Shown here piece after piece: positions 1-64,000 of a stretch of 64,000 nucleotides of DNA. Position 1 is the first letter of the stretch. Each line of letters begins with the position of its first letter. The position numbers and the translations under genes were made by a program. The notes under the pieces were generated by a model. The model ran no database searches. It had not been told where the DNA came from and was given only the letters and a program-made list of their open reading frames with translations. Source of the stretch: Mesorhizobium sp. B2-4-3 (GTDB taxonomy: Bacteria; Pseudomonadota; Alphaproteobacteria; Rhizobiales; Rhizobiaceae); contig NZ_VFVL01000006.1 in the NCBI RefSeq assembly GCF_006442815.1, positions 124,001 through 188,000 on the forward strand, given 5' to 3'.

Positions 1-1
1 C

Positions 2-2065
2 ATCGGTCCGCTCGACCAGTTGCGCAACCTGCCGGCCGGCTTCGAAAACGGCGACCAGGCAAAGCCGATCGAGGAGACGTTCGGGCTCAGCCAGCGCGAG
101 AGGCTGTTGTCGGCCTCCAAGACCGCCTACCGGCAAGCGCTGGAGCGAACCTTCCGCTCGCGGCTGCTGGTGCAGGCGGAGCGGACGATCCAGGCCAGGA
201 TGGCCGACCCCGTCGCACTCTACGAGCCTTTAAAGATCTACCTGATGCTGGGCGGCAAGGCGCCGAAGGTCGACGACGAACTGGTTGTCTCCTGGATGAA
301 GCAGGATTGGGAACAGAACCGCTACCCCGGCGAGAACAACCGCGAGGGCCGCGCGCAGCTCGAAAAGCACCTGCGCGCCATGCTTGCGCTCGACGACGCC
401 TATGATCCGGTCTTCGAGCTCAACCAGCCGCTGGTGGAGGCCGCGCAGCGCTCGCTCGGACGCATGAGCCTCGCCGACCGCGCCTGGGCGCAGATCAAGT
501 CGGCGGTCTACGCCGCAAGGCTCAAGGACTTCTCCATCGCCGCGAGAGCCGGTCCGGAAGCGCAGTTGCTGTTTGAGCGCACGGACGGCAGCGAGCTTGC
601 CGATCTTCAGGTCACCGGCCTCTATACGCGCGGCGGGTTCAATAGCTTCTTCCTGCCGCAGCTGTCGCGCATCGCGCAGATGCTCGTGGACGACCAGTGG
701 GTGCTTGGCGGCGGCGGCGAACAGGTCGGCATCGACCAGGACCTGCCCAAGCTCGGCCCCGAGCTCATCGACCGCTACGGCAAGGAATTCGCCGCCGCCT
801 GGAACGGCGTGCTCGACCAGCTGAAGCTCAAGGCGATGATGAAGGACAAGCCGCAATATCTGGCGCTCTCCGCCGTCGCCGCGCCGGACTCGCCTCTCGA
901 CCAGCTCTTCACCGCGATCGCCGATGAAACCGCATTGACGAAGGACAGCGCCGCCGAGGGCGACACCGGCACGGCGCAGCAGGATCCCGCCAGCATGGCC
1001 AAGGGCCTCGCCCGCATCGGCCTGCAGATCGCCGGCGGCAAGTCGCAAAGCCGCGCCGGCGCAAGCTCGGCCGTCGCGCAAAATGCCGGCGCGAGCGTCG
1101 AGGCGCAGTTCCGCTCGTTCCAGGCGCTGGTCGGCGGGGCCGCCGGACGCCGACCGCTCGATGCGCTGACGCAGAACTTCCACGACATCTTCCAGAGCCT
1201 GAAGCTCGCGGCCGATGTCCCCACTCAGACCGAGCGCGTCAACGCCAACCTGCAACTGCAAATCTCGACATTGCGCGCCAATGTCTCGCGCCTGCCCAAG
1301 CCGCTGGCGCGCATGGTCAACGCGGCGGCGGACGAATTCGAAGGCAATGTCGCCGAGGCCTCCGTCGCCAACCTCAACCAGAGCCTCGACCAGACGGTGA
1401 CGCGCGCCTGCGAGGAGGCGGTCAATGGCCGCTATCCCTTCACCCGCGACGGCACAGACGAGATCTCGATGGCGGATTTCACCAAGCTGTTCGCGCCGGG
1501 TGGGCTGATGGACCGTTTCTTCGCGCAGAATCTTGCGCCGCTGATCGACATGACCGGCCAGGAATGGACCTGGAAACAGGACGCCCGTTCCAGCCGCGAC
1601 CTGGCCAAGTCAACCTTGAAAGCGTTCCAGTCGGCCGCGGAAATCCGTAGCGCCTTCTTCCCTTCCGGCGGCTCGGTGCCTTCGGTCTCGATCACCATCA
1701 CCCCCACGTCTGTGAACAGCGAAGTCGACAGCGCCGTGCTCAATGTCGACGGGCAGACGGTCCAGAGCGCCCAGGCCGGCAACGCGCCGAGCATCGTGAC
1801 ATGGCCGAGCGGCGCCGCTTCCGGATCGGCGAGCCTCAGCCTCGTGCCGGAAATGCCTGGCCGTGAGTCCGCGCTCAAGTTCGAAGGGCCGTGGGCGTTG
1901 AAGCGGCTTTTCGACAAGGCGACCATCACCGGCGACGGCGCCAACACGGAAGCCCGCTTCGTGATCGGCGGACGCGATGTCGCCTACACGATCCAGGCCG
2001 GCTCGGGCGCCAATCCCCTGCTGCTGCCGGCCTTGTCCGGCTTCAGCTGTCCGAAGGCGTTCTGA
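2..2065 (+). CDS. tssM: TssM (ImpL/IcmF) T6SS inner-membrane complex protein, C-terminal part
   Basis: This is the C-terminal portion of TssM, the IcmF-family protein that spans the inner membrane and joins TssL and TssJ in the type VI secretion membrane complex. The reading frame is open to the left edge, so the cytoplasmic GTPase-like and transmembrane parts lie outside the window. About 687 residues of the periplasmic region are visible. They include the alpha-helical body (LYEPLKIYLMLGG, LYTRGGFNSFFLPQL) and the terminal beta domain (SVSITITPTSVNSEVDSAVL, then FEGPWALKRLFDKA) that contacts the TssJ lipoprotein in characterised systems. PP2C and kinase genes follow on the same strand, the usual imp-cluster order. 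Identification is by recognised family motifs and context; only the start is missing. Confidence 0.9.
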   Translation: MGPLDQLRNLPAGFENGDQAKPIEETFGLSQRERLLSASKTAYRQALERTFRSRLLVQAERTIQARMADPVALYEPLKIYLMLGGKAPKVDDELVVSWMKQDWEQNRYPGENNREGRAQLEKHLRAMLALDDAYDPVFELNQPLVEAAQRSLGRMSLADRAWAQIKSAVYAARLKDFSIAARAGPEAQLLFERTDGSELADLQVTGLYTRGGFNSFFLPQLSRIAQMLVDDQWVLGGGGEQVGIDQDLPKLGPELIDRYGKEFAAAWNGVLDQLKLKAMMKDKPQYLALSAVAAPDSPLDQLFTAIADETALTKDSAAEGDTGTAQQDPASMAKGLARIGLQIAGGKSQSRAGASSAVAQNAGASVEAQFRSFQALVGGAAGRRPLDALTQNFHDIFQSLKLAADVPTQTERVNANLQLQISTLRANVSRLPKPLARMVNAAADEFEGNVAEASVANLNQSLDQTVTRACEEAVNGRYPFTRDGTDEISMADFTKLFAPGGLMDRFFAQNLAPLIDMTGQEWTWKQDARSSRDLAKSTLKAFQSAAEIRSAFFPSGGSVPSVSITITPTSVNSEVDSAVLNVDGQTVQSAQAGNAPSIVTWPSGAASGSASLSLVPEMPGRESALKFEGPWALKRLFDKATITGDGANTEARFVIGGRDVAYTIQAGSGANPLLLPALSGFSCPKAF

Positions 2066-2182
2066 CATGGCTGGATCGAGCCTTCATTTCGGTACTCTAA
2101 TGTATGCGCTTGTGGCAGAGTGGCCTGGGCAAGCGGCCCGTGGCTGGTCACGGAGGACGCTCGCTGAGCGCTTGGTGGCAAA

Positions 2183-2962
2183 TTGAGCACTGTCGCCCTC
2201 CCCATCGAAAGCTTCGGCGTGAGCCACAAGGGCTGCGTGCGCGATCACAACGAGGACAATTACCTCATCGAACCGCAGACCGGGCTCTGGGTGGTGGCCG
2301 ACGGCATGGGCGGGCATGAGGCCGGCGAAGTCGCCTCGGCCAGCATCGTCGACCATCTGGCAACGATCGGCATCGCGAGCTCCGCGCCGGACCTTCGCGC
2401 CCGCTTCGAGGACCGGCTCAGCCGCGCCAATGCCGAGATCCGCGACATATCGCGCTCGCGCGGCATCACCATCGGCTCCACGTTCGCGGCCCTGCTTGCC
2501 ATGGATGGACGTTTCGCCTGCCTGTGGGCCGGCGACAGCCGCATCTATCTCGTGCGCAACGGCTCGATCTTCCAGGTTTCGAAGGATCACACCGAGGTGC
2601 AGGAATTGCTCGACCGCGGCATGATCAGCGCGGAGGAAGCGCGCGTCTGGCCGCGCCGCAACGTGATCACGCATGCGGTCGGCGTCAGCGACGAGCTCGA
2701 GATCGATTTCCAGCAGGGCGAGCTGATGGCGGGCGATGTTTTCGTCCTGGGTACCGACGGACTGACCGCGCATGTCAGCGACGCCGAGATCGAGGCCGCG
2801 GTCAGGTCCGCCGCGCCGCGGACGGCATGCCAGACGCTCCTGGATACCGTGCTTGAGCGCGGCGGAACCGACAATGTGACCATCGTGCTCGTGAAGATCG
2901 GCGGCGGGCGCAACAGCGCGCTTCATCCGGATCGGTCCGCAGTGGAGGGCCTGACCAGATGA
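2183..2962 (+). CDS. pppA: PP2C-family Ser/Thr protein phosphatase (PppA-type, T6SS)
   Basis: A 259-residue PP2C phosphatase, the predicted antagonist of the PpkA kinase encoded next. The threonine-phosphorylation switch that controls T6SS assembly in other bacteria uses this pair. The metal-binding motifs are in order: RDHNEDNY (residues 20-27), VADGMGGHEAGE (38-49), WAGDSRIY, GTDGLT and GGTDNVTIV near the end. The start is a TTG at 2183, because a stop codon lies six codons upstream in frame and no ATG is available; a GGTGG stretch sits just before it. In Agrobacterium the phosphatase is fused to TagF; here no TagF part is visible. Its stop overlaps the ppkA start (ATGA, 2959-2962), implying coupled translation. 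Confidence 0.92.
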   Translation: MSTVALPIESFGVSHKGCVRDHNEDNYLIEPQTGLWVVADGMGGHEAGEVASASIVDHLATIGIASSAPDLRARFEDRLSRANAEIRDISRSRGITIGSTFAALLAMDGRFACLWAGDSRIYLVRNGSIFQVSKDHTEVQELLDRGMISAEEARVWPRRNVITHAVGVSDELEIDFQQGELMAGDVFVLGTDGLTAHVSDAEIEAAVRSAAPRTACQTLLDTVLERGGTDNVTIVLVKIGGGRNSALHPDRSAVEGLTR

Positions 2963-5457
2963 ACGACGACGACAAGACGCGGATTTCGACGAACGTCACC
3001 AATACTGGCGTCGGCACGCAGCTCAGCGGCATTTACGAGCTCGACGAGAGGATCGCCTCCGGCGGCATGGGCGAAGTCTATCGCGGCCACAACATCCAGA
3101 CCGGCGACCATGTGGCGATCAAGATCGTGCTGCCAGAATTCGCGCGCGACCAGACGATCCTGTCGCTGTTCCGCAAGGAGGCGTCGATCCTCAACCATTT
3201 GTCGCATGACGCGGTGGTGCGCTACCACGTCTTCACCATCGATACGGGGATCGGCCGTCCCTATCTCGCGATGGAGTTCGTCGACGGCGAGTCGCTGTTC
3301 GACGTCATGCGGCGCGGACCGATGCGGGGGGACGATGTGCGCCGGCTTTGCCATCGCCTCGCCTCCGGCTTGAGCGCCGTGCATCAGGCGGGCGCGGTGC
3401 ACCGCGACCTCTCGCCGGACAACATCATTCTGCCCGGCGGGCGGGTCGAGCGGGCCAAGATCATCGATTTCGGCATCGCTCGCTCGGCGACCGTCGGCGG
3501 CGAAACGCTGATCGGCGGAAAATTCGCCGGCAAATACAACTACGTCTCGCCCGAGCAGCTCGGCCTCTATGGCGGCGAGGTCAGCGAGCAATCCGACATC
3601 TACAGCCTCGGGCTGGTGCTGGCCGCGGCGCTGCGCGGAAAGCCGCTCGACATGAGCGGGTCGCAATACGAGGTCATCGAGAAACGCCGGACCGTGCCGG
3701 ACCTGTCGGATATCGATCCCGATTTTCGCGAGCTGATCGAAGCCATGCTGCAGCCGGATCCGCGCGACCGCCCGGCCAGCATGGCCGAGATCGCCCGGGC
3801 GGCGCGCGACGAGGATCTCGAGCCGACATTGCCGCCGCCGGTGTCGTTCGGCGCACGCGAGCGCTCGGGCCTGCCACGCGCCGGGTGGTCGGCGCCGCCG
3901 GACTCCAAGCCTCAGCCGCCGCCACCTCCCGGCGAGCCGAGCTTCGTCGAGCATGTGCGCCCCGCATATCTGTCGGAGGCACGGCCTCAGCCGGCGAGCA
4001 CGCCCGCGCCGCTCGCGCCCAAAAAGGCTTCGCGGATGCCGGCCATCGCCGGCGGCGTCGCGGCGCTCGCTGTGCTGGTGGGGGGCGGCCTTTATTTCGG
4101 CGGCGTCCTGGCGCCTCCGCCGGTGACGGAAAAATCCAAGCCGCTGACGCCGAAACCGGCCGCGGAAGCCGCCAAACCAGTGGCCGAAGCGCAGCAGCCG
4201 GAGGCGCCGAAACCCCAGCCGCAGGCGCCGGCCGCGCAGCAGCCGGAACTACCGAAACCTGACAGCGCGAAGCCATCCGCCCAACCCAGTGCGGAGGCCA
4301 AGACGCCCGTCGAGCAGCCGACGCTGCCAGCCACCCCGCCGGAGAGCGAAGCAAAGACGCCTGAGGTCGAGACCAAACCCGTGCAACCCCTGGCGCAACA
4401 GTCGCCAACACCTGCGCCGGGCCCCGCACCAACGGCCGCCGAAAGCCAAAAGCCGGCGCAGCCTACAAGCGAGCCGGCTGTCAAGACGCCGGAACCGAGC
4501 CAGGCGGCTGAGAACAAGCCGGCGCAGGCGTCGAAGCCGCCGGCGGCCAAGCCTAGCGTAAAAGACCTGGTGGACATGCTTTCCAAGCTGCCCAAGCCGA
4601 ACGCTTCCCCACCCCCGGCTTCAGAAGGCCAGGCGCCGGCGCAGCCAACCACGTCGCCGGCGGAGCCGAAGGCACAGACCTCGACAGCCAGCCAACCTGA
4701 AGCTCCGACCGCACCAACCCAGCCGGCGCAGCAACCGCAGCCGCCGGCGACCAAGCAGCCGGACACCGACGTCGCCATCAATGTGCCAAAGCCGGCGCTT
4801 CCGTCACTGGAACAGGACACGGCCAAGTGGAACGACCAGCGCTCCTGGGTTCGCGATTTCAGCGGCGGCAGCTGTTTTTACGCGAACGTGACATCGGGAC
4901 CCGGCGCTTCCCCCGCGATCGAGGGATACGGGACGGCGGTCCAAGCCTTCGAACAATTGCTCAGCGATTTCCAGACGAGGTTCCATATCGAGCCGGACAT
5001 CAGCGTGCGCCTCATCACCCTGTCCCAGTGCGGAGTGCCCACTTTCCTTCGCTTCCTTGACCGGAGCTCGGCCGCGAAGCCGCAGCTTGTGCTGGACCGG
5101 ACATCGGTCCCGGACGGCTCGCCGGTCAGCGGCGCGCTCTATACGGGCAGCGGGCTCGTCTCGAACATCATGCTGATCGACCACAAGGGCGTGGCGTTCA
5201 ATCTCGACGACCGCATGGTGCCGCAAACCGACAAGGTGACCTTCAACATCCCGATCGGCCTCGCCGCCGCGGACAAGGCAGCCGGCAAGGCGGTGCCGCA
5301 GATCATGCTGGTGATCACCGGGCCCAAGGACATCCAGGCCGCCATGTTCTCCAGGCCGACGCCGGCCTCGGAGCTTTTGCCCAGGATCCTCGAGGAGATC
5401 GAGGCCGACGGATCGCAGTTCTCCGCCACGGCCACCTATTTCCGGCTTGGCGGATAG
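2959..5457 (+). CDS. ppkA: Membrane-anchored Ser/Thr protein kinase (PpkA-type, T6SS)
   Basis: An 832-residue Hanks-type kinase. The cytoplasmic catalytic domain (about 20-275) has the glycine loop SGGMGEVY (34-41), catalytic K55 in VAIKIV, HRDLSPDN with D150, and DFGIA with D170. A proline-rich stretch is followed by one membrane helix at about 361-383, then a long Pro/Ala/Gln/Lys-rich spacer (about 385-620) and a folded periplasmic C-terminal domain of about 210 residues. The layout is that of a receptor kinase: periplasmic sensing, cytoplasmic phosphorylation. By family knowledge PpkA phosphorylates an Fha protein to trigger T6SS assembly; that substrate is not encoded here. It overlaps pppA by 4 bases and is followed after 11 bases by the DUF1036 gene, so the four genes probably form one operon. 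Confidence 0.92.
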   Translation: MNDDDKTRISTNVTNTGVGTQLSGIYELDERIASGGMGEVYRGHNIQTGDHVAIKIVLPEFARDQTILSLFRKEASILNHLSHDAVVRYHVFTIDTGIGRPYLAMEFVDGESLFDVMRRGPMRGDDVRRLCHRLASGLSAVHQAGAVHRDLSPDNIILPGGRVERAKIIDFGIARSATVGGETLIGGKFAGKYNYVSPEQLGLYGGEVSEQSDIYSLGLVLAAALRGKPLDMSGSQYEVIEKRRTVPDLSDIDPDFRELIEAMLQPDPRDRPASMAEIARAARDEDLEPTLPPPVSFGARERSGLPRAGWSAPPDSKPQPPPPPGEPSFVEHVRPAYLSEARPQPASTPAPLAPKKASRMPAIAGGVAALAVLVGGGLYFGGVLAPPPVTEKSKPLTPKPAAEAAKPVAEAQQPEAPKPQPQAPAAQQPELPKPDSAKPSAQPSAEAKTPVEQPTLPATPPESEAKTPEVETKPVQPLAQQSPTPAPGPAPTAAESQKPAQPTSEPAVKTPEPSQAAENKPAQASKPPAAKPSVKDLVDMLSKLPKPNASPPPASEGQAPAQPTTSPAEPKAQTSTASQPEAPTAPTQPAQQPQPPATKQPDTDVAINVPKPALPSLEQDTAKWNDQRSWVRDFSGGSCFYANVTSGPGASPAIEGYGTAVQAFEQLLSDFQTRFHIEPDISVRLITLSQCGVPTFLRFLDRSSAAKPQLVLDRTSVPDGSPVSGALYTGSGLVSNIMLIDHKGVAFNLDDRMVPQTDKVTFNIPIGLAAADKAAGKAVPQIMLVITGPKDIQAAMFSRPTPASELLPRILEEIEADGSQFSATATYFRLGG

Positions 5458-5468
5458 CATGAACGCCG

Positions 5469-5963
5469 ATGGACCTTCGCACCTTGCGTTCTCCGCCCCA
5501 GCCCTCGCCACGCAAGCAGCGTAGCCGGCTCCGATTGCCGTTCCCGGGCCGCATGACGCTTGCGGCGCTGCTCGGCGCGGCGCTGTTCTCGATCCTTTCG
5601 CCCGGCAAGGCGCATGCCGAATTCACCGTCTGCAACCAGACGCTCGACGTCGTCAATCTCGCCGTCGGACAGAAGGTCGACAATGCCGACCAGACGGACG
5701 GCTGGTGGACGATCGGCGCCAACCAGTGCGTCAACGTCATCCGGGAGGAGCTGACCAACCGCTATATCTATCTCTACGCGACGGACGTCTTCGGCCACGC
5801 GATCCTCAACGGCTTGACCGAGATGTGCATCGACCGGCGGCGCTTCTCGATCCGCGGCATCGACGAGTGCTGGCAGCGCGGCCATATCGCGGCGCGCTTC
5901 GTCGAGGTCGACACGCTCGAGCAGGTGCGCTGGACCTATTTCCTGACCGGAAGCAGCCCGTGA
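5469..5963 (+). CDS. Secreted DUF1036-family protein
   Basis: A small exported protein of the DUF1036 family, whose function is not established. The N-terminus is basic, followed by a hydrophobic helix (MTLAALLGAALFSILSP) and a probable signal-peptidase site after AHA, so the mature protein starts near EFTVCNQT. The mature part shows the family pattern: VCNQTLDVVNLAVG, a WWTIGANQC segment and several conserved cysteines (VCN, NQCVN, EMCID, DECW) that could form disulfides in the periplasm. The true start could be the ATG at 5553, which gives a cleaner signal peptide than the one at 5469. Its stop overlaps the GTG of the next gene (5960-5963), which ties it to the peptidoglycan hydrolase. Confidence 0.82.
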   Translation: MDLRTLRSPPQPSPRKQRSRLRLPFPGRMTLAALLGAALFSILSPGKAHAEFTVCNQTLDVVNLAVGQKVDNADQTDGWWTIGANQCVNVIREELTNRYIYLYATDVFGHAILNGLTEMCIDRRRFSIRGIDECWQRGHIAARFVEVDTLEQVRWTYFLTGSSP

Positions 5964-8401
5964 CGCACTCGATCGACACGAGCTTCAGGCAGAAGAAACA
6001 GGCGCGCCTAGCCGCGCAACGGCGTAAGCTTTGGCGCCGGGCCCTTGCCGGCCTTGCCACGCTCGCCGTCGTCGCTTTAGCCGCCGGCTTCTACCTGACC
6101 AGGGACTACTGGTCGTTCGGCGACGAGGACGAAGAGCTGCATCCCGTCGAGGGCATGGAAGACGTGCCGCCCGACGCCTCGGTCTATGTGCCGGCGATCA
6201 TCGATCTCGCCGGCGATCCGATGTGGATCACGCTGGCGCCAGATGCCGACACCGCGACAAAGGGCAAGACCGTCGCGCGTCCGGCCGGGCTCGACAGCTC
6301 CGGGGCTTCGCCGCAGATCGAAATCCTGTCCGACGTGATGCTGAGCGCCAGCGAAAAGTTCATGACGACGATCCCGTCGACGCAGGAGGATTTCGCCTTC
6401 TTCCAGGCACAGCGGCAGGCCGCTCCGAAGCCTTCGGCAACGAAGCCGGAAGATGAGCAACCGGCCCCGCACGCTCCGGCCGCGGCGCCGGACGATCAAC
6501 AGGGCGATCCGCAAGGCGACCTGCAGAACGATCTCCAGGCGGCGCCGGACGAAAGCGATGCCGGTTCAGCGCCCAAGGCAGACACCGACGATCCAGAGGC
6601 AGGCTGGGGCGAGACCATCGACCAGGGGGAGGCAGCACTCCCGGCTTTCAAGAAAACCGCGATCGAGAACAACACGACCGTTGCGACCGTCGCCAGCGAA
6701 TACCAGCGCTTCGAGGCGACCGAGGACACCTTCGTGAAGATCCTCAACGACCGCAGCCTGGACAGCGTGGCGCTCGACGCGCATTTCTCCGCCGACGACG
6801 CGAAGCTTGCGGGCGAAGCGCTGAAGACGCTCTTCAACCGCGACGGGCTGGAGTCCGGCTTTGTCGTGGCCATGCGCGGGTTCCGGCCGAACCGCGAGAC
6901 GACGACCATGTCGCTGATGCAGGTCTCCATCTACGCGAGGAACGTCTATGTCGGCACGCTGACGCGCAATGCGGCCGGCGCCTTCGTGTCGGGCGTCGAC
7001 CCCTGGGTGCGCGAGGACCTCTTCAACTATTCCGGCGCTTCCGACCAGGGCGGGCCCAAGCGGCAGTACCGCCTGCTCGACGCGATCTACTCGACCGCGG
7101 CGCGCAACAAGGTGCCGACCAGCGTCATCGGCGAGGCGATCATGTATCTGTCGCGGGGACAGGACCTCGACGCCTTCGCCAGCGAGGACCAGCGCCTGGT
7201 GCTGATCTATTCGCAGACGCCGCGCGGCCAGGGCGAGATCTCCGGGCGGGTGCTCTATGTCGGCGTCCAGGGCACGGACAAGAGCCTCGACTGTTTCGTC
7301 TTCCAGCAGAGCGACGGCCAGTATGCCTGTGTGACCGGCGACGACCAGGTCCGCTCGCTGACCGTCACCAACGGCATGGTCACGCCGGTCGCCGGAGTGA
7401 TGACCTCGACCTTCGGCCCGCGCAAGCATCCGATCCTGGGCACGGTTCGAATCCACAAGGGCGTCGACTGGGCGGCGCCGGTCGGCACGCCGATCATGGC
7501 CGCCTTCGACGGCGAGATCTCGTTCCAGGGCGATGGCGGCAGCTATGGCAATCTGGTGAAGATCACGCATGCCAACGGCCGCGAGACGCGCTACGCGCAT
7601 ATGCAGAAATTCGCCATCGCCAGCGGCGTCGGCACCAAGGTGAAGGCTGGCGACGTCATCGGCTACATCGGCACCACGGGGCTTTCGACCGGCCCGCATT
7701 TGCATTTCGAACTCTACCAGAACGGCGAGGCGATCGATCCGCTGGGGACAGTCACCTCGGTCGCTACCGCCGTGTCCGTCAGTTCCGGCGGCTCCGGCGA
7801 TGCCGCGGTCGAGATATTGACCGACCGGATCGTGCATGTCGAAAGCGGCGGCAGCGCGCGAGCCAAGAACCCGCTTTCCTCGGCAACCGGCGCCGGCCAG
7901 TTCATCTCCAAGACCTGGATCCGCATGATGAACACCTATCGCCCCGATCTCGCGCGCTCGCTTTCGACCGCCGATCTGCTTGCGCTTCGCTACGACGCCA
8001 CGCTGTCGCGTGAAATGGTGCGCAACCTGGCGCGCGAAGGGGAAGCCTATCTGCGCGCCCGCGGCCACCAGATCACCGCCGGACGCCTCTATCTTTGCCA
8101 TTTCCTCGGCATGGAAGGCGCGCATCAGGTGCTGGCGGCGCCGGGTTCCTCGCAATTGACCGCGGTGCTCGGATCCGCCGTCATCCAGGCCAACCCGTTC
8201 CTGACCGGCAAGACTGCCAGTTATGTCATGGACTGGGCCGAGCGGAAGATGGGGCAGAAAGCGCCGCGCGTGGTCACCGACCAGGGCCAGCCGACGACAA
8301 CCACGACCGAAGTCCGGCAGACCTCCCCGGAATTCGAAAAGTACAAGCAGGCGATCGCCGCGCTGATAGGTTCGATCCAGGATACGCTGGAGCCCGGCTA
8401 G
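5960..8401 (+). CDS. Membrane-anchored bifunctional peptidoglycan hydrolase (M23 endopeptidase + SLT transglycosylase)
   Basis: An 813-residue protein predicted to cut peptidoglycan in two ways. After a basic N-terminus there is one membrane anchor (about 28-47), an acidic Pro/Asp-rich linker and a helical region. Then comes a LytM/M23 zinc metallopeptidase domain with H499 and D503 (HKGVDW) and H582 in HLHFEL. A lytic transglycosylase-like domain follows, with the probable catalytic E628 in VHVESGG and the GAGQFISKTW motif. Start choice: the frame is open further upstream, but that part lies inside the DUF1036 gene. GTG at 5960 overlaps the previous stop by 4 bases and puts the anchor at the N-terminus. 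Its position beside T6SS genes suggests it opens the cell wall for secretion-apparatus assembly; this is inference. Confidence 0.85.
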   Translation: MTHSIDTSFRQKKQARLAAQRRKLWRRALAGLATLAVVALAAGFYLTRDYWSFGDEDEELHPVEGMEDVPPDASVYVPAIIDLAGDPMWITLAPDADTATKGKTVARPAGLDSSGASPQIEILSDVMLSASEKFMTTIPSTQEDFAFFQAQRQAAPKPSATKPEDEQPAPHAPAAAPDDQQGDPQGDLQNDLQAAPDESDAGSAPKADTDDPEAGWGETIDQGEAALPAFKKTAIENNTTVATVASEYQRFEATEDTFVKILNDRSLDSVALDAHFSADDAKLAGEALKTLFNRDGLESGFVVAMRGFRPNRETTTMSLMQVSIYARNVYVGTLTRNAAGAFVSGVDPWVREDLFNYSGASDQGGPKRQYRLLDAIYSTAARNKVPTSVIGEAIMYLSRGQDLDAFASEDQRLVLIYSQTPRGQGEISGRVLYVGVQGTDKSLDCFVFQQSDGQYACVTGDDQVRSLTVTNGMVTPVAGVMTSTFGPRKHPILGTVRIHKGVDWAAPVGTPIMAAFDGEISFQGDGGSYGNLVKITHANGRETRYAHMQKFAIASGVGTKVKAGDVIGYIGTTGLSTGPHLHFELYQNGEAIDPLGTVTSVATAVSVSSGGSGDAAVEILTDRIVHVESGGSARAKNPLSSATGAGQFISKTWIRMMNTYRPDLARSLSTADLLALRYDATLSREMVRNLAREGEAYLRARGHQITAGRLYLCHFLGMEGAHQVLAAPGSSQLTAVLGSAVIQANPFLTGKTASYVMDWAERKMGQKAPRVVTDQGQPTTTTTEVRQTSPEFEKYKQAIAALIGSIQDTLEPG

Positions 8402-8780
8402 TGGCACTGCACAGAGATTTTGACCGGTCGGCTCTGTTTGCGTTGGTAGGCGGCATGCGTTGGAGATTGGCCGAAACACCCATCGCGATCGTCATTCTAG
8501 GGCGGAGCAGGAGCGAAGCTCCGTCGCGAAGACCCTAGAATCCATGCCGTTACCTTGGTCGAAAGGCACAACGGAGCAGAATTTTGCACGGTGGCGGCGC
8601 TTGCAAGTCACGGCATGGATTCTATGGTCTGCGCCGCGTCGCTTCGCTCCTTGCTCCGCCATAGAATGACGAGATTGCAGCGGCTCAACCAATCCCCGGC
8701 GTTTGCGCTGATTTCACGCAAATGAATGGAAAATCTTGCACCAGACAAACGGCAACTTTCAAACCCCTGAGCCGGGGAAC
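8399..8780. repeat. Dispersed palindromic repeat, copy A (long form)
   Basis: A roughly 380-bp non-coding element that begins directly at the stop codon of the hydrolase gene. Its left 95 bases and right 150 bases are nearly identical, in reverse orientation, to the element at 45455-45718. The core contains the hairpin-forming pair around CTATGGTCTGCG and CGCCATAGAATGA. This copy also carries a second hairpin: the 15-base inverted repeat TAGAATCCATGCCGT (8536-8550) and its complement at 8610-8624. No open reading frame or transposase is present. It resembles the mosaic palindromic intergenic elements of rhizobia. The right boundary is approximate. Confidence 0.8.
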
Positions 8781-9010
8781 TAATCGGTTCACCAAACCCC
8801 GTGTTTTTGGATGGGCCGATTGGTTTTCAGGCCCACGGATGGTATATTAGCGGATATTCACGGAAGGAAATTTCGGACCCCTCGTGAACCAAATCTGTGG
8901 CCGAGATCACAGACGTCCAAGAGACGATTTTGGCAGAAGCGACGCTGTCGCTTACGAAATTCAGCATGCGCAGGCAGCATAACGCGCCCCAACGGGCGGA
9001 GGATTGATCC
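8402..9010. other. Intergenic region, 609 bp
   Basis: The first about 380 bases are dispersed repeat copy A. The remaining about 230 bases have lower GC than the surroundings and hold no convincing gene. They probably contain the promoter of the caspase-like gene, which has a GGAGG ribosome-binding site immediately upstream of 9011. No sigma-factor consensus could be assigned with confidence. Confidence 0.6.
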
Positions 9011-10627
9011 ATGAAAGCGTTCGCCATCCTTTTGGGCGGGTTGATCCTGCTTTTCCACGCCGCCATCGGCGCCCAGGCCGCCACGCCCGACAGCAAGCGT
9101 GTCGCGCTGGTCATCGGCAACAGCAAATATGTCAATGCGGTCGCCTTGCCCAACCCGGCCAACGATGCCCACCTCATCGCGTCCACGCTGCGCAACGCGG
9201 GCTTCGAGGTGATCGAAGGCGTCGACCAGGACAATGCCGGCATGCATAGCCTGATCGGCAAGTTCACCGAGGAGTCCTACAATGCCGACCTCGCTGTGAT
9301 CTTCTATGCCGGGCACGGCATGCAGGTCGACGGCAAGAACTACCTCATCCCGGTCGATGCCGAGCTGACGTCGCCGGCCTATCTCAAGACCCGCACGGTG
9401 CAGATCGACGAGTTCATGGCGGCGCTGCCGGCCGATCCCGCCGTCGGCATCATCATCCTCGATGCCTGCCGCGACAATCCGCTGGCACGCACGCTGGCCG
9501 CCGCGCTGCCGAAGAGCCGCTCGCTCGGCGCCGGCCTCGCGCCGGTCGATGCAAAGGCCGACGGCATGGGCACGGGCGGCGTCCTGATCGCCTATGCGAC
9601 CGACCCCGGCGCCATCGCTTTCGACGGCAACGGCGTCGACAGCCCCTATTCGCTGGCCTTGGCCAAGCACCTGACCGAACCGGGCGTCGAGATCCAGAGC
9701 GCCTTGACGCGGGTACGCGGCGAGGTCACGGAAGCCACGCAAGGACGGCAGCGGCCCTGGCACAATGCCTCGTTGGGACGCGAAGTTTTCCTCGGCAAGC
9801 CCACGACACAAACTGCCGCGACGCCGGCCACCGGTGCAGCCGAGACGACGGCGGCGCCCGCCCCTGCTCCCGTGGCCACCGAGGCGCCGTCCTGGGAGGT
9901 CGAGCAGCGGCTTTGGGACGAGGCCTCGAAGAAGAATGCCATTCCCTATTACGAGGCCTATCTCGACCAGTTCCCGAACGGCCGCTTCGCCACGGTGGCG
10001 AAGCTCAATATCGACCAGCTGAAGGATCCGACGGCCGGCAAGCAGATCGCGGCGCCCGGCGCGGACGATGCGAATGCCAATCCAGGCTCGGCCGTTCGCA
10101 CCTCGGTCGGCATCACCGACGAGATGAGAAAGACGCAAGGCAGCGAGCTGACCGAAAGCGCCATCGGCCTCGACCGCGACGGCCGCATCGACCTGCAATT
10201 GCGCATCGAAGCGCTGGGCAACGAGGTTGGGCAGGTCGACGGCAATATCGGCGCGAGGACGCGCCAGGCGATCGGCGCCTGGCAAGGCAAGAACGGCCTG
10301 CCGCCAACCACCTATCTGACGCGCGAACAGCTGGCGTTCCTGGTGATCCAGACCGACCCGATGATGGATGCGGTGCGCGCCAAGAACGCCGCCGACCAGG
10401 TCCGTGCCGCGCCAGCGAAAAAACAGGTCGCGCAGAGGACCCGGACGCTGAAGCCGGTGGCGCAGCAAAAACCGCGCAGGAAACAGACGCAGGTCGTGCA
10501 GCGCAGGCGCAGCAGCGAGACCGTGGTCCGCGAGGATGCGCCGCCGCCAAGAGACAACAACGACTTCCTGACCAAGGCGCTGATCTTCGGCACCGGCATC
10601 GCGGTCGGCGGCGCGCTCAAGAACTGA
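9011..10627 (+). CDS. Secreted caspase-like (peptidase C14) protein with peptidoglycan-binding-like domain
   Basis: A 538-residue exported protein of the caspase/metacaspase clan. A signal peptide (MKAFAILLGGLILLF, cleavage near AQAA) is followed by the p20-like domain starting VALVIGNSKY. The His-Cys dyad is intact: H102 in FYAGHG and C153 in LDACRDNP. A Pro/Ala linker (about 265-300) and a short helical segment follow. Near residue 395 begins a region resembling a peptidoglycan-binding_1 fold (LQLRIEALG, NIGARTRQAIGAWQ). The C-terminus is basic and ends in a hydrophobic stretch, so it may return to the membrane. A GGAGG site precedes the ATG. Substrate is unknown; caspase-like proteins of this type cut after Arg or Lys, but activity here is inferred. 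Confidence 0.87.
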   Translation: MKAFAILLGGLILLFHAAIGAQAATPDSKRVALVIGNSKYVNAVALPNPANDAHLIASTLRNAGFEVIEGVDQDNAGMHSLIGKFTEESYNADLAVIFYAGHGMQVDGKNYLIPVDAELTSPAYLKTRTVQIDEFMAALPADPAVGIIILDACRDNPLARTLAAALPKSRSLGAGLAPVDAKADGMGTGGVLIAYATDPGAIAFDGNGVDSPYSLALAKHLTEPGVEIQSALTRVRGEVTEATQGRQRPWHNASLGREVFLGKPTTQTAATPATGAAETTAAPAPAPVATEAPSWEVEQRLWDEASKKNAIPYYEAYLDQFPNGRFATVAKLNIDQLKDPTAGKQIAAPGADDANANPGSAVRTSVGITDEMRKTQGSELTESAIGLDRDGRIDLQLRIEALGNEVGQVDGNIGARTRQAIGAWQGKNGLPPTTYLTREQLAFLVIQTDPMMDAVRAKNAADQVRAAPAKKQVAQRTRTLKPVAQQKPRRKQTQVVQRRRSSETVVREDAPPPRDNNDFLTKALIFGTGIAVGGALKN

Positions 10628-10640
10628 CCGAGGACAAAAG

Positions 10641-10683
10641 GGCCGGCCCGTCGGCGGGCGAGCTGCCCGGCGACGGGCCGGCC
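10641..10683. terminator. Strong stem-loop between convergent genes
   Basis: GGCCGGCCCGTCG (10641-10653) pairs with CGACGGGCCGGCC (10671-10683), a 13-bp GC-rich stem with a smaller nested stem in the loop. It sits between the convergent ends of the caspase-like gene (10627) and the OmpA gene (10686), so it can serve both directions. There is no long T-tract, so the mechanism may not be the classical intrinsic one. Confidence 0.7.
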
Positions 10684-10685
10684 GC

Positions 10686-11222
10686 CTATTGCGTCCTGAT
10701 CCGCATTTCCACCCGGCGGTTGACCGGATCATAGGGATTGGCGACGCGCGGATGCGACTTGCCCAGGCCGACCGGCTCGAGTCGGGTAGATTGAACGCCG
10801 TTCGCCGACAGGAAGGCCGCCACCGATTGCGCCCTTCGCTGCGACAGGTCCTGGTTGTAGCGATCCGTGCCGGTCGCGTCGGTGTGGCCTTCCACGACGA
10901 AGCTGAACGTGCTCAGCCGGTTGTCCTTCAGCGCCTTGGCGAACTCATCCAGTTCCGTGCGCGCGGTCTGGTCGAGCTGGGCCGAATCCAGGGCAAAATT
11001 GATCATCATGTCGAGGCCGGCCTTTTGAGGCGGCGCCTCGTTCTTCTCGGCCTTGCTCTTGCACTCTTCCTCGGTGCCGACGCAGATGCCGCGTGACGCG
11101 CCAAGATTACCCTGGCCGGCGAAGTATTTTACGATGTCTTCCGATTTCTGAAGCGGATCGGCGTAAACGTGCGTTGAAAAAAGCACGGTCGCCAATGCCA
11201 AGGCTGAGCTGCCCCACCGCAT
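10686..11222 (-). CDS. OmpA-family outer-membrane/peptidoglycan-binding protein
   Basis: A 178-residue exported protein with a C-terminal OmpA domain that binds diaminopimelate peptidoglycan. The signal peptide MRWGSSALALATVLFSTHVYA is cleaved near ADP. A short linker with two cysteines (GICVGTEEECKS) precedes the OmpA fold, which starts INFALDSAQL. It contains the typical VEGHTDATG, the SQRRAQSVAAFL helix and NRRVEMRI at the end. The start at 11222 is chosen because AGGAG lies 9 bases upstream; the frame is open further up but would spoil the signal peptide. It is convergent with the caspase-like gene and probably anchors an envelope complex to the cell wall. Confidence 0.87.
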   Translation of the reverse strand: MRWGSSALALATVLFSTHVYADPLQKSEDIVKYFAGQGNLGASRGICVGTEEECKSKAEKNEAPPQKAGLDMMINFALDSAQLDQTARTELDEFAKALKDNRLSTFSFVVEGHTDATGTDRYNQDLSQRRAQSVAAFLSANGVQSTRLEPVGLGKSHPRVANPYDPVNRRVEMRIRTQ

Positions 11223-11409
11223 GACCGTCACTCCTGTTTGAGCTCTGTTTGAGCGGGTTTCGCTGGCGCGGACCATATCAAACCTTGAAGCGATTGTCTG
11301 TGACCAAGCGCACGTTGCCAACGGCCGCCACCTGCTAAAAGCTAAGGCTTGACCGGCTCTCGGCTAAAGGCTTGAGTGCTTGTCAGCTGGCTCTCAGGGT
11401 GTGGCAGCC

Positions 11410-11970
11410 ATGGCCAACGAACTCGGATACAGAACCGCAAGGGATCTGTTTCTTGCCTGTCCCGCGATCGCCCGGGACATGAAATCGCCTGCCGCCAATC
11501 AACCCCCGCTGGAATTTTGCCGCGCCCTGCTCGCCGGACGCGTGCCGGAGGAAGCCGTCACGTTCTGCGCCTATCTCCTGCCCGATCGCGCCGCGATCTG
11601 GTGGGGGCATGAATGCCTGAGCCATCTCTCAGAACTCCTTGCCGATAGGGACCTCGAATTGCTGGCGCTCGTCAACGATTGGGTCGGCGAGCCCGGCAAT
11701 CCCCGCCATCGAGCGGCGCTGGGCGATGCCGTCGATCCGTCGCCAACGACACCGGCTGCGTGGATCGCGCTGTCGGCGGCATGGCGTGACCCGGCCTTCG
11801 ACATGCTATCGACCGGATTCCCCGCCGCTCACGCCGTCAACGCCGGGATCCTGGCGGGGCTCGCCCGTGTTTCGACCGCGGACCGCTTTGGCGTGCTTTC
11901 CGCCTTCGTCGAAATGGGCATCCAGATGGTGGAGATGGAGGCCCAGCGGCAATCTGTCGACGCGTATTAG
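11410..11970 (+). CDS. Hypothetical cytoplasmic protein in the T6SS/caspase region
   Basis: A protein of about 186 residues that I do not recognise with confidence; it may belong to a small uncharacterised family found near T6SS genes. It has no signal peptide or membrane helix. It is rich in Ala, Leu and Trp, with alpha-helical segments such as EFCRALLAGRVPEEAV, RAAIWWGHECLSHLSELL, AWIALSAAWRDPAFD and VLSAFVEMGIQMVEME. Start is uncertain: ATG 11410 has AGGGTG upstream; GTG 11401 and TTG 11380 are alternatives. It is flanked by genes on the opposite strand on both sides and therefore has its own promoter. Codon use looks like its neighbours, which supports a real gene. Confidence 0.65.
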   Translation: MANELGYRTARDLFLACPAIARDMKSPAANQPPLEFCRALLAGRVPEEAVTFCAYLLPDRAAIWWGHECLSHLSELLADRDLELLALVNDWVGEPGNPRHRAALGDAVDPSPTTPAAWIALSAAWRDPAFDMLSTGFPAAHAVNAGILAGLARVSTADRFGVLSAFVEMGIQMVEMEAQRQSVDAY

Positions 11971-12011
11971 GGTTTTCCGCCAGACAAGGCTGCCAAGGCT
12001 CTAATCCACGA

Positions 12012-13247
12012 TCATTGGCAGCCGCCTTGCGCCCACCTGGCCAGAGCGACCTTGAAGCGGGTCCCAAGCGGATGCTGCAGGCGCAGCACGGAGACGTCGT
12101 TGGCGGCGAAATTCTTCGCCTGCTCGCACAGGCGGGTCTCGTTCCACTCGTGGCAGCCGTCGCAGTGCTTGCCCTGCCAGACCGACTTGTCGAGGCCTTC
12201 GACCGGACTGAAAAGCGGTTGCCCCTTGATCAATTGGGCTATGCTCTTGCCGTCGATCGCCGGGTCGCCGAACTTGACCGGGCGATCGAAAAAGATCGGG
12301 CCGTCCGTCGCCAGCTTCGGTATCTTTTCACGCAGCATATTGAGCGCAAGCTGGTCGTCGGTCTGGCCGGACGCGCCGGTGTTGCGCGTCCCGGAGCCCG
12401 CTTCGGCCTGCGGTGTGCTCGCCTCGCCGACGATCAGCGGCGCATTGAGATCGACCCTGTGCAGGACGACCTCGGTGGTCAGCGAGACGTTGATCCAGGG
12501 GCGCTGCTTGCCGGCGGTGGCCTTGAAGACGTCGCTGGTCACCCTGTTCATGGCTTCGGTGATGGAGACGTTGGATTCGCCGACATGCTGGAGCAGCGCC
12601 GTGGTGAAGGGCGAGTGGTCGCCCGACCCGTCATAGGCAAGCTGGTTCGGGCTGGCAGCGAAGGCGACCAGCGTGCCGGCGCCGCCATTCTCGATCGGGA
12701 TTTCGGCAAGGCCGCTGCTTGCGCCCTTGATGCCGGCAGTCTTCGCCAGCACGTCGGCAAGCGGATTGTCGCGGCATGCGTCCAGGAAAACCAGCCTTAT
12801 GCTGGTCTCGCGCGACATCTGGCGCAGGACGAAATCGACCGAGACGGCCTCGAAATCGAGCGAGGTCTCGTCCTCGAGCGCGGCATCGACGGGAAGCAGA
12901 TAATTCTTGCCGGAGACCTGAAGGCCATGGCCGGCATAGAAGAAAAGCGCGATGTCGGCGCCGCGCACCTCTCTGGCAAACTGGGCGACCGTATCTTGCG
13001 TCTGCTGCTTGGTGAGGTCGAAGCCGGAGACCACCTCGAAGCCGAGGTCCTTGAGCCGATCGGCCATGGCCTGCGCATCCCGCGCCGGATTGAGGAGCGG
13101 CGCTGCGTGCTGGTACTGCGAGTTGCCGAGCACCAGCGCCACACGCCGCTCGGCGCGCGCGGCCGTCAACGTCAGGAGCAAGGCAAGCGCCACAAGTCCG
13201 GCGGCGCGAAACACGTCACCGCAATGGGCGATCGGAGCGGAACTCAC
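12012..13247 (-). CDS. Secreted caspase-like protein with C-terminal CxxCH motif
   Basis: A 411-residue exported caspase-clan protein, paralogous to the one at 9011. The signal peptide is the hydrophobic GLVALALLLTLTAARA. The p20 domain starts VALVLGNSQY and keeps the dyad H107 (FYAGHG) and C158 (LDACRDNP). Unlike its paralogue it ends with a domain holding HCDGCH (C362, C365, H366), the signature used for covalent c-type heme attachment, plus further cysteines (RLCEQ, GGCQ). The start is a GTG at 13247, placed just after the stop of the YceI-OmpA gene (AGGTGG lies upstream); GTG 13253 and a GTG near 13214 are alternatives. The frame stays open upstream but there it lies antiphase inside the YceI-OmpA gene. 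The two genes are probably cotranscribed. Confidence 0.85.
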   Translation of the reverse strand: MSSAPIAHCGDVFRAAGLVALALLLTLTAARAERRVALVLGNSQYQHAAPLLNPARDAQAMADRLKDLGFEVVSGFDLTKQQTQDTVAQFAREVRGADIALFFYAGHGLQVSGKNYLLPVDAALEDETSLDFEAVSVDFVLRQMSRETSIRLVFLDACRDNPLADVLAKTAGIKGASSGLAEIPIENGGAGTLVAFAASPNQLAYDGSGDHSPFTTALLQHVGESNVSITEAMNRVTSDVFKATAGKQRPWINVSLTTEVVLHRVDLNAPLIVGEASTPQAEAGSGTRNTGASGQTDDQLALNMLREKIPKLATDGPIFFDRPVKFGDPAIDGKSIAQLIKGQPLFSPVEGLDKSVWQGKHCDGCHEWNETRLCEQAKNFAANDVSVLRLQHPLGTRFKVALARWAQGGCQ

Positions 13248-13254
13248 CGCCACC

Positions 13255-14346
13255 TCAGTTGGCGAGCTTGCTGGCGGAGAATTCGATCCGCCGGTTGAGC
13301 GCCTTGTTCTTGGGCGTGTCGTTGGCGGCGACAGGCTTGTCCTCGCCATAGCCGGCCGAGCTGATCTGGTTGCGCGGGACGCCGTCCGCCACCAGCGCGT
13401 CGGCGACCGCCTGGGCGCGCCGTTCGGAGAGCGCCTTGTTCGCCTCGGGCGACCCGTCGGAATCGGTGTAGCCGGACACCTCGACCTTGAGGGTGGGGCA
13501 TTTGCCGACGACACCTTCCACCTCAGCCAGCAGCGGGCGGCTCTTCGCGTCGAGCCTTGCGCTTGCCTGACGGAAATAGATGGCGCCGGTGCGCGAGAGG
13601 ACGGCAAACCTGTTGAGGCACTCCTCGTCGTTGAAATTGGCTTTCGCGGCATCGGTGGCGACAGGGCCGACCTCGGCGACACCGGCCGCGACGGTCTGCA
13701 CAGCTGCCGGCTTGGTGCCGTCGGCGGTGAAGACGAAATCGAAGGACACCGAAGCGGTCGGCACGATGTTGGTCACGTTGGCGGCCTGCTGCAATTTGTC
13801 GATGTTGGGCAAGAGCCCGAAATCCTCGACATGGACAGCGACGGGCGCCTCCGAAGCGACGGAGACCTGGGTGTCGCTGATCATGGTGACGACGACGCTC
13901 GCCTCGAGATCCTTGTCGACGCCATGCAGGCTGAGGCGGAACGGCAATGTCGTCTTCACCCGGCGCTTGGCCGGCAGATCGGCGAACGCCGCGGGATCCA
14001 CCTTCGCCGTCACTTCGGCCGTCGGATAGGTGAATGTCTCGAAAAACAGAAAGCGCATGCGAACATTGCGCAGGTCGACGCCCGTATCGACGGAATTGAG
14101 GTCGAAGCTGATCTTGGCGTCGCCGGCGGAACTCAGCGTGCCGGTGATGTTCCTGATCTTGTTGGTCTCGACGATCGTGTTCTTCTTGACCGACTGGTAG
14201 GTGAGCACCGAGGCGGCCGGATCGAGCGTCCAGTTGGGCGCGGCGCTCGCGGCCTGCGATCCGAAGACCAACAGCGCGGCAACGATCAAGCCAAGAGCCG
14301 CGGCCTTGGCTTGCATTTTTCGCCAGAATGCGACGACTTCGAACAT
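13255..14346 (-). CDS. YceI-OmpA fusion envelope protein
   Basis: A 363-residue secreted two-domain protein. After a signal peptide (QAKAAALGLIVAALLVFGS, cleavage near ASAA) residues about 40-205 form a YceI-like lipocalin fold: NWTLDPAASVLTYQSVKK, the ISFDLNSVDTGVDLRN strand pair, and LPFRLSLHGVDKDLEAS. YceI domains bind isoprenoid-type lipids. Residues about 235-363 form an OmpA peptidoglycan-binding domain (IYFRQASARLD, VEVSGYTDSDGSPEAN, LSERRAQAVADAL, NRRIEFSAS). Start 14346 is preferred; ATG 14316 would also give a signal peptide. It lies between the truncated caspase gene and the intact CxxCH caspase on the same strand, so the three probably form one transcript. Confidence 0.85.
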   Translation of the reverse strand: MFEVVAFWRKMQAKAAALGLIVAALLVFGSQAASAAPNWTLDPAASVLTYQSVKKNTIVETNKIRNITGTLSSAGDAKISFDLNSVDTGVDLRNVRMRFLFFETFTYPTAEVTAKVDPAAFADLPAKRRVKTTLPFRLSLHGVDKDLEASVVVTMISDTQVSVASEAPVAVHVEDFGLLPNIDKLQQAANVTNIVPTASVSFDFVFTADGTKPAAVQTVAAGVAEVGPVATDAAKANFNDEECLNRFAVLSRTGAIYFRQASARLDAKSRPLLAEVEGVVGKCPTLKVEVSGYTDSDGSPEANKALSERRAQAVADALVADGVPRNQISSAGYGEDKPVAANDTPKNKALNRRIEFSASKLAN

Positions 14347-14464
14347 GGAACGCCCCGCCAGGACAACCCGATCTCGATACCGGCACGTGACCGGAGCATA
14401 GAGCACTTGTCGGGGCTTGGCGAGCAGGTTCCAGCGGGAAGCGAAAACCGTCATCGAAATCTCA

Positions 14465-14722
14465 TCACCAGCCACCGTCGCCGCGAGATAACTCCTTCTC
14501 GAACTGGAGCTTGGTCAGGTCCTTGGCGACGAACACGTCGAAGCCGGCCAGCCGGAAGGTGTTCGACACGTCCTCGGCATCCTTGTCTGGATTCTTCAGG
14601 GCCGGAATTTCGCGGTATTCGGAATTGCCGATGACAAGGGCAACCCTTCGATCGGCGCATGCCTGCACCGTCGTGAGGCCCACGACGATCAAGGCTGCAA
14701 TCAGTGAGCAGCACCGCAGCAT
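14465..14722 (-). pseudogene. Truncated caspase-like gene (N-terminal 85 residues)
   Basis: An 85-residue reading frame with a good signal peptide (MLRCCSLIAALIVVGL, cleavage near ACA) and the first part of a caspase p20 domain (DRRVALVIGNSEYREIPAL, AEDVSNTFRLAGFDVFVA). It stops at LSRGDGGW before the catalytic His and Cys blocks, so it cannot be a protease of this clan. It is closely related to the N-termini of the caspase-like proteins at 9011 and 12012. It is most simply a gene broken by deletion, although a secreted short form that pairs with the intact paralogues cannot be excluded. It lies 118 bases upstream of the YceI-OmpA start on the same strand. Confidence 0.75.
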
Positions 14723-14908
14723 GGCAAAATCCCTAACTGCTCGTCGGCCACAAGAACGCAGCTTGCGACATCGTGGTCTGTTAAAGACTTCACAATCTGC
14801 CAAGACGGCAAGGAAACGCGCCTGCGAGGCAGATCGCGCATCCAATAAACTGCTAAAATAGCTCAGAGGCCCGGGCGCCGCAATGACCTGGGCAGATGCG
14901 ATCCCGAT

Positions 14909-14935
14909 GATGACGCCCGGTCTCAGCCGGGCATC
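14909..14935 (-). terminator. Stem-loop downstream of the binding-protein gene
   Basis: GCCCGG (14915-14920) and CCGGGC (14927-14932) form a stem with flanking partly paired bases. It lies about 30 bases past the stop codon of the minus-strand binding-protein gene. No T-tract follows, so the terminator call is tentative. Confidence 0.4.
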
Positions 14936-14964
14936 CTCGGTCACGCTCACCCGCCTGGGCCGCA

Positions 14965-16083
14965 TTATTTCTCGGCGTATGTCGGCTTGCCGTCCGCGCC
15001 CTTCTTCCATTCGTAGATGACATAGTCGGGGCGCGTGATGTCGCCCTTCTCGTCATAGCCGATGTCGCCGATCGCCGTCTTCCACGGGCCGCCTGCCTTG
15101 ATGGTGGCGCCGACCTTTTGCGCGTCGTCGGCCGAGCCGGTCTTGTCGATCGCCGCGGCGACGATCTGGACCGCCGCGTAGGAGTAGAGTGTGTAGGCTT
15201 CCGGCTCGAAACCCGAGGCACGGAATTTTTCGACGATGTCCTTGGCGGCGGGGTTTTTCCGCGGGTCCGGCGAGAAGGTGTTCAAGGTGCCGATAACCGA
15301 ATCGCCGGCGATTGAGGCAAGCTCGTTCGAGACCATTCCGTCGCCCGAGAACAGCGTCGCCTTCAGACCCTGATCCGCCGACTGGCGCATGATCAGGCCC
15401 GCCTCGGTGTGGAGACCGCCGAAATAGATCAGCGTGACGCCGGCCGCCTTCATCTTGGCGATGAGCGCGGAGAAATCCTTGTCGCCGACATTGATGCCTT
15501 CATACATCACCTCGGTGATGCCGTCGGCGTTCAGGTCCTTCTTGGCGACATCGACGAGGCCTTGGCCGTAAGGCGTCTTGTCGTGGACGATGGCGATCTT
15601 GGCGTCCTTGAAATTCGCGGCGATATAGTCTCCCGCGACCTTGCCCTGCTGGTCGTCGCGGCCGCAGGTGCGGAAGGTGTTCCAGAGGCCGCGCTCGGTA
15701 TATTGCGGATTGGTCGATGCTGGCGATACCTCGAGCACGCCGTTCTCGGCATAGACTTCCGAGGCGGGGATCGACACGCCCGAGTTGAAGTGGCCGACCA
15801 CATATTTCACGCCGTCCGCGACGAATTTGTTGGCGACCGAAATGCCCTGCTTCGGATCGGAGACATCGTCGCCGATCTCGATCTTGATCTTCTGGCCGAG
15901 CACGCCGCCGGCCGCGTTGATGTCGGCGGCCGCTTGTTCGGCGCCTTTCTGGAACTGCGCGCCGAAAGCCGCGTTCGGACCGGTGATCGGCCCGGCGACG
16001 CCGATGACGATGTCCGCCCAGGCGTTGCCCGCGAAGGCGACAAGCGCTGCCACTGCCACCGCCGACAGAAGATATTTTTTCAT
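14965..16083 (-). CDS. Branched-chain amino acid ABC transporter substrate-binding protein (LivK/LivJ type)
   Basis: A 372-residue periplasmic binding protein. The signal peptide [19 protein letters not shown] ends near AWA. The mature part has the Leu/Ile/Val-binding fold: [20 protein letters not shown], the [16 protein letters not shown] hinge segment, [11 protein letters not shown] and [14 protein letters not shown]. Start 16083 has GGGAGCC upstream, which agrees with the signal peptide. It stands alone: no permease or ATPase gene adjoins it, so it must share a membrane unit encoded elsewhere, possibly the Liv-type system at 42-45 kb or one outside the window. Branched-chain amino acids are the family default ligands; the actual ligand cannot be read from sequence. 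Confidence 0.88.
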
Positions 16084-16490
16084 ATGAGGCTCCCATTTTC
16101 GTGGTGGGCACTGGTTGCGGCTTCGATGCGATGCCCACGTCCGACGCATCGAGCTGACTTGAATTGGGCGGGCCGGTTTTTGCCGTCGGGCAAGGTCAGG
16201 CCCAGGCGGACTGGTCAGGATGCGAGGCCGGAGCAGGCCCCGTCACCAGAGATGTCTTGCCTTCAATCCACATCCAAAATGCCCCGTCTTCAGGGCATAT
16301 TGGCTGCAAGCGAAGTGGCATACGATGACCGTAGGACCCAGATTTGGTGATCGATTTTGCAATGTTTCGGGGATGCGTCGCTCGCCTGCTAGGCCGTGAT
16401 GGCGTTTCGTTGAATCGCCATCACGGTCTAATTCTTTGTTGGAGCATGATCTTTCTCCGAAAACCGGTTCCCACTTTTTGGGATCATGCT
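16084..16490. other. Intergenic region, 407 bp
   Basis: Separates the divergent promoter side of the binding-protein gene from the 3' end of the AraC gene. The part next to 16083 presumably carries the binding-protein promoter. The last about 100 bases are the palindromic repeat described at 16392-16493. No coding sequence was recognised. Confidence 0.6.
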
Positions 16491-16493
16491 CTA
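16392..16493. repeat. Palindromic intergenic repeat, two hairpins
   Basis: Two consecutive hairpins. The first pairs CCGTGATGGCG (16394-16404) with CGCCATCACGG (16416-16426). The second pairs GAGCATGATC (16442-16451) with GATCATGCTC (16482-16491) around a core containing AAAACCGGTTCCCACTTTTT. Such blocks are abundant between genes in rhizobia. Here the element's last bases CTA supply the TAG stop codon of the minus-strand AraC gene. Confidence 0.85.
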
Positions 16494-17513
16494 ATGCGCG
16501 GGCGCGTTGTCGCGCGGACCGGCGTCGGACGAGGCCTCGCGGCGGAACAAGGCCGGGCTCTTGCCGGTCCATTTGTGGAACGCGCGGTGGAATGCGCTCG
16601 GCTCGGAAAAGCCGATGTCGGCGGCGAGGTCGGCGACGCTGCGGCTGCCGTTGAGCAGGGCCTCCATCGCCAGGGCCCTGCGCATCTCATCCTTGATCGA
16701 GCGATAGCTCTGGCCCTCGGACTGAAGCCGGCGGCGCAAGGTCGGCGCCTGCATGCGCATGCCGGCGGCAAGCCGCTCGAAGCTCGGCCATGAAGCGGGC
16801 GCGGTGGCGTGCAGGCGCCCGCGTATGGCCGCCGAGAGCCCCTCGTCATGGCGATAGCGCACCAGAATGTTGGCCGGCGCCCTGCGCAGGAATTCGCGCA
16901 GCGCGCAGGCGTCGCGGATGACAGGCAGCTTCAGGAATTCGGCGTCGAAGACGAGGCGGCTTTCGGGCTGGTCGAAGCGCACCGGCGCGCCGAAGAACAG
17001 CCGGTAGTCGCTTCCCGTCGACGGGATGCTGCATTTGAAATCCACCCAGCGGATCGGGAGACGCCGGCCCACCAGCCAGCAGTTCACGCCGTGGACGATG
17101 ATCCAGAAGGTGCGGTAGGCGAAGGCCGAGCGCAGCGGCCCGGAATCGCTCAGCCTGATTTCGGCGAGCCCGTTGCCGACGGTCAGCTCGCCATGCGGAT
17201 CGTCGAGCACGGCGCGCAGGAAGCGCAGGCCCCTGCGCAAGGCATGCTCCAGCGTCTCGGTGGAGAGCAGCGCCTGGCAGAGCAGCGCGAAACTGCCGGC
17301 TCGCATCGGCCTGGCGCCTTCGCCGAAGAACTCGTCATCCATCTCCTGCGCGACGGCATGCCAGAGCGCGCCATATTGCTCGGCCGAGATCGGCTCGGAA
17401 ATCACCGGCGGCAGCCCGACGCGGGCCAGCAGGGGCTCCACCTCGACGTTGTGGCGGCGAAGGCATTCGAGCGTGTCGTCCATGAAGCAGGGGGCGATCA
17501 TCCGGCGCTGCAT
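16491..17513 (-). CDS. AraC-family transcriptional regulator
   Basis: A 340-residue regulator with an N-terminal ligand-sensing domain of the arabinose-binding type (about 20-210) and a C-terminal double helix-turn-helix (about 235-330). The latter contains RLAAGMRMQAPTLRRRLQ and SVADLAADIGFSEPSAFHRA followed by HKWTGKSPALFR. It starts 41 bases after the acyl-CoA ligase stop, on the same strand, so it may be the last gene of the dgdA-mutase operon or a separate unit that regulates it. Its stop codon is provided by an intergenic repeat, so the extreme C-terminus may be secondary. Confidence 0.88.
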   Translation of the reverse strand: MQRRMIAPCFMDDTLECLRRHNVEVEPLLARVGLPPVISEPISAEQYGALWHAVAQEMDDEFFGEGARPMRAGSFALLCQALLSTETLEHALRRGLRFLRAVLDDPHGELTVGNGLAEIRLSDSGPLRSAFAYRTFWIIVHGVNCWLVGRRLPIRWVDFKCSIPSTGSDYRLFFGAPVRFDQPESRLVFDAEFLKLPVIRDACALREFLRRAPANILVRYRHDEGLSAAIRGRLHATAPASWPSFERLAAGMRMQAPTLRRRLQSEGQSYRSIKDEMRRALAMEALLNGSRSVADLAADIGFSEPSAFHRAFHKWTGKSPALFRREASSDAGPRDNAPAH

Positions 17514-17554
17514 CGCGTAGGGCTCCGTCCTCCTTCCGCCTGCGTTCGACCCGG

Positions 17555-19183
17555 CTAGCGCTCGCCCCGATCGAATGTGGCGGCGCCGACACCCTGCTGG
17601 CGCAGCGCGGTCCTGGCGATCTTTTCCGTCGGCGTCCGCGGAAGCGGCGTGTCGGTGATCTCGATGTAGCGCGGCACCATGTGGCGCGGCGCCATTGCCC
17701 TGAAATGCGCCAGCAGTTCGGCCGCCCCCAGCGTGGAGCCAGGCCGCCGCTGTGCCACGACCATGATGTCTTCCTCGGTGAACTCGGACGGGATCCCGAA
17801 CGCCGCGCTTTCTACGATGTCGGGATGCTTCTCGGCGACGGTCTCGACCTCATAGGCCGAGATGTTCTCGCCGCGCCGCCGGATCGCCTCGTTCAGCCGG
17901 TGCTTGAAATAGAGCCAGCCATCCTCGTCTAGGCAACCGGCATCGCCGGAGTGATACCAGAGGTTCCGGAGCGTCTGCACCGTTTTGGCGTCCGCCCGGT
18001 AATAGCCGGAAAACATGCTCCAGTTCTTGCGCGGGCGCGATACGATCTCGCCGACGGAGCCATGCGGCAGGGGCCGGTCCCGCTCATCTACGATCGCCAC
18101 CTCCCAATCGGGGTGCGGGCGGCCGCACGAACCCGCTTTCGTATCCGCCACCGTGTCGAGGGTGACGAAACCTGTCTCCGTCTGCCCATAGCCGGTGACG
18201 AGCCGCATGCCGAAGCGCCGCTCGAACGCTTCCTTGTCCGGCACCATGGGGATGCACTGGCATATGCGCACCGGATTGGCGCCGTCGCCATCGGATGGCG
18301 GCTGGCGCGACAGGATGACCGCCATGGCGCCGAGCAGGTTCGTCGCCGTGGCGCCGCTTTCGCGGACCTGGTCCCAGAACCGGGAGGCGCTGAAACCGCC
18401 GACCAATGTCGTGCGGGTGCCGTAGATCAGCGGCAGGTAGACGCCGAACATCTGCGCGTCGGTGTGGAACAGCGGCAATGCCGAGAAATAGCTGTCGGCG
18501 GTCGTGTAGCCGAGATTGAGCGCCATCGCCGCCGCCCAGGAATAGCAGTGATGATGGGACATCAATGCGCCCTTGGCCGGACCGGTGGTGCCCGAGGTGT
18601 AGAGGATCGCCATCGGGTCGGAGTAATGGATGTCGGCGAGGTCGAAATCCGGCTGCCCGGCCATGCATTCCTCGAAGGAGACGATGCGGCGGATCCGGAT
18701 GCCGGCCGCCCGGGCTTCGCTCGGATCGACGCCGACCAAGATAAGGGTGCGCAGGTCCGGCAGGCGGTCCTGGACCCGGGCGAGCTCGTCAAGCGCGTTG
18801 GCGTCGGCGACGAGGACCTCGGCGCCGCAATTGTTGAGGTTGTGGCAGAGAAAGTCGCCCTTCAGGCCCGGATTGCTGGGCACCTCGATGGCGCCCAGGC
18901 TCGATACCGCGAACCAGGTCGCGACCAGCTCGAGACAATTGGGCAACAGCATCGCCACGCGATCGGATTTGCCGATGCCGAGACCGCGCAGGCCACGCGC
19001 CAGCCGGGCCGAAGCGATCTGCATCTCCTCGAAGCTGGCGGAGCGTCCGCAAATGCCGATGAACGGGGTGTCGCCCAGGCGTTCCGCCTGCTTGAGCAGG
19101 ATTTTGGGCAGCACCCGGTTCTCCAGGTCGTCGTCATGCTGGCCGGGGATGTGGAAGGAAGGGGCGAGATCGAGCATGGTCAT
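17555..19183 (-). CDS. AMP-forming acyl-CoA synthetase/ligase
   Basis: A 542-residue ANL-superfamily enzyme that activates a carboxylic acid with ATP and joins it to CoA. Visible motifs are the P-loop ILYTSGTTGPAKGA, the GYGQTETG adenine-binding motif, the YHSGDAG motif with its essential Asp, the hinge RLNEAIRRRGENIS and the C-terminal catalytic lysine in TPTEKIAR. Overall it resembles CaiC-type ligases for small polar acids. It is the sixth gene of the minus-strand operon begun by dgdA, 3 bases after the enoyl-CoA hydratase. By analogy with the 2-hydroxyisobutyrate pathway, where a ligase, a mutase and MeaB-like protein are clustered, its substrate could be 2-hydroxyisobutyrate or a related branched acid; this is inference. 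Confidence 0.88.
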   Translation of the reverse strand: MTMLDLAPSFHIPGQHDDDLENRVLPKILLKQAERLGDTPFIGICGRSASFEEMQIASARLARGLRGLGIGKSDRVAMLLPNCLELVATWFAVSSLGAIEVPSNPGLKGDFLCHNLNNCGAEVLVADANALDELARVQDRLPDLRTLILVGVDPSEARAAGIRIRRIVSFEECMAGQPDFDLADIHYSDPMAILYTSGTTGPAKGALMSHHHCYSWAAAMALNLGYTTADSYFSALPLFHTDAQMFGVYLPLIYGTRTTLVGGFSASRFWDQVRESGATATNLLGAMAVILSRQPPSDGDGANPVRICQCIPMVPDKEAFERRFGMRLVTGYGQTETGFVTLDTVADTKAGSCGRPHPDWEVAIVDERDRPLPHGSVGEIVSRPRKNWSMFSGYYRADAKTVQTLRNLWYHSGDAGCLDEDGWLYFKHRLNEAIRRRGENISAYEVETVAEKHPDIVESAAFGIPSEFTEEDIMVVAQRRPGSTLGAAELLAHFRAMAPRHMVPRYIEITDTPLPRTPTEKIARTALRQQGVGAATFDRGER

Positions 19184-19186
19184 GGA

Positions 19187-19948
19187 TCAAAAATTCTTTG
19201 CCCGCGCCTGCGCGTCCGGGGAGAGGAACCCGCTCACCGTGGCTCTGGTCTCGAGCGCCATCGCATCGGCCAGGGAAGAGTGGAAGCCGTTGTTGATGGC
19301 ATGCTTGATGTCTGCCACGGCGCCTTCCGGACGCTGCGCTATCGCCAAGGCCAGTTTCCTCGCCTCGTCCAGCAATTGCGCCTCGGGAAAGAGCTTCCAG
19401 GCGATGCCGACCTCGAGCGCTTTGCTCGCATCGTGCTTCTCGCCCAGGATCATCAGTTCCTTGGCGACCTGCGGCCCGGTCTGCTTGGTCAACAGGGCGG
19501 TGACGCCACCGGTGACGAACAACCCGTATGTGACTTCGGGGAAGAACCAGCGCGCATTGTCGGCGAAGAGCGTGAAGTCGCAATTCACGGCCCATTCGAG
19601 CGCACCGCCGACGCACCAGCCATGCACCGCGGCAATCACGATCTTGCGCGACTGCATGATCTGGAGCGTGATGTTCTGGATGGCGTCCACCCAGGCCTGC
19701 GTCGTGGCCTCGGAAGTGGTCTGGGAGTCGAGATCCTTGAGGTCGTCGCCGGAGCAGAAGGCGCGTCCTTCGCCATGCAGGATGACGGCGCGGATCGACG
19801 GGTCCGCATCGGCGCGCGCCAGCGCCTCGGACAGGTCGTCGACGAGCTGCCTGTTCATGGCGTTGAGCCGTTCGGGACGGTTGAGCTTGACCCAGGCGAT
19901 TGCGCCATCGTGCCTGGAAATGACTGCGCCCATTTTGGCATCCCCCAT
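19187..19948 (-). CDS. Enoyl-CoA hydratase/isomerase family protein
   Basis: A 253-residue crotonase-fold enzyme. The oxyanion-hole motifs are present: EGRAFCSGDDLK near residue 60 and WCVGGALEW near 110. A glutamate in WFFPEVTYGLF lies at the usual catalytic position; the second glutamate of classical hydratases is less clear, so isomerase or hydrolase activity is possible. It probably adds or removes water on the CoA ester produced by the adjacent mutase (for example 3-hydroxyacyl-CoA to enoyl-CoA). Operon position: 13 bases after the mutase large subunit and 3 bases before the ligase. Confidence 0.87.
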   Translation of the reverse strand: MGDAKMGAVISRHDGAIAWVKLNRPERLNAMNRQLVDDLSEALARADADPSIRAVILHGEGRAFCSGDDLKDLDSQTTSEATTQAWVDAIQNITLQIMQSRKIVIAAVHGWCVGGALEWAVNCDFTLFADNARWFFPEVTYGLFVTGGVTALLTKQTGPQVAKELMILGEKHDASKALEVGIAWKLFPEAQLLDEARKLALAIAQRPEGAVADIKHAINNGFHSSLADAMALETRATVSGFLSPDAQARAKNF

Positions 19949-19961
19949 CTTGGCGTCCTCC

Positions 19962-21653
19962 TCAAACGATCATCGGTTCGGCGTAAGCGCCCCAGACCTC
20001 GCGCAGCGCGGCGCAGATCTCGCCAAGCGTCGCCTTCGCCCTCACGGCCTCGATGGTCTTCGGCAAAAGATTGATGTCGTCGGATCTCGCCTGCTCGGCG
20101 AGTTCCTTCAGCAGTTCCCGGACGCGGGCGTTATCACGGCCGGACCGCACCGCTCGGAGGCGGTCGATCTGCAGCTGCGTGCACTCTTCGTCATAAGGAT
20201 GGATGTGCACTTCGGCCGATCGGCTGGTCTCGTCGACGTACCGGTTGACGCCGACCGAGATCTTTTCGCCCGCATCGATCTTCTGGAACGTAGCGTAAGC
20301 CGAGTCCGCGAGCTTCTGCTGGAACCAGCCTTCCTCGACCAGTTTCACGGCGCCGCCGCGCTCGTCGACTTCGTCCAGCAGCTTCCAGATCTCTGTCTCC
20401 ATGTCGCGGGTGAGGCGCTCGATGAAATAGGAGCCGCCAAGAGGATCGATCACGGAGGTCACATTGATCTCGTCGCGGATGATCTGTTGGGTGCGGATGG
20501 CCAGCTTCATGGCCTCTTCGGTCGGGATGGCGAAGGCTTCGTCGAGGCCGTTGGTATGCATGCTCTGGCAGCCGCCCAGAACGGCGCCGAGCGCCTGGAT
20601 GGCCGTGCGCATGAGATTGTTGTGGTGCTCGACCTTGGTCAGGCTCATCGCCGCGGTCTGCACATGCACGCGCAGCCGCATGGACTCCGGCTTCCTGGCC
20701 TTGAAGCGCTCAGCCATGATCTTGGCGTAGACGCGCCTTGCCGCCCTGAACTTGCAGATCTGCTCGAAGAAATCCTGATGGCTGATGAAGAAGAAGGACA
20801 GCCGGGGCGCGAAGTCGTCGATGTCCATGCCGGCGCCGGTCACCTCCTCGCAATAGGCGATGGTGAAGGCCATGATGAAGGCGATCTCCTGCAGCGCGTT
20901 GCCGCCGACATCCGAAAGGTGATAGCCGCTGAGGCTGATCGGATTGATCTTCGGCGTCGCCTTGGCGCTGTACATGATCAAGTCGCGCAGCAGCCTCACC
21001 GCGGGACGCACCGGATAGATCCACTCCTTCTGCGCGACATACTCCTTCAGCGGATCGGCCTGCAGCGTGCCGGCCAGCTTGTGGAGGTCATAGCCACGCC
21101 GTTCAGCGACGGCGACATACATGGCGTAAACCACCCAGGCCGACGGATTGATGGTGAGCGAGACCGAGATCTTTTCGAGGTCAATGCCATCGAACAGCCG
21201 TTCCACATCGTCGACGGTGTCGATGGCGACGCCGACGCGCCCGACTTCGCCGAAGGCTCGTGGATCGTCCGAGTCCAGGCCGAGCAGCGTCGGCAGGTCG
21301 AAATCGGTGGAGAGCCCGGTCTGGCCGGTCTGGATCATGTATTTGTAGCGCTGGTTGGTGGCCTCGGGATTGCCGAAGCCGGCGACCTGCCGAATGGTCC
21401 AAGGCCGGCCGCGATACATCGTCGGATAGGCGCCGCGGGTGAAGGGATATGCGCCGGGGAAACCCAACTCGTCGGCGGGAATGTCGGCGATGTCGGCGGC
21501 CGTGTAAACGCGCTTCAGCGGAATGCCGCATTCGGTCTCGTAGGCCGGTTTTTCCTCGGGCCTGCTGCCGAGCGCGGCGGCGAGTTCCTTTTCCTCCCAC
21601 GCGGCTTGCTTTTCGCGGATGTCCTCGATCGCGGTTTGCGAGAACAGGTTCAT
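19962..21653 (-). CDS. B12-dependent acyl-CoA mutase large subunit, 2-hydroxyisobutyryl-CoA mutase type
   Basis: A 563-residue catalytic subunit of the methylmalonyl-CoA mutase superfamily that lacks the B12-binding domain, which is encoded separately at 22648. The TIM-barrel active-site segments are AYPTMYRGRPWTIRQVAGFG and TGLSTDFDLPTLLG. At the position where methylmalonyl-CoA mutase has Tyr it has V90, and it has D117 in STDFD. As I recall, 2-hydroxyisobutyryl-CoA mutase (HcmA) has Ile90 and Asp117 at these places, so this belongs to that group rather than to methylmalonyl-CoA mutase. Start 21653 overlaps the meaB stop by 4 bases; the frame is open upstream but there it is inside meaB. 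Exact substrate is uncertain: 2-hydroxyisobutyryl-CoA, pivalyl-CoA or a similar quaternary-carbon CoA ester. Confidence 0.85.
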   Translation of the reverse strand: MNLFSQTAIEDIREKQAAWEEKELAAALGSRPEEKPAYETECGIPLKRVYTAADIADIPADELGFPGAYPFTRGAYPTMYRGRPWTIRQVAGFGNPEATNQRYKYMIQTGQTGLSTDFDLPTLLGLDSDDPRAFGEVGRVGVAIDTVDDVERLFDGIDLEKISVSLTINPSAWVVYAMYVAVAERRGYDLHKLAGTLQADPLKEYVAQKEWIYPVRPAVRLLRDLIMYSAKATPKINPISLSGYHLSDVGGNALQEIAFIMAFTIAYCEEVTGAGMDIDDFAPRLSFFFISHQDFFEQICKFRAARRVYAKIMAERFKARKPESMRLRVHVQTAAMSLTKVEHHNNLMRTAIQALGAVLGGCQSMHTNGLDEAFAIPTEEAMKLAIRTQQIIRDEINVTSVIDPLGGSYFIERLTRDMETEIWKLLDEVDERGGAVKLVEEGWFQQKLADSAYATFQKIDAGEKISVGVNRYVDETSRSAEVHIHPYDEECTQLQIDRLRAVRSGRDNARVRELLKELAEQARSDDINLLPKTIEAVRAKATLGEICAALREVWGAYAEPMIV

Positions 21654-22651
21654 GTCGCTTGCCCCTCGTCCGTCCAGCCGAGCAGAAGGCGGGCCGCGCC
21701 GGCGGGATCCATGTCCCTGTTCACGACGGCCTGGATGTGCTCTCCGATCTCGCCGGCCCGCGCATCGAACTTGCCCTGGAAAAGATGTTTGGCCGCGCCG
21801 AGGATCCGCGTCCGGCAAATGCCCCGCTGCCGATCGGCCAGCTCGCCGCTTTCGCGCAGATGCGCCCAGTGCCTGGAAATGGCGTCCTTCAGCTCGCCGA
21901 TCCGCTCGCCCGAGACCGCGCTGACGGGAAGCACCGGCGGCGACCATTTCGACTGCGCCCTTTCCGAACCGAGGGTCATCATGCCGCGCAGGGCCGAAAC
22001 GGTCGCCGCCGCCTCCGGCTTGTCGGATTTGCTGACCGCGTGGATATCGGCGATCTCCAATATGCCGGCCTTGATCGCCTGTATGTCGTCGCCAAGGCCG
22101 GGCGCCGAGAGAACGACGATGCTGTGCGCCGCCGTCACGACTTCCACCTCGTCCTGGCCGACGCCGACGGTCTCGATGATGATGGGCGAGTAGCCGGCGG
22201 CGTCGAGGACATCCACCGCCTGCAGCGTCGACCGGGCAAGGCCGCCCAGCTGGCCGCGCGTCGCCATGCTGCGGACGAAGGCCTGGGAGGACGAGGCCGC
22301 CTCGCTCATGCGCACCCTGTCACCGAGAATCGCGCCGCCGGAGAACGGGCTGCTCGGATCGACGGCGACGACGCCGACTTTGCGCCCCTCCGACCCGAAT
22401 GCCCGGATAAGGGAAGACACAAGCGTGGACTTGCCCGCTCCCGGAACGCCGGTGATGCCGACGACATGCGCCTTGCCGCTATGCCTGTAGATCTCCGCCA
22501 GCGCGGGCACTGCTTCCGGATAGCCGGCCTCGGCACGCGTGATCATGCGGGCGATGGCCGCAACGTTGCCCGCGAGGATCTCGGGCACCAGCTCGATCGA
22601 GGGCCTGTATGCCGCGCGCCTCACCGGCCTCGAGGGCGTGAAAACGGTCAT
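21650..22651 (-). CDS. meaB: MeaB-like G-protein chaperone of the B12-dependent mutase
   Basis: A 333-residue P-loop GTPase of the MeaB/ArgK family, which loads adenosylcobalamin into acyl-CoA mutases and protects them. Motifs: Walker A GVPGAGKST, VAVDPSSPFSGGAILGDR (switch region), IIETVGVGQDE (Walker B and base sensor) and SKSDKPEA in the NKxD position. Note the last motif reads SKSD instead of NKAD. It sits between the small and large mutase subunit genes and overlaps both by 4 bases (22648-22651 and 21650-21653), so the three are translationally coupled and surely work together. Confidence 0.93.
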   Translation of the reverse strand: MTVFTPSRPVRRAAYRPSIELVPEILAGNVAAIARMITRAEAGYPEAVPALAEIYRHSGKAHVVGITGVPGAGKSTLVSSLIRAFGSEGRKVGVVAVDPSSPFSGGAILGDRVRMSEAASSSQAFVRSMATRGQLGGLARSTLQAVDVLDAAGYSPIIIETVGVGQDEVEVVTAAHSIVVLSAPGLGDDIQAIKAGILEIADIHAVSKSDKPEAAATVSALRGMMTLGSERAQSKWSPPVLPVSAVSGERIGELKDAISRHWAHLRESGELADRQRGICRTRILGAAKHLFQGKFDARAGEIGEHIQAVVNRDMDPAGAARLLLGWTDEGQAT

Positions 22652-23112
22652 ACCCGGCCACGAGCGGCGATCAGGTTCCTGACCGTCGTCACGATCAGTT
22701 CGGCCCGCGCCTCCTGCGGCACGATCGCGTCGACGCCGCTGTCCCACAAAGCGGCATAATCCTGCTCGGGAATGACCCCGCCGGCGACGACGAAGATGTG
22801 GTCGGCCTTCTGCTCGCGCAGGCAGCGCCCCAATTCCCGGAACAGCGGAACATGGGAGCCGGAAAGGAGGCTGACGCCGATGACGTCGACATCCTCCTGG
22901 ACCGCTGCCGCCACGACCTCGTCAGGCGATTTGTAGAGGCCGGTGTAGACGACCTCCATGCCGGCATCGCGCAGGATCCGCGCGACCACCTTGGCGCCCC
23001 GGTCGTGCCCGTCCAGCCCGAGCTTGGCGACAAGCACGCGGATGGTGCCGGTCATCGCGTCCCGGTCCGGCGCATCGCCCGCAACCTGTTCGGTCATGTT
23101 CGCTTCGCTCAT
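22648..23112 (-). CDS. B12-binding small subunit of acyl-CoA mutase
   Basis: A 154-residue cobalamin-binding subunit with the Rossmann-like B12 fold. The DxHxxG motif is LDGHDRG (D34, H36, G39); H36 is the predicted lower axial ligand of cobalt. It continues with ISVSLLSGS-type strand IGVSLLSGSHVPLF and VAGGVIPEQD. In length and sequence it resembles the HcmB/MCM C-terminal domain. The first about 20 residues are unlikely to be folded, so the true start may be M6 or M20. It is 13 bases downstream of dgdA and overlaps meaB. It should assemble with the large subunit at 19962. Confidence 0.9.
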   Translation of the reverse strand: MSEANMTEQVAGDAPDRDAMTGTIRVLVAKLGLDGHDRGAKVVARILRDAGMEVVYTGLYKSPDEVVAAAVQEDVDVIGVSLLSGSHVPLFRELGRCLREQKADHIFVVAGGVIPEQDYAALWDSGVDAIVPQEARAELIVTTVRNLIAARGRV

Positions 23113-23125
23113 CGGCCCCTGCCCG

Positions 23126-24502
<1,377 letters not shown>

Positions 24503-24515
24503 CTACAGCAGTAAA

Positions 24516-24555
24516 ATTGATAGATATGTGACTCCGATATCAATGGAATTGATAT
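24516..24555. promoter_or_regulatory. Candidate DgdR-type LysR operator between dgdA and dgdR
   Basis: The 96-base divergent intergenic region contains the palindrome ATATCAATGGAATTGATAT (24537-24555), 8-bp arms around 3 bases, overlapping the start codon of the LysR gene. A third ATTGATA half-site lies at 24516-24522. Two or three spaced half-sites are typical of autoregulating LysR proteins. Binding is inferred. Confidence 0.6.
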
Positions 24556-25414
24556 GCCCGCGCCCCTCGATCTCAGATTGCTGTCGACCTTCGTCCGCGC
24601 GGCGCATTCGGGAACGCTCAGCGCCACCGCCGTGCAGGTCGGGCGCACGCAATCGGCGGTGACGATGCAGATACAGCGGCTCGAAGACGCTCTCGGCGGC
24701 CAGAACCTGTTCCATCGAAGCGGCAGCGGCGTCCGCCTTACCGGCAGCGGCGAGCGCTTCCTTGCCTATGCCGAGCGCATCCTCAAAATCCACGATGAGG
24801 CGATTTCGGCCTTCTCCGGCAAGGGCCTGCAGGGATCGATCATCTTCGGCAGCCCGGAAGACTATTTGAGCGCCTTCTTCCCCACGCTCTTGAGAAGCTT
24901 CGGGAGCCTTTATCCGGACATCGAGATCAAGGTCGTGTCGGCGCCGACTGTCGAACTGCACAATCTGCTGCATGCGCGCCAGGTCGATCTGGCGCTCGTC
25001 TCCATTCCGGACGCGAGCGCCTCTAGAGAAGTCGTGCGCACGGAAGCGATGGTCTGGGTCGGCAGCAAGCCGACATTGGAGCTGCACGAGTTCGGCGAGA
25101 CCGTGCCGCTGGCGCTGCCGGCATCGAACGCCATGGACCACAAGGCGGCCTGCGATGCCATGGCTCGCGCCGGGCTGCGCTACAAGATATCCTATGCCAG
25201 CAACAGCCTCACCGGCCTGATAGCGGTGGCGCGCTCCGGCCTCGCGATAAGCGTGATGACGCAGAGGGCCGTCCCGTCGGATCTCTTCATCCTCAACGCG
25301 CCGCTTCCGAGATTATCCCGGCTCGGCGTTCTGGTCGCCTTCGCCGAGACCACGAGATCGCCGGCCGTCGAGGCGTTTGCCAGTCACATCCGAGGTATCC
25401 TGCCGTCGCTGTAG
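24554..25414 (+). CDS. dgdR: LysR-family regulator, DgdR-like
   Basis: A 286-residue LysR-type regulator. The N-terminal winged helix (about 5-64) reads LDLRLLSTFVRAAHSGTLSA, then VGRTQSAVTMQIQRLED. The C-terminal effector domain (about 90-286) contains GSIIFGSPEDY, VDLALVSIP and VARSGLAISVMTQRAV. It is divergent from dgdA, 96 bases apart, exactly the arrangement of dgdR/dgdA in Burkholderia cepacia, where DgdR represses dgdA until the dialkylglycine is present. The symbol is assigned from this arrangement rather than from sequence alone. A palindrome overlapping its start codon suggests autorepression. Confidence 0.8.
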   Translation: MPAPLDLRLLSTFVRAAHSGTLSATAVQVGRTQSAVTMQIQRLEDALGGQNLFHRSGSGVRLTGSGERFLAYAERILKIHDEAISAFSGKGLQGSIIFGSPEDYLSAFFPTLLRSFGSLYPDIEIKVVSAPTVELHNLLHARQVDLALVSIPDASASREVVRTEAMVWVGSKPTLELHEFGETVPLALPASNAMDHKAACDAMARAGLRYKISYASNSLTGLIAVARSGLAISVMTQRAVPSDLFILNAPLPRLSRLGVLVAFAETTRSPAVEAFASHIRGILPSL

Positions 25415-25495
25415 TCGACTTGCCCCCGTCAAAAATGGGGCGAGCAATGCTCCGAACATCGATTGGCTCTCCCAGAGATAACCAATTCCCGCTAG

Positions 25496-25597
25496 TGCGT
25501 TTCACCGTTTCACGGAAACGGCGAAACACCCTATCTCTTTGTTTTTACGCAATTCCGGAACGGAAAACCGCTCACACTTTTCCGGGAATTGCTCTAG
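25496..25597. repeat. Palindromic intergenic repeat (GCAATTCC type)
   Basis: First hairpin: GCGTTTCACCGTTTC pairs with GAAACGGCGAAACAC (one mismatch). Then a spacer CTATCTCTTTGTTTTTACGC and a second hairpin between GCAATTCCGG and CCGGGAATTGC, ending in CTCTAG. The same element recurs at 50524, 51490 and 54321. Confidence 0.85.
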
Positions 25598-25633
25598 ATA
25601 GCAGTCGCATCGGACGAGTTATCAGGAGCAAAA

Positions 25634-26044
25634 ATGATCTTACTGACGAGAGCTGTGGTTCAGCCCTGGAATTGCGACATGATGGGCCACATGACGACGC
25701 GGTTCTACGTCGCCTTTTTCGACGACGCCATCAACATCCTGCTCGGACAGGCGACCGGCTGGGCGCCGACGACGCCAGAGTGGGCCGACAGGGGGTGGGC
25801 GGACGTCCGGCATGAGATCGACTTCGTCGGCGAGGTGCCATCGGGGGTCATAGTGGAAATCTTCGGCACGGTCCGCACCGTCGGCCGCACCTCCATCCAG
25901 ACGGACTACGAGATGCGCAGGCTGCATGGCGACGAACTCGCGGCCAAGCTGGCCGCCAAGACGGTCTTCTTCAACCTTGCGGAGCGGAAATCCACCCCGC
26001 TGACGGAGCCTATGCTCGAGCGCCTGAAATCCTGGATGGCTTGA
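25634..26044 (+). CDS. Hotdog-fold acyl-CoA thioesterase family protein
   Basis: A 136-residue protein of the 4-hydroxybenzoyl-CoA thioesterase type, predicted to hydrolyse an acyl-CoA ester. The N-terminal motif QPWNCDMMGHMTTRFYVAFF contains the catalytic-type Asp and the HM/RFY helix start of this family. The core RHEIDFVGEVPSGVIVEI and TVRTVGRTSIQTDYEM strands complete one hotdog. AGGAG lies just before the ATG. It is separated from dgdR by an intergenic repeat and is on the plus strand by itself, facing the degraded acyl-CoA dehydrogenase gene. Confidence 0.82.
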   Translation: MILLTRAVVQPWNCDMMGHMTTRFYVAFFDDAINILLGQATGWAPTTPEWADRGWADVRHEIDFVGEVPSGVIVEIFGTVRTVGRTSIQTDYEMRRLHGDELAAKLAAKTVFFNLAERKSTPLTEPMLERLKSWMA

Positions 26045-26085
26045 GCGCGGCAAATCCTCGCCGTACCAGGTGCTGCCCGCAGCGT

Positions 26086-26328
26086 TCACACGAACATCGG
26101 CGGGGTTATGCAGCTCCAGCGGCGGCCGCCGCCGAAAGCGCCAGGCCTGCTCCCGCTATACTCCTCGGGGATCAGCGTCGCGAGGTAGCCGACCCCGGTC
26201 AGCGCGTCGACGAAATCCAGGGGGTAGGCGCGATCGGCATCGAGCTTGCGCCAATATTCCCCCGGGAACCGCTCGCAGAGCCGACGCAACGCACCGCGGA
26301 TCTCCTCGTTATCGACATCCTTGAACAT
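26086..26328 (-). pseudogene. Acyl-CoA dehydrogenase remnant (N-terminal fragment, frameshifted)
   Basis: Only the first about 65 residues of an acyl-CoA dehydrogenase remain: MFKDVDNEEIRGALRRLC, LDFVDALTGVGYLATLIPEEYSGS. After SGS one extra base shifts the frame. In the shifted frame the expected GLALSAAA follows for a few codons and then a stop. Intact family members have about 380 residues. Its start lies 20 bases inside the 3' end of the MmgE gene, so it was formerly the next gene of that operon. The 3' portion has been deleted. Confidence 0.8.
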
Positions 26329-27661
26329 CAGGCACTCCGCGCGGCACGCGCCCGGGATGCGCGTCCGCAGCGATTTCAAACAAACCCAGCGAGCGCACCG
26401 GACGGTTGTCAGGAAGTGCAAGGATGGCGCCAATCAGTTCGTCGGTGCGGGTTTGCGAACTGCCGCCAGCGATGAGCTGCGCGCGCGCTTTCTCGGAAAG
26501 CTCGGCCGCCGTCACCGGATTGCCGGGATCTCCCTTGGCGTCGTGTCGCACGGCGGAAAGACGCCGGCCGGAAGCCGTCTCCACCACGATTTCGGCGCCC
26601 CACGATTCGGGGTACGCAGCCTCGATCTTCGGCGCCAGCTCGACGTCGACTTTCTTGCGTTCGCCGGCCATCCGCTGCCGGGCATCGGCATCGAAACTTG
26701 CCTGGTCGACACGACCGTCCGCCAGGGCGATCACCACCGTGTGCTGCAGGGAGAATTTGGCGCTGTAGGGATCCTCGGGGGAGGGCCGGTCGCACACGTC
26801 AAGCGCGGCCCGGTAGGCTCCGACCTTCACCTTGGCGATGGCTTCGCCGGCTATCTCGCCGTGCAAGGCGATGGCGCCGTCGATCGCCGGATGGGTATGG
26901 CGGCAGCAGGGCCAAGGCTTGATCGAGGTGTTGATCAGCTGCCAGGCCCGATCGGGCCTGGCCGTCACAGCCTCCGGGATCGGGTCTGGACACAGGCCCG
27001 CATAGAACCCCTTTTCGCCCTCCAGGATGTTTTCCGCGCCCGTGAACCCTTCCCTGGCCAGGAACGATGCAAGCACGCCCGACTCCGCTGCCCGGGCAGT
27101 GTGAAGATGCTTGCTCATAGCACCTTCGGCGAGGAACTCCCAAAGCCCCGACGACTGGGTTCCGGCGTTGCCGAGCGCCCAAACGGTCCTGTCGTCATCG
27201 AGACCGATTAGCTCGGCCACGGCAAAAGCCGCGCCGAACGGCCCGCAGGTCGAGGTGTTGTGCCAGACCCGGTAGTGCTTCTTGCCGACGGACATGCCGA
27301 CGCGGCAACAGGCTTCGTATCCCCCCAGCACCGCGCGGAGGAACGCTTCGCCGCCAAGGTCGCGATCGTGGGCCACGGCCCAGGCCGCGGGAATGACGAC
27401 GCTTCCCGGATGGGTCACCGAATCCCGATGCAGGTCGTCCATCTCCAGAATGTGGGACAAACCGCCGAGATAGAACGCCTTGCGAGCCGTATCCGCCTGC
27501 GCCGGCGGCGCCACCGCCTTGAGCATGCGGGCAGGTTCGGTCGGCAACGCGCCAAGCGCGCAGCCGAGCGTATCCAGGACGAACAGCGATGCCCATTGCA
27601 GATCGCGTTCGCTCACCGGCTTTTCGCGGATCAACCGGGTCAGGTCGCGGGTCAGGCTCAT
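26309..27661 (-). CDS. MmgE/PrpD family protein
   Basis: A 450-residue member of the MmgE/PrpD family (2-methylcitrate dehydratase, aconitate decarboxylase and relatives), all-helical enzymes that act on citrate-like acids. Typical segments are LFVLDTLGCALGALPTEPA, ILEMDDLHRDSVTHPGSVV, VGKKHYRVWHNTSTCGPFG, ALGNAGTQSSGLWEF and the KPWPCCRHTHPAIDGAI motif. The product is not specified by sequence. Its start overlaps the stop of the CaiB remnant frame (27658-27661), showing that it belonged to a LysR-CaiB-MmgE-dehydrogenase unit whose other enzymes have decayed. The last about 15 residues look atypical and may be new sequence. Confidence 0.85.
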   Translation of the reverse strand: MSLTRDLTRLIREKPVSERDLQWASLFVLDTLGCALGALPTEPARMLKAVAPPAQADTARKAFYLGGLSHILEMDDLHRDSVTHPGSVVIPAAWAVAHDRDLGGEAFLRAVLGGYEACCRVGMSVGKKHYRVWHNTSTCGPFGAAFAVAELIGLDDDRTVWALGNAGTQSSGLWEFLAEGAMSKHLHTARAAESGVLASFLAREGFTGAENILEGEKGFYAGLCPDPIPEAVTARPDRAWQLINTSIKPWPCCRHTHPAIDGAIALHGEIAGEAIAKVKVGAYRAALDVCDRPSPEDPYSAKFSLQHTVVIALADGRVDQASFDADARQRMAGERKKVDVELAPKIEAAYPESWGAEIVVETASGRRLSAVRHDAKGDPGNPVTAAELSEKARAQLIAGGSSQTRTDELIGAILALPDNRPVRSLGLFEIAADAHPGRVPRGVPDVQGCR

Positions 27662-27868
27662 AGCGTTGCATTTCCTATCCGTTGGGATCCTGCCGTGTCC
27701 GGCGGACCGAACTCCCGCCGCAAAGCCACATCGTGCTCACCAAGCGAGGGCACCCTGCCCCAGTTCGGGGCGCTTGCCGTCGACCGTGACCGGTGGCGCA
27801 AAAAGCTCGACCGGACCAACCGCAGTCTTCAGCGAGACGACAGTTGTTCCCTCCAGCGCGCCCGGCAT
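27658..27868 (-). pseudogene. CaiB/BaiF-type CoA-transferase remnant (internal deletion plus frameshift)
   Basis: A 211-base remnant joining both ends of a class III CoA-transferase. The N-terminus is recognisable as MPGALEGTTVVSLKTAV and passes directly into a C-terminal segment (GPVELFAPPVTVDGKRPELG), so roughly 300 internal residues are missing. An extra G in a short G-run then shifts the frame. Reading past it gives VPSLGEHDVALRREFG, the usual C-terminus of the family, which ends with a stop overlapping the MmgE start. It begins 10 bases after the LysR stop on the same strand. Confidence 0.8.
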
Positions 27869-27878
27869 GGCTCGCTCC

Positions 27879-28850
27879 TTATCCCGCTTTTCCGATATCG
27901 TCTGCATGATCGGAGGCTGGAGGGGGCTGGCGCGGTTCCCAGACGCCCAGCTTGCGCAGGACGCGCACCTCATCGCGGATCAGGGTCGTCAGCGCGCGTA
28001 TGACCGTCGTGGTCGGCCGCTGGCTGGATGTCGCCAGAAGCAGCTCCCGCTCGATCGGCGGGTTGCGAATGCGCCAGTAGTTGATCCTGCCTTCCGCGAC
28101 GAGGTTGTGGCAGCTCGAATAGGACAGGATGGTGTAGCCTACCCCCGCTTCGACGAGCCGCAAGGTCGAGGGCATGGCGTCGACCTCGACTTCGATATTG
28201 GGCTCGATGCCGGCGGATCCGAGGATGTGATCCAGGACCACGCGCAGGCCATGCGGCCTTGCCGGCAGGATCATCGGCAGCCGGGACATCACGTCGGCGT
28301 CGACGGGACCTTGACCGAGATTGTGCGGGTCGTTCTTGGCGCCGAGCAGGAACAGTTCGTCGCGCAGGATGGGCTCGGCCAGAAGGTTGTTCATCCGCGG
28401 CGCATTGTACAAAACCGCGACGTCGATCTTGCCCATCACCAGCCATTCGAGCAGATGGCCGCTGAAGCCTTCGATCACCCTCAGGCTCACTTGAGGGAAC
28501 TGGGCGCGGAAATTCTGCACCAGGGGCGCCGTCAGCACGACGCCGACCGACGGCGGCATTCCGAGCACGATCGTGCCGCGCGGGTTCGAGCGCAGCGCCG
28601 CCAGTTCCGTCTCGGCGCGCGCGGCCTGCTCGAGCAGGGCCACGGCGTAGCTTTGGAGGATCTTTCCGGCTTCCGTCAGGACGATGCCGCGGCCGTTGCG
28701 GTAGAGCAGCGCGACGCCGACCTTGTCCTCGAGCGACTTGATCTGGCGGCTGAGCACCGGCTGGCTGATGGAGAGCGCCACCGCCGCGCGCGAGAAACTG
28801 CCGAACTCGGCCACCGCGGTGAACAGCTGCAGTTGCTTCAGATCGAACAT
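27879..28850 (-). CDS. LysR-family transcriptional regulator
   Basis: A 323-residue LysR regulator. The DNA-binding domain is at the very start (MFDLKQLQLFTAVAEFGSFS, then ISQPVLSRQIKSLEDKVG), followed by an effector domain with PPSVGVVLTAPLVQNF, VIEGFSGHLLEWL and PARPHGLRVVLD. It strongly resembles the LysR protein at 57582. Start 28850 is set by the conserved N-terminus; upstream in-frame codons are unlikely to be translated. The gene is transcribed towards the CaiB-MmgE remnants 10 bases away and is divergent from the dehydrogenase at 29068, which it may control. The C-terminal about 15 residues (PPPASDHADDIGKAG) are polar and probably disordered. Confidence 0.9.
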   Translation of the reverse strand: MFDLKQLQLFTAVAEFGSFSRAAVALSISQPVLSRQIKSLEDKVGVALLYRNGRGIVLTEAGKILQSYAVALLEQAARAETELAALRSNPRGTIVLGMPPSVGVVLTAPLVQNFRAQFPQVSLRVIEGFSGHLLEWLVMGKIDVAVLYNAPRMNNLLAEPILRDELFLLGAKNDPHNLGQGPVDADVMSRLPMILPARPHGLRVVLDHILGSAGIEPNIEVEVDAMPSTLRLVEAGVGYTILSYSSCHNLVAEGRINYWRIRNPPIERELLLATSSQRPTTTVIRALTTLIRDEVRVLRKLGVWEPRQPPPASDHADDIGKAG

Positions 28851-29067
28851 GTAAGTGCGGCCTTTGGCTCGAATGCGAGAACCGCATTGTCGAAGCACGC
28901 GGCAAACACCGGAGTTTGGGGCACAAGGCGATGGTTGACAAGTGAGGCCCAACCGGCGCTCTGCAAAGCTGTTATGCGGCGAGCGAAGCTTATGCTGCGC
29001 TCCGGAATTGGCTTATTTGCTAGCCCATGGCCGTCTGAACGAGCATGGCCTTCCCGGAGTAAGAACT

Positions 29068-29961
29068 TTGCAGACTCGAACGCTTGGGTTCGTTGGGCTC
29101 GGCCGCATGGGCGCGCCCATGGTAAGACGGCTTGCGGAAGCGGGCCACCATGTCATCGTCCATGATCGCAGGCCGGATGCCGCCGCCGACCTGCCGGGCA
29201 ACTCCATAAGCGTGGCCGCCACGGCCGCCGCAGTCGCGGACGAGGCTGAGGTGGTGTTCTGCAGCCTGCCGACGCCGCCTATCGTCAAGGAGGTCGTTCT
29301 CGGCGCCGACGGCCTGGCGTCCGGCGCGAAAGCCAAGGTCGTGATCGACCTGTCGACGACCGGTCCCAGCATGGCCAAGGCCATCGCGGCGGAGTTGGCC
29401 GGCCGCGGCATCGCCTGGGTCGATGCACCAGTTTCGGGCGGCATCGCCGGAGCCAGCAACGGCTCGCTCGCGGTGATGGTCTCGTGCAAGAAATCGGTAT
29501 TCGACGAGATCGAGCCGGTGCTGGCCAATTTCGGCAAGCGGTTCTACTGTGGCGAAAACGCCGGCACCGCCCAGGTCGCCAAGCTTGGCAACAACATGAT
29601 CGCGGCGGCCGTCATCCTGCTCTCCGCCGAAGCGCTGGCGATGGGTGTGAAGTCCGGACTTGACCCACGCATCATGTGCGACATCATCAATGCATCGAGC
29701 GGCCGCAACAGCGCCACCCAGGACAAGTTCCCCCGTGCCGTGCTGCCGGGAACGTTCGATTTCGGCTTCGCCACCGCCCTTTCCTATAAGGACGTTCGCA
29801 TGTGCGTCGACGAGGCGGAAAATCTGGGCGTGCCGATGGTCGCGGGCTCGCTGGTGAGACAGATGCTTGCCGCCACGAATGCGCGTTTCGGACCGGACTC
29901 GGACTTCACCTCGATGGTGCGTATCGTCGAAGAATGGGCGGGAATAGAAATCCGCGGCTGA
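29068..29961 (+). CDS. NAD(P)-dependent beta-hydroxyacid dehydrogenase (3-hydroxyisobutyrate dehydrogenase family)
   Basis: A 297-residue oxidoreductase. The N-terminal Rossmann motif is LGFVGLGRMGAPM, the substrate-binding motif is DAPVSGGIAGASNGSL and the catalytic lysine lies in AKLGNNM. The start is a TTG at 29068 with GGAG 8 bases upstream; this gives the family's usual beginning and length, while codons further upstream add unrelated residues. It is followed after 24 bases by an MmgE/PrpD gene and then a short-chain dehydrogenase. A paralogue with the same C-terminal FDFGFA pattern occurs at 55261, again beside an MmgE/PrpD gene. The hydroxy acid oxidised is unknown. Confidence 0.87.
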   Translation: MQTRTLGFVGLGRMGAPMVRRLAEAGHHVIVHDRRPDAAADLPGNSISVAATAAAVADEAEVVFCSLPTPPIVKEVVLGADGLASGAKAKVVIDLSTTGPSMAKAIAAELAGRGIAWVDAPVSGGIAGASNGSLAVMVSCKKSVFDEIEPVLANFGKRFYCGENAGTAQVAKLGNNMIAAAVILLSAEALAMGVKSGLDPRIMCDIINASSGRNSATQDKFPRAVLPGTFDFGFATALSYKDVRMCVDEAENLGVPMVAGSLVRQMLAATNARFGPDSDFTSMVRIVEEWAGIEIRG

Positions 29962-29985
29962 GGGTAGGAACAGCGGAGAGCTCGG

Positions 29986-31353
29986 ATGGCGACCTTCACG
30001 AAGCAATTGGCCGACACTCTGGCCGACCTGCCGTTGGAATTGTTCAGCCCTGCCGCCACCGCCAAGGCAAAGCTTTGCCTGCTCGATTTCATCGGCTGCG
30101 CCTTCGAGGCGTCCGCGCTCGATCCGAGCCGGCAGGCACTGGCGGCGGTGACGCCGGCGCGCGGCGGCCACATCATCGGCGAAACCCGGCAGGCCACGCC
30201 GGCGGACGCGGCCTTCGTCAACGCGGTCAAGGGGCACGGGCTGGTCCGCGAGGACATGCATGCCGGATCCGTATGCCATCATGGCGTCGTGGTCTGGCCG
30301 CTGCTGCTGGCGCTGGCCGAGACGAAGACGGTTTCAGGGTCGGATCTGCTGCGGGCGGCGATCGTCGCCTACGAGGTCGGCGGGCGGCTCGGCCGGATGC
30401 TGATCGACAGGGAGCTTTCGGGGCTGTTCAGGCCGACGGGGCTGGTGGCTCCCATCGGCGCGGGATGCGGCGCCGCGCGGCTCATCGGCCTCGACAAGGA
30501 ACGGACCGCGGCCGCGATCGCCTTTGCCGCCAACACATCCTCAGGCCTCAACCAGTGGCCGCAGAGCGGCGGATCGGACATGTTCTTCCATCCGGGCTTC
30601 GCCGCGCGCAACGCCTGGCTGGCTGTCCAGCTTGCGGCGGCCGGCGCCTATGGAAGCCCCGACGCGCTCGAGGGAAAATCCGGCTACTTCGCGGCGTTCG
30701 CACGCCGTCCGATGCCGGGGCCTGTGCAGCTCTTCCCCGACGGCGAGGCCGATATCCTGGCCGTCTACCACAAGGCGGCACCGGCCTGCAATTTCGCCCA
30801 GACGGCCTGCCAGACCGCGCTGAAGCTCGTCGAGATGATCGGCCCCGACGCGGCGCCCGTCGAACGTATCCGTATCCGCGTCCCCGCCGCGGCGGCCGCC
30901 TATCCGGGTTGCGACAATACCGGACCCTTCGAGCGTTCGCTGCAGGCCAAGATGAGCATTCCCTATGGCGTTGCGGCGGTGTTTGCCAGCGGCCGCCTGT
31001 CGGAAGACAATTACCGGGACCTGCGGGACAAGGAGACGCTGCGGCTGATCGATGCCAGCGACCTTTCGGCGAGCGAGGAACTGACTTCGCAGTTTCCGGC
31101 GAGACAGGGCGCCAGCATCGATGTCGTGCTCGGCGACGGGCGGCAGCTGTCGATGGGCCTTCAGGACGTCATACCGGCCACCGAAGCCGAAATCCGCGAG
31201 CGCTTCCGGTCGGCTGCCGCGCCGATCGTAGGCGGCGAGGCGGCGAGGTCGATCGAGGACTTCATCGACCGGCTGGACTCCAAGAAGGATGCTGGCCGGC
31301 TGATGCCGCTCTGCGCAACGAAGGAAAAGGCCAGGCAGCGAAAAGCAGCTTGA
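29986..31353 (+). CDS. MmgE/PrpD family protein
   Basis: A 455-residue MmgE/PrpD-fold protein. Characteristic parts are AKLCLLDFIGCAFEASALDP, VNAVKGHGLVREDMHAGSVC, PIGAGCGAARLIGLDKERT and FAANTSSGLNQWPQSGGSD. It keeps the helical N-domain and the smaller C-domain (IRIRVPAAAAAYPG). Substrate is unknown; known relatives hydrate or dehydrate methylcitrate-like acids or isomerise them. GGAGAG precedes the ATG. Its place directly after a beta-hydroxyacid dehydrogenase matches the arrangement at 55261-57563, suggesting that the two enzymes act in sequence. Confidence 0.87.
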   Translation: MATFTKQLADTLADLPLELFSPAATAKAKLCLLDFIGCAFEASALDPSRQALAAVTPARGGHIIGETRQATPADAAFVNAVKGHGLVREDMHAGSVCHHGVVVWPLLLALAETKTVSGSDLLRAAIVAYEVGGRLGRMLIDRELSGLFRPTGLVAPIGAGCGAARLIGLDKERTAAAIAFAANTSSGLNQWPQSGGSDMFFHPGFAARNAWLAVQLAAAGAYGSPDALEGKSGYFAAFARRPMPGPVQLFPDGEADILAVYHKAAPACNFAQTACQTALKLVEMIGPDAAPVERIRIRVPAAAAAYPGCDNTGPFERSLQAKMSIPYGVAAVFASGRLSEDNYRDLRDKETLRLIDASDLSASEELTSQFPARQGASIDVVLGDGRQLSMGLQDVIPATEAEIRERFRSAAAPIVGGEAARSIEDFIDRLDSKKDAGRLMPLCATKEKARQRKAA

Positions 31354-31381
31354 GCGGGAAGGCCCGTGGGGAGGGGTCTGA

Positions 31382-32119
31382 ATGACAGTTCGGCGCAAGA
31401 CAGCTTTCGTGACCGGCGCGGCGAGCGGCATCGGCCGTGCCATTGCGACAAGCCTCCAGGCGGAGGGCGCCCGCATCGTGCTTGTCGACCGGCAGGCCGA
31501 GGCGCTTCAGGCGTTGGCAAGCCAGCTGGGCGGTGAGGTCTTTGCGCTCACGCTGGACATTGCCGATGCATCGGCCGTCGACGCTTGCCTGGAACAGGTG
31601 CCGGCGGAATTCCGCGACATCGACATACTGGTCAACAATGCCGGCCACGATATCGGCGGCCGCATCCGTTTCGACCAGGGATCGGCGGATGACTGGTCGG
31701 CGATCATCGAGACCAATCTGATCGGCCTGATGCGCGTGACGCGCGCGATCCTGCCAGGCATGATCGCGCGCGGCCGCGGCGACATCGTCAACATGAGCTC
31801 GATCAGCGCGCTCCGGATCGTGCCCGAGCAGGCGCCCTACTCCGCCAGCAAGGCCGGCGTGCACATGCTGAGCGACATCATCCGCGGCGAGCTCGCGGAG
31901 ACCCCGCTGCGCGTCATCGAGATCATGCCCGGCCTGACGCGCACCAACATCGTCACGACCCGCCACCGCGGCGACGAGGAAGCGGCGCGTCAGTATTTCG
32001 AGCGCTTCGGCATGGCGCTCGATCCGCAGGACGTGGCGCGCTGCGTGATGTTCGCGCTGAGCCAGCCGCCGCATGTCCAGATCGCGCAGATGTTCGTGCT
32101 GCCGACGAACAGATGGTAG
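31382..32119 (+). CDS. Short-chain dehydrogenase/reductase
   Basis: A 245-residue classical SDR. The cofactor motif is TGAASGIG (11-18), followed by LVNNAGHD, the catalytic serine in VNMSSIS and YSASK with the catalytic Tyr and Lys. The acidic residue at the end of the second strand (VLVDRQAE) favours NAD(H). It lies 28 bases after the MmgE/PrpD gene and probably closes that transcript, since a convergent ABC gene follows. The substrate is an alcohol or ketone not identifiable from sequence. Confidence 0.9.
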   Translation: MTVRRKTAFVTGAASGIGRAIATSLQAEGARIVLVDRQAEALQALASQLGGEVFALTLDIADASAVDACLEQVPAEFRDIDILVNNAGHDIGGRIRFDQGSADDWSAIIETNLIGLMRVTRAILPGMIARGRGDIVNMSSISALRIVPEQAPYSASKAGVHMLSDIIRGELAETPLRVIEIMPGLTRTNIVTTRHRGDEEAARQYFERFGMALDPQDVARCVMFALSQPPHVQIAQMFVLPTNRW

Positions 32120-32128
32120 GTCCCGACT

Positions 32129-32144
32129 GACGGCTATGGCCGTC
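32129..32144. terminator. Short stem-loop between convergent genes
   Basis: GACGGC and GCCGTC form a 6-bp stem with a TATG loop followed by GTTTA, 10 bases past the SDR stop and 38 bases from the end of the convergent ABC ATPase gene. Weak but well placed. Confidence 0.45.
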
Positions 32145-32181
32145 GTTTAGACCTCCATCGAACCGGCCCGTGACGCCCAGT

Positions 32182-33671
<1,490 letters not shown>

Positions 33672-33675
<4 letters not shown>

Positions 33676-34766
33676 GCCGCCGTCTCGTCGTCGATTGCCA
33701 CGATCTTGCCCGAGCCCTTGGCGCCGGCGATCAACCTGCCGCCTGCCTCGCAGAGCGACGTCACGCCATGGACATCGCCGTCGGCGCGGCTCTGGTAGCT
33801 GCGCAGCATGGCCATGCGATCGTCGCATCGCACCACCAGGCCGGTCGACCATGTCGGCGACCACGGCTTGAGCATGTTGAGCTTCTTGCGGGCGCCACCC
33901 TGGATCGGTTCGAGAAAGCTCTTTCCGGTCGCCAGCGCCGGCGCGATCCAGTAGGCCGGCTCGATCGTGTCGACCATGCGGCGCCGGTATTCGTCCTCCT
34001 TGAGCACGAATTCGACCAGCGGATTGCGCGGCGCGAACATCGCCAGCCAGAAGCCGCCCGAAGCCGACGGCGTCATGCGGCCCGGATAGGCGGGCAAGGC
34101 CGAGAGCGCGATCCGGGGCTGTGAGCCGCCCGCCAGCGCAAGGACGCGATGCCGCCACGCTTCGGCGACGAAGATGTCCTTTCCCGAAAGCGCCAGCCCG
34201 GCCGCGAATTCCAGCCCGCCGAGAAGCCGTTCGGCGCGGCCGCTGCCGGTGTCGATCCGCCAGACCGAGCCGCTCGCCGACTTCGTCATCAGGTCGCGCT
34301 TCCATTCGCTCGCCGCGTGGCGATCCGATCCGACGGCAGCGAACAGTGTTGTTGGATCGGCGAAAGCCATGGCCGTCACGCAGGAAGGATTCAGACCTTC
34401 GATGGTCAACGGCCGTGAGGTGGCGCCGGGGCTTTCCAGGAGAATTCCGCGACCTTCGACCGCCATCGCCACGCTTTCGCCCACGGCGGCGATGCTGGTC
34501 ACCGGCCCGTACATCGGACAACGCGCACTCAGCTCAAATTGCGAGGCATCGCCAGTGGCTGAGAGGGTCAGCAGATCGTTGCCGGAAGAGCAAAGTATCC
34601 CGCCATGCGCGGCCGTGAGGTTGTCGACGCCGTCGAGCTGCATCAACACCGGCATCGCGTCCAGCTTCGCGTTCGGGCGCAAGGGCCCATCCATCGGCGG
34701 CACGGTGCTGCCGGTGAGATCGAAGCCGCGAAAATTGGCCCAGGCTTTCCAGATGGCGGCGATCAT
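33672..34766 (-). CDS. Strictosidine synthase-like/SMP-30 beta-propeller protein
   Basis: A 364-residue predicted six-bladed propeller without a signal peptide, hence cytoplasmic. Strand repeats are visible (LDGVDNLTAAHGGIL, LSGKDIFVAEAWRHRVLAL), and the family hallmark appears as LPAYPGRMTPSASGGFWLAM. The fold occurs in calcium-dependent lactonases and strictosidine synthases. It shows the same pattern as the propeller fused to the permease just upstream, so the two probably arose by duplication. It overlaps the fusion gene (34763-34766) and the ATPase gene (33672-33675) by 4 bases each. A lactone or ester derived from the imported solute is a plausible substrate; this is inference. Confidence 0.78.
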
Positions 34767-36880
34767 GGGCGGGCGCCCCAATAGGCGTCCTGCGCGCACC
34801 AGTTCGGGTCGGCATCGGGCAGGCGGTAGCGCCCGATGCGATTGTTGGAGACGCCGCCGAGATAGAGCCAGCCGCGATGCTCGCGCATCGAGGTGATCAT
34901 GGGATGGTTAAGGCCGCCAAGGTCCCAGAGATTGTCGAGGATCTCGCCCTTCTCGTTGAACTTCACCACGCAGCCGGTGTTGATGTTGGGATAGAGCCAC
35001 TGGTCCGGCGCGACACGACGGGCCATGCGCTTGCGGAAACCGGGCATGCGCTGCGCCAGATCGAGGGCCGGTCCGCGCATGCCGAGCAGCGCCAGCCAGT
35101 AATTGCCGTCGGAAGACCGGTTGATGTTGTCCGGGTAGCCCGGAAGGTTTGAGATCACCTTCTCGACCTTGCCCTTCTTCGGGCCTTCGAAATAGTAACG
35201 GCTGATCGAGCAGGTCCAGCTCTCGGCGAACATGAAGGATTGCCCGTCGGAGCACATCGCGACGCCGTTGGCGAACACCAGTTTCGGGATTTCCGTGTGC
35301 GTCTTACCGGTGCGGGGATCGTAGCAGATGATGCGCCCGCTGGCGCGGCTCTCGAGCGCATCGGTTGCCCAGTCCTCCTGCTCGTAGCGTATGGTCGCCT
35401 CGCTGAAATAGATGCGGCCGTCCGGCGCGACATCGACGTCGTCGGCCAGGCGAAGGCGTGAATCGTCCACCACCGAGAACCAGCTGCGGTTCGTTTCGTC
35501 GGTGAGCTTGGTGACTGTCTTGTCGGGCGCCACCTGGAAAAGCCCCATGCCGCCGATGCAGACGAGCAGATTGCCGGCCTTGTCGAAGGCCATGCCGAGC
35601 GGGTGGCCGCCGATATGCGCGAACACTTCCGAGCGTTTATGATCGGAGCCGAAGAAGCGCACGATGTCGCCATGGCGCGTGCCGCAATAGAGATTGTCGT
35701 CGCGGTCGAGGATGACGTCCTCGGGCCCTTCGATCTCGCCGAGGCCGATGATCTCGACGGAGCGCAGCCGATCGTTGAGCACATAGGGCGAGCCGGGCGC
35801 ATCGACTTGCGGCGACGGCGGCAGCGACAGATAGGCTGGCGAGACATAGACCTTGGCCAGGATGCGGTGGCGGTGCTTCTGCCAACGCATGTCGACGAAG
35901 ACGGCGAGCAAAAGGATCGCGCCGAGGATCGTCGAGGTTATCGGACCGCTGATGCCGAGATTGATCAGGCCGTTGGTCAGCATGAGCACGAGCAGGCTGC
36001 CGATGATGGCCTTGGCGACGGAGCCGCGGCCGCCGCCGATGGCGGTGCCGCCGAGCACGGCGGCCGTCAGCGCCTGAACCTCCAGGCCGACGCCGGTGTC
36101 GGACCCCGTGCTGCCGAGGCGGGCCGCGAACAGGAAGCCGGCGAGCGCGCACATGGTGCTCGACGCGACATAGGTGAGGAACACCATGAAGCGCACGTCG
36201 ATGCCGGCATTGAAGGCCGAGCGCCGCGCTCCGCCGACGGCCGTCAGCCGCCAGCCGGGCCGCATGCGCGACAGCACCAGATGCCAGGCGAGCGCGATGA
36301 TCAGCGTGATCACAAGGGACACCGGAATGCCGAGGACCGTGCCTTCGCCGATGAACACCCAGAGATCCGACGTCGAGAACCCCGACATGATCGAGGTGGA
36401 CATGCGCACGAAGACGATCTCGTAGAGCGAGCGGAAGATGATCAGGCTTACCAGCGTCGTCAGGAAGGCGCGCAGCCGCAGATAGCCGATCAGCACGCCG
36501 TTGATGGCGCCGCAGATCATTCCCATGCCGAGAATGCCGGCGAGCGCCGCGGGCACCGGCAACTCGTAGACATTCACGCCGATGAGCGAGAACAGGACGG
36601 CAAGGGAGAAGACCGACGCCACCGAGAGGTCGATGCCGCCCGAAATCATGACGACGGTGAGCGCCAGGACGACAAGCCCGAATTCGGCGAACTGGCGGGC
36701 CAGATCCGACAGGCTGGAGAGCGACAGGAAGTCGGGAATGATCGATCCCATGACCAGCGCCGTCAGAACCAGCGCGGTGAACGGGATGGCGTTGTCGATC
36801 CATCGCTTGGACATGATCTCCCCGATCAGATGATCGGGGAGATAACGCGAGCGCAGGGACGCTAGGGTGTCGCTGGACAT
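34763..36880 (-). CDS. ABC sugar permease fused to a strictosidine synthase-like beta-propeller
   Basis: A 705-residue fusion. Residues about 30-335 are a complete RbsC-type permease: repeated membrane helices, VVMISGGIDLSVASVFSLA, and the AAVLGGTAIGGGRGSV motif that contacts the ATPase. After a basic stretch (MRWQKHRHRILAK) and a short linker, residues about 370-705 form a propeller with GLGEIEGPEDVILDRDDNLY, FAHIGGHPLGMAFD and LPGYPDNINRSSDGNYWLAL. The permease C-terminus is cytoplasmic in this family, so the propeller should face the cytoplasm. Start could be ATG 36880 or ATG 36814, which has a GGGGAG site inside a 12-bp inverted repeat. It overlaps the free propeller gene by 4 bases. No frameshift or stop separates the domains. 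Confidence 0.85.
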   Translation of the reverse strand: MSSDTLASLRSRYLPDHLIGEIMSKRWIDNAIPFTALVLTALVMGSIIPDFLSLSSLSDLARQFAEFGLVVLALTVVMISGGIDLSVASVFSLAVLFSLIGVNVYELPVPAALAGILGMGMICGAINGVLIGYLRLRAFLTTLVSLIIFRSLYEIVFVRMSTSIMSGFSTSDLWVFIGEGTVLGIPVSLVITLIIALAWHLVLSRMRPGWRLTAVGGARRSAFNAGIDVRFMVFLTYVASSTMCALAGFLFAARLGSTGSDTGVGLEVQALTAAVLGGTAIGGGRGSVAKAIIGSLLVLMLTNGLINLGISGPITSTILGAILLLAVFVDMRWQKHRHRILAKVYVSPAYLSLPPSPQVDAPGSPYVLNDRLRSVEIIGLGEIEGPEDVILDRDDNLYCGTRHGDIVRFFGSDHKRSEVFAHIGGHPLGMAFDKAGNLLVCIGGMGLFQVAPDKTVTKLTDETNRSWFSVVDDSRLRLADDVDVAPDGRIYFSEATIRYEQEDWATDALESRASGRIICYDPRTGKTHTEIPKLVFANGVAMCSDGQSFMFAESWTCSISRYYFEGPKKGKVEKVISNLPGYPDNINRSSDGNYWLALLGMRGPALDLAQRMPGFRKRMARRVAPDQWLYPNINTGCVVKFNEKGEILDNLWDLGGLNHPMITSMREHRGWLYLGGVSNNRIGRYRLPDADPNWCAQDAYWGARP
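36817..36842 (-). promoter_or_regulatory. Perfect inverted repeat at the permease-fusion start
   Basis: TCTCCCCGATCA (36817-36828) and TGATCGGGGAGA (36831-36842) form a perfect 12-bp inverted repeat with a 2-base spacer. On the minus strand its distal arm carries GGGGAG three bases before ATG 36814, so the folded RNA would hide that ribosome-binding site. If ATG 36880 is the real start, the repeat is simply coding sequence. Confidence 0.45.
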
Positions 36881-36903
36881 GATGCTGATTGACTTGCCCC
36901 GGC

Positions 36904-37908
36904 TCACTTCAACTGGTCGAGCGACCAGCAGGTGCGCGGACCGATATTGTCTTTGGTCAGCAGCGTCAGCGGCGTGTAGTAGGCGGTCTTCGATTCGCCG
37001 GCCTTGGCGGGCGACAGCAGCGTCTGGACGATCTGCTGGTTGATCGCATTGCCCTGCAGCGGCACGTCGTAGCTGATGATCAGGTCCAGAAGCCCTTTCT
37101 GGATGTTGTCGCAGCCGATCTGGTTGCCGCCGCCCGATGTCACGACATAGACGTCGTTGGCCTTGCCCGCCGCCTGGATGGCAGCGCCCGCGCCGACATC
37201 CTGGTTGTCCCAGTTGCCCACCACGCCGCACAGGTCCGGATGCTGCTGCAGCACCGTTTCCATGATGGCGCGCGCCTTGGCCGGATCATACTGGGCGGCC
37301 TGCTCGGACACGATCTTGATCGCCGGGTCCTTGGCGAAGGTCTGCTTGTAGGCATAGAGCTCATAGAGATCCGACGCCGCCGTGGGCTGGCCGCGGATGA
37401 TCGCGATCTTGCCGGACTTGCCCGACCCCGTGCCGCACTGCTTCACCAGCGCGTCCGCCTCGATATAGCCGACGCGCGACCAGTCGGCGCCGACATAGGC
37501 GTCGGTCGGCACGACCGATTCCAGGTTGAGCTGGACCACCTTGATGCCGGCGTCCATCGCACGCTTCAATAGGCGCGCATAGGACTGGACGTCAGGATTG
37601 TGCGCGATGATCAGGTCGGGCTTTTCGGCGATGAGCGCCGTCAGCGCCCGCGTGCCGGCGTCCGTGCTCCAGTTCGGGTCGCGGATCTCGAGCGTATAGC
37701 CGAGGTCGGCCGCCTGCTTGCGCATGATCGCCGCCCAGCCTTCCGTCAGGTCGAAGCCCATGGCCAGCGGAATGAAGACGACGCGCTTGCCCTTGAGGCC
37801 GTCGTAGAACGGATTGCGCGACGGATTGTCGAGGCCGTCATCGGCGTGAGCGGCCCCAGCAAGGCCGAGCGCCATGAGCCCGGCCGCCAGGATAGTTCTG
37901 AATTTCAT
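36904..37908 (-). CDS. Sugar ABC transporter substrate-binding protein
   Basis: A 334-residue periplasmic binding protein of the ribose-binding class. Signal peptide MKFRTILAAGLMALGLAG, cleavage near AHA. The mature domain contains VVFIPLAMGFDLTEGWAAIM, TALIAEKPDLIIAHNPDV, KIAIIRGQPTAASDLYE and VVGNWDNQDVGAGAAIQAAG. Three or four cysteines (VKQCG, DLCGVV, IGCDN, TCWSL) may form disulfides. It is 23 bases upstream of the permease-propeller fusion and 31 bases after the first permease gene. The ligand is probably a sugar or polyol-like molecule; it cannot be named. Confidence 0.88.
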   Translation of the reverse strand: MKFRTILAAGLMALGLAGAAHADDGLDNPSRNPFYDGLKGKRVVFIPLAMGFDLTEGWAAIMRKQAADLGYTLEIRDPNWSTDAGTRALTALIAEKPDLIIAHNPDVQSYARLLKRAMDAGIKVVQLNLESVVPTDAYVGADWSRVGYIEADALVKQCGTGSGKSGKIAIIRGQPTAASDLYELYAYKQTFAKDPAIKIVSEQAAQYDPAKARAIMETVLQQHPDLCGVVGNWDNQDVGAGAAIQAAGKANDVYVVTSGGGNQIGCDNIQKGLLDLIISYDVPLQGNAINQQIVQTLLSPAKAGESKTAYYTPLTLLTKDNIGPRTCWSLDQLK

Positions 37909-37939
37909 GGTTTCCTCCCGTTAGATTGCAAAGCTCTGT

Positions 37940-38917
37940 TCAGATGTCGCCCTGGCTCTGTTGCGAAGTCTGCTCGTCCCTCGGGTTGATGAAACTATCG
38001 ACCGTGATGGCGAGCAGCAGGATCAGGCTCTTGATGAGGTTCTGCGTGGTGTAGGTGATGTCGAGGATGGTCATGCCGTTGAGGAGCACGCCGACCAGCA
38101 GCGTTCCCACCAGCACGTTGCGCACGCTGCCGCGGCCGCCGCTGAGGCTGATGCCGCCGAGCACGACGACCAGCAGCACGTCGTAGATCATGGTCGAGTT
38201 GTAGACGCGGGTGCTCATTCCTGAGACGGCGGCCGCCATCACCACGCCGGCGAGGAAGGCGATCAGGGCGCTGATCACATATTGCGCCACGATCAACGGG
38301 CGCAGCGGCAGGCCGGTGATGCGCGCGGCGAGCGCGTTGTCGCCGGTCGCGTAGACGAAGCGGCCGAAGCGCGTGCGCATCAGCACCAGCGCGACCAAGG
38401 CGGCCAGCACGGCGAAGGCGACGATGGGCATCGGCAAGCCGAGGAAGGTCCCCTGCCCGAGGGCATCGAACCACGCGACGCCGGCAGGCGAATTCTGGAC
38501 GTCGATCTGGAACAGGAAGGCTCGCCCCGAGCCATACATCACAAGGCCCATCGCAAGCGTGGTGAAGATGGCGGGAATGTCGGCGTAGGCGATCAGGATG
38601 CCGCTGGCCAGGCCGATCGCCAGCGCCAGCAAGGCGCCGTAGACGAGGGCCGTGTCGAAGGATGTGCCGGCCTGCGCCATCGAAAGCACCCAGGACAGCG
38701 ACACCACCATGGTCGCCACCATGGCGAGGTCGATGCCGCGGCCGATGACGACCAGCCCCATGCCGAGGCCCAATATGCCGAGGATGGAGACGCTGCGCAC
38801 CAGCGCGATCAGATTTCCCGCGGTCAGGAAATTGTTCAACGTGGCGGCGAAAACCACGAACAGCGCGACGGCGAGCGCGAACACCACGCCCTCCTGCGAC
38901 AACCGCGCCTTGGCCAT
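37940..38917 (-). CDS. Sugar ABC transporter permease (RbsC type)
   Basis: A 325-residue polytopic permease and first gene of the operon. Membrane helices begin at about residue 9; family motifs are GMGLVVIGRGIDLAMVATM, TTLAMGLVMYGSGRAF and LGGISLSGGRGSVRNVLVG. GGGAGG lies directly upstream of ATG 38917, supporting this start over codons further up. Together with the permease half of the fusion protein it would make a heterodimeric pore, with the ATPase at 32182. Confidence 0.9.
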   Translation of the reverse strand: MAKARLSQEGVVFALAVALFVVFAATLNNFLTAGNLIALVRSVSILGILGLGMGLVVIGRGIDLAMVATMVVSLSWVLSMAQAGTSFDTALVYGALLALAIGLASGILIAYADIPAIFTTLAMGLVMYGSGRAFLFQIDVQNSPAGVAWFDALGQGTFLGLPMPIVAFAVLAALVALVLMRTRFGRFVYATGDNALAARITGLPLRPLIVAQYVISALIAFLAGVVMAAAVSGMSTRVYNSTMIYDVLLVVVLGGISLSGGRGSVRNVLVGTLLVGVLLNGMTILDITYTTQNLIKSLILLLAITVDSFINPRDEQTSQQSQGDI

Positions 38918-39255
38918 GCGCCACCTCCCGAACCAGGCCTGCCGGCCCGGTCGCGAACCCCCTTCGCGACCTGTTTTTCCTCCCGGCGACCATCCCCTTT
39001 TTGGGTGGTTCAAGACATATCCGCCCAGGGAATATCAGTTATGTTTCATGTCGGACGGGGCATAGGGCGCCGCATCGGGTGGAGTTGCGGGAGCTGAGGA
39101 CTGGGCGTGTTCGGCGAGGCCTGCCATGCGATCAGCGCCATAGCTGTTATCCGGATTCCGGACAGCCTCGTCGCTTCACTCCGCCTTGCCAATCACGCAA
39201 AACTGCAGAGCGACAAGAGGAGGCGCGAAGGCGCCTGTCGCACCGGGAGGAAACG
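38918..39255. other. Divergent intergenic region, 338 bp
   Basis: Separates the ABC operon (leftward) from the metallo-hydrolase gene (rightward) and must hold both promoters. A segment ATAGCTGTTAT at 39140-39150 also occurs in the region upstream of the livH-like gene. No gene was recognised in it. Confidence 0.55.
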
Positions 39256-40128
39256 ATGACGGAAGAGCCGCGCAAACAGACGCCGGGGGTCTATAGACGC
39301 CGAGTGGGCGATGCCATGGTCACCGTCATCAATGACGGCTTCCTCGATATCAGCGTGGCCATCCTGCGCGGAACGGAGCGCGGCGATATGGAGGGCCTGA
39401 TGCGCGAGCAGTTCCGCCACACGGAACCGCGTCTCACCGTCAATGCCTTCGTGATCGAGACAGGCAAGCACACCGTCCTGGTCGACGCCGGAGGCGGGTC
39501 GACCACGGTCTATTCCATGGGGCTGCTGCCGCAGAATCTCGAGGCTGCCGGTTTCAAGCCCGCGGACTTCGACACAGTCCTGCTCACGCATATCCATCCC
39601 GACCATTCGAGCGGCCTCATCGACACGGCCGGCAAGCCGCTCTTCCCGCGCGCCGAGATCATCGTCCACGAAGACGATTTCGACTTCTGGTCCGACACCG
39701 AAAAACGCGGAAAGTCGGCGGCGGCCGTGCCTTATGCCGGCTCGGCCGATGCCTTGCTGACGACGTATCGAGGCCGCTTCCGTCCGACGAATGGCGGGGA
39801 CGTGGTGCCGGGCATCAGGCAGCTTCCGCTGCCTGGACATACGCCCGGCCACAGCGGCTATCAGCTCGACTCGGCCGGCGAGACGCTGGTGATGTGGGGC
39901 GACACGGTGCATGTGCCCGAGATCCAGATTCCACGGCCGCAGGTCACCAGCGAATTCGACGTCGACGAAGCATTGGCGCATGAAAACCGCCGCAAGATCT
40001 TCGAGCATGTCGCCAACGAGCGGCTGCTCGTCACCGGCGGGCACCTGCACCTGCCCGGCTTCGCGCATCTGGTGAAAGCCGGCGCCGGCTACCGCCTGGT
40101 GCCTGAAGCCTGGCTGGTTCAGCTTTAG
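39256..40128 (+). CDS. Metallo-beta-lactamase-fold hydrolase
   Basis: A 290-residue MBL-fold enzyme without signal peptide. The metal-binding motif is THIHPDHSSG (H112, H114, D116, H117), followed by LPGHTPGHSGYQ and WGDTVH, which supply the third His and bridging Asp, and GGHLHLPGF near the end. The set predicts a dinuclear zinc hydrolase of the lactonase or glyoxalase II group. GGGAGG precedes the ATG. It stands alone between a leftward ABC operon and a convergent binding-protein gene, with a strong terminator after it. Substrate unknown; two further MBL enzymes occur at 50589 and 54389. Confidence 0.87.
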   Translation: MTEEPRKQTPGVYRRRVGDAMVTVINDGFLDISVAILRGTERGDMEGLMREQFRHTEPRLTVNAFVIETGKHTVLVDAGGGSTTVYSMGLLPQNLEAAGFKPADFDTVLLTHIHPDHSSGLIDTAGKPLFPRAEIIVHEDDFDFWSDTEKRGKSAAAVPYAGSADALLTTYRGRFRPTNGGDVVPGIRQLPLPGHTPGHSGYQLDSAGETLVMWGDTVHVPEIQIPRPQVTSEFDVDEALAHENRRKIFEHVANERLLVTGGHLHLPGFAHLVKAGAGYRLVPEAWLVQL

Positions 40129-40144
40129 AAAACGGACGACTGAA

Positions 40145-40182
40145 AAAGACAGGGCCAGCCCGATCGGGCCGGCCCTGTCTTT
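40145..40182. terminator. Bidirectional intrinsic terminator
   Basis: AAAGACAGGGCC (40145-40156) pairs perfectly with GGCCCTGTCTTT (40171-40182), with a self-complementary GCCCGATCGGGC loop. A-runs on one side and T-runs on the other suit termination of both the hydrolase gene (ends 40128) and the convergent binding-protein gene (ends 40198). Confidence 0.88.
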
Positions 40183-40197
40183 CATCCCGCAGAGACG

Positions 40198-41364
40198 TCA
40201 GTCGGTGACTTCGACCCAGGTCTTGCTCTTGGCATCGTATTTGACCAGCGTCACCTGCTCGGCCGTGATGGTGATATGGCTCTGCTCCGAGAAGCCGATG
40301 GTGCCGGTCATGCCCTTGAAGCCCTGGACCGCGTTGAAGCCTTTCTGCAGGTCCTCCGGCTTCGTCGACTTCACGTCCTTGATGACCTGCGCCAGCATCT
40401 TGATGCTGTCATAGGCGCCCGCCGAGAACGGCGTGGCATCGACGTTGAACTTCTTCTTGTAGGCGTCCTTGAACGCCAGAAGCTCCGGACCCGGATGCAG
40501 TTCCGTCGTCAGCATCGCGGTGATCGTCCCGTCGGCAAGGTCGCCGGCAAGTTTCGAGTAGGTGTCATCGGCATTGGTTTCGTCATTGCCGTAGACGATG
40601 GCGTCATAGCCGATCGAATGCAGGTCCTGCACGAAGGCGGCCTGGTCCTGCGGCGTCAGCCAGACATCGACGCATTTGATGCCCGCCGCCTTGATGGCAT
40701 TGACCTCCGGCATCAGGCCGGCGGTCGCGCCCGTCGACCAGTTCTCGGTGATGGTGTGATCCATGGCGATCTTCTTGCCGGCCTTGTCATAGGCAAGCTG
40801 GATGCCGAACAGCCCGCCCTGCCCGTAGGTGGATGGATCATGCAGCACCGCGAGGCCATCGGGGCAGTGCTTGAGGGCATGCTGGCCGATCTTCTCGCCC
40901 CAGGCAAAGGTGTTGAGGCCGAAGTCGAAGACCCACGGATTGGGCGGACTGGTCGGACCGTCCGGATTGACGGTCAGGCCGCCATCGTCGACGACGCCGA
41001 TGGTCGGGAACTTGTGGCGCTGCGCCAATTGCGCCGTCACCGGCCCCGTATCCGGCGAACCGGCGATGGCTATCGCTCCCTGCGACATCAGCTTCTCATA
41101 GAGCTGGCCGGAAAGCGTGGCGGATGCATTGTCGTTATGCGGGTCGAGCTTGAAGGTGTGGCCATCGACACCGCCGGCGGCGTTGACCTCGTCGACCGCC
41201 ATCTGCGAGCCGTTCACCGTGGCGACGCCGGTCGAACCGTAGGCGCCGGTCGTTCCCGCGATCAGGCCGATAAGATATTCGTCCGCGGCGCCGGCCTGAA
41301 CACCGATCCCCCAGAACGCCGTCGTAGCCAGCAACATCGCGGCAGTCGTCGCGCGTTTTCTCAT
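40198..41364 (-). CDS. Branched-chain-type ABC transporter substrate-binding protein
   Basis: A 388-residue periplasmic binding protein. Signal peptide MRKRATTAAMLLATTAFWGI, cleavage near AGA. The mature domain has LIGLIAGTTGAYGSTGVATV, AIAGSPDTGPVTAQLAQ, HDPSTYGQGGLFGIQLAYD and TTELHPGPELLAFKDAY, placing it in the Leu/Ile/Val-binding class rather than the sugar class. GGGAGG lies upstream of ATG 41364. It is divergent from the Liv-type permease and ATPase genes beginning at 41940, which presumably are its partners. Confidence 0.88.
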   Translation of the reverse strand: MRKRATTAAMLLATTAFWGIGVQAGAADEYLIGLIAGTTGAYGSTGVATVNGSQMAVDEVNAAGGVDGHTFKLDPHNDNASATLSGQLYEKLMSQGAIAIAGSPDTGPVTAQLAQRHKFPTIGVVDDGGLTVNPDGPTSPPNPWVFDFGLNTFAWGEKIGQHALKHCPDGLAVLHDPSTYGQGGLFGIQLAYDKAGKKIAMDHTITENWSTGATAGLMPEVNAIKAAGIKCVDVWLTPQDQAAFVQDLHSIGYDAIVYGNDETNADDTYSKLAGDLADGTITAMLTTELHPGPELLAFKDAYKKKFNVDATPFSAGAYDSIKMLAQVIKDVKSTKPEDLQKGFNAVQGFKGMTGTIGFSEQSHITITAEQVTLVKYDAKSKTWVEVTD

Positions 41365-41939
41365 GTCCGATTTTCCTCCCTGCGATCGGTGGGCAGGAAC
41401 CGACAACCCAATCGCTCAATTTGCCCTGCGCTTCCCGCGCCCTCTCGGTGGTGAATTTTGCTATCCCGTTGCACGGCCTTGTCAACGCGAGCGCCAGTGG
41501 CCCGGGGCCGGTTCGGCGGCCTTCCAAATGTCACCGGAGAAGTCGGCCGGGCACGATTATCGGCATCGCCAACAGGGAGCTCGGTATTCATCCTAACTTT
41601 TTGGTTTTATTAAATTTTTTCACCCAGATGACTTGGTCCGCCCGCACATGCAAACACGACCCGGTCGGCTCTCGCCGCAGCGGCGTTTCAGCGTTCCGAA
41701 CGCCATCCAACCGCTCCGCTCATAGCTGTTATGTCACTCGCATCAGCTATTTCCGGACGGCCATTTTCGACTAGGTGTTCTGGCACCGGCGCAGAATGCC
41801 AGAGCTGGACATTGTGACATGGAACCCCGGCCCGACGGTTCATCTGAATCCGGGCGGCTATCCGACGGAAGCGTCTCCCGCGAGGCGATCGAGCCGGCTG
41901 AGGAGGCGACGCCGGCCGGAGGAGAGGGGAAAGCCGCCA
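41365..41939. other. Divergent intergenic region, 575 bp
   Basis: Holds the promoters of the binding-protein gene (leftward) and the Liv-type operon (rightward). It includes an AT-rich stretch near 41596-41625 (TTTTTGGTTTTATTAAATTT) that stands out from the GC-rich background, and the ATAGCTGTTAT segment at 41722-41732. Open frames here look like shadows and lack family motifs. Confidence 0.55.
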
Positions 41940-42839
41940 GTGCTGCAATTCGTGTTGAGCGGAGTAGCGATAGGATCGATCTACGGTCTGATCGGCATGG
42001 CGCTCGCGATCTCGTTCTACGTCACGCGCATCATCAACTTCGCGCAGGGCCAGCTGATGATGGTGACCGTGATGGTCACCGCCGAGCTGGCCTCTTCCGG
42101 CTATCCTGTCTGGCTGGCCGCGCTTGCCGGCCTGGCGTGCTCGTGCATCGTCGGCATCCTGTCCTATGTCATCGCGGTGCGGCCGATCCTTTTGTCGAAC
42201 CGCTTCAGTTTCGGCTGGCTGGTCTCGACGCTGGGCTTCGCCGTGATCGTGGAGAACGCCGCCGCCTATATCTGGGGCCCGACCTCGCAGGCGTTCCCAC
42301 CGATCCTCAACGGCATCAGCCTGCCGATCGGCGGCGCGGTGCTGACCGCCCAGCAGCTTCTCGCCATCGTCACCGCCGCGGTGCTTGCCGCCGGCTTCGA
42401 GGTCGTGCGGCGCTATACGCTGTTCGGCAAGCTCGGCATGGCGACGGCCGCCGACCCCGAGATGGCATCGGCCATCGGCGCCAACACGACGGTCGTCGCC
42501 ATCGTCGCCTTCGCGGTCTCCGCCGTTTACGCCGGGATCGCAGGCCTGCTCATCGGGCCATCGACCTTCGCCAATCCCTATCTTGGCGATACGTTCGGGA
42601 CATACGGCTTCATCGCCATGATGATCGGAGGCGGCACCGAGCGGCCGATAGCGGCGATGTTCGGCGGCCTGCTGCTCGGCGTCTGCGCCGAAGGCGCCAA
42701 CGCGCTGATCAATTCGCAGGCTTCGGACTGGTTTCCCTTCATCGTGCTCGTCCTGATCCTGATCGTCTCGCCCAAAGGGCTGTTCAGCACCAGCAATCCA
42801 CTGTTTCGCCCGCGCCGGGCGGCCGTGACGCGCGGCTGA
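41940..42839 (+). CDS. livH: Branched-chain-type ABC permease LivH
   Basis: A 299-residue LivH-family permease. Characteristic segments are LSGVAIGSIYGLIGMALAIS, RIINFAQGQLMMVTVMVT, NRFSFGWLVSTLGFAVIVEN and the EAA-like region containing MIGGGTERPIAAMFGG. The GTG at 41940 is preferred because it places the first helix at the N-terminus and a GGAGGAGAGGGG stretch lies upstream; the open frame before it encodes an Arg/Pro-rich sequence unlike the family. One base separates its stop from the next gene. The symbol denotes the family; the transported substrate is not known. Confidence 0.87.
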   Translation: MLQFVLSGVAIGSIYGLIGMALAISFYVTRIINFAQGQLMMVTVMVTAELASSGYPVWLAALAGLACSCIVGILSYVIAVRPILLSNRFSFGWLVSTLGFAVIVENAAAYIWGPTSQAFPPILNGISLPIGGAVLTAQQLLAIVTAAVLAAGFEVVRRYTLFGKLGMATAADPEMASAIGANTTVVAIVAFAVSAVYAGIAGLLIGPSTFANPYLGDTFGTYGFIAMMIGGGTERPIAAMFGGLLLGVCAEGANALINSQASDWFPFIVLVLILIVSPKGLFSTSNPLFRPRRAAVTRG

Positions 42840-42840
42840 G

Positions 42841-44709
42841 GTGAGCATGGTTTCCACATTCGATTCGCAACCCGGCGATCCGCAGCCAGGCGCCGGCGCC
42901 GCTCCAAGGCTTCGCGTCGGCCGCTGGCGCGCCGCCGGGCTGGCCGCTGTCCTGATCGCCTATCTGGCGGCCACCGCCTATGTCGCTCACACCGACCTCG
43001 GCCTCCAGAGCCTAGTGCTGGTGGCCGCCGTCTTCGGGATACTCGCCATCAGTCTCGACCTGGTGGCCGGCATGCTTGGCCTCTATTCCCTGGGCCAAGG
43101 CGGCTTTTTCGGGATCGGCGCCTATGCGACGACGATCCTTGCCAATGACTATGGCTGGAACGTCTTCGGCCTGCTGGCGCTGGTCCTGGTGGCGACGGGT
43201 CTGATCGGGATGGCAGTGGGCGCGATGTCGCTCAGGGTCAGCGGCCTCTACTTCGCCATCACCACCTTTATCTTCACGCTGGTGCTGACGGTTCTGGCGA
43301 CCGACATGGTCACCGTCACGGGCGGCCTGCAGGGCTTGCTCGGCCCGGCCTTCCCGGATTTCCCGGCAAGGCTGGAATGGCTCGGCACGCCTTTGGTGTG
43401 GTGCATCATGCTGGCGCTGCTCGCCTGCCTCGGCCTGGTCTGGAACATCCGCCATTCGCCGCTCTACCCGATCCTGCTTTCGATCCGCGACGCCGAGCCC
43501 TTTGCTGAAGCAGCCGGCGCGCGCACGGCGACGATCAAGGTCGGCGTCTTCGGTGTCTCGGCCGCGATGGCCGGAGGAGCCGGCTGGCTCTTTTCCTTCC
43601 TCGGCGTCGTCTCTCCCAGCCAGTTCGACTGGTCGGTGTCGTTGAACGTGCTGGTGATGGTGCTGATCGGCGGCATCAATACCAGCATCGGTCCGGTCGT
43701 CGGCGCGATGTTCGTCTCGATGTTCCCGAATGTCGTCAACATCAATCCCTGGCTGCAAGAGATTGTCTACGGAGCACTCTCGATCCTAGCGATCACGCTG
43801 TTGCCCGACGGTGTCGTCGGCATCGCACGGCGCGCGCTTGCCCGGCGCGCCGGCGGCATCGCTGCGGCGGCGGATGCCGCCTCGGCCGAAGCCCTGCCCG
43901 CCGCGCCCGACACCACGGCCTCTTCCGCTTCGCCGAAAGACTCCGAGATCATCGTCGAATGCCGCGGCATCGAATTCGGCTATGGGCTCGGTCCGAAGGT
44001 CCTGCGCAATGTCGACCTGGCCGTCCGTCGCGGCCACATACATGGCCTGATCGGCCCGAACGGCTCGGGAAAAAGCACTTTGGCCAATGTGATATCGGGG
44101 CGCCTCACGCCGCATGCCGGAGAAGTCCGGCTCAAGGGCACGCGCGTTGACGGCATGCCCGCAAGCAGCCGCTCGCGGCTGGGACTCCGGCGCACCTTCC
44201 AGGCCGCGCAGTTGGTGAAGGAACTGACGCCGACGCAGAACGTCATGGTCGGGCTTTTCGACCGCGTGCCGCGCATTGTCGGCCGCGCGCCGCTCTGGCC
44301 GATGCTTGCCTCCGGCCGGCGCGACCTGGCGGCCATGCAACACCGCGCCAGCGAGGCTCTCTCCCTCGTCGGCGCCGCCGACTGGACCGCGAGGCAGGTG
44401 GCGGACGTGCCGCACGGCATCGAGCAGCTCACCCAGCTCGCGTCGGTCTGCGTGGCCGGCCCCGACATCATCGTGCTCGACGAGCCGGCGACCGGACTGT
44501 CCGCCAAGGAGGTCAGGCATCTGGCCGCGATCCTGGCCAATCTCAAGACGCAGGGCGTGACGATGATCATCATCGAGCACCAGACGCGCTTCCTGTTCCC
44601 GCTCTGCGACCGCGTGACGGTGCTCAACGCCGGCGAAGTGATCCTCACCGGCTCCGCCGACGAAGTGCGCGCCGACCCGGTGGTCAGACAGGTGTATCTC
44701 GGCGAATGA
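42841..44709 (+). CDS. LivM permease-LivG ATPase fusion protein
   Basis: A 622-residue protein joining two importer components. Residues about 30-345 are a LivM-type permease (LGLYSLGQGGFFGIGAYATT, LRVSGLYFAITTFIFTLVL). After an Ala/Ser-rich linker residues about 370-622 are a LivG-type ATPase with Walker A GPNGSGKST at 405-413, Walker B IIVLDEPATGL and the H-loop IIIEHQ. The ABC signature, normally like LSxGxxR in LivG, reads VPHGIEQLTQLAS and lacks the usual Ser. LivM-LivG fusions occur in some Liv-type systems. Start is GTG 42841 or ATG 42847. The stop overlaps livF by 4 bases. Confidence 0.88.
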   Translation: MSMVSTFDSQPGDPQPGAGAAPRLRVGRWRAAGLAAVLIAYLAATAYVAHTDLGLQSLVLVAAVFGILAISLDLVAGMLGLYSLGQGGFFGIGAYATTILANDYGWNVFGLLALVLVATGLIGMAVGAMSLRVSGLYFAITTFIFTLVLTVLATDMVTVTGGLQGLLGPAFPDFPARLEWLGTPLVWCIMLALLACLGLVWNIRHSPLYPILLSIRDAEPFAEAAGARTATIKVGVFGVSAAMAGGAGWLFSFLGVVSPSQFDWSVSLNVLVMVLIGGINTSIGPVVGAMFVSMFPNVVNINPWLQEIVYGALSILAITLLPDGVVGIARRALARRAGGIAAAADAASAEALPAAPDTTASSASPKDSEIIVECRGIEFGYGLGPKVLRNVDLAVRRGHIHGLIGPNGSGKSTLANVISGRLTPHAGEVRLKGTRVDGMPASSRSRLGLRRTFQAAQLVKELTPTQNVMVGLFDRVPRIVGRAPLWPMLASGRRDLAAMQHRASEALSLVGAADWTARQVADVPHGIEQLTQLASVCVAGPDIIVLDEPATGLSAKEVRHLAAILANLKTQGVTMIIIEHQTRFLFPLCDRVTVLNAGEVILTGSADEVRADPVVRQVYLGE

Positions 44710-45428
44710 GCGAACGACCCACTCTCGAAATCAACTCATTGAGCGCCGGCTACGGACGCTTCGATGTGGTGCGCGACGTAGCGCTCAGCGTCGGCAAGGG
44801 CGAGGCCGTCGCCTTGCTCGGCCCCAATGGCGCCGGCAAGACGACGGTGCTGCGCGCCATCATGGGCCTCGTCAAGCAGCGGCGCGGCCTGATCCGGATC
44901 GGCGGCACCGACGTCTCGGCGCTGCCCACCCATCGTATCGCGCGCGGACTGGCCGCAATCGCTCCCGAGGGACGCCGCCTGTTCCTCGACCAGTCCGTGG
45001 AGGACAATCTGCTCCTGGGTGCCCTGCATCTGCGCCATGACCGGGCACGCACCCAGATATTGCTCGCCTCCGTCTACGATCTCTTCCCGGTCCTCAAGGC
45101 TTACCGCCAGCGGCTGTCGTCGTTCCTCAGCGGCGGCGAGCAGCAGATGGTCGCGATCGGCCGCATGTTGATGAGCGACCCAGAGATCATGCTGCTCGAC
45201 GAACCGTCGGTGGCGCTTTCTCCGGTCGCCGTCGACATCGTGGTCAAGGCGATGCTGGAGCTGCGCAAGCGCGGCGCCTCGCTGCTGCTGGTCGAACAAC
45301 GCACCGACGTCGCAACCCGCGTCTGCGACCGGCTCTACGTCATGACGCATGGCGAGATCGTCGACGAGATGAAGCCGGAGACGATACGCTCCGGCGGCAT
45401 GTCGATCCTCAACAAATATCTCGGCTAG
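44706..45428 (+). CDS. livF: Branched-chain-type ABC ATPase LivF
   Basis: A 240-residue single-domain ATPase. Walker A GPNGAGKTT, Q-loop APEGRRLF, signature FLSGGEQQMVAIGRML and Walker B MLLDEPSVAL are all intact, so this subunit can supply full catalytic sites even though the signature of the LivG half of its partner is degenerate. It completes the operon livH, livM-livG, livF; the divergent binding protein at 40198 is the likely receptor. Confidence 0.92.
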   Translation: MSERPTLEINSLSAGYGRFDVVRDVALSVGKGEAVALLGPNGAGKTTVLRAIMGLVKQRRGLIRIGGTDVSALPTHRIARGLAAIAPEGRRLFLDQSVEDNLLLGALHLRHDRARTQILLASVYDLFPVLKAYRQRLSSFLSGGEQQMVAIGRMLMSDPEIMLLDEPSVALSPVAVDIVVKAMLELRKRGASLLLVEQRTDVATRVCDRLYVMTHGEIVDEMKPETIRSGGMSILNKYLG

Positions 45429-45759
45429 GGCAGCCCGGCGTTGAAGCGTTAGACGTTTCCCGACACAGGGATTTTGAAAAGGTTTGCGGTTTGTCTTGGT
45501 GTAAGATTTTCCGTTCATGTCCGTGAAATCAGCGCAAACGCCGGGAATTGGTTGAAGCCTCCCCAACCTCGTCATTCTATGGTCTGCGCCGCGTCGCTTC
45601 GCTCCTTGCTTCGCCATAGAATGACGACCGCGGTGGGCGTTTCGGCCAGTCTCCAGCGCATGCCGCCTGCCAACGCAAACAGAGCCGACCGGTCAAAATC
45701 CCTATGCAGTGCCACTAGCCGCCCCAGCTCCTTGATCTCTTGCAGGCGCCCGCCACCCG
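45429..45759. other. Intergenic region between convergent genes, 331 bp
   Basis: Consists almost entirely of dispersed repeat copy B (45455-45718), flanked by the ends of livF and of the minus-strand permease gene. The central hairpin of the repeat may also end transcription. No gene recognised. Confidence 0.65.
45455..45718. repeat. Dispersed palindromic repeat, copy B (short form)
   Basis: Inverted copy of the element at 8399-8780. It ends in CCACTAG exactly where copy A begins with CTAGTGG. Its core hairpin pairs TCATTCTATGG (45572-45582) with CCATAGAATGA (45614-45624). Compared with copy A it lacks about 110 bases of the second nested hairpin. It carries no coding sequence. Confidence 0.82.
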
Positions 45760-46773
45760 TCAGGCCGAGGCGGCGTAGCGACGGGCGAGCGCCGACATGC
45801 CGACGGCAAGCACCAGTATCCCGCCCTTGAAGATCGGCTGGAAATGGGTGGGCGCGCCGAAGATGCTGAGCCCGTTGAAGCCGACCGCCAGGATCAGCAC
45901 GCCGACCAGCGTTCCGGTGATGTGGAACTCGCCCTCGCGCAAGGTGGCGGAACCGAGGAACACCGCGGCGAAGGCGTCGAGCAGATAGCCGTCGGCGGCG
46001 GCCAGCGTGCCGCTGCCGAGCAGCGACGACAGCAGCGTTCCGGTGAGCGCGGCGCAGAAGCCGGCGGTGGCGAAGGCGAAGATCTTGATGCGGTCGACGC
46101 GGATGCCCGAGAGCCTCGCCGCCTCCATGTTGGAGCCCACGGCCTGCATCTTCTGGCCGATGTCGGTCTTGTTGAGCACGATCCAGAGCGCCAGCAGCAC
46201 CACGACCATGATGATCACCGGATTGGGCAGGCCGAAGACGATCCGGCCGAGCGAGATGTCGGTGAAAACACGCGGGATGCCGGTGGCGATCGGAAAGGCG
46301 CTGTAGGTGAAACCGATGCCGGTCAGCATCGTGCCGATGCCGAGCGTCGAGATCACGGCATTGATCCTGACCTTGGTCACGAGCAGGCCGTTGAGGATGC
46401 CGATCCCCGAGCCGAGAGCCAGAGCGCATACGATGCTCAACCAGATCGGAAAGCCTTCATACGCCATCAGACCGGTGACGATGAGGCCGACGAAGCTCGC
46501 GACATAGCCGATGCTGAGATCGAACTCGCCGACCACAAGCGTATAGGTCAAGCCGCTGGCGATGATCGCGGTGAGCGAAGCCTGGCTCAGTATGTTGAGG
46601 AAGTTCGCGCGCGACAGGAAAATGCCGGGTGCGTTGATGGAGAAGAACAGCACCATCAGCAGCAGTCCGATGATCGTCCCGTAGCGCGACAGGCCGATCA
46701 GCGCGGTCCGCTTCCACGAGGATTTGCGGGGCTGCGGCGCCTCCTTTGCCACGGGCACAGTCTCGGCCGTCAT
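45760..46773 (-). CDS. Sugar ABC transporter permease (RbsC type)
   Basis: A 337-residue permease with about ten helices beginning near residue 30. Family segments: ASGLTYTLVVGEFDLSIGYV, RINAVISTLGIGTMLTGIGF and the ATPase-contact region FAAVFLGSATLREGEFHITG. It overlaps the ATPase gene start-stop by 4 bases (46770-46773) and is the last gene of the minus-strand operon 49299-45760. It is the only permease of this system, so the pore is probably a homodimer. Confidence 0.9.
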   Translation of the reverse strand: MTAETVPVAKEAPQPRKSSWKRTALIGLSRYGTIIGLLLMVLFFSINAPGIFLSRANFLNILSQASLTAIIASGLTYTLVVGEFDLSIGYVASFVGLIVTGLMAYEGFPIWLSIVCALALGSGIGILNGLLVTKVRINAVISTLGIGTMLTGIGFTYSAFPIATGIPRVFTDISLGRIVFGLPNPVIIMVVVLLALWIVLNKTDIGQKMQAVGSNMEAARLSGIRVDRIKIFAFATAGFCAALTGTLLSSLLGSGTLAAADGYLLDAFAAVFLGSATLREGEFHITGTLVGVLILAVGFNGLSIFGAPTHFQPIFKGGILVLAVGMSALARRYAASA

Positions 46774-48320
46774 GCCGCTTCTCCCTGATCGTCATGCGCG
46801 TCGTGATAGCTGAGCTCGATGATGCGCGATTCGGTGATGTCGGCGCCAGTGAGCTCGCCGGTGACGCGGCCCTCGCGCATCACCAGGACGCGGTCGGCCA
46901 GCAGCGTGAGCTCCTCGACGTCCGAGGAGATCACCAGGATGCCGACGCCGGAGCGGGCAAGGGCGCGGATGGCGTCGTGGATCTCCTCGCGCGCGCCGAC
47001 GTCGACGCCCCGCGACGGCTCGTCGAGGATCAAAAGCTTGGTGCCGGCATTCAGCCAGCGCGCGATCAACGCCTTCTGCTGGTTGCCGCCGGAAAGGCCG
47101 GCGATCTTGGCGGTGACGCCCGGCGTCTTGATGCCGAGATGGGCGACAAGGCTTTCCGCCTGCCGCCGGCTCTTGGCGTCGGAAACGAACGGAAGACCTG
47201 GCACGCTGCGCAGAAGCTTCAGCGTCGAGATGTTGATGTTGAAGGCAACGGATTGCTGCAGCATCACCCCTTGCGAGCGGCGCTCCTCGGGCACCAGCGC
47301 GATGCCCGCTTTCACCGCCTCGGACGGGTTGGCGACGTCGAGCCGCTTGCCGTCCAGCTCGAAATGGCCGGCCTCGGGGCGGGCAAGACCCACAACCAGA
47401 TGAGCGAATTCGGTGCGGCCGGCGCCGACCAGTCCGCCGAGCGCCAGAACCTCGCCCTTGTAGAGATCGAGGCCCACCTCCTTCACCGCCTGCTTCCAGG
47501 CAATGGAGCGCGCGGAAAAGACCGACTGCCGGCTGCGGTCGGCGGCGAGCCGGTCGCGCTCGTCGGGTGTGCGGATCGCATGGCCGATGATGGCTCGCAC
47601 AAGTCCCTTCTTGTCCAGCGCGCCGCGCTCGGCCTCGCTGACGATGCGGCCGTCGCGCAGGACGGTGATCCTGTCGCAAAGCTGCAGGACCTCCTCCAGC
47701 CGATGCGACACATAGAGGATGGCGACGCCCTGGGCGGCGAGGTCGCGGATGATGGCGAAGAGTTGCTCGCTTTCCGGCTCGGAGAGCGAGGCTGTCGGCT
47801 CGTCCATCGCGATCATGCTGGCGTCACGGGTGAGCGCCTTGCCGATCATGACCAGCCAGCGCTGGGCGACCGACAGCTCGGAGACCTTCGTATCGAGCGG
47901 AAACCGGATGCCGACACGCTCGGCCGCGGCGCGCGCGGCGACACCCGAGCGCTTCCAGTCGATCATGCCGAACCGTGTCACCTTCGGCGCGCCAAGCAGC
48001 ATGTTCTGCAGGGCGCTGAAATGCGGGATCAGATTGAGTTCCTGGTGGATGAAGGCAAGCCCGGCGCGCTCGGAAGCTTGCGGCGAACCCATCTGCAGCT
48101 CGCTGCCCGCGATGGTCACGCTGCCCTGGTCCGGACTGGTGACGCCGGCGAGACAACGGATCAGCGTGGACTTGCCGGCGCCGTTGGCGCCGACAAGGCC
48201 GTGCACCTGGCCGCGCTCGATATCGAGATCGGCGCGGTCGAGCGCAAGTTCACCGGCAAAGGATTTGGTCAGGCCGCGGATGCGCATCCATGCGTCGGCG
48301 GCCGAAACGGTCGCCGACAC
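46770..48320 (-). CDS. Sugar ABC transporter ATPase (RbsA type, two NBDs)
   Basis: A 516-residue double ATPase. First half: Walker A GANGAGKST, signature LSVAQRWLVMIGKAL, Walker B MIAMDEPTASL. Second half: GLVGAGRTE, signature LSGGNQQK, Walker B LLILDEPSRGVD. The start is a GTG at 48320, or possibly the ATG at 48287 (MRIRGLTK). It follows the binding-protein gene after about 40 bases that include a stem-loop, and overlaps the permease gene. Confidence 0.92.
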   Translation of the reverse strand: MSATVSAADAWMRIRGLTKSFAGELALDRADLDIERGQVHGLVGANGAGKSTLIRCLAGVTSPDQGSVTIAGSELQMGSPQASERAGLAFIHQELNLIPHFSALQNMLLGAPKVTRFGMIDWKRSGVAARAAAERVGIRFPLDTKVSELSVAQRWLVMIGKALTRDASMIAMDEPTASLSEPESEQLFAIIRDLAAQGVAILYVSHRLEEVLQLCDRITVLRDGRIVSEAERGALDKKGLVRAIIGHAIRTPDERDRLAADRSRQSVFSARSIAWKQAVKEVGLDLYKGEVLALGGLVGAGRTEFAHLVVGLARPEAGHFELDGKRLDVANPSEAVKAGIALVPEERRSQGVMLQQSVAFNINISTLKLLRSVPGLPFVSDAKSRRQAESLVAHLGIKTPGVTAKIAGLSGGNQQKALIARWLNAGTKLLILDEPSRGVDVGAREEIHDAIRALARSGVGILVISSDVEELTLLADRVLVMREGRVTGELTGADITESRIIELSYHDAHDDQGEAA

Positions 48321-48324
48321 CTAG

Positions 48325-48345
48325 CCGCTCCGTTTCGCGGAGCGG
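48325..48345 (-). terminator. Stem-loop between binding-protein and ATPase genes
   Basis: CCGCTCCG (48325-48332) pairs with CGGAGCGG (48338-48345) around a 5-base loop, in the gap between the binding-protein stop and the ATPase start. Such structures often stabilise or partially terminate the message so that the binding protein is made in excess. Confidence 0.55.
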
Positions 48346-48360
48346 CCCGGCCGGTATGTC

Positions 48361-49299
48361 TCACATGCCATTGGGATGTTCGGCCATGAACTTGTCGACA
48401 TTGTCCTTGGTCACCACCACGCCGGGGATCTCGATGGTCTTGGGCTGCCAGGAATCGCCGGCCTTCATGGAGTCGAGAATGGCCTGGAACACTTCCTTGC
48501 CCTCCTGATAAGCGGGCTGCCAGACGGTGGCCGTCATGTCGCCTTCCTTGACCAGTTGCAGGGCCTGGGCGCTGCCATTGATCGATACGGTCGTCACGTC
48601 GGTGCGGCCGGCCTGGCGGAGCGCCGCCACGGCGCCCTGCATCGGCTCGTCCCAGCACGACCAGATGGCGAGCGGCGTGTCGCCACCGGCCGGATGCGCG
48701 GTCAGCCAGGCCGCGGCCGTGGCGTTGCCGAACTGGACCTGGCCGGGCGCGACCACCTCGCTGTAATCCACCTTGACGCCCGACTTGCCCTTGACGCCTT
48801 CGTCGAAGGCCACGCCGCGGTCGATGCAAAGCTTGCCCGGATGGAAAGTCATGGCCAGCACGTTGGCCTTCTCGCCGGCCTTCTCCAGAAGGTACTTCAC
48901 CGAATCGCCGCCGACCTGCCGGCCGCTGGTCGTCGCCACGATGCCGGGGACGATCTCGCCGCCCCAGGTGCCGACGGGGATGTGCGCATCGCGCGCGGCC
49001 GCCAGGCCGGAGCCGATCGAGCTGCTGGCGAAGGCCAGCACGAAGACGGCGTCGACATGCTGGGCCGCGAAGGAGTTCATCGCCGCGTTGGCCTGATCTG
49101 CGCTGGCCTGGGTGTCGGTCACCTTGACGTCCCAGCCGGCCGCCTTGGCGGCGTCCGTCGCCCCGCCGATGACGGCGATGTTGAGCGCATCGTTGGCCAG
49201 CAGCGCGACGATGCCGAGCGTCTTGTGGTCCTGCGCCTGCACGGCGGTTGAAACGATCATCGTTCCGGCGGTCAGTAAGGCAAGCAAAAGCCTTTTCAT
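48361..49299 (-). CDS. Sugar ABC transporter substrate-binding protein
   Basis: A 312-residue periplasmic binding protein of the ribose-binding class. Signal peptide MKRLLLALLTAGTMIVSTAV, cleavage near VQA. Typical segments: LGIVALLANDALNIAVIGGA, DAVFVLAFASSSIGSGLAAA, IPVGTWGGEIVPGIVATT and VQFGNATAAAWLTAHPAGGD. AGGAGG precedes the ATG. It is first in the operon with the ATPase and permease below it. A LacI-type operator (49483-49498) lies 184 bases upstream, so expression is probably induced by a molecule sensed by the LacI protein at 52230. Confidence 0.88.
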   Translation of the reverse strand: MKRLLLALLTAGTMIVSTAVQAQDHKTLGIVALLANDALNIAVIGGATDAAKAAGWDVKVTDTQASADQANAAMNSFAAQHVDAVFVLAFASSSIGSGLAAARDAHIPVGTWGGEIVPGIVATTSGRQVGGDSVKYLLEKAGEKANVLAMTFHPGKLCIDRGVAFDEGVKGKSGVKVDYSEVVAPGQVQFGNATAAAWLTAHPAGGDTPLAIWSCWDEPMQGAVAALRQAGRTDVTTVSINGSAQALQLVKEGDMTATVWQPAYQEGKEVFQAILDSMKAGDSWQPKTIEIPGVVVTKDNVDKFMAEHPNGM

Positions 49300-49482
49300 C
49301 TGGGAAATCCTCCTCTCCCGTTGGTGCCGGCCCATGGCGGGCCGGCCGTTCCCTCTCCTCGGACTCCGATCAGGGGCGCCGGGACACCGGCTTGCCGTGT
49401 CCGTCGGGCACCCCTATCGGCCGCTTGCATCCGTTGCGGCTCCCGCGAGCCAACATGAGACGGAGGTGTCTGCTGCTTGATC

Positions 49483-49498
49483 TTGGTACCGGTACCAT
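49483..49498. promoter_or_regulatory. LacI-type operator O1
   Basis: TTGGTACCGGTACCAT, a near-perfect palindrome with the central CG of LacI-family sites. It is 184 bases upstream of the ABC binding-protein start, facing that promoter. Confidence 0.75.
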
Positions 49499-49612
49499 AC
49501 GGTAGTTTTAGCAGACCGGCAATAGCCAGCATCGCTCAGCCGGAGAAATTCGCCTCTGCGCCGTCACATGTGATTTGAAACGGACAAGATCGTGTTGCTA
49601 AGCTGATTTTCC

Positions 49613-49628
49613 TTGTTATCGGTATCAA
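49613..49628. promoter_or_regulatory. LacI-type operator O2
   Basis: TTGTTATCGGTATCAA, 77 bases upstream of the dehydrogenase start at 49705. Differs from O4 only at the two symmetric positions C to T. Confidence 0.75.
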
Positions 49629-49704
49629 GCTGCAGCTATGGCTGAGGCAACCGAAGTGGAGAGCGCCGCGAGCGCGTAACAGCGCGAACGAGATGGGAGC
49701 AGAC

Positions 49705-50487
49705 ATGAAAGTGACCTATGACTTTTCCGGCAAGAACGTCATCCTGATCGGGGGGACGACCGGCATCGGGCGGGCAACGGCGCTGGCCTTCGCCAAGGCC
49801 GGAGCCAATCTCTACGTTTCCGGCATCGGCGCGGATTCCGGAGAAAGCCTCAAGGGCGAGGTCAAGCCGCTTGGCGTCGAGATCGAGTTCGAAGAAGTCG
49901 ACGTTCGCGACAGCAAGGCGATGGCGGCCCTGCACAAGCATGCCTTCGAGCGGTTCGGTCGCATCGACATCGCCTTCAACAATGCAGGCGTCCCGGGTAA
50001 GACCGCGCCGGTGCACGAGCTCGAGGACGCCGATTACGACCTGCTGATGGACGTCAATCTGCGCGGCATCTTCAACGGCCTGAGGCACCAGATCCCGCAT
50101 ATGACCGCCAATGGCGGCGGAGCGATCGTCAACACCTCGTCGCTGTTCGGTGTCATGGGCTTTGCCACCACCGCGGTCTATTGCGCCAGCAAATGGGGCG
50201 TGATCGGCCTCACCAATTCGGTGGCGCTGGAAGTGGCGCGCAAGAACATCCGCGTCAACGCCATCGCGCCCGGCTCGGTGATGACGCCGCTGCTGCGCGG
50301 CATGTTCGGCAGCGAGCAGAGCGCCAAGGACACGGTGCTGCCGATGATCCCGATGGGCCGGATCAGCGACCCGTCCGAAATCGCGCAGCTAGTGCTTTTC
50401 CTGTCGTCCGACGCCGCGTCCTTCATCACCGGACAGGCCGTGGTCATCGACGGCGGCGGCTTCGTCGCGGGCGCCGACAAGCTCTGA
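49705..50487 (+). CDS. Short-chain dehydrogenase/reductase
   Basis: A 260-residue classical SDR. Motifs: IGGTTGIG (15-22), FNNAGVPG, catalytic Ser in VNTSSLFG and YCASK. The C-terminus FITGQAVVIDGGGFVAG is typical of sugar or polyol dehydrogenases of this group. ATG 49705 is chosen because GGGAG lies 6 bases upstream; ATG 49693 adds four residues. It is a member of the LacI regulon (operator O2 upstream) and is followed by its own terminator, so it is transcribed alone. Confidence 0.9.
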   Translation: MKVTYDFSGKNVILIGGTTGIGRATALAFAKAGANLYVSGIGADSGESLKGEVKPLGVEIEFEEVDVRDSKAMAALHKHAFERFGRIDIAFNNAGVPGKTAPVHELEDADYDLLMDVNLRGIFNGLRHQIPHMTANGGGAIVNTSSLFGVMGFATTAVYCASKWGVIGLTNSVALEVARKNIRVNAIAPGSVMTPLLRGMFGSEQSAKDTVLPMIPMGRISDPSEIAQLVLFLSSDAASFITGQAVVIDGGGFVAGADKL

Positions 50488-50493
50488 CGCTTC

Positions 50494-50517
50494 AAGGCAG
50501 GGGCAAGCCCCTGCCTT
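50494..50517 (+). terminator. Terminator stem-loop of the dehydrogenase gene
   Basis: AAGGCAGGGG (50494-50503) pairs with CCCCTGCCTT (50508-50517) around the loop CAAG, 7 bases after the stop codon. Confidence 0.75.
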
Positions 50518-50523
50518 GCTCGC

Positions 50524-50592
50524 CACTAGGGTTTTGTTTTTCCGCAATTCCGGACGGAAAACCGTCACACACTTTTCCTGGAATTGCTCTAG
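50524..50592. repeat. Palindromic intergenic repeat (GCAATTCC type)
   Basis: Contains CGCAATTCCGGACGGAAAAC and the matching CTGGAATTGCTCTAG, as in the elements at 25496, 51490 and 54321. The final CTA of its CTCTAG supplies the stop codon of the minus-strand metallo-hydrolase gene. Confidence 0.82.
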
Positions 50593-51467
50593 CCAACCCA
50601 GCTCTTCTCGCCTTTGGCGAGGGCGATCTCCACCACTTGAAGGCCCCTGTCCGTCAGCCGCGACGGGAATGCGGTGCGCAGCCGGTCCTCATGCACCGGG
50701 ATCACCCTGCGCACCTCGCCGCCAACCGATTTCAGCATCTCGGCGCTGGAGAAGATCAGATTGTGTTGGCTGCCGACGGCAAGGCCGATGGGCACGATCT
50801 GCGGCGCGGCCGGATCGAGCCCGGTCAAATTGTCGTAGGTGTAGATAAGGTCGCCGGCGAAGATCCAGCGATCCTCGCCGCCGCCGGTGCCGTCGTTGCG
50901 GACGGTGACATACATGCTGCCATAGGTGTGGGTGTCGGCGGCGAGATGGACGTCGATCCCCGGCAGCACGTTTTCCTGGTCGCCCTCGATGCAGATCATG
51001 CGGCCTTCCTTCGCCGCCTCGACCGCGCGCACGATATCGGCCGGATCGCCGCCGCCCACCAGGAAACGGTATTCCGGCCCGAGCGTGAGAGCCCAGACCC
51101 ATTTGTCCAGCTCGCTCTTCTGGACGTAGAATTTGGCGTTGGGAAACAGATGCATGGCGCCCATGTGATCGAAATGAGCATGGGTTATGAAGACGCTGGT
51201 CACGTCCTCGGGCTTCACGCCGCATTCGGCGAGAACCGCCCACGGCCCGTGGTAGTTTGAGACGCCGTAGGCGGTAGCCAACTGTTCGCCATAGGCGACA
51301 TGGTCGTAGCCGGTATCGATCAGGATGGTTTCGCCGCTGCCCTTCAGAAGCGCATAGGCATAGGGAAGCTTGCGCGTGCCCTGGTGCTGCGGCCCGTACA
51401 TCATGACGCTGAAGGGGAATTTCTCCACCGCCGCGTATTCGAGCACCCAGATCGAGTAGTGTGCCAT
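50589..51467 (-). CDS. Metallo-beta-lactamase-fold hydrolase (lactonase-like)
   Basis: A 292-residue MBL-fold enzyme resembling the AttM/AiiA group of lactonases. Metal ligands: THAHFDHMGA (H96, H98, D100, H101), the His in AADTHTYGSM, the bridging Asp in FAGDLIY and the late His in VIPVHEDRL. It has ILIDTGYD in the usual first strand. GGGAGG precedes the ATG. The stop codon is contributed by an intergenic repeat, so the C-terminus may be slightly altered. It is in the middle of the LacI regulon but on the other strand; whether it is controlled by operator O3 is uncertain. Confidence 0.86.
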   Translation of the reverse strand: MAHYSIWVLEYAAVEKFPFSVMMYGPQHQGTRKLPYAYALLKGSGETILIDTGYDHVAYGEQLATAYGVSNYHGPWAVLAECGVKPEDVTSVFITHAHFDHMGAMHLFPNAKFYVQKSELDKWVWALTLGPEYRFLVGGGDPADIVRAVEAAKEGRMICIEGDQENVLPGIDVHLAADTHTYGSMYVTVRNDGTGGGEDRWIFAGDLIYTYDNLTGLDPAAPQIVPIGLAVGSQHNLIFSSAEMLKSVGGEVRRVIPVHEDRLRTAFPSRLTDRGLQVVEIALAKGEKSWVG

Positions 51468-51486
51468 TCAATCCTCCCTTGATAGA

Positions 51487-52071
51487 CTAAGAGCGCTTCG
51501 CCGTTTCACGGAAACGGCGAAGCGCTCTATCTCCTTGTTTTGACGCAATTCCGGACGGAATACCGCTCACATTTTTCCTGGAATTGCTCTCGATGCCTTG
51601 CCCAGGCAGGCGCGGCGCGTGGACGGCGCAACAGGCTTGGCCGAAATCGATGAGCTCGAAGCCGGGCAACAGGCGCGCGGTCGCGCGCAGATGATCGCTT
51701 GTCGCCCTTAGCGCGCGCGTCAGCGTGTCGAACCGCTTGTCCGACCTGTCCTGCGCCCCACGACAGGCCGTCGCCGCGGCACAGGCTTCCATGAGCGTGT
51801 CGGCGGCACCGCGCATATGATGGTAGTGGCGCACGGCAGGCTCCGGCGCCTGCAAGGCGCGAACAGCTTCGGCCGCTTGCACGACAGACCGCCTCGCAAC
51901 CGCCAATGCGCCCTCGGCCAGCACCGCCTGGCGGCGCGACGTCAACAGGAGCAGCGCATAGCCTGAAAGCTGGGTCAGGGTCTGGCTGATCAATTGCTGC
52001 GCGTCACGCGCGGAATCGGCATAGCGCAGCAGCGACTGCTCCGTCACGCCGACGCAGGAATACACACCCAT
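51487..52071 (-). CDS. Hypothetical protein with repeat-derived C-terminus
   Basis: A 194-residue protein that I do not recognise. The first 160 residues are helical and Ala/Leu-rich (ARDAQQLISQTLTQLSGYAL, SRRQAVLAEGALAVARRS, RALRATSDHLRATARLLPG), without signal peptide, and contain several cysteines (ACAAATACRG, QACCAV). Residues about 161-194 (SNSRKN, then GDRALRRFRETAKRS) are encoded by the intergenic repeat at 51490-51590 and are unlikely to be ancestral. A GGAGG site precedes ATG 52071. It is divergent from the lacI-type gene and shares operator O3, so it is probably part of the regulon. Confidence 0.6.
   Translation of the reverse strand: MGVYSCVGVTEQSLLRYADSARDAQQLISQTLTQLSGYALLLLTSRRQAVLAEGALAVARRSVVQAAEAVRALQAPEPAVRHYHHMRGAADTLMEACAAATACRGAQDRSDKRFDTLTRALRATSDHLRATARLLPGFELIDFGQACCAVHAPRLPGQGIESNSRKNVSGIPSGIASKQGDRALRRFRETAKRS
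51490..51590. repeat. Palindromic intergenic repeat (GCAATTCC type) inside a coding frame
   Basis: First hairpin AGCGCTTCGCCGTTTC with GAAACGGCGAAGCGCT around ACG; second hairpin GCAATTCC (51544-51551) with GGAATTGC (51580-51587). It is translated as the end of the hypothetical protein. Confidence 0.85.
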
Positions 52072-52126
52072 CGCAAATCCTCCACGCCGGTATCGCGGCG
52101 TCCTCCTCCTTGGGCATTACCTGATT

Positions 52127-52142
52127 TTGATATCGGTAACAA
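52127..52142. promoter_or_regulatory. LacI-type operator O3
   Basis: TTGATATCGGTAACAA, in the divergent region between the hypothetical gene (starts 52071) and the LacI gene (starts 52230). It is suited to autoregulation of the repressor. Confidence 0.72.
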
Positions 52143-52229
52143 CAGAATTGCTCCAACCGGTGCCGACAGCTTGTTTGTTCGACAAGGGAATGGTTTGATG
52201 CCCGCCGGCAGGACAGAGCGATAACAAAC

Positions 52230-53270
52230 ATGCCCAGGCGATCATCCGAGGACTCAAGCAAGCGCAATGGGAGCGCCAGGATGCGCGACGTCGCGGTTCG
52301 CGCCGGCGTCTCCACCATGACCGTGTCACGGGCCCTGAACGAGCCGGGCAAAGTGTCCGAGGACATGCGCGAGCGGGTCCTGAAGGCCGTTCGCGAGATC
52401 GGCTATCTGCCGAACCACCTGGCGGGCAGCCTGTCCTCGAACCGCTCGACGACCATCGGGCTCATCGTTCCCAGCATCGACAATTCGATCTACACGCAAA
52501 CGGTCAAGGGACTGTCGGAGGTGCTGAAGCGCTCCGGTTTCCAGCTGATGATCGCGGAATCGGGATATGATCCCAACGAGGAAGAGGAACTCATCACCGT
52601 CTTCCTCAGCCACCGGGTCGGCGGACTCGTCCTCCACAGCACGGAGCATACGCCCCAGGCCATCGAGAAGATCCGCAAGTCGGGCATTCCTGTCGTCGAG
52701 AACGGAAACATCCCCAAAGAGCCGCTCGACATGGTCGTAAGCTATTCAAATCGCGATGCTTCTTACGCGATGACGATGCATCTCGGCAGGCTCGGTTATC
52801 GCAAGATCGCCTTCGCCAGCCTCTATTCCGTGCACAATGACCGCTCGCAGGACCGCCTCAAGGGATACCTGGCGGCGCTCAAGCAACTGGGGCACGAGCC
52901 CGACCCGCGCATGGTCCTGGAGACGGGACGCGGCCTTGCCGCCGGCGCCGAAGTCGTCGCGCGGGTGATGCAGAGCGTGCCGGAGGTCGACGCGCTCTTC
53001 TGCGCCGGCGAAGTTCTGGCCGCGGGCGCGCTGTTCGAGTGCCAGCGGCGCAATTGGTCGGTGCCCGGCCGCATCGCGCTCGCCAGCTTCGACGACGTCG
53101 ACCTCTTGCGGCATGTCAGCCCTTCGATAACCACCTTGCGGCTGCCGCGCTACGACATCGGCGAGCGGACGGCGCGAATCCTTTTGAGCCGCATCATCGA
53201 CGGCGCCGATCACCTGCGCGGCAGCGTCGTCGACCTCAAGTTCGAAGTCATCCAGCGCGAGAGCACCTGA
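52230..53270 (+). CDS. LacI-family transcriptional regulator
   Basis: A 346-residue LacI/GalR regulator. After about 15 polar residues the helix-turn-helix reads MRDVAVRAGVSTMTVSRALN with the hinge helix NHLAGSLSSNRS. The effector domain is of the periplasmic-binding type: IGLIVPSIDNSIYTQTVKGL, RVGGLVLHSTEHTP, KIAFASLYSVHNDRSQDRL and ALASFDDVDLLRHVSPSITT. It probably represses the ABC importer, two SDR genes and itself through the four matching palindromes (O1-O4). The inducer should be the transported molecule or an intermediate of its breakdown. Confidence 0.92.
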   Translation: MPRRSSEDSSKRNGSARMRDVAVRAGVSTMTVSRALNEPGKVSEDMRERVLKAVREIGYLPNHLAGSLSSNRSTTIGLIVPSIDNSIYTQTVKGLSEVLKRSGFQLMIAESGYDPNEEEELITVFLSHRVGGLVLHSTEHTPQAIEKIRKSGIPVVENGNIPKEPLDMVVSYSNRDASYAMTMHLGRLGYRKIAFASLYSVHNDRSQDRLKGYLAALKQLGHEPDPRMVLETGRGLAAGAEVVARVMQSVPEVDALFCAGEVLAAGALFECQRRNWSVPGRIALASFDDVDLLRHVSPSITTLRLPRYDIGERTARILLSRIIDGADHLRGSVVDLKFEVIQREST

Positions 53271-53325
53271 CCCTGCCCTTTGGACCGGAGCATGACACCG
53301 CTTTCCGCTTTTCTACGATTGCATT

Positions 53326-53341
53326 TTGTTACCGGTACCAA
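53326..53341. promoter_or_regulatory. LacI-type operator O4
   Basis: TTGTTACCGGTACCAA, an almost perfect palindrome 80-95 bases upstream of the dehydrogenase start at 53422. Confidence 0.78.
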
Positions 53342-53421
53342 TATAAAGTCGAGACCTGCATGGCAGTCGCATGCTTGGCGGGCTGTCGGTAGGAACGAGG
53401 GGTCGTGGCAATGCTCACAGA

Positions 53422-54270
53422 ATGGCGGAACAGGATTTGAGCTTGTCGAAGGAAGCCGAAGGGGCAGCGCGCTCCACCCGGGCGAAGCCGTTAAACGAAT
53501 GCACCGCCTTGATCACGGGCTCCACCGCCGGTCTCGGGAAGGCAATGGCGGCAAGGCTTGCCGAGTCCGGATGCAACGTCATGCTGCACGGTCTGGAAGA
53601 TGCCGAGCAGATCGAAGCGCAACGCGACGATCTCGCCCGCAAGACGGGCGCCCGTGTGGCCTACCACAAGGCCGATCTCTCGACGCGGTCGGGGGTCGAA
53701 GGGTTGATCGACACCGCGATGTCGGTGCTTGGTCCGATCGACATCCTCGTCAACAATGCGGTCGTCCGGCACTTCGCGCCGGTCATGGATTTCCCGGCCG
53801 AGCAATGGGACCTTGCGCTCGCGGTCAACCTCTCCGCCGCGTTCCACGCCATCCGGCTTCTGCTCCCGAACATGCGCAGCCGGAATTTCGGCAGGATCTT
53901 CAACATCACCTCGGTCTACGGCATGCGCGGAACGACCGACCGCGTCGGCTATGTGACGACGAAGTCTGCTATCCTCGGCTTGACCCGCGCCGTGGCGTTG
54001 GAGAACCTGGATCGCGACGTGACCTGTCACAGCCTCTGCCCCGGGTCGGTGCTGACGCCGGGCACGGAGGAACGGGTGGAGAGGCTGATGGCGGAGCGCG
54101 GCATCGACAGGACAGCGGCTGAGCGGCTCTTCCTCGAAGGCAAGCAGCCCGGCGGCAACTTCGTCTCCGCTGGGAGCATCTCCGACCTGCTCGTCTTCCT
54201 GTGCGGACCGATCGCCCGCGACATGACCGGATCCGTGCTGCCGGTCGAAGCGGGCTGGCTGGCAAGTTGA
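53422..54270 (+). CDS. Short-chain dehydrogenase/reductase
   Basis: A 282-residue SDR similar in pattern to 3-hydroxybutyrate dehydrogenases. Motifs: ITGSTAGLG (31-39), LVNNAVVRHF, catalytic Ser in FNITSVYG and YVTTK. The segment TCHSLCPGSVLTPGTEERVE replaces the usual PG loop. Start uncertain: ATG 53422 gives a family-like N-terminus with about 25 extra residues; ATG 53371 is possible but less likely. Operator O4 lies upstream. It heads a rightward run of four genes (SDR, metallo-hydrolase, hydroxyacid dehydrogenase, MmgE/PrpD). Confidence 0.85.
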   Translation: MAEQDLSLSKEAEGAARSTRAKPLNECTALITGSTAGLGKAMAARLAESGCNVMLHGLEDAEQIEAQRDDLARKTGARVAYHKADLSTRSGVEGLIDTAMSVLGPIDILVNNAVVRHFAPVMDFPAEQWDLALAVNLSAAFHAIRLLLPNMRSRNFGRIFNITSVYGMRGTTDRVGYVTTKSAILGLTRAVALENLDRDVTCHSLCPGSVLTPGTEERVERLMAERGIDRTAAERLFLEGKQPGGNFVSAGSISDLLVFLCGPIARDMTGSVLPVEAGWLAS

Positions 54271-54320
54271 GCCGGTGCCGAAGCAGGCCGGCATCTCCCG
54301 CCAAGTGATGCCGAACTATT

Positions 54321-54376
54321 TGTTTTACGCATTCCGGACGGAAACCGTGACGCGCTTTTTCCCGGAATTGCTCTAG
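54321..54376. repeat. Palindromic intergenic repeat (short GCAATTCC type)
   Basis: ACGCATTCCGGACGGAAACC and CCCGGAATTGCTCTAG flank a short loop; a diverged short version of the elements at 25496, 50524 and 51490. It lies in the gap between the dehydrogenase and the metallo-hydrolase gene. Confidence 0.75.
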
Positions 54377-54388
54377 ACGGAGCCACTC

Positions 54389-55189
54389 ATGGACGACCTC
54401 TACGAAGTCTACGCCATCCGTTACGGCCACCACGACCGCAACGCGGCCGCGAATTTCATCGGCGGCGACCCGCATGACGGCCCGATGCCGCTCGACTATT
54501 TCGTCTGGGCCATCGTCGGCAAATCGCGCACTTTCGTGTTCGACACGGGCTTCGACGCGAAAGTCGCGGACCGGCGCCAGCGCAATCTGCTGCGCCCCGT
54601 CGGCGAAGGGCTGAAGATGATCGGCATCGATCCGGACAAGGTCGAGGATGTCATCATCTCGCACATGCATTTCGACCATGCCGGCAATCACGAGCTGTTC
54701 CCGAAGGCCCGCTATCACGTCCAGGACGTGGAGATGGCCTACTGCACGGGGCGCTGCATGTGCCACAATTATCTCAGGCATCCGTTCGACTATGAGGATG
54801 TGGCCAGCATGATCGGCAAGCTTTATGCCGGGCGCGTGACTTTCCATGACGGCGTCTCGGAGGTCGCTCCGAACCTCACCGTTCACCGTGTCGGCGGCCA
54901 CTCTAAGGGCCTGCAGGTGATACGTGTGAAGACGCGACGCGGCTTTGTGGTGCTCGGCTCCGACGCATCGCATTTCTATGCCAATTTCGAGCAGAACCGG
55001 CCTTTCCCGGTGCTGGAGAGCGCAACCGACATGCTGGACGGCTACGCCACCATGAAGAAGCTCGCCAGCACGCCGAACCACATCATCCCGGGCCACGATC
55101 CGCTGGTGCTCGCCCGCTATCCCGCCGCGCTGGCGGGCGTGGACGACATCGTGCGCCTCGACCTCGACCCTATCCCCGGAGCGCCGTGA
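54389..55189 (+). CDS. Metallo-beta-lactamase-fold hydrolase (N-acyl homoserine lactonase-like family)
   Basis: A 266-residue MBL-fold enzyme of the AttM/AhlD-like group. Motifs: VFDTGFD, SHMHFDHAG (H92, H94, D96, H97), a His in VGGHSKGLQVI, bridging Asp in LGSDASHFYAN and HIIPGHDPLVL. Sequence resemblance to quorum-quenching lactonases is real, but the operon context (dehydrogenases, MmgE/PrpD) argues for a metabolic lactone made by the preceding dehydrogenase. Its stop overlaps a GTG (55186-55189) in the frame of the next gene. Confidence 0.87.
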   Translation: MDDLYEVYAIRYGHHDRNAAANFIGGDPHDGPMPLDYFVWAIVGKSRTFVFDTGFDAKVADRRQRNLLRPVGEGLKMIGIDPDKVEDVIISHMHFDHAGNHELFPKARYHVQDVEMAYCTGRCMCHNYLRHPFDYEDVASMIGKLYAGRVTFHDGVSEVAPNLTVHRVGGHSKGLQVIRVKTRRGFVVLGSDASHFYANFEQNRPFPVLESATDMLDGYATMKKLASTPNHIIPGHDPLVLARYPAALAGVDDIVRLDLDPIPGAP

Positions 55190-55260
55190 GCGCCTATGAT
55201 CGACGCCCCCTGATGGATCGAAAACCTCGGGGTGTTCGTCACAATCGCATGGAGACGACA

Positions 55261-56169
55261 ATGAACAATCTCAAGCTCGGCCTGGCTGGCGCCGGCAGGA
55301 TGGGAACGCCGATGGCGAAGCGCCTGATGGCGGCAGGCTATGGCGTCAGCGTCTATGACACCAATGCCGCCGCCATCGAAGCGTTGGTCGCGCAGGGCGC
55401 CGGCAAGGCCGCGACCCCCGCCGAGCTGGCGACGATCTGCGACGTGGTGCTGCTTTCGCTGCCGACACCGGAGATCGTGCAAGCCGTCTGCCTCGGTCCC
55501 GACGGACTTGCTTCCGTCAAGGGCGCGAGCATCGTCATCGACCTCTCCACCACGGGTCCGCGGACGGAGCGCCTCGTCGCGAAAGGCCTCAAGGCCGCCG
55601 GCATCGCCTTGGCAGATTGCCCGGTCAGCGGCGGCGTGGGCGGCGCTGAAAAAGGCACGCTGGCAATGATGGCCGCCTGCGACGAGGCGACGATGGAAAC
55701 GATCCGCCCTATCCTCGAAACGCTCGGCAAACCGGTCCATGTCGGCCTGGAGCCCGGCATGGGCCAGATGATCAAGGTGATCAACAACCTGATGTCGGTG
55801 ACGGCTTTGTCGATCGCTTCCGAAGCGCTCGTGCTCGGCACCAAGGCCGGGCTGGACCCGGACGTGATGCTCGAGGTCATCAATTCGGGCAGCGGCAGTT
55901 CCAACGCGACGATGACGAAGATCCCAAAATTCGTCCTTACCCGTGGCTTCGATTTCGGCTTCGCCATCGGGCTGTCGGCCAAGGACATCCGCCTCTGCCT
56001 CGAAGAGAGCGACGCGCTGGGCGTGCCGATGATCGTCGGCGGCGCGGTGCGGCAGTTGCTGACCGTGGCGAAGAGCGATCTCGGCGCCGATGCGGACCTC
56101 ACCGAAATCATCAAGCCGATCGAAGGTTGGGCCGGCGTGACGGTTGCCGGCAAGAAGGCCCAGGCCTGA
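55261..56169 (+). CDS. NAD(P)-dependent beta-hydroxyacid dehydrogenase (3-hydroxyisobutyrate dehydrogenase family)
   Basis: A 302-residue enzyme paralogous to that at 29068. Rossmann motif GLAGAGRMGTPMAK, substrate motif DCPVSGGVGGAEKGTL, catalytic lysine in MIKVINNLMS and the C-terminal FDFGFAIGLSAKDIRLCLEE. ATG 55261 follows GGAG and matches the family start; a GTG at 55186 that overlaps the previous stop would add 25 residues lacking family resemblance. Followed after 20 bases by an MmgE/PrpD gene. Confidence 0.88.
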   Translation: MNNLKLGLAGAGRMGTPMAKRLMAAGYGVSVYDTNAAAIEALVAQGAGKAATPAELATICDVVLLSLPTPEIVQAVCLGPDGLASVKGASIVIDLSTTGPRTERLVAKGLKAAGIALADCPVSGGVGGAEKGTLAMMAACDEATMETIRPILETLGKPVHVGLEPGMGQMIKVINNLMSVTALSIASEALVLGTKAGLDPDVMLEVINSGSGSSNATMTKIPKFVLTRGFDFGFAIGLSAKDIRLCLEESDALGVPMIVGGAVRQLLTVAKSDLGADADLTEIIKPIEGWAGVTVAGKKAQA

Positions 56170-56189
56170 CGGCAACTGGAACGCATCCG

Positions 56190-57563
56190 ATGAGCGCCAA
56201 CTCCCCCCAGGCGATTGCTCCGGGCCTGTCGCGCCGGCTTGCGGCGTTCGTGCGCAATTCGCAATGGAGCGACGTGCCGGAGCCAGTGCGCGAGCATGCG
56301 CTGCGCGCCCTCTTCAACGGCTTCGGGACCGCGCTTGGAGGTTCGTCCGACCAAGCGATCCTGCGCCTTGCGGCGAGCCTCGCGCCCTTCTCCGCCGGCG
56401 AAGCCGCGACCGTGATCGGCCACCGCGCACGACGGGATGCACCGACCGCGGCGTTCCTCAACGCGGCGTCGATGAACGTGTTCGACTTCGACGACACCCA
56501 TCAAGGCACGATCATCCACCCGACAGCGCCCGTGGCGCCCGCCGTCCTTGCCCTGGCCGAAACCCGGCCAGTCAGCGGGACCGCGCTTCTCCATGCCTTC
56601 GTTCTCGGCGTGGAGGTGACCTGCCGGATCGGCAACGCGATCTCGCCGGGCCACTACAATCGCGGCTGGCACATCACCTCGACCTGCGGGATCTTCGGCG
56701 CCGCCGCAGCCGCGGCGAAGCTGCTCGATCTTGGCGAGGAGGAAATCCTGTGGGCCTTCGGCAATGCATCGGCCCAGGCATCTGGCCTTGTCGAGACGCT
56801 GGGTTTCATGGCCAAGAGCGTCGGTGTCGGCACCGCCGCGCGCGGAGGCTTGCTCGCTGCATTGATGGCGAAGGGTGGGATCGAAGGACCGCCGATGCCC
56901 CTCGAAGGTCCGCGCGGTTTCCTCAAGGTCTTGTGCGACGCGCCGCAGCCCGAGCTGATCGAGCGCGGGCTGGGCAGCGACTGGGAAAACCTGCGCAACA
57001 TGTTCAAGCCATATCCTTGCGGCGTGGTCCTCAATCCCGTTATCGACGCATGCCTGAATCTACGCCGACAGCCGGATTTCTCCGCTGACCGGATCAGCGA
57101 AGTCACCGTGCGCGGCTGCCCGCTGCTCAAGGCCCGCGCCGACAGGCCCGACGTCACCACTGGCAGGGAGGCACAGGTCAGCGCGCAACATGCCGTCGCT
57201 GTCGCCCTGTTGCGCGGCACGGCCGGTGCGGCCGATTTCAGCGATGCGGCGGTGAGCGATCCTGAGGTGACGGCATTGCGCGCCAAGGTGCGTCCGATCG
57301 AAACGGACGAAGCCATTCCGGTCGAGGCAGCCTACATTTCCGTGTGCTGCAGCGATGGAGCGCATTTCGAGATGAGCGAGCTGGCCGCCACCGGCAGTCC
57401 GGCGCGGCCGATGACGGACGCCGCGCTGCGCGACAAATTCGCCGCCCTTGCCGAGTACGGCTGCCCGACGATCGATGCGGGCGCGCTTGCCGACAGGCTG
57501 TGGGCTCTGCACGACATCGGCGACGTTGGTTCGATCATCGCACTGGCCCGACCGAAGGTGTAA
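56190..57563 (+). CDS. MmgE/PrpD family protein
   Basis: A 457-residue member of the MmgE/PrpD family, third in the window. Recognised parts: RALFNGFGTALGGSSDQAIL, NVFDFDDTHQGTIIHPTAPV, GRGWHITSTCGIFG-type segment NRGWHITSTCGIFGAA, FGNASAQASGLVETLG and FKPYPCGVVLNPVIDACLNL. The conserved DFDDTH and KPYPCG motifs are complete, more so than in the copy at 29986. It follows the hydroxyacid dehydrogenase and ends the rightward run; a convergent LysR gene is 18 bases away. Confidence 0.88.
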   Translation: MSANSPQAIAPGLSRRLAAFVRNSQWSDVPEPVREHALRALFNGFGTALGGSSDQAILRLAASLAPFSAGEAATVIGHRARRDAPTAAFLNAASMNVFDFDDTHQGTIIHPTAPVAPAVLALAETRPVSGTALLHAFVLGVEVTCRIGNAISPGHYNRGWHITSTCGIFGAAAAAAKLLDLGEEEILWAFGNASAQASGLVETLGFMAKSVGVGTAARGGLLAALMAKGGIEGPPMPLEGPRGFLKVLCDAPQPELIERGLGSDWENLRNMFKPYPCGVVLNPVIDACLNLRRQPDFSADRISEVTVRGCPLLKARADRPDVTTGREAQVSAQHAVAVALLRGTAGAADFSDAAVSDPEVTALRAKVRPIETDEAIPVEAAYISVCCSDGAHFEMSELAATGSPARPMTDAALRDKFAALAEYGCPTIDAGALADRLWALHDIGDVGSIIALARPKV

Positions 57564-57581
57564 GCGCCAGGCGCACCGATC

Positions 57582-58511
57582 TCAGCGATTGTGCTGCGGC
57601 GGCTTCCAGACATGGGTGGAGATGATGTCCCTCAGCTCCGTGCGCACGGCGCGGAACAGCGGGCGGAATGTCGATGACATCGGCTTCTGCGACGACGTCG
57701 CAAGGATGAGCTTGCGCGTGATCTGCGGCTCGAACGGCCAGACCTCGATACGGCCGGCTTCGGCCAGCAGATGCACGGAAGCATAGGGCAGAACCGTATA
57801 GCCACCGCCCTCCTCGACAAGCAGCAGGGTCGACGGCATCGCCTCCAGCTCCATCTCGATGCGTGGATAGATGCCGTGCTCGGCGACGATGTTGTCGATC
57901 AGCCGTCTCAGGCCATGCGGCCGGCTCGGCAGGATCATCGGCAATTCCGCAAGCACGCTGAGACTCACCGGGCCGCGCGGCAGCGCCGGCTCGGCCAGCG
58001 CCGGGCCGATCAGGAAAAGCTCGTCATCGGCGAGCGGCTCGGTCAGCACGGAAGGGTGATTGGGCGAGTTGTAAAGCACCGCCGCGTCGATGCGGCCGGC
58101 AATCAGCCACTCGAGGATATGGCCGCTGAATCCTTCGATGACCTGCAGCGCGACGTTCGGAAACTCGTTCTTGATCTTCTTGACGAGCGGCACCGTCAGC
58201 ACAGTTCCGACGGAGGGCGGAACGCCGAGCACCAGCCTGCCGCGCGGCGAAGCCCTGAGATTGGACACGGCGTTCTGCGCCAGCCGCATGCGCTCGACGA
58301 TCTCGTCCGCATGCGATTTCAAGAGCGCTCCGGCTTCGGTTAGCACCACGCCGCGGCCGTTGCGGTGGAACAATTCGACGCCCAGTTCCTCCTCGAGCCC
58401 GCGGATATGACGCGTGATCATCGGCTGGGTGACATTGAGGTCGAGGGCGGCCTTCGAGAAGCTGCCCGCCGAGCCGACCGCGATGAAGACCTGTAACTGC
58501 TTCGTGTCCAA
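57582..58511 (-). CDS. LysR-family transcriptional regulator
   Basis: A 309-residue LysR regulator, paralogue of that at 27879. DNA-binding part: MDTKQLQVFIAVGSAGSFSK, LNVTQPMITRHIRGLEEELG; effector part: PPSVGTVLTVPLVKKI, VIEGFSGHILEWLIAG, PSRPHGLRRLIDN. The start codon is a TTG with GGTGG upstream. It is convergent with the MmgE/PrpD gene and lies 51 bases downstream of the SMP-30 lactonase start region on the other side, so its target is unclear; by analogy with 27.9 kb it may control the hydroxyacid dehydrogenase-MmgE pair or the oxidation cassette. Confidence 0.88.
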   Translation of the reverse strand: MDTKQLQVFIAVGSAGSFSKAALDLNVTQPMITRHIRGLEEELGVELFHRNGRGVVLTEAGALLKSHADEIVERMRLAQNAVSNLRASPRGRLVLGVPPSVGTVLTVPLVKKIKNEFPNVALQVIEGFSGHILEWLIAGRIDAAVLYNSPNHPSVLTEPLADDELFLIGPALAEPALPRGPVSLSVLAELPMILPSRPHGLRRLIDNIVAEHGIYPRIEMELEAMPSTLLLVEEGGGYTVLPYASVHLLAEAGRIEVWPFEPQITRKLILATSSQKPMSSTFRPLFRAVRTELRDIISTHVWKPPQHNR

Positions 58512-58562
58512 CTCAAACCACCCAACCCGCCGCCGGGCGGTGCTTTGCCCGAAGCTCTCGAC

Positions 58563-59477
58563 CTACGTGCGGAACGGATATTTCAGGCCGCGCACGTTCA
58601 GGAACACGGCATAGACCGAAGTTGTCGCCGTGATGAACAGCCGATTGTGCCGCGCGCCGCCAAACGCGACGTTCGCCACCATTTCCGGCACCAGGATCTT
58701 GCCGATCAATTCACCGGCCGGCGTGTGGCACTGGACACCGTCCCAGGCGCTGATCCAGAGGTTGCCGGCGATATCGACCCGGAACCCGTCCGGAATGCCG
58801 GGCGATATTTCGGCGAACACGCGCGAATTTACCAGCCTGTCGCCGGCAACGTCAAACGACCTGACGTGATGCGGCGCGCCGCGGTCGGTCAGATAACCGG
58901 AATCGGCGATGTAGAGCGTCTTCTCGTCCGGCGAGAAGGCAAGGCCGTTGGGCATCGAGAAATCGTCGGCGACGACGGTGATGCGACCGGATTGCGGATC
59001 GATACGGTAGACCCGGCAGCCGGGCTGCTCCTGATCGGCCCGCCGTCCGACATAGTCGGAGATGATGCCGTAGTTGGGATCGGTGAACCAGACACTGCCG
59101 TCCGACTTGACCACCACGTCGTTCGGCGAATTGAACCGCCTCCCCTCGAAGGAGTCCGCGAGCACGGTGATCGAGCCGTCCCATTCGGTGCGCACGACGC
59201 GGCGTTCGCCCTGCATGCAGGTGACCAGCCTGCCCTCGCGGTCGCGGGTGCTGCCGTTCGGATTGGCGACGTTGCCGCGAAACAATGAAACCGCGCCGGT
59301 CTCCTCGTCCCAGCGCAGCATGCGGTCGTTGGGGATATCGCTCCAGACCAGCGTGCGCAGGTCGGCGAAATAGACCGGCCCCTCCGCCCAGCGGTTGCCG
59401 GTGTGCAGCGTTTCGAGGAAGGCGACCGGATCGACAAGGTCGCCGAAGCGCGGATCGATGATCTCGTAGCAGGACAT
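58563..59477 (-). CDS. SMP-30/gluconolactonase-family lactonase
   Basis: A 304-residue six-bladed propeller of the SMP-30/gluconolactonase family, cytoplasmic. Conserved points: the metal-binding Glu in RWAEGPVYF, N and D residues in RFNSPNDVVVKSDGSVWFTD, MPNGLAFSPDEKTLYIAD and GIPDGFRVDIAGNLWIS, which supply the calcium/zinc ligands of characterised lactonases. It should open a sugar lactone made by the GMC dehydrogenase nearby. ATG 59477 with GGAAG upstream is preferred over TTG 59483. It is the last gene of the leftward run starting beyond the window edge. Confidence 0.9.
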   Translation of the reverse strand: MSCYEIIDPRFGDLVDPVAFLETLHTGNRWAEGPVYFADLRTLVWSDIPNDRMLRWDEETGAVSLFRGNVANPNGSTRDREGRLVTCMQGERRVVRTEWDGSITVLADSFEGRRFNSPNDVVVKSDGSVWFTDPNYGIISDYVGRRADQEQPGCRVYRIDPQSGRITVVADDFSMPNGLAFSPDEKTLYIADSGYLTDRGAPHHVRSFDVAGDRLVNSRVFAEISPGIPDGFRVDIAGNLWISAWDGVQCHTPAGELIGKILVPEMVANVAFGGARHNRLFITATTSVYAVFLNVRGLKYPFRT

Positions 59478-59537
59478 CGGCAACTTCCTTCACGTCAGGA
59501 TCGGGCCATGAAGGTCACCGTTGTTCCGCCTCAAGAT

Positions 59538-61037
59538 TCAACGCTGGACGAACGGAGCCGGAATGGAATTTCCGGCGTCGATCCACACGCTCTTTTCCTG
59601 GAGATATTCGTAGATGGCGGTGCGGCCGTTTTCCCGACCGAAACCCGACTGCTTGTAGCCGCCAAAGGGCGAGAGGTAGCTCGTCGCGCGGTACATGTTG
59701 ACCCAGACGATGCCCGCCTCCAGCCGGTCCGGCAGCCGGATGCCGCGGCCGATGTCCTGCGTCCACAATCCCGCGGCGAGGCCGTAGATGCTGTCATTGG
59801 CGATGGCGACGGCTTCGTCCTCGTCCTCGAACGGAATGATCGAAAGCACCGGGCCGAACACCTCTTCCTGGGCGATGCGCATCGACTGGCTGACATTGCC
59901 GAAGATGGTTGGCTCGACGAACCAGCCATCCGCGATCGCCTCGTCCTCGGGCACCTTGCCGCCGAGCAACTGGAGCGCACCCTCGTCGCGGGCGATGCCG
60001 ATATAGTCGAGGACCTTCTTGCGTTGCGGCTGCGTCGTGATCGGGCCGACCTGCGTATCCGGATCCAGCGGATCGCCGATCTTGGCGGTCCTCGCAAACG
60101 CGACCAGCTTTTCGACCACCTGATCGTAGACGGAGCGCTGCACCAGCGCCCGCGAGCCAGCGATGCAGGTCTGACCGGTCGCCGCGAAGATGCCCGAGAC
60201 CAGCCCGGGAATCGCGGCCTCCAGCTTGGCGTCGGCGAAAACGATGTTGGCCGATTTGCCGCCGAGTTCCAGCGTCACCTTCTTCAGGCCGCCGGCCGCG
60301 GCCTGGTAGACGCGCCGGCCGGTGGCGTCGCCGCCGGTGAAGGCGATTTTCGCCACCCGCGGATGCGTGACCATGCGGTCGCCGATCTCGTGGCCGAAGC
60401 CGGTGATGATGTTGACGACGCCTTTCGGGAAGCCAGCCTTCTCGAACAGCCTTCCGAAGAAGAGCGCCGAGACGGACGAGAATTCCGACGGCTTCCATAC
60501 GACGGTGTTGCCGGCGGCCAGCGCCGGCGCAAGCTTCCAGGTCGCCAGCATCAGCGGCGAGTTCCAAGGCGTGATCGCCGCCACGACACCCAGAGGCTCG
60601 AGCTTGGTGTAGTTGAAGACGCCAGGCTTATCGATCGGGATGACGCGTCCCTCGATCTTGTCGGCCAGCCCGCCGAAGAAGCGGAACCATTGCGGGATGT
60701 ATTTGCACTGCATCCGCATTTCGTTGATCAGCTTGCCGTTGTCCCGTGTCTCGAGGACGGCGAGGTTTTCCGCCTCCTCGGCGACAAGGTCGGCAAAGCG
60801 CGCCATGATCTGGCCGCGCGCGCTCGCCGTCATCGACCGCCATTCCCCCCGGAAGGCCTGTGAGGCGGCCTCAACGGCCGCATCGACATCGGCGACGCCG
60901 GCGCGCGGAACAAGCGCCCAGGCCTTGCCGGTGAAGGGATCGAAGGACTCGAAATACTCGCCCGACGCCGCGGCGGCCCAGCGGCCGCCGATCAGCATGG
61001 CAAGCTTGTCCTCGGCGAGCGGCGGACGCTGGATCAT
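59538..61037 (-). CDS. NAD(P)-dependent aldehyde dehydrogenase
   Basis: A 499-residue ALDH-superfamily enzyme. Catalytic C291 in ATGQTCIAGS, general base E257 in LELGGKSANIV, N159 in TPWNSPL and K182 in VWKPSEFS are all present; ITGFGHEIGDRMVTH and the C-terminal FGGYKQSGFGRENG complete the family picture. It oxidises an aldehyde to an acid in the cytoplasm. Start 61037 overlaps the previous gene by 4 bases; the frame is open above but antiphase to that gene. Substrate unknown. Confidence 0.93.
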   Translation of the reverse strand: MIQRPPLAEDKLAMLIGGRWAAAASGEYFESFDPFTGKAWALVPRAGVADVDAAVEAASQAFRGEWRSMTASARGQIMARFADLVAEEAENLAVLETRDNGKLINEMRMQCKYIPQWFRFFGGLADKIEGRVIPIDKPGVFNYTKLEPLGVVAAITPWNSPLMLATWKLAPALAAGNTVVWKPSEFSSVSALFFGRLFEKAGFPKGVVNIITGFGHEIGDRMVTHPRVAKIAFTGGDATGRRVYQAAAGGLKKVTLELGGKSANIVFADAKLEAAIPGLVSGIFAATGQTCIAGSRALVQRSVYDQVVEKLVAFARTAKIGDPLDPDTQVGPITTQPQRKKVLDYIGIARDEGALQLLGGKVPEDEAIADGWFVEPTIFGNVSQSMRIAQEEVFGPVLSIIPFEDEDEAVAIANDSIYGLAAGLWTQDIGRGIRLPDRLEAGIVWVNMYRATSYLSPFGGYKQSGFGRENGRTAIYEYLQEKSVWIDAGNSIPAPFVQR

Positions 61038-61411
61038 GCGCCGATTTCCTGCAGGGCCTCGCGGGCATTGCGGAAAGCGTCGACGCCGGCCGGCACGCCG
61101 GCATAGATCGCGACCTGCAGCAGCACCTCGCGGATCTCGTCCTTGGTGACGCCGTTGCGGATCGCGCCCTTGACGTGCATCTTCAATTCGTGCGGCCGGT
61201 TGAGCGACGCCAGCATGGCGAGGTTCAGCATGCTGCGCGTCTTGCGGTCGAGCGTTTCGCGGCCCCACACGGCGCCCCAGCAATATTCGGTCACCAACTC
61301 CTGCATCGGCCGGTTGAAATCGTCGGCGCTGGCGAAGGATTTCTCCACGAATTCGGCGCCGAGCACCGCCTTGCGGATCTCGAAGCCCTTGTCGAACATG
61401 TCCTTACCCAT
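61034..61411 (-). CDS. Carboxymuconolactone decarboxylase family protein
   Basis: A 125-residue helical protein of the CMD family: MFDKGFEIRKAVLGAEFVEK, CWGAVWGRETLDRKTRSMLN and the NGVTKDEIREVLLQVAIYAG block. It lacks the CxxC pair of AhpD proteins and so resembles gamma-carboxymuconolactone decarboxylases. Its role next to an aldehyde dehydrogenase and a lactonase may be decarboxylation of a lactone intermediate. It overlaps the aldehyde dehydrogenase gene by 4 bases. Confidence 0.87.
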   Translation of the reverse strand: MGKDMFDKGFEIRKAVLGAEFVEKSFASADDFNRPMQELVTEYCWGAVWGRETLDRKTRSMLNLAMLASLNRPHELKMHVKGAIRNGVTKDEIREVLLQVAIYAGVPAGVDAFRNAREALQEIGA

Positions 61412-61444
61412 CGGGTTATTCCTTTCTGGTCTGCTTGGGAGGGA

Positions 61445-61852
61445 TCAGAGGCCGGGTGTCGGCCGGTATTTGCGACCGCGCGCCAGCACATGGCCGAGCG
61501 AGCCGTCGGTGAGGTAGATCTGGGTGGCCTTGGAATCGTACCGCACGCTTTCCTGGCCGGGATAGCCGAGCAGCTCACGCACGCGCGGGTTCATGTAATA
61601 GGTGCAGATGGCAATCGTCGTGACGGCTGAGAAGGCGCCGCCATCCTCCTTGTTGAGCTTCTCGAGATGCGCTTCCGCGCTCAACGCGGGATCGGCATCG
61701 AGCCCGCGATCGAATCCTTCCTTGAGGTCGACACGAAAATCGAGCGCCTTTTCGGCATCGGCGAAGGTGCAGACCGAGCCGAACGCCGGCATGTCGCCGT
61801 GGGCCGGAATGAGGAAATCCGCAAGGGCGAGGAACGTCTTGTCCGTGCTCAT
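61445..61852 (-). CDS. Small subunit of a GMC dehydrogenase (gluconate 2-dehydrogenase subunit 3-like)
   Basis: A 135-residue protein with FLALADFLIPAHGDMPAFGS, ending in a conserved-looking SLGHVLARGRKYRP. It resembles the small (gamma) subunits that pair with membrane GMC-type dehydrogenases, though it has no Tat or Sec signal peptide. The start lies one base before the GMC gene stop, so the two are cotranscribed and coupled. A stand-alone hypothetical function cannot be excluded. Confidence 0.6.
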   Translation of the reverse strand: MSTDKTFLALADFLIPAHGDMPAFGSVCTFADAEKALDFRVDLKEGFDRGLDADPALSAEAHLEKLNKEDGGAFSAVTTIAICTYYMNPRVRELLGYPGQESVRYDSKATQIYLTDGSLGHVLARGRKYRPTPGL

Positions 61853-61853
61853 C

Positions 61854-63527
61854 TCAGGCGACCTTCTGATTGCGCCGTTCCGCAATCATGCGACGCGTGT
61901 TGCGCAGCGCCACCGCCATGATCGTCGCGGTCGGATTGGTCGCGCCGGAGGTCGGGAACGTCGAGGCGTCCATGATGTAGAGGTTGGGCACATCGTGGCA
62001 GGCACCCCACTGGTCGACGACCGAGCGCTTCGGATCGTCGCCCATCACGGTCGTGCCGATCAGATGCCAGCCGGATTCGCGCACCGGCGTCGAGACCAGC
62101 GTCTCGATCGCTCCGGCCGCCCGGACCGATTCCAGGCAACGGTCGATGTTGAACTTCAGAAGCCGGTTCGAGTTCTCGTTGACCTTGTAGACGATCTGCG
62201 GCGCCGGCAGGCCGTCGGAATCGACGAGGTTCTTCGACAGCACCACCTGGTTCTCCTCTTCCGGCAGGTCCTCGCCGACGATGCCCCAGATCAGCGAATG
62301 GCCGAAGCGGCGGGCGACGTTCTCGTGCAGGTTGGCGCCCCAGAAATCCTGGAAGCGGCCCTCTTCGGCGACATAGACCTTGGAGCCGGTGGCGCCCGAC
62401 ACGCCGACCGGACCGCCGGAGGGCATGCAGTTCCATTTCGATCCGCGCACGAAGCCGCGCCGCTCGTCGGTCTCGTAGAATTCCAGCGAATAGACCTGCT
62501 GCCCGAACGGGCCGCGCCAGGAGTCCAGCGGGTCCTCGTAGGAGGCAAGGATGCTGGCGAAGGGATGCATCATCAGCCGCTTGCCGACCATGCCGGATGA
62601 ATTGGCCAGCCCGTCCGGGCTCTTCGCTCCGCCCGACATCAGCAGCAGCCGCGGCGTGCCGACGCCGTTGGCGCAGAGGATGACGACCTTGGCGCGCTGG
62701 CGCCGGTCGCGGCCGTTGGCGTCGACATAGACGACGCCGGTGGCAAGCCCTTGCTCGTTCGTCTCGACCTCCTTGACGCGGGCGCGCGTGACAAGCCGGG
62801 CGCCGGCCTTCAAGGCAAGCGGCCAGTGCGAGCGATCGGTGGTCGACTTCGCGCCTTCCGGACAGCCGGTGAGGCAGGTGCCGCGCCGCACGCAGGCATT
62901 CAACTCGCCGAACTTCTCGGACGGTATCGCGTTGCTGCCCGGCCACCAATGCCAGCCCATGCGCTCCATGCCGAGCGCGCCGCGCAGACCCACGGAGCCG
63001 ATCGGCAGCGCCGGGAAAGGATATGGCCCCCGCGGTGGAAACGCCGGGTCGCCCGCGAGACCGGACACGCCGACCTCACGCTCGATCTCGAGCTGGTAGG
63101 GCAGCAGATCCTCGTAGGAGAACGGCCAGTCCTCGGCCACGCCATCGAGCGAGCGGACGCGGAAATCGGAGGGCAGGAAATGCATCCATTGCGCGCCGTA
63201 GAGCGTGGCGCTGCCGCCGACGCCGGCAAACATCAGCGGGTTGATATCCGTGGTCGAGGTATCGACCGGATAGTCGTTCGGGTTGTCGCGCACGTTCGGA
63301 TTGGGATGCCACAGCTTGGTGCTGACCAGCTCATGCTCCGGCCGCGCGCCCGTGTAGTCGTTATATTCGGGCCATTCCCCCTGTTCCAGCGCGACCACGG
63401 AAAGGCCGGCCCGGGCGAGATGCAGTGCCGCGACCGAGCCGGAAGGCCCGGCGCCGACGATGACGACGTCCACTTCCTCGTCGCGCCGCGCGCGGGTGCC
63501 GCGTTCGCTCAGGCTCTCGACATTCAT
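61854..63527 (-). CDS. GMC-family FAD-dependent oxidoreductase
   Basis: A 557-residue flavoprotein. FAD-binding VDVVIVGAGPSGSVAALHLA (20-39), the substrate-domain region containing SGWHLIGTTVMG with the catalytic His, and the C-terminal SGATNPTATIMAVALRNTRR. The segment CVRRGTCLTGCPEGAKS is typical of the gluconate/sorbose dehydrogenase branch. No signal peptide is visible, so it acts in the cytoplasm or is exported with a partner. It presumably oxidises a sugar or polyol imported by the ABC system whose permease is partly encoded at 63559. Confidence 0.9.
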   Translation of the reverse strand: MNVESLSERGTRARRDEEVDVVIVGAGPSGSVAALHLARAGLSVVALEQGEWPEYNDYTGARPEHELVSTKLWHPNPNVRDNPNDYPVDTSTTDINPLMFAGVGGSATLYGAQWMHFLPSDFRVRSLDGVAEDWPFSYEDLLPYQLEIEREVGVSGLAGDPAFPPRGPYPFPALPIGSVGLRGALGMERMGWHWWPGSNAIPSEKFGELNACVRRGTCLTGCPEGAKSTTDRSHWPLALKAGARLVTRARVKEVETNEQGLATGVVYVDANGRDRRQRAKVVILCANGVGTPRLLLMSGGAKSPDGLANSSGMVGKRLMMHPFASILASYEDPLDSWRGPFGQQVYSLEFYETDERRGFVRGSKWNCMPSGGPVGVSGATGSKVYVAEEGRFQDFWGANLHENVARRFGHSLIWGIVGEDLPEEENQVVLSKNLVDSDGLPAPQIVYKVNENSNRLLKFNIDRCLESVRAAGAIETLVSTPVRESGWHLIGTTVMGDDPKRSVVDQWGACHDVPNLYIMDASTFPTSGATNPTATIMAVALRNTRRMIAERRNQKVA

Positions 63528-63558
63528 TTCATACCTCCCTCGATGGCTGGCGACCGGC

Positions 63559-64000
63559 TCATGCGAGCCGTGTGCGGTAGAACGCAGCCGCGCCTATGAT
63601 GATGATGCCCTTGATGATGAGCTGCATCTCGATCGGAAAGCCCAGCAAAAGCACCAGATTGTTGATGACGACCAGCACCGCGACGCCAAGCAGCGCGACA
63701 AAGATGTTGCCACGTCCGCCCGTCAGCGCCACGCCGCCCATGACCGCCGCGACGATCGAGTCGAGCTCGTAGCCCTGGCCGACCCAGTTGGAGACCGTCC
63801 CGACATAGCCGAGCAGGAACAGTCCGCCTATGCCGGCGCAGACCGAGCAGATGACGTGGCACAAGATGATGACGCGATCGGGCGCGACACCGTTGAGGAA
63901 CGCCGCCTTGGGATTGCTGCCCACCATGAATATCTCGCGCCCGAGGCGCGACCGGTGCAGCACGATGCCGAAGACAATGGCCAGCAGCGCCAGGGTGATG
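63559..64000 (-). CDS. Sugar ABC transporter permease, C-terminal part
   Basis: The last about 147 residues of an RbsC-type permease; the start is beyond the right edge. It has REIFMVGSNPKAAFLNGV and the AAVMGGVALTGGRGNIFVAL motif, followed by two or three membrane helices (VAVLVVINNLVLLLGF, KGIIIIGAAAF). It is 31 bases upstream of the GMC gene on the same strand, so the importer and the oxidation enzymes probably share one transcript. Confidence 0.88.
   Translation of the reverse strand, partial: ITLALLAIVFGIVLHRSRLGREIFMVGSNPKAAFLNGVAPDRVIILCHVICSVCAGIGGLFLLGYVGTVSNWVGQGYELDSIVAAVMGGVALTGGRGNIFVALLGVAVLVVINNLVLLLGFPIEMQLIIKGIIIIGAAAFYRTRLA

Follow-up and report, generated by a model that had tools for sequence, protein, structure and literature searches.

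A conserved CxxCH domain, putatively of c-type heme, with a constant YceI-OmpA partner and a variable caspase at type VI secretion loci of Alphaproteobacteria

The C-terminal domain of a secreted caspase-like protein of Mesorhizobium sp. B2-4-3 carries an invariant CxxCH motif, and its constant partner is a protein that joins a YceI lipocalin to an OmpA peptidoglycan-binding domain. Judged from the sequences of its relatives, the CxxCH domain outlives the caspase part in evolution. The reading proposed here, to which we give slightly better than even chances, is that of an undescribed small periplasmic domain with a bis-His c-type heme, which would be the redox partner of the peptidoglycan-anchored YceI lipocalin and would have been adopted by alphaproteobacterial type VI secretion system (T6SS) loci, with a caspase added.

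The caspase-CxxCH protein

The gene lies on the minus strand of the window, i.e., the whole stretch of 64,000 nucleotides that was analysed, at 12012..13214. It encodes a protein of 400 residues with a match to Peptidase_C14 (E 1.2e-44; PF00656, 153 bits against a cut-off of 21.4). The GTG at 13214 is preferred as start codon because a relative (L006) has an ATG at the same spot; from there the protein begins with a predicted Sec signal peptide, VFRAAGLVALALLLTLTAARA (13152..13214, minus strand), read directly from the sequence, and the hydrophobic N-terminus is conserved in relatives. The caspase domain found by Pfam (12468..13145, minus strand) is paracaspase-like. Its nearest solved relative in the PDB, by sequence (E 1.4e-13) and by fold, is the MALT1 paracaspase (PDB 3V4O and others), which differs in being a human cytosolic signalling protease without a CxxCH domain. 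The His-Cys dyad is intact in the alignment, with the His in YAGHG (12927..12929, minus strand, alignment column H75) and the Cys in LDACRDN (12774..12776, minus strand, alignment column C126), and protease activity is predicted. A linker predicted to be disordered (pLDDT <50, model residues 237-264) joins the caspase to the C-terminal domain of 96 residues (12015..12302, minus strand).

The preliminary description of this DNA had placed the motif HCDGCH in the C-terminal domain of the second caspase, and it is indeed encoded there, at 12167-12150 on the minus strand, inside the open frame with the Peptidase_C14 match. CDGCH itself (12150..12164, minus strand) supplies C47 and C50, the putative attachment site of heme c, and H51, the putative proximal ligand. 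In the whole protein, these residues are C351, C354 and H355. The numbering C362-H366 given previously is shifted by 11 because a different start codon, the GTG near 13247, had been assumed. Likewise, the span 12012-12200 that had been assigned to the domain includes the motif but covers only its last two thirds (12302-12015). The further cysteines that had been reported for the domain are C59, in an LCxQ motif (12126..12128, minus strand), and C95 (12018..12020, minus strand), which may be disulfide partners. The His of an HPxG motif, H77 (12072..12074, minus strand), is the putative distal heme ligand. In the numbering of the alignment, H77 and C95 become H78 and C96.

Conservation and distribution of the CxxCH domain

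Homologues were collected with the domain as protein query against genomes, by tblastn against plasmids and by scanning 84,980 species genomes. CxxCHxW, LCxQ, HP and the C-terminal Cys are kept in 127/127 open frames with the domain, which makes CxxCH a conserved feature of exported homologues. Its absence from orthologues had been named as an outcome that would count against a heme site; it is present in all of them. The same holds in 43/43 loci found by whole-domain similarity with no motif requirement, where CxxCH, LCxQ, HP and the last Cys are all retained. Among 113 distinct domain sequences from Hyphomicrobiales and Rhodobacterales, the invariant positions are P29, P33, W42, C47, C50, H51, W53, C59, Q61, H78, P79, K85, W91, A92 and C96. 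On this conservation, the CxxCH motif is not a chance occurrence.

The two residues between the CxxCH cysteines vary freely, with 21 different pairs in the 113 distinct domains. Such an arrangement, with Cys, Cys and His fixed and the xx pair free, is typical of c-type heme sites. The His of HPxG is the only other conserved His in this set, which points naturally to bis-His ligation. The earlier remark that no Met ligand is evident was correct: the window domain contains no Met at all, and none is conserved among the 113. CcmE, a component of heme c maturation, was found in 44/44 carriers; since it is common throughout the class, this weak and non-discriminating observation only fails to refute the heme.

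All 80 lineage-named loci among the matches listed from the 84,980 species genomes are alphaproteobacterial, and 19 further relatives were confirmed. In a sample of 249 Pseudomonadota genomes, the domain occurs in Mesorhizobium-type genomes and in one Rhodobacterales genome only. A scan of viral contigs gave no relatives of the domain.

Fold and possible cofactors

Searches of Pfam, NCBIfam and the PDB with the domain alone and with a set of 57 members returned nothing significant. The AlphaFold model, made without cofactor, is confident (pLDDT 91, pTM 0.82) and consists of short helices only. A Foldseek search of the PDB with this model found no significant fold match, and cytochrome c entries appeared at chance level (E 1.9-8). 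As none of the searches (Pfam, NCBIfam, PDB sequence, Foldseek) gave a significant match to a cytochrome family or fold, the domain is not filed as a cytochrome; it probably works like one all the same. A match of the domain set to a c555 trimer was rejected, with CxxCH alone behind it and no single repeat significant. A thioredoxin-like CxxC oxidoreductase was also ruled out: the model is all-helical and therefore has no thioredoxin fold, and no PDB fold was matched.

Two known families of unusual heme c domains are similar to the CxxCH domain in part. One is DUF3365 (sCache_heme, Tll0287), whose CXXCH is conserved to an exceptional degree in a fold other than that of a cytochrome, and where heme c was shown by experiment (PMC12889525). 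It resembles the present domain as an exported non-cytochrome domain with an absolutely conserved CXXCH that stands alone or is fused to output domains (PMC12889525), but its fold is that of Cache, whereas the domain described here is small and all-helical. Membership was rejected on the all-helical model and the lack of a Pfam match in the 57 members. Magnetochrome (MCR) is likewise small, restricted to certain lineages and fused to other domains, and it binds a single heme c with bis-His ligation (PH + CXXCH) (PMC3971196), the heme being putative in our case. An MCR unit is defined by PH, 5-9 residues and CX2CH within 19-28 residues. The CxxCH domain has about 95 residues, two extra invariant cysteines and its HP after CxxCH instead of a PH before it; this position of the other His and the absence of a Pfam match exclude it from the family.

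The four cysteines could alternatively form two structural or redox-active disulfides (e.g., C47-C50 and C59-C95) in a heme-free domain that serves as an adaptor for the YceI-OmpA protein. The protein is exported, its four cysteines are invariant as a set, small helical domains are often stapled by disulfides, and known cytochromes are not matched, all of which fit such an arrangement. However, disulfides leave the invariant His after the second Cys, the invariant His of HP and the free xx pair unexplained, and in Ccm-bearing cells heme is normally attached to an exported CxxCH. The fold is also not that of thioredoxin. We hold disulfides without heme to be possible, although on the unlikely side. 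Structural zinc (Cys3-4/His) would find sufficient invariant ligands in C47, C50, H51, C59, H78 and C96, and two members gave a RecR_ZnF match, at chance level (E 0.056). Cys-zinc sites are rare in exported proteins, however, because Dsb oxidises the thiols, and the Pfam zinc-finger matches are insignificant; a zinc site thus has a very low probability.

A constant partner, the YceI-OmpA protein

The gene next to the caspase-CxxCH gene (13255..14475, minus strand) encodes the YceI-OmpA protein (Pfam YceI 2.5e-12, OmpA 9.2e-23; the YceI domain, PF04264, scores 47.9 bits against a cut-off of 23.7). About 40 bases separate its end from the caspase start, with both genes on one strand in an operon-like arrangement; in Rhodobacterales it is often divergent from the CxxCH gene. 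A YceI-OmpA gene adjoins the CxxCH gene in 97/98 frames examined, some of which are the same locus seen twice. In the sole exception (L015), it was present once the flank was widened (L140).

The pairing was quantified across 295 Rhodobacterales genomes, a fixed sample in which strong YceI-OmpA matches (E <1e-47) are well separated from the next one (2.6e-24). The domain and the YceI-OmpA protein occur in exactly the same 39/295 genomes (Fisher p 1.3e-49); Fisher values of this kind overstate the evidence, as the genomes of one order are related and not independent. The two genes are 0.65-3.2 kb apart in 38 of the 39, and in the remaining one they are on different contigs of a 340-contig assembly. 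The pairing also holds where the caspase or the T6SS is missing.

On the other side of the YceI-OmpA gene, the window contains an N-terminal fragment of a third caspase (14465-15010, minus strand). It may be a decayed copy, as many relatives carry a caspase-like frame farther upstream of the YceI-OmpA gene.

The caspase as the variable part

About 15 of the 78 dereplicated rows lack the caspase but keep the CxxCH domain and the YceI-OmpA partner. Caspase-less proteins (L022, L025, L026, L059, L062, L092 and several short frames) have nothing but a signal peptide and a short spacer ahead of the CxxCH domain. Other caspases are degenerate (L017, L023, L024, L027), Tyr-Ser replaces the His-Cys dyad in L012/L075, and an SH3-like N-terminus takes the place of the caspase in L015. 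In a tree of the domain, which has few columns and many unresolved forks, the three caspase states need 7 changes, of which well-supported branches force at least 2, and a clade of pseudo-caspases stands beside a caspase-less one.

These losses bear on the idea, put forward in the preliminary description, that the domain is a heme or redox sensor that switches the proteolysis of the caspase on or off. Most caspase-bearing copies keep the His-Cys dyad (103/127 frames flagged HC, the automatic labels missing caspases with RMAL as first strand, L106 and L112, as well as L129, a frame without the N-terminal caspase part), and both domains sit on one polypeptide, joined by the disordered linker. 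Nevertheless, loss of the dyad or of the caspase leaves both the domain and its YceI-OmpA partner in place. Gating the caspase is therefore not the general function of the domain, the caspase having decayed or been lost in several lineages that keep the domain, and a heme- or redox-responsive caspase is considered unlikely; it may be a lineage-specific role.

Similar variability is known from orthocaspases and pseudo-orthocaspases, which share the p20 with His-Cys dyad, a signal peptide, variable C-terminal extensions and a frequent loss of the dyad in Alphaproteobacteria (PMC3501461, PMC6426788). The main texts of these two papers do not mention the CxxCH domain, and the words cytochrome and heme are absent from them.

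Unusual architectures were also seen. In L060, the CxxCH domain terminates a long protein (4738-6285, plus strand) whose N-terminus looks cytosolic and which has a single transmembrane stretch and three TFT[KR][DE]LSDTTTV-like repeats. The fusion of an SH3-like region to the CxxCH domain (L015:805-1782 and L140:7897-8874, both plus strand) adjoins a YceI-OmpA gene in a genome without TssK.

Association with type VI secretion

A T6SS cluster immediately precedes the window and continues upstream of it with tssJ, tssK, tssL, tssM, a PAAR-like gene and vgrG. The window itself opens with an IcmF/TssM-type T6SS protein (20..2065, plus strand), followed by a PP2C phosphatase and a Ser/Thr kinase resembling the PppA/PpkA pair (2183..5457, plus strand), the first caspase, with a PG_binding_1 domain (9011..10627, plus strand), a small OmpA-family protein (10686..11321, minus strand) and a DUF6931 protein (11380..11970, plus strand). 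The DUF6931 gene is a conserved neighbour in Mesorhizobium, adjoining the caspase-CxxCH gene on the opposite strand in nearly all Mesorhizobium-type loci. Two IcmF/TssM-type genes are found in one T6SS region (window 20-2065 and L102:4766-8338); in the window frame, an IcmF N-terminal domain was not seen, and the actual start may lie outside the window, on its upstream side.

Among Rhodobacterales, TssK is present in 36/39 carriers of the domain and in 42/256 non-carriers (Fisher 5e-21, a value overstated by kinship). Counted by genus, it is present in 20/21 carriers (p 6e-9). Of the long, caspase-bearing frames of this order, 18/25 are within 15-33 kb of tssK. On the Parasedimentitalea plasmid pQS-2, YceI-OmpA comes first, followed by caspase-CxxCH, DUF4384, ExbD, ExbD, ExbB, two hypotheticals and then tssA, tssB, tssC onward. 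In Rhodobacterales, most loci with a caspase have the set DUF4384-ExbD-ExbD-ExbB 3' of its gene (e.g., L133:5255-8261); this set may form a motor driven by protons and attached to the T6SS. TssK is missing from a few carriers (G783, G812, G813, G087), and thus the module is not strictly a part of the T6SS.

Linkage to T6SS clusters would also be expected of a T6SS cargo effector or immunity protein, rather than a member of an envelope complex. The predicted Sec signal peptide, the invariable pairing with a wall-anchored partner and the carriers without TssK argue against this reading, which we regard as extremely improbable. A defence system was rejected as well, the PADLOC matches being to a generic caspase and MotB/OmpA only. 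Literature searches for T6SS together with caspases turned up nothing relevant, and caspases go unmentioned in a published survey of roseobacter T6SS clusters (PMC9515649).

Proposed mechanism and related systems

In the preferred reading, that of a bis-His heme domain serving the YceI lipocalin, one c-type heme would be bound covalently to the domain through thioether bonds to the CxxCH cysteines, as their conservation suggests. The His of CxxCH would be its proximal and the His of the invariant HPxG its distal axial ligand, and C59 and C95 may form a stabilising disulfide. The OmpA domain of the partner would anchor it to peptidoglycan, and the YceI barrel, going by its family, would hold an isoprenoid or quinone.

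Ligands of YceI lipocalins include isoprenoids such as ubiquinone-8, and in Burkholderia cenocepacia the YceI lipocalin BcnA works with the linked cytochrome b561 LcoA against lipid peroxyl radicals (PMC9113575). Electron supply from LcoA to the quinone bound by BcnA was proposed by the authors, who also reported fusions of YceI lipocalins and cytochrome b561 in many Alphaproteobacteria (PMC9113575). In both systems, the gene of a YceI lipocalin is linked to that of a heme protein, a putative one in ours. The differences are that LcoA is a membrane b561, whereas the CxxCH domain is soluble and exported with a putative c heme, and that the YceI domain described here is fused to an OmpA wall-binding domain at a T6SS-linked locus. 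By analogy with cytochrome b561 and BcnA, the CxxCH domain would probably exchange electrons with the YceI-bound quinone, and the outcome would be a periplasmic redox relay or sensor anchored to the wall.

Most carriers have the module inside or close to a T6SS cluster, where the caspase would be an added output or docking domain that was lost in some lineages. That the redox state is signalled to the T6SS or the caspase is a guess. A more far-reaching version, in which the bis-His heme and YceI form a quinone redox sensor of the T6SS, the fused caspase converts its signal to proteolysis, and respiration or oxidative membrane damage thereby controls the secretion weapon, is distinctly unlikely.

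Conclusions

The CxxCH domain represents an undescribed domain family, for which no Pfam or NCBIfam model was found, with a covalent heme prediction and an obligate partner. As natural lineages have lost the caspase, its contribution can be tested by comparison. Caspases are placed in a concrete envelope complex at T6SS loci, a setting that is not described in the literature searched. Furthermore, the putative heme domain would be a second way of keeping a YceI lipocalin in redox turnover.
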